DNA of 8,445 nt. Origin: a bacterium (GTDB lineage Bacteria > Blakebacterota > Blakebacteria > Blakebacterales > Blakebacteraceae). A program made the position numbers and the translations under genes. The notes under the pieces are model-generated. The model was given only the letters and a program-made list of their open reading frames with translations. It was not told the DNA's origin and ran no database searches. The DNA lies in contig JALGWK010000059.1 in NCBI GenBank assembly GCA_025774205.1, positions 1 to 8,445 of the forward strand, given 5' to 3'. The first letter of the stretch is position 1; every line of letters begins with the position of its first letter. This document shows, in pieces, positions 1-8,445 of the stretch.

Positions 1-85
1 TCGGCGGATGTCGGGAATGTGCATTAGACATAGGAGGTGCCGCCGGCACACCTCACCCACCAGGATGCTCGACAGGGGGACCACC
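1..85 (+). promoter_or_regulatory. Leader upstream of the PurF-like gene, with a short hairpin
   Basis: No complete gene fits here. A perfect 5-bp inverted repeat, GTGCC (37-41) and GGCAC (45-49), has a 3-base loop and could form a small hairpin. It overlaps the end of a Shine-Dalgarno-like AGGAGG at 32-37 that serves no obvious start codon. An open frame from base 1 ends at TAG 25-27 and could be the tail of an upstream gene, but eight codons are too few to tell. I could not pick out a convincing -35/-10 pair. The reading frame of the next gene is open back to base 8, but that extension (Arg/His/Cys-rich) does not look like a PurF N-terminus. Confidence 0.25.
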
Positions 86-1495
86 ATGGGCGGATTCTTC
101 GGAGTCACCGCTGCCGATGACTGCGTGACCGATCTCTTCTTCGGGACCGATTATCACTCCCACCTGGGAACGATGCGCGGAGGACTCGCGACGAAGAATT
201 CAGGCGGAATTGTCCGCTTCATCCACGACATCACCAACACCCCCTTCCGCTCCAAATTCGAGAACGATGTCTCGAAACTGCACGGCAACCGTGGGATCGG
301 CGTGATCAGCGACCACGACGACCAGCCGCTCATCATCCGCTCTCACCTGGGAACGTTCGCGATTGTAACCGTCGGCGTCATCCAGAACATCGAGGAGATC
401 ATCCAGAAGACTTTCTCTGAGCGACGGGCCTTCTTGTCGGAGATGAGCGGTGCGACCACCAGCCCCACCGAGGTGACAGCGATGCTGATCACCCAGGAGG
501 ACTCCTTCACCGCAGGTCTCACGGCGGCCCAGGAGGCGATCGACGGATCGTGTTCCATTCTCCTCCTCACCGACGAGGGTATCTACGCCGCGCGCGACCG
601 GCTGGGACGGACGCCGGTGATCCTGGGGAAGAAGGAAGACGGCACCAGGGCTGTCACGATGGAGACGTGCGCCCTCCCCAATCTGGAATTCACCTGGGAG
701 CGCGACCTCGGTCCGGGTGAGATCGTGCGGATGACCGAGGATGGCGTCGAACAGATGAAGCCGCCGGGCGAAGAGATGAAGATCTGCGCCTTCCTCTGGG
801 TCTACTACGGCTACCCTGCCTCCCACTACGAGGGGATCAATGTCGAACAGGTCCGCTATCGATGTGGCGCGGCCCTCTCCCGACGCGAGGATCCCGACGT
901 GAAGGTCGACATGGTCTGCGGTATTCCAGATTCCGGCACCGGTCACGCGATCGGATACGCCCAGGAATCGGGGATCCCCTACGGACGCCCCTATGTAAAG
1001 TACACGCCGACCTGGCCGCGCAGCTTCATGCCGCAGGATCAGACGATCCGCGACCTGGTGGCAAAGATGAAACTGATCCAGGTCCCCGACCTGATCGATG
1101 GGAAGAGCCTCCTCTTCTGTGAGGATTCGATCGTCCGGGGCACCCAGCTGCAGGACACGGTGCAGCGTCTTTACGAGGGCGGCGCCAAAGAGATCCACAT
1201 GCGCCCGGCCTGTCCGCCGCTGGTGCACGGCTGCCGCTACCTCAACTTCTCCCGCTCGAGATCGGAACTCGACCTGGCAGGACGACGCGCGCTGGCCGAA
1301 CTGGAAGGCACTGCGGAGGAAGTTCCCCCCGCCTACTCAGATCCCGACACCGACGAGTACAAAGCCATGGTCGAGAAGGTGCGTGACCGGCTGAAACTGA
1401 CTACACTCACCTATCAGCGTCTCGATGATCTCATCGAGGCGATCGGCCTGCCGCGGGAGAAGGTCTGCACCTACTGCTGGGACAAGCAGGGGTAG
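86..1495 (+). CDS. PurF-type amidophosphoribosyltransferase homologue with a degenerate glutaminase domain
   Basis: This 469-residue protein has the two-domain layout of PurF, the first committed enzyme of purine synthesis, which makes phosphoribosylamine from PRPP and glutamine. ATG 86 is chosen because AGGGGGA (74-80) lies just upstream and because GGFFG then aligns with the PurF N-terminus. The C-terminal phosphoribosyltransferase domain looks functional: PDSG near residue 282 and a PRPP loop CEDSIVRGT at 345-353. Four cysteines (234, 383, 461, 464, the last pair as CTYC) align with the 4Fe-4S ligands of Bacillus PurF. The N-terminal amidotransferase domain keeps its framework, but Cys1 is Gly2, the RYST arginine is Ser75, the HNGN asparagine is Val96 and the SDTEV aspartate is Pro127. 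Glutamine hydrolysis is therefore unlikely. It may use free ammonia or another amine, or serve another role. I recall similar Cys-less homologues annotated as PurF in other bacteria, but could not check. Membership of the family is firm; purine synthesis as its job is not. Confidence 0.88.
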   Translation: MGGFFGVTAADDCVTDLFFGTDYHSHLGTMRGGLATKNSGGIVRFIHDITNTPFRSKFENDVSKLHGNRGIGVISDHDDQPLIIRSHLGTFAIVTVGVIQNIEEIIQKTFSERRAFLSEMSGATTSPTEVTAMLITQEDSFTAGLTAAQEAIDGSCSILLLTDEGIYAARDRLGRTPVILGKKEDGTRAVTMETCALPNLEFTWERDLGPGEIVRMTEDGVEQMKPPGEEMKICAFLWVYYGYPASHYEGINVEQVRYRCGAALSRREDPDVKVDMVCGIPDSGTGHAIGYAQESGIPYGRPYVKYTPTWPRSFMPQDQTIRDLVAKMKLIQVPDLIDGKSLLFCEDSIVRGTQLQDTVQRLYEGGAKEIHMRPACPPLVHGCRYLNFSRSRSELDLAGRRALAELEGTAEEVPPAYSDPDTDEYKAMVEKVRDRLKLTTLTYQRLDDLIEAIGLPREKVCTYCWDKQG

Positions 1496-1548
1496 AACCG
1501 GAACGACCTCTCCCCCCGGACGGCCGCCACCGGACGAAAAGGAGCGGC
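1496..1548 (+). promoter_or_regulatory. Short spacer carrying the hydrolase ribosome binding site
   Basis: The 53 bases between the PurF-like gene and the glycosidase gene contain AAGGAG at 1539-1544, four bases before ATG 1549, which supports that start. No stem followed by a T-run is visible, so transcription may continue from the upstream gene. Confidence 0.5.
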
Positions 1549-4500
1549 ATGCAGCGGTCGGTCAACCGAACGGTAATCAGGACCGCGCTCCTCGCGGCTT
1601 TTTCCTTCCTGGCGATTCCGCTCCTGACGATCTCGTCGTGTTCCCACCCTCAGCGCTTCTCCCCGTCAGGAACAGAGCGTGAACCGATTGCTCTCTGGGA
1701 TCTCCAGCCTGCCGCCTACCTGAACGGTTATACCCGATCGCTCCTCGGCGATCCCTTCGTCTACCACTCCCCCCATCCCGATGTGGGCACCTCCCTGCTC
1801 TCCCGCGCGACCGAACACCTCATGGAGATCGCCTGGGAGACCGCCCCCCTGCCCGGGGGCTTCGACTCGCCCTCCGCGATCTTTGTCTGGATGTGCGGGA
1901 TCCAGCGCGGACCGCCGGCGGCTCATGAATTCCACTTGAGTATCGACGGGGAGCGGGCCTTCACCTTCTCAACCATGCATGACGGCGCGCCTGAGGAGTG
2001 GGAGATCTCTGATGGTGAGGGTGCCCGACTCGGTTTCCGGTCGGTCATGACCGATCGTTACGACGATCTCATGGGTTACATGTACCTGGAGATGCCGCGT
2101 CGGCGCCTGGTTCCCGGGGAATCGCTCTCGCTCAGCGTGGTCGGGGAACAGGCCGGCAGCAACGACTGGTACATGACCTTCGAACACCGGGTCGCCCAGC
2201 AGGTCACCCTGATCCCCGAACCGGCCCTCGTGCGTGAAGCGGACGGGATTCATCAACTGATCCGGGTCGATGTCGAACACCTGGGTGAACCGTCGGAGGC
2301 GGTCATACGCGTGGCCGGCCGCGAGATCGGCCGGCTTCCGGTCGCTCTCGGCTACAATTCGCTCAACACCTCCCTCCCCGCCGTCGAGGAACCAGCCGAA
2401 GTGGTTGTCGAGGTCGCGATCGAGGGCTATCCCGTCCGGGAGCGGACCTTCACCCTTGCGCCGGTCGAGCACCGGGAGATGTACCTCCTCCACCACTCCC
2501 ACGTCGACATCGGTTACACCCACGTCCAGGAGGAGGTCATCCGGATCCAGTCGGAGAACCTCAAGCAGGCGATCGAGCTCGGACGGCAAACCCGTGACTA
2601 CCCGGAGGATTCCCGTTTCCGCTGGAACACCGAAGTGGTCTGGGCGGTCGATGAATACCTGCGCCGGGCGGCCTGGTTCGAGCGGGATCAGCTCTACGAG
2701 GCGATCCGGGAGGGATGGATCGGAATCGACGGACTCTACGCCAACGTGCTCACCGGTCTCTGCCGGCCGGAGGAGTTGTTACGGCTCTTCGATGCCGCCC
2801 GCGATCTCTCGGAGGAGACCGGCGTCACCATCGACGCGGCGATGATCATCGACATCCCCGGCTACACCTGGGGCCTGGTGCCGGCCATGGCGCAAAGCGG
2901 GATCCGCTACTTCTCGATCGGTACCAACACCGGCCACCGGATCGGGTCGATCATCCGGGAACTGGGCGACCGTCCCTTCTGGTGGGAGTCCCCCTCCGGC
3001 AATGAACGGGTCCTCTGCTGGGTCGCCGGTCGCGGTTACTCGTGGTTCCACACCGGGCTCGGAGCGACCTCGATCCGCACCCACCTCCAGAGCGGCCCCC
3101 TCCTCTCCTACCTGAGGGACCTCGACGCCTCCGGCTGGCCGTATGAGATGGTCTCCTTCCACTACAACATCGGATCGGACAACGGCCCCCCCGATCCGGG
3201 ACTATCCGATTTCGTAAGGGAGTGGAACGATCGCTACGTCACCCCCCGTCTCATCATCTCGACCACCTCGGAGATGATGGGCGAGTTCGAGCGCCGATAC
3301 GGCGACACCCTGCCCGTCAGGCGGGGTGACCTCACCGGCTACTGGGAGGACGGGGCCGCTTCTTCGGCGCTGGAGACCGCCATGAACCGCGCTTCGGCCG
3401 AGCGGCTGGTGCAGGCCGAGGCCCTCCGGGCGATGCTCAGGGCGCAGGAGACTCCCCGGACAGCCCCCTCCGATGTGGTGGTGACGGGCCTCGGAACTGA
3501 CGCGGAATTCTCCGCAAGTCTGACCGCTTACATCACTGAAGGTTGGCGCAACGTACTTCTCTACTCCGAGCATACCTGGGGTTCATGGGACAGTATCAGC
3601 GACCCGGAGAGTGAGTTCACCCGCCAGCAGTGGGAGTTCAAGCGGGAATATGCTCTTGAAGCTGACGAACGATCACGATCGATACTCGGTCTGTTCCTCG
3701 GCGAGTCCCTGTTGGCGGATATTTCAGGTGACTATCCCTCGGCGGTGACGACGATCGATGTCTTCAACACCTGCTCGTGGGACCGGACCGAGGTGGTCAC
3801 GATCCCGGCGGACGTACCCAGAGCAGGCAACCAGGTCCGGGATTCTTCGGGGAGCGTCCTCCCTTCACAGGTGCTCGCGAACCACGACCTGGTGTTCCTG
3901 GCTCCCTCTGTCCCCGCCTTCGGCGCGAGACGGTTCACCCTCGGACCGGATGACGGGGAGCTGCCCGACCCGCGGCTCCGGGGCGGGGTCGTGGTGGAGG
4001 GGAACACGATGCGCGACAGCCTCCTCACGGTCACCATCGACGGTGAGAGCGGCACGATCTCATCCCTGCGGGCGGCCGGCATCCCGATCGACCTTGTCGA
4101 CACCGCCGACGGGGCCGGCCTGAACGAGTACCTCCATGTGGCTGGCCGCACACCGGACGATCCGGCCAGGTCGGGACCGGTTTCGATCACCGTGGTCGAC
4201 CGGGGTCCGCTGGTGGCATCGATCGAGATCACCTCGGAGGCTCCCGGACTGCGACAGCTCACGCGGAGGATCAGACTGATCGACCGGCACGGCAGGGTCG
4301 ACATCACCGACACCCTTGACAAGGAGCGTGTATACAACCCGGAGGGACTACACCTCAGGTTCCCCTTCAACATCCCCGAACCGGTTATTCGGATCGACGC
4401 CGCCTGGGGGCATTACCGTCCCGGACCCGACCAGATCCCCGGCTCCTGCCGGAACTTCTTCCCGGTCCAGCGCTGGGTCGATGTCTCGAACGATGACTTC

Positions 4501-5040
4501 GGCGTCACCTGGACCAGCCTCGATGCCCCCATGATGGAGATCGGGGAGATCACCACCGACCCGATCGCGACCGGCTGGCTGGAGGATGTGGCTCCCTCGG
4601 CCACCATCCTCTCCTATGTCATGAACAACTATTGGGAGACCAACTTCCGGGCGTACCAGGAAGGTCCGGTCACATTCAGGTACGCCATCCGGCCGCACAC
4701 CGGCTTCGATCCGGGAGCTGCCCTCCGCTTCGGGGTCGAGGCGACCCAGCCACTCCTCGTGGTCCCGGTCGATCCTGGAACACCGGAGGTGGAGCCGCTT
4801 CTGGTGGTCGGTTCAGACCGGGTGGTCGCCTCCTCTTTGAGCGTGGCGCCCGACGGCGAGGGACTCCTGCTCCGTCTGTTCAACACCGGTGACAGCCCGG
4901 AATACGCCTCGCTCGTGTTCACCAGCGATCTGCTGGCAGACGTCTGGCTGAGCGACCTGTCGGGAAGACGGGGGAGAATGCTGACCGAACAGCCCCTGAT
5001 ACCTGCCTTCGGCATCGTGACGCTTTATATATCGTTCTGA
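1549..5040 (+). CDS. Glycoside hydrolase family 38-type (alpha-mannosidase-like) lipoprotein
   Basis: The 1163-residue product starts with a lipoprotein signal: basic residues, a hydrophobic core (about 13-28) and lipobox ISSC with Cys31, so it should be lipid-anchored outside the cytoplasmic membrane. Residues 32 to about 305 form a beta-rich N-terminal region I do not recognise. The GH38 catalytic part begins at 311 with HHSHVDIGYTH, where His318 and Asp320 match the zinc ligands of the family HSHxDxGW motif. Asp435 in IIDIPGYTWGL is the probable nucleophile. FHYNIGSDNG (His538) and EHTWGSW (Glu674-His675) are later conserved-looking blocks; His675 is the best candidate for the last zinc ligand, by inference. 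From about 740 onwards the protein looks like the beta-sandwich C-terminus of GH38 enzymes. Retaining exo-mannosidase chemistry is expected from the family, but this HVDIGYT subgroup is divergent and the sugar is unknown. AAGGAG lies four bases before ATG 1549. It is longer than many GH38 enzymes because of the N-terminal region. Confidence 0.85.
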   Translation: MQRSVNRTVIRTALLAAFSFLAIPLLTISSCSHPQRFSPSGTEREPIALWDLQPAAYLNGYTRSLLGDPFVYHSPHPDVGTSLLSRATEHLMEIAWETAPLPGGFDSPSAIFVWMCGIQRGPPAAHEFHLSIDGERAFTFSTMHDGAPEEWEISDGEGARLGFRSVMTDRYDDLMGYMYLEMPRRRLVPGESLSLSVVGEQAGSNDWYMTFEHRVAQQVTLIPEPALVREADGIHQLIRVDVEHLGEPSEAVIRVAGREIGRLPVALGYNSLNTSLPAVEEPAEVVVEVAIEGYPVRERTFTLAPVEHREMYLLHHSHVDIGYTHVQEEVIRIQSENLKQAIELGRQTRDYPEDSRFRWNTEVVWAVDEYLRRAAWFERDQLYEAIREGWIGIDGLYANVLTGLCRPEELLRLFDAARDLSEETGVTIDAAMIIDIPGYTWGLVPAMAQSGIRYFSIGTNTGHRIGSIIRELGDRPFWWESPSGNERVLCWVAGRGYSWFHTGLGATSIRTHLQSGPLLSYLRDLDASGWPYEMVSFHYNIGSDNGPPDPGLSDFVREWNDRYVTPRLIISTTSEMMGEFERRYGDTLPVRRGDLTGYWEDGAASSALETAMNRASAERLVQAEALRAMLRAQETPRTAPSDVVVTGLGTDAEFSASLTAYITEGWRNVLLYSEHTWGSWDSISDPESEFTRQQWEFKREYALEADERSRSILGLFLGESLLADISGDYPSAVTTIDVFNTCSWDRTEVVTIPADVPRAGNQVRDSSGSVLPSQVLANHDLVFLAPSVPAFGARRFTLGPDDGELPDPRLRGGVVVEGNTMRDSLLTVTIDGESGTISSLRAAGIPIDLVDTADGAGLNEYLHVAGRTPDDPARSGPVSITVVDRGPLVASIEITSEAPGLRQLTRRIRLIDRHGRVDITDTLDKERVYNPEGLHLRFPFNIPEPVIRIDAAWGHYRPGPDQIPGSCRNFFPVQRWVDVSNDDFGVTWTSLDAPMMEIGEITTDPIATGWLEDVAPSATILSYVMNNYWETNFRAYQEGPVTFRYAIRPHTGFDPGAALRFGVEATQPLLVVPVDPGTPEVEPLLVVGSDRVVASSLSVAPDGEGLLLRLFNTGDSPEYASLVFTSDLLADVWLSDLSGRRGRMLTEQPLIPAFGIVTLYISF

Positions 5041-5046
5041 TCTTCG

Positions 5047-5073
5047 GCCTGTTCGCCGGTTACTCCGACAGGC
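5047..5073. terminator. Possible bidirectional hairpin between convergent genes
   Basis: GCCTGT (5047-5052) and ACAGGC (5068-5073) are perfect inverted repeats. Inside them CGG (5057-5059) can pair with CCG (5065-5067) around a TTACT loop. The structure sits at the junction of two convergent genes, where a shared terminator would be useful, and extends into the last codons of the minus-strand gene. There is no T-run on either side, so intrinsic termination is uncertain. Confidence 0.3.
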
Positions 5074-6424
5074 TCCTGGTGTCGCCGCGCGCCACCCTGA
5101 GACAGGGCGGGATCAGGAATATGTTTCCGGCCAGCCGGCCGACCATGAAGGCGATCGCCGCGGCCGTGGCCCCCACCGCCCCGAACACATGGATCGTCAG
5201 CAACAGCACTGCCACGATCCCGCCCATCTCAATGACCGTCGCCCAGCTGATCGGACCGGTCCTGCGGGCGTGCACGAGGAAGCCGCGCTGGAAGGAGAGG
5301 AGTACCGAGAACGCCGGCAGCAGCATCAGGATGCGGGTCGGCGCCAGAGCGAAGTCGGTGAGTTCCGGGCTCAGCCCGGAGATCGTCTCGTACCATACCC
5401 GCGATAGCGGTGTCCAGGCGATGATGGTTAAGACCGCCGTCGCGGCGATCGCGAGCCAGAGGGCGAACCGGCCCAGTTCGGCCAGGTGCTCCCGGTGCCG
5501 GCCGATGAGGACGATCACCACCTCCTGGAAGCTCAGGCCTACGCTCCTGAAAATGAAGGTGAGCGCATTCAGCACCGGCAGCACTGCCAGCGACTCCAAC
5601 GGGTACCGGGCGTGGCCCATGAAGAAGGTCACCACCGGGTGGACCGCCAGGCTGATCACCGAGGTGAGCGCCAGCGGATAATAGAAGTTGGCGATCCCGC
5701 CGTAGCTCAGGATCCACTCGCAATCGCCGGTCCCGTCGTCATTCAGCAGACGGTTGACTGTTCCCCGCACCATCAGCCTGCTGGCGATCGATTCGATGGT
5801 AACCGCGATGGAGAGCGCGGCCGCGCCGATGTGCGATCCCGGCAGGTCAGTAAATGCATGCAGCAGCAGCGCCGACAGCACGATTGATGAGAGCCGGATG
5901 ATGGTGCCGTAGGCGACCCGCCGGGTGAGGTTGTCCCGGATCAGCAGGCCCTGGTAGAAACGCCGGAAACCGATCGCGGCCGGCCACGGGATCATCAGGA
6001 TCAGCGCCCCATGGATCAGGTCGGCGACCTCGTCAGGCAGGTTCATGAAGTCACGCACGATCAGATCGAAGACCGGCCGAAGGAGCACGATCAGCATCGC
6101 CGCTGTCACGATGACGTTCAGCAGGACGGTGAAATTCCTCAGTTTCCGGTAGTTGTGAGCACAATCGACCAGGGCGGTGGAGGCGCTCATCAGCATGATC
6201 ACCGGCGCTTCCACGATGATCGCGAAGGCGAAGGCTACCCCGTAGGCGGCCAGGTTGAACTTCGGATCGGGCATCCGCGCGATGATGGCCGCCAGGAAGG
6301 GGCCCTCCAGGGATATCATCAGCCAGGTGGCGGCCAGTGGCGCCCAGAGGAGCGCGATGCGCCGGGTGCCCAGGCGGTCAGGGGACCTCCCGTCAATCTC
6401 CTGTCGATCTCCGATCAGCCCCAC
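5060..6424 (-). CDS. MATE/MOP-superfamily-like 12-TM membrane transporter (possibly ANKH-like)
   Basis: The 454-residue protein is strongly hydrophobic. About 12 membrane segments can be placed near 24-48, 58-82, 98-117, 135-160, 170-190, 198-215, 243-268, 278-306, 318-338, 360-378, 393-412 and 416-438. The two halves resemble each other: FYQGLLIR...GTIIRL (156-178) aligns without gaps to FQRGFLVH...ATVIEM (378-400), an offset of 222 residues. This fits the two six-helix bundles of MATE/MOP exporters. Blocks such as AAYGVAFAFAIIVEAP (59-74) and WPAAIGFRRFYQG (147-159) remind me of bacterial proteins related to the progressive-ankylosis (ANKH) family, but that is from memory. The substrate is unknown. 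The start is GTG (6424-6422), with AAGGA seven bases upstream on the minus strand; no ATG lies closer than codon 36. It converges on the glycosidase gene with 19 bases between stops. Confidence 0.75.
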   Translation of the reverse strand: MGLIGDRQEIDGRSPDRLGTRRIALLWAPLAATWLMISLEGPFLAAIIARMPDPKFNLAAYGVAFAFAIIVEAPVIMLMSASTALVDCAHNYRKLRNFTVLLNVIVTAAMLIVLLRPVFDLIVRDFMNLPDEVADLIHGALILMIPWPAAIGFRRFYQGLLIRDNLTRRVAYGTIIRLSSIVLSALLLHAFTDLPGSHIGAAALSIAVTIESIASRLMVRGTVNRLLNDDGTGDCEWILSYGGIANFYYPLALTSVISLAVHPVVTFFMGHARYPLESLAVLPVLNALTFIFRSVGLSFQEVVIVLIGRHREHLAELGRFALWLAIAATAVLTIIAWTPLSRVWYETISGLSPELTDFALAPTRILMLLPAFSVLLSFQRGFLVHARRTGPISWATVIEMGGIVAVLLLTIHVFGAVGATAAAIAFMVGRLAGNIFLIPPCLRVARGDTRSLSE

Positions 6425-6495
6425 CAGTCGTCCTTCGCTGCAGACAGGAATCTCGGTGGACGTCCGTCCTCCGACGGTTTCCTCCAGTGATCCCG

Positions 6496-6527
6496 GGCAC
6501 AGTCACAGTGTGCCGCTTCCATGTGAC
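6496..6527. repeat. Two overlapping inverted repeats
   Basis: GGCACA (6496-6501) pairs with TGTGCC (6509-6514) across a 7-base loop. GTCACA (6502-6507) pairs with TGTGAC (6522-6527) across 14 bases. The two overlap, so as RNA only one could form at a time; as DNA, the dyads could be a regulator site. Arms are only 6 bp, so chance is possible. Confidence 0.35.
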
Positions 6528-6573
6528 ACGATGAAGAACGGTAATCGGGCTCGCGCCGACAGCACCCATTTTC

Positions 6574-6590
6574 AGGATGGCGGTCATCCT
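6574..6590 (+). repeat. Hairpin in the leader of the activation-domain gene
   Basis: AGGATG (6574-6579) and CATCCT (6585-6590) are perfect inverted repeats around GCGGT. The hairpin ends 15 bases before the AAGGAG ribosome binding site at 6606. It contains the upstream in-frame ATG 6577, a further reason not to use that codon as the start. A role in translation control is only a possibility. Confidence 0.35.
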
Positions 6591-6618
6591 TCAGGGCCTG
6601 TATAGAAGGAGCATGTCT

Positions 6619-7326
6619 GTGTTCATCCATGAATGCGCCACCAGGGGAATCGAACCTGACCGGTCGTCGGTCCTCGGTCTGCTCGGATATCCGGCAGACA
6701 CAGAACCGGCGGACGGGATCTCCGACCTGGTCGACCGGGCCTTCGAGCTCTTCCACCGTACGGCGGCGCCCCGCGGCATATCGACCGTCATATCGGTCGA
6801 TGAGTTCGACACGATCTGGCCCGGAGAGGGGATGAACGATCCCGAGGCCGTCCTCGGTCCGATCTACCCTCTCGCCGACCGGCTCGCTCTCTCCGCCGTT
6901 ACGCTGGGCCAGGAGGTGAGCGACACCATCACCCGACTCTTCGACGAGAACGATTTTGCGTTCGCGACCATCTTCGACGCGGTGGCTTCGGGAGGAGCGG
7001 ACCGGCTGGCTGATGTTATGATGCAGGCTCACCTGGAACGGTTCGATCCGGCCGGTGAGGATCCACCCGGCATAGGGAGTCTGCTTTACAGTCCCGGGTA
7101 CTGCGGCTGGCATGTGAGTGGTCAGCGAGCCCTCTTCCGGCGGCTCCAGCCCGGACAGATCGGGATCGAGCTGCTCGAGAGCTGCCTCATGCGACCGTCG
7201 AAGTCGGTCTCCGGTGTGATCGTGACGGGACCGGTCGAGATACACCGCTTCGTACCCGATTTCGGTTACTGCGCGAACTGTGCGACGAAGAGCTGCCGCG
7301 AGCGGATCGCTTCGCTCGCGGTATGA
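6619..7326 (+). CDS. Stand-alone methionine synthase activation-domain protein (MetH reactivation)
   Basis: The roughly 235-residue protein matches the C-terminal activation domain of cobalamin-dependent methionine synthase. That domain binds S-adenosylmethionine and allows inactive cob(II)alamin to be reduced and remethylated. Key blocks are YSPGYCGWHVSGQ (157-169), equivalent to the PGY SAM-binding loop, and ESCLMRPSKSVSG (187-199). The tail carries CANCATKSC (Cys218, 221, 226), a C-x2-C-x4-C pattern that may bind a metal and is absent from E. coli MetH. The chosen start is GTG 6619, because AAGGAG 6606-6611 is seven bases away; ATG 6613 is one base from it, and ATG 6577 has no ribosome binding site. 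No cobalamin-binding DxHxxG module is present, so the partner must be elsewhere. Thermotoga maritima also has this domain as a separate protein beside a shortened MetH. The next gene encodes the homocysteine domain, supporting a split enzyme. Other corrinoid methyltransferases could also be the client. Confidence 0.82.
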   Translation: MFIHECATRGIEPDRSSVLGLLGYPADTEPADGISDLVDRAFELFHRTAAPRGISTVISVDEFDTIWPGEGMNDPEAVLGPIYPLADRLALSAVTLGQEVSDTITRLFDENDFAFATIFDAVASGGADRLADVMMQAHLERFDPAGEDPPGIGSLLYSPGYCGWHVSGQRALFRRLQPGQIGIELLESCLMRPSKSVSGVIVTGPVEIHRFVPDFGYCANCATKSCRERIASLAV

Positions 7327-7388
7327 GAATGATGACATGAGGTCCATCAGGAGTGGTGGACCGGCACCCGATCCAGGAGCGTGAGCGA

Positions 7389-8339
7389 GTGGACCGATTC
7401 AGGGAGCAGATCGAAGCCGGCAGGATCCTCATCTCTGACGGCGCCCTGGGGACCATGCTGCAGCAGAAGGGCGGCTACGAGACCTGTCCGGAGGAACTCA
7501 ACCTCTCCCGCCCCGACATCCTGGAGGATGTCGCCCGGCTCTATGTCGAGGCGGGTTCCGATATCATACACACCAACACCTTCGGGGCCTCACCGCTCAA
7601 GCTGGCAACAGCGGGCCTCGATGAATATGTGGTCGAGATCAACCGGGCAGCGGTCGAAGCGGTTCGAAGTGCTGCCGGTGAGGATACGCTCGTTTCCGGT
7701 TCGATCGGACCGACCGGCAAACTGCTGGTGATTAACGAGACCACGCCGCAGGATGTTGAAGCCGGCTACACCTATCAGGTCGGTATCCTGGCCGAAGCGG
7801 GCGTCGATCTCCTCTGTGTCGAGACGATGACCGACCTGGTCGAGGCACTGATCGCCGTCAGGGCGGTGCGGACCGCGGCCCCCGACCTGCCCTGCATGGC
7901 CACCATGACATTCGATCCGACGCCGCAGGGATTCCGTACCATCATGGGGGTCGCCATCGAGCAGGCCGTGCCGAGACTGCTCGACGAAGGGGTCGAGGTA
8001 GTGGGATCGAACTGCGGCCACGGGCTCGATACGATGGTCGAGGTCGCCCGGGCTTTCCGGGAGGTCACTGACGCACCCCTCATCATCCAGTCGAACGCCG
8101 GGCTCCCCGAACTCGTGGATGGGGAGGTCGTCTACAACGAGTCACCGGAGATGTTCGCCGAGCGGGTGCCCGATCTGATCGAGGCCGGGGTGCGGGTGCT
8201 GCGGGACAACCCCCGACCACATCCGGGCGATCCGGAACGCGGTCGACCTGCGGGCCTGACTCCCGACCCGGAAGAGGAACGGGTTCCGATCCCTGTCATA
8301 CCAACGATCGGCAGAACCGATCAGGAGACCTGGCGATGA
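7389..8339 (+). CDS. Homocysteine S-methyltransferase domain protein, frameshifted before the zinc motif
   Basis: This is a TIM-barrel homocysteine methyltransferase like the N-terminal module of MetH, which activates homocysteine as a zinc thiolate. Visible family blocks are [10 protein letters not shown] (15-24), NTFGAS (63-68), ETMTD (145-149) and GSNCGHG with the first zinc cysteine, Cys209. Beyond Val268 (codon 8190) the open frame departs from the family and ends in an unrelated Arg/Pro-rich tail (269-316) that overlaps the first bases of fumC. The expected zinc motif and C-terminus lie in the +1 frame (see the next entry). As read, the protein lacks two of its three zinc ligands and should be inactive. 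GTG 7389 is preferred because AGGAG (7375-7379) lies nine bases upstream and the family usually begins just before this point. GTG 7353 and 7356 are possible, but their AGGAG is too close. It follows the activation-domain gene by about 60 bases, in the same direction. Confidence 0.85.
8194..8259 (+). pseudogene. Displaced C-terminus of the homocysteine methyltransferase (+1 frame)
   Basis: Read from 8194, this frame gives [10 protein letters not shown] followed by a short helix-like end and TGA at 8257-8259. This is the canonical GGCCGTTP(E/D)HI zinc-binding end of the family, placing the two missing cysteines at 8197-8202. It is one frame ahead of the upstream gene. The ancestral coding region was therefore probably 7389-8259, leaving a normal 76-base gap to fumC. 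Homologues usually have about four residues between the AGV block and GCC that are absent here, so the break fits an 11-base deletion better than a single-base slip. Confidence 0.8.
8260..8335 (+). promoter_or_regulatory. Probable original spacer before fumC
   Basis: If the methyltransferase once ended at 8259, these 76 bases were non-coding. They hold AGGAG at 8323-8327, eight bases before ATG 8336, a well-placed ribosome binding site for fumC. GGAAC/GTTCC forms a tight dyad around 8276-8287 with too small a loop to be a convincing terminator. Confidence 0.4.
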
Positions 8340-8445
8340 ATGAAGAACGCGCCACCCGCGACAGCATGGGAGAGATGAAGGTACCCGTTGACGCCTACTG
8401 GGACGCCCAGACAGCCCGGGCACGTGATAATTTTCCGATTTCGGG
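8336..8445 (+). CDS. fumC: Class II fumarate hydratase, N-terminal fragment (runs off the window)
   Basis: The first 36 codons encode a protein beginning [17 protein letters not shown] and continuing with [11 protein letters not shown] and NFPIS. This is the typical start of class II (iron-independent, FumC) fumarases, whose usual form is roughly RxERDxxGxxxVPxDxxWGAQTQRxxxNFPIS. The family homotetramer interconverts fumarate and malate in the citric-acid cycle in the cytoplasm. Asp stands where most members have Gly in the WGAQT motif (WDAQT here). The catalytic SS loop and the rest of the protein lie beyond the window. ATG 8336 is preceded by AGGAG at 8323-8327. Aspartase and argininosuccinate lyase share the superfamily, and aspartase has a similar N-terminus, but the [10 protein letters not shown] start fits fumarase best. 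Confidence 0.85.

Follow-up and report, generated by a model that had tools for sequence, protein, structure and literature searches.

The PurF-like gene and its surroundings

The window, that is, the whole stretch of 8,445 nucleotides that was analyzed, carries a gene for a PurF-like protein without the N-terminal cysteine, followed by further open reading frames (Table 1). The PurF-like gene starts with the codons ATG GGC GGA. Its reading frame is open in the 5' direction to base 2, and a mis-called start that hides a catalytic cysteine is unlikely, since the homologues begin with MGG and no CG[IV]FG-like start is present in the upstream residues. The Pfam family GATase_7 matches the N-terminal half of the 469-amino-acid protein. 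The NCBIfam purF model (TIGR01134, an equivalog) matches only weakly, with 179 bits where the curated cut-off is 350 bits, and the other members of the family, here referred to as variants, score approximately 145 to 200 bits, also below this cut-off.

Table 1. Features of the window (positions are those of the forward strand)
Feature	Position	Strand	Remarks
Shine-Dalgarno-like AGGGGG	74..79	+	just 5' of the ATG at 86; read from sequence
PurF-like gene without Cys1	86..1495	+	469 aa; putative phosphoribosylamine synthase (PRPP aminotransferase), proposed to depend on ammonia
Ntn domain with class-II glutaminase fold, residues 1-230	86..775	+	GATase_7 match; alignment
Shortened glutamine loop, G72 to P81	299..328	+	alignment column counts
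Phosphoribosyltransferase domain, residues 231-469	776..1492	+	structure comparison
Predicted Fe-S ligand codon C234	785..787	+	invariant in the aligned variants and canonical PurFs
PRTase flexible loop, residues 303-331	992..1078	+	R312, R322, and K329 kept (catalytic-type)
PRPP loop, residues 344-355 (FCEDSIVRGTQL)	1115..1150	+	alignment
Predicted Fe-S ligand codon C383	1232..1234	+	alignment
Predicted Fe-S ligand codons C461 and C464	1466..1477	+	alignment
GH38 alpha-mannosidase-like protein	1549..5040	+	1163 aa; 53 bp 3' of the PurF-like gene
Membrane protein	5060..6424	-	454 aa; weak MatE match, just below the Pfam cut-off
Stand-alone Met_synt_B12 (methionine synthase activation domain) protein	6577..7326	+	directly 5' of the homocysteine methyltransferase gene
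Homocysteine S-methyltransferase ORF	7353..8339	+	frame broken near 8200

The nearest solved relatives of the protein are the PurF proteins of plants, B. subtilis, and E. coli. An AlphaFold2 model, built with 50 window and locus sequences, had a mean pLDDT of 89 and a pTM of 0.89. Comparison by VIA-align gave Z scores of approximately 41 to Arabidopsis and B. subtilis PurF with 420 to 425 residues aligned, so that both domains are predicted to be folded as in PurF. Canonical PurF structures (1gph and 1ao0 of B. subtilis, 1ecb and 6czf of E. coli, and 6lbp of Arabidopsis) share the two-domain fold over the full length with Z scores of 38 to 41, although the sequence identity amounts to approximately 25 to 27%. 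Beta-lactam synthetase and carbapenam synthetase were also among the matches of the fold search. These two enzymes are class-II amidotransferase relatives that have lost the catalytic cysteine of the Ntn domain and have a working synthase domain; unlike the variant, they possess an AsnB-type synthase domain with a different chemistry.

The arrangement with the GH38 neighbor is shared with the sister genome G001 and is absent in G002, the two being the nearest relatives that carry the variant, and the neighbors in the window are therefore uninformative on function. At the other end of the window, the Met_synt_B12 protein and the homocysteine methyltransferase suggest a split MetH system. The frame of the latter is broken before the expected zinc-ligand GGCCGT motif and the sequence continues in the next frame, which corresponds either to a real frameshift or to an assembly error.

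Glutaminase and phosphoribosyltransferase sites

When 50 variants were aligned with canonical PurFs, the Cys1 position was found to be occupied by Gly in 49 variants and by Ser in one, and by Cys in all canonical rows that reach this column. The window protein has Gly, Ser, Val, and Pro at the positions of Cys1, Arg73, Asn101, and Asp127, respectively, as the earlier note had read from the DNA, and the alignment revealed corresponding changes throughout the 50 variants: Asn101 is replaced by Val or Ile, Asp127 mostly by Pro or Ser and also by Ala, and the Arg of the HRG motif by Leu. The glutamine site of PurF, consisting of the catalytic N-terminal Cys and Arg73, Asn101, and Asp127, is thus missing. 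In addition, a change was found in the glutamine loop, which in E. coli PurF spans R73 to E84 (PMC7953260). Between the flanking conserved columns, this loop has 7 residues in all of the 49 other variants counted, as compared to 15 to 19 residues in canonical PurF, and it is hence approximately 8 residues shorter, with the position of Arg73 located inside it. The loss of the glutaminase therefore exceeds the four named residues, since the loop itself is shortened. The deepest member of the family (L008:1435-2880, minus strand), which is 50% identical and originates from a different lineage, starts with MSGICGVV; its Cys1 position is occupied by Ser, and a Cys is found at position 5.

The claimed retention of the PRPP site and of four cysteines at Fe-S ligand positions was borne out as well. 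The DSIVRGT segment of the PRPP loop is invariant in the variants, as are R312, R322, and K329 (window numbering) of the flexible loop, so that the PRPP loop and the flexible-loop catalytic residues of PurF are present. Cysteines 234, 383, 461, and 464 are likewise invariant and are putative Fe-S ligands of the B. subtilis and plant type. The neighbors of the flexible-loop residues are altered, with YTPTW where canonical PurF has NRYVG, and Q354, located beside the PRPP loop, is uniformly unlike PurF in the variants.

The Ntn domain contains 25 near-invariant family-specific residues, including D22, Y23, S25, R31, R55, K57, S75, and D76, and also a conserved surface-type motif, FRSKF. Several of these residues, namely, D22, Y23, S25, R31, S75, and D76, together with H26 and S86, are invariant polar residues that are located in the segments bearing the catalytic site in PurF, as might be expected if the domain had a rebuilt active site that still hydrolyzed glutamine or another amide by means of residues other than an N-terminal Cys. 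This possibility is considered quite improbable, because Ntn chemistry requires a nucleophile at the mature N terminus, which is Gly here, the glutamine loop is short, and the glutamine-holding Arg73 and Asp127 are gone. Furthermore, no Cys is conserved in the Ntn domain across the whole variant family; Cys13, which was considered as a substitute nucleophile, is replaced by Ala in several of the operon-encoded variants (for example, L156 to L158). Another possibility is that the rebuilt domain is no remnant and forms a new functional site, comprising D22, Y23, S25, H26, R31, the FRxKF motif, S75, and D76, which may capture ammonium itself or a different nitrogen donor in place of glutamine, or may gate the channel with a new ligand. 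This reading is considered unlikely.

Distribution, co-occurrence with canonical PurF, and gene context

In a scan of GTDB-representative contigs, at least 587 stretches were found to encode relatives of the window protein. The 80 relatives listed of these are 57 to 69% identical and belong to many bacterial phyla and to Lokiarchaea; Clostridia and Desulfobacterota are among the bacterial carriers of the family. In nearly all cases, the protein begins with M/V/L-G-G-[hydrophobic]-F. In a maximum-likelihood tree, all 50 sampled variants form one clade with a support of 100/100, located on a long branch to which neither canonical PurF nor another, archaeal group of Cys-poor proteins belongs; the homologues with the GGFFG start and the FFGTDYHSHLGT block, for which the earlier note had proposed this analysis, thus constitute a clade of their own. 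Comparison with the sister genome yielded a dN of 0.054 and a dS of 0.851 for the whole gene (dN/dS of approximately 0.06) and a dN of 0.067 and a dS of 0.942 for the glutaminase domain (approximately 0.07), which indicates strong purifying selection. A pseudogene, recent decay, or chance was rejected on the basis of the dN/dS of approximately 0.06 and of the single clade over many phyla.

A PurF paralogue without Cys1, termed PurF', has been described in crenarchaea, where it is clustered with purine genes and was suggested to act with ammonia (Brown et al. 2011, PMC3261824). It resembles the variant in the missing N-terminal Cys, in its location near purF and purine genes, and in the ammonia-dependent role envisaged, but it occurs beside PurF, whereas the family of the window protein also occurs without it. 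The archaeal proteins L136 to L140, encoded as a second PurF in tandem with purF, presumably represent the published PurF'. They match PurF with up to 373 bits, some possess Cys1 and others have Val, Ser, or Ala in its place, and they form a clade separate from the variant family, each supported with 100/100. A third, very divergent PurF-like group was noticed in archaeal genomes (L145:322-1767, L146:346-1866, and L150:289-1740), with an MAG.. start, approximately 130 to 145 bits to purF, and a branch length of approximately 3.

Whether the genome holds a second purF, as the earlier note had asked, was answered in the affirmative: the C-terminal part of a canonical-type PurF is located at a contig end of the window's genome, which is 86% complete, and both G001 and G002 possess the variant and a full canonical PurF. 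A PurF above the cut-off is also present in 40 of the 50 variant genomes, and several of the other 10 have fragments or a long (approximately 630 amino acids) and lower-scoring PurF type.

Genomes with the variant alone were studied among 146 Clostridia genomes, sampled at the level of the class with a completeness of at least 95%, and the following statistics refer to this class alone. The variant was identified in 41 genomes. No canonical PurF was detected in 12 of them, all being draft genomes, and the other 29 have both proteins. All 12 sole carriers possess purD and all 12 possess purM. Of the 105 Clostridia without the variant, 19 had no match at the first threshold, and one of these, G115, has a canonical PurF and purD; in the remaining 18, without PurF, an intact purD was found in none (17 without a match and one with a C-terminal fragment). 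The other 86 have canonical-type matches, counted without individual scoring against the PurF cut-off. The difference in purD, 12/12 versus 0/18, has a Fisher p value of approximately 1e-8, or 1.5e-7 if the fragment is counted, with species treated as independent. The subsequent pathway steps are thus retained where the variant is the only PurF-like gene, and the pathway has been lost where both proteins are missing. The sole/both label requires at least 8 changes on the variant gene tree, so that the sole-carrier state is unlikely to be the peculiarity of one lineage, with the reservation that this is a gene tree and not a species tree. Genomics lends good support to a replacement of PurF by the variant where purD and purM are kept.

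Links to purine biosynthesis are also apparent from the gene context. The variant was found between purE and purM, the position of purF, in G103, G155, and G132, which are without PurF, and in G093, G096, and G097, which have PurF; in G096 and G097, one further gene separates purE from the variant. The operon has the form purE-X-purM-purN-(IMP cyclohydrolase)-AICAR transformylase-purD-purL, with the pur genes identified by NCBIfam for L156 and by BLAST to those for the other loci. In seven other sole-carrier genomes (L176, L177, L178, and L180 to L183), the operon contains purE-purM without purF, and the variant is encoded elsewhere. It directly follows carB in G210 (L165), and its further neighbors include carB, guaA, purB, purC, and purD. 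In approximately 20 genomes of the Lokiarchaeal type it adjoins canonical purF, in more than one orientation. No neighborhood is conserved across phyla; most copies are single genes, and the purine signal is confined to subsets. As a separate observation, the clostridial pur operons L156, L158, L160, L161, L169, L176, L177, and L180 to L183 have a split purH, namely, a PurO-like IMP cyclohydrolase, recognized by NCBIfam with a weak score, and after it a separately encoded AICAR transformylase.

These data bear on the alternatives. The earlier note had proposed either a phosphoribosyltransferase that uses ammonia or another nucleophile, or a regulatory paralogue, and its interpretation holds in part. 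A regulatory pseudo-enzyme would bind PRPP and/or nucleotides and tune canonical PurF, for example in a mixed tetramer, which is in line with the PurF present in most variant genomes and with the Lokiarchaeal genes that adjoin purF. This is a poor fit, because the variant is the only PurF detected in some genomes, which nevertheless keep purD and purM, and because the phosphoribosyltransferase catalytic residues are retained, and we regard it as highly unlikely. Equally little weight is given to phosphoribosyl transfer to a different amine, with a non-purine metabolite as the product and the pur operon cases as secondary. The altered flexible loop, Q354, and the many copies outside purine operons would agree with it, but the sole-PurF genomes and the purF operon slot call for 5-phosphoribosylamine (PRA), and purD, which needs PRA and is kept in all sole-carrier genomes, disfavors another nucleophile. 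The proposal of a phosphoribosyltransferase that would use ammonia, in contrast, is well supported by the sole-PurF genomes that keep purD and purM and by the purF slot in operons.

The variant might also form PRA as a synthase subunit that receives nitrogen from glutamine via a separate, docking glutaminase. Pairs of a synthase and a glutaminase are common elsewhere, and docking would agree with the Ntn domain being strongly constrained, also in surface-type motifs (for example, FRSKF). However, no additional glutaminase or amidotransferase gene was found to recur beside the variant in pur operons or in other contexts, and this arrangement is deemed improbable.

Proposed function and its implications

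The variant very probably acts in PRA formation. With somewhat less confidence, we consider it likely to be a de novo purine enzyme that generates PRA from PRPP without a glutaminase of its own, most likely with free ammonia, and that serves as an alternative to or a replacement for PurF. The lost glutaminase residues and loop, the conserved phosphoribosyltransferase and Fe-S sites, the purF slot, and the presence as the sole PurF-like gene argue for this reading. According to work cited in PMC3261824, replacement of Cys1 in PurF abolishes the use of glutamine, and the use of ammonia is retained. Free ammonia that reaches the phosphoribosyltransferase site would react with PRPP to form PRA. 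Many anaerobes keep the variant beside glutamine-dependent PurF, probably as an ammonia-type alternative analogous to AsnA beside AsnB, and several lineages may have lost the ordinary PurF and rely on the variant alone. Two enzymes that differ in the nitrogen source for one step are exemplified by AsnA and AsnB and by the ammonia- and glutamine-dependent NAD synthetases; AsnA is unrelated to AsnB, whereas the proposed ammonia-type variant is a PurF relative that keeps its disabled domain. The variant thus falls outside PurF by score, catalytic Cys, and glutamine loop, yet its mode of action is probably that of the PurF synthase half.

We infer that the protein is catalytically active, that ammonia is its donor, and that it acts as an isozyme where PurF is also present, and several observations weigh against the ammonia reading. 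Most carriers also possess canonical PurF, and the variant may have another role there. The constraint on the Ntn domain and its own conserved residues exceed the needs of a purely passive remnant. The flexible loop, which covers the bound PRPP and contributes to the ammonia channel, is rewritten, which could mean an altered substrate. Finally, the genomes in which PurF is missing are drafts, although 12 of them agree in this respect.

In the literature collection that was searched, no paper was found on the bacterial variant family or its use as the sole PurF, and nothing on a Bacteroides or Desulfovibrio paralogue. The Akkermansia PurF described in PMC11804010 has more than 610 residues and is not a member of this family.

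Purine synthesis is commonly regarded as dependent on glutamine in its first committed step. If the proposed function is correct, a large PurF-like clade that is scored weakly by the curated PurF model would consist of PRA synthases of the ammonia type, and entire clostridial lineages would make purines without a detectable glutamine-type PurF. The nitrogen accounting in metabolic models would change, such organisms would no longer be scored as missing purF, and the step would be predicted to be resistant to glutamine analogues such as DON. Should the Ntn domain form a new site, a third mode of nitrogen supply for purine synthesis would exist in many anaerobes and Asgard archaea. The variant also offers a testable sequence-level explanation for the unexplained archaeal PurF' duplications.
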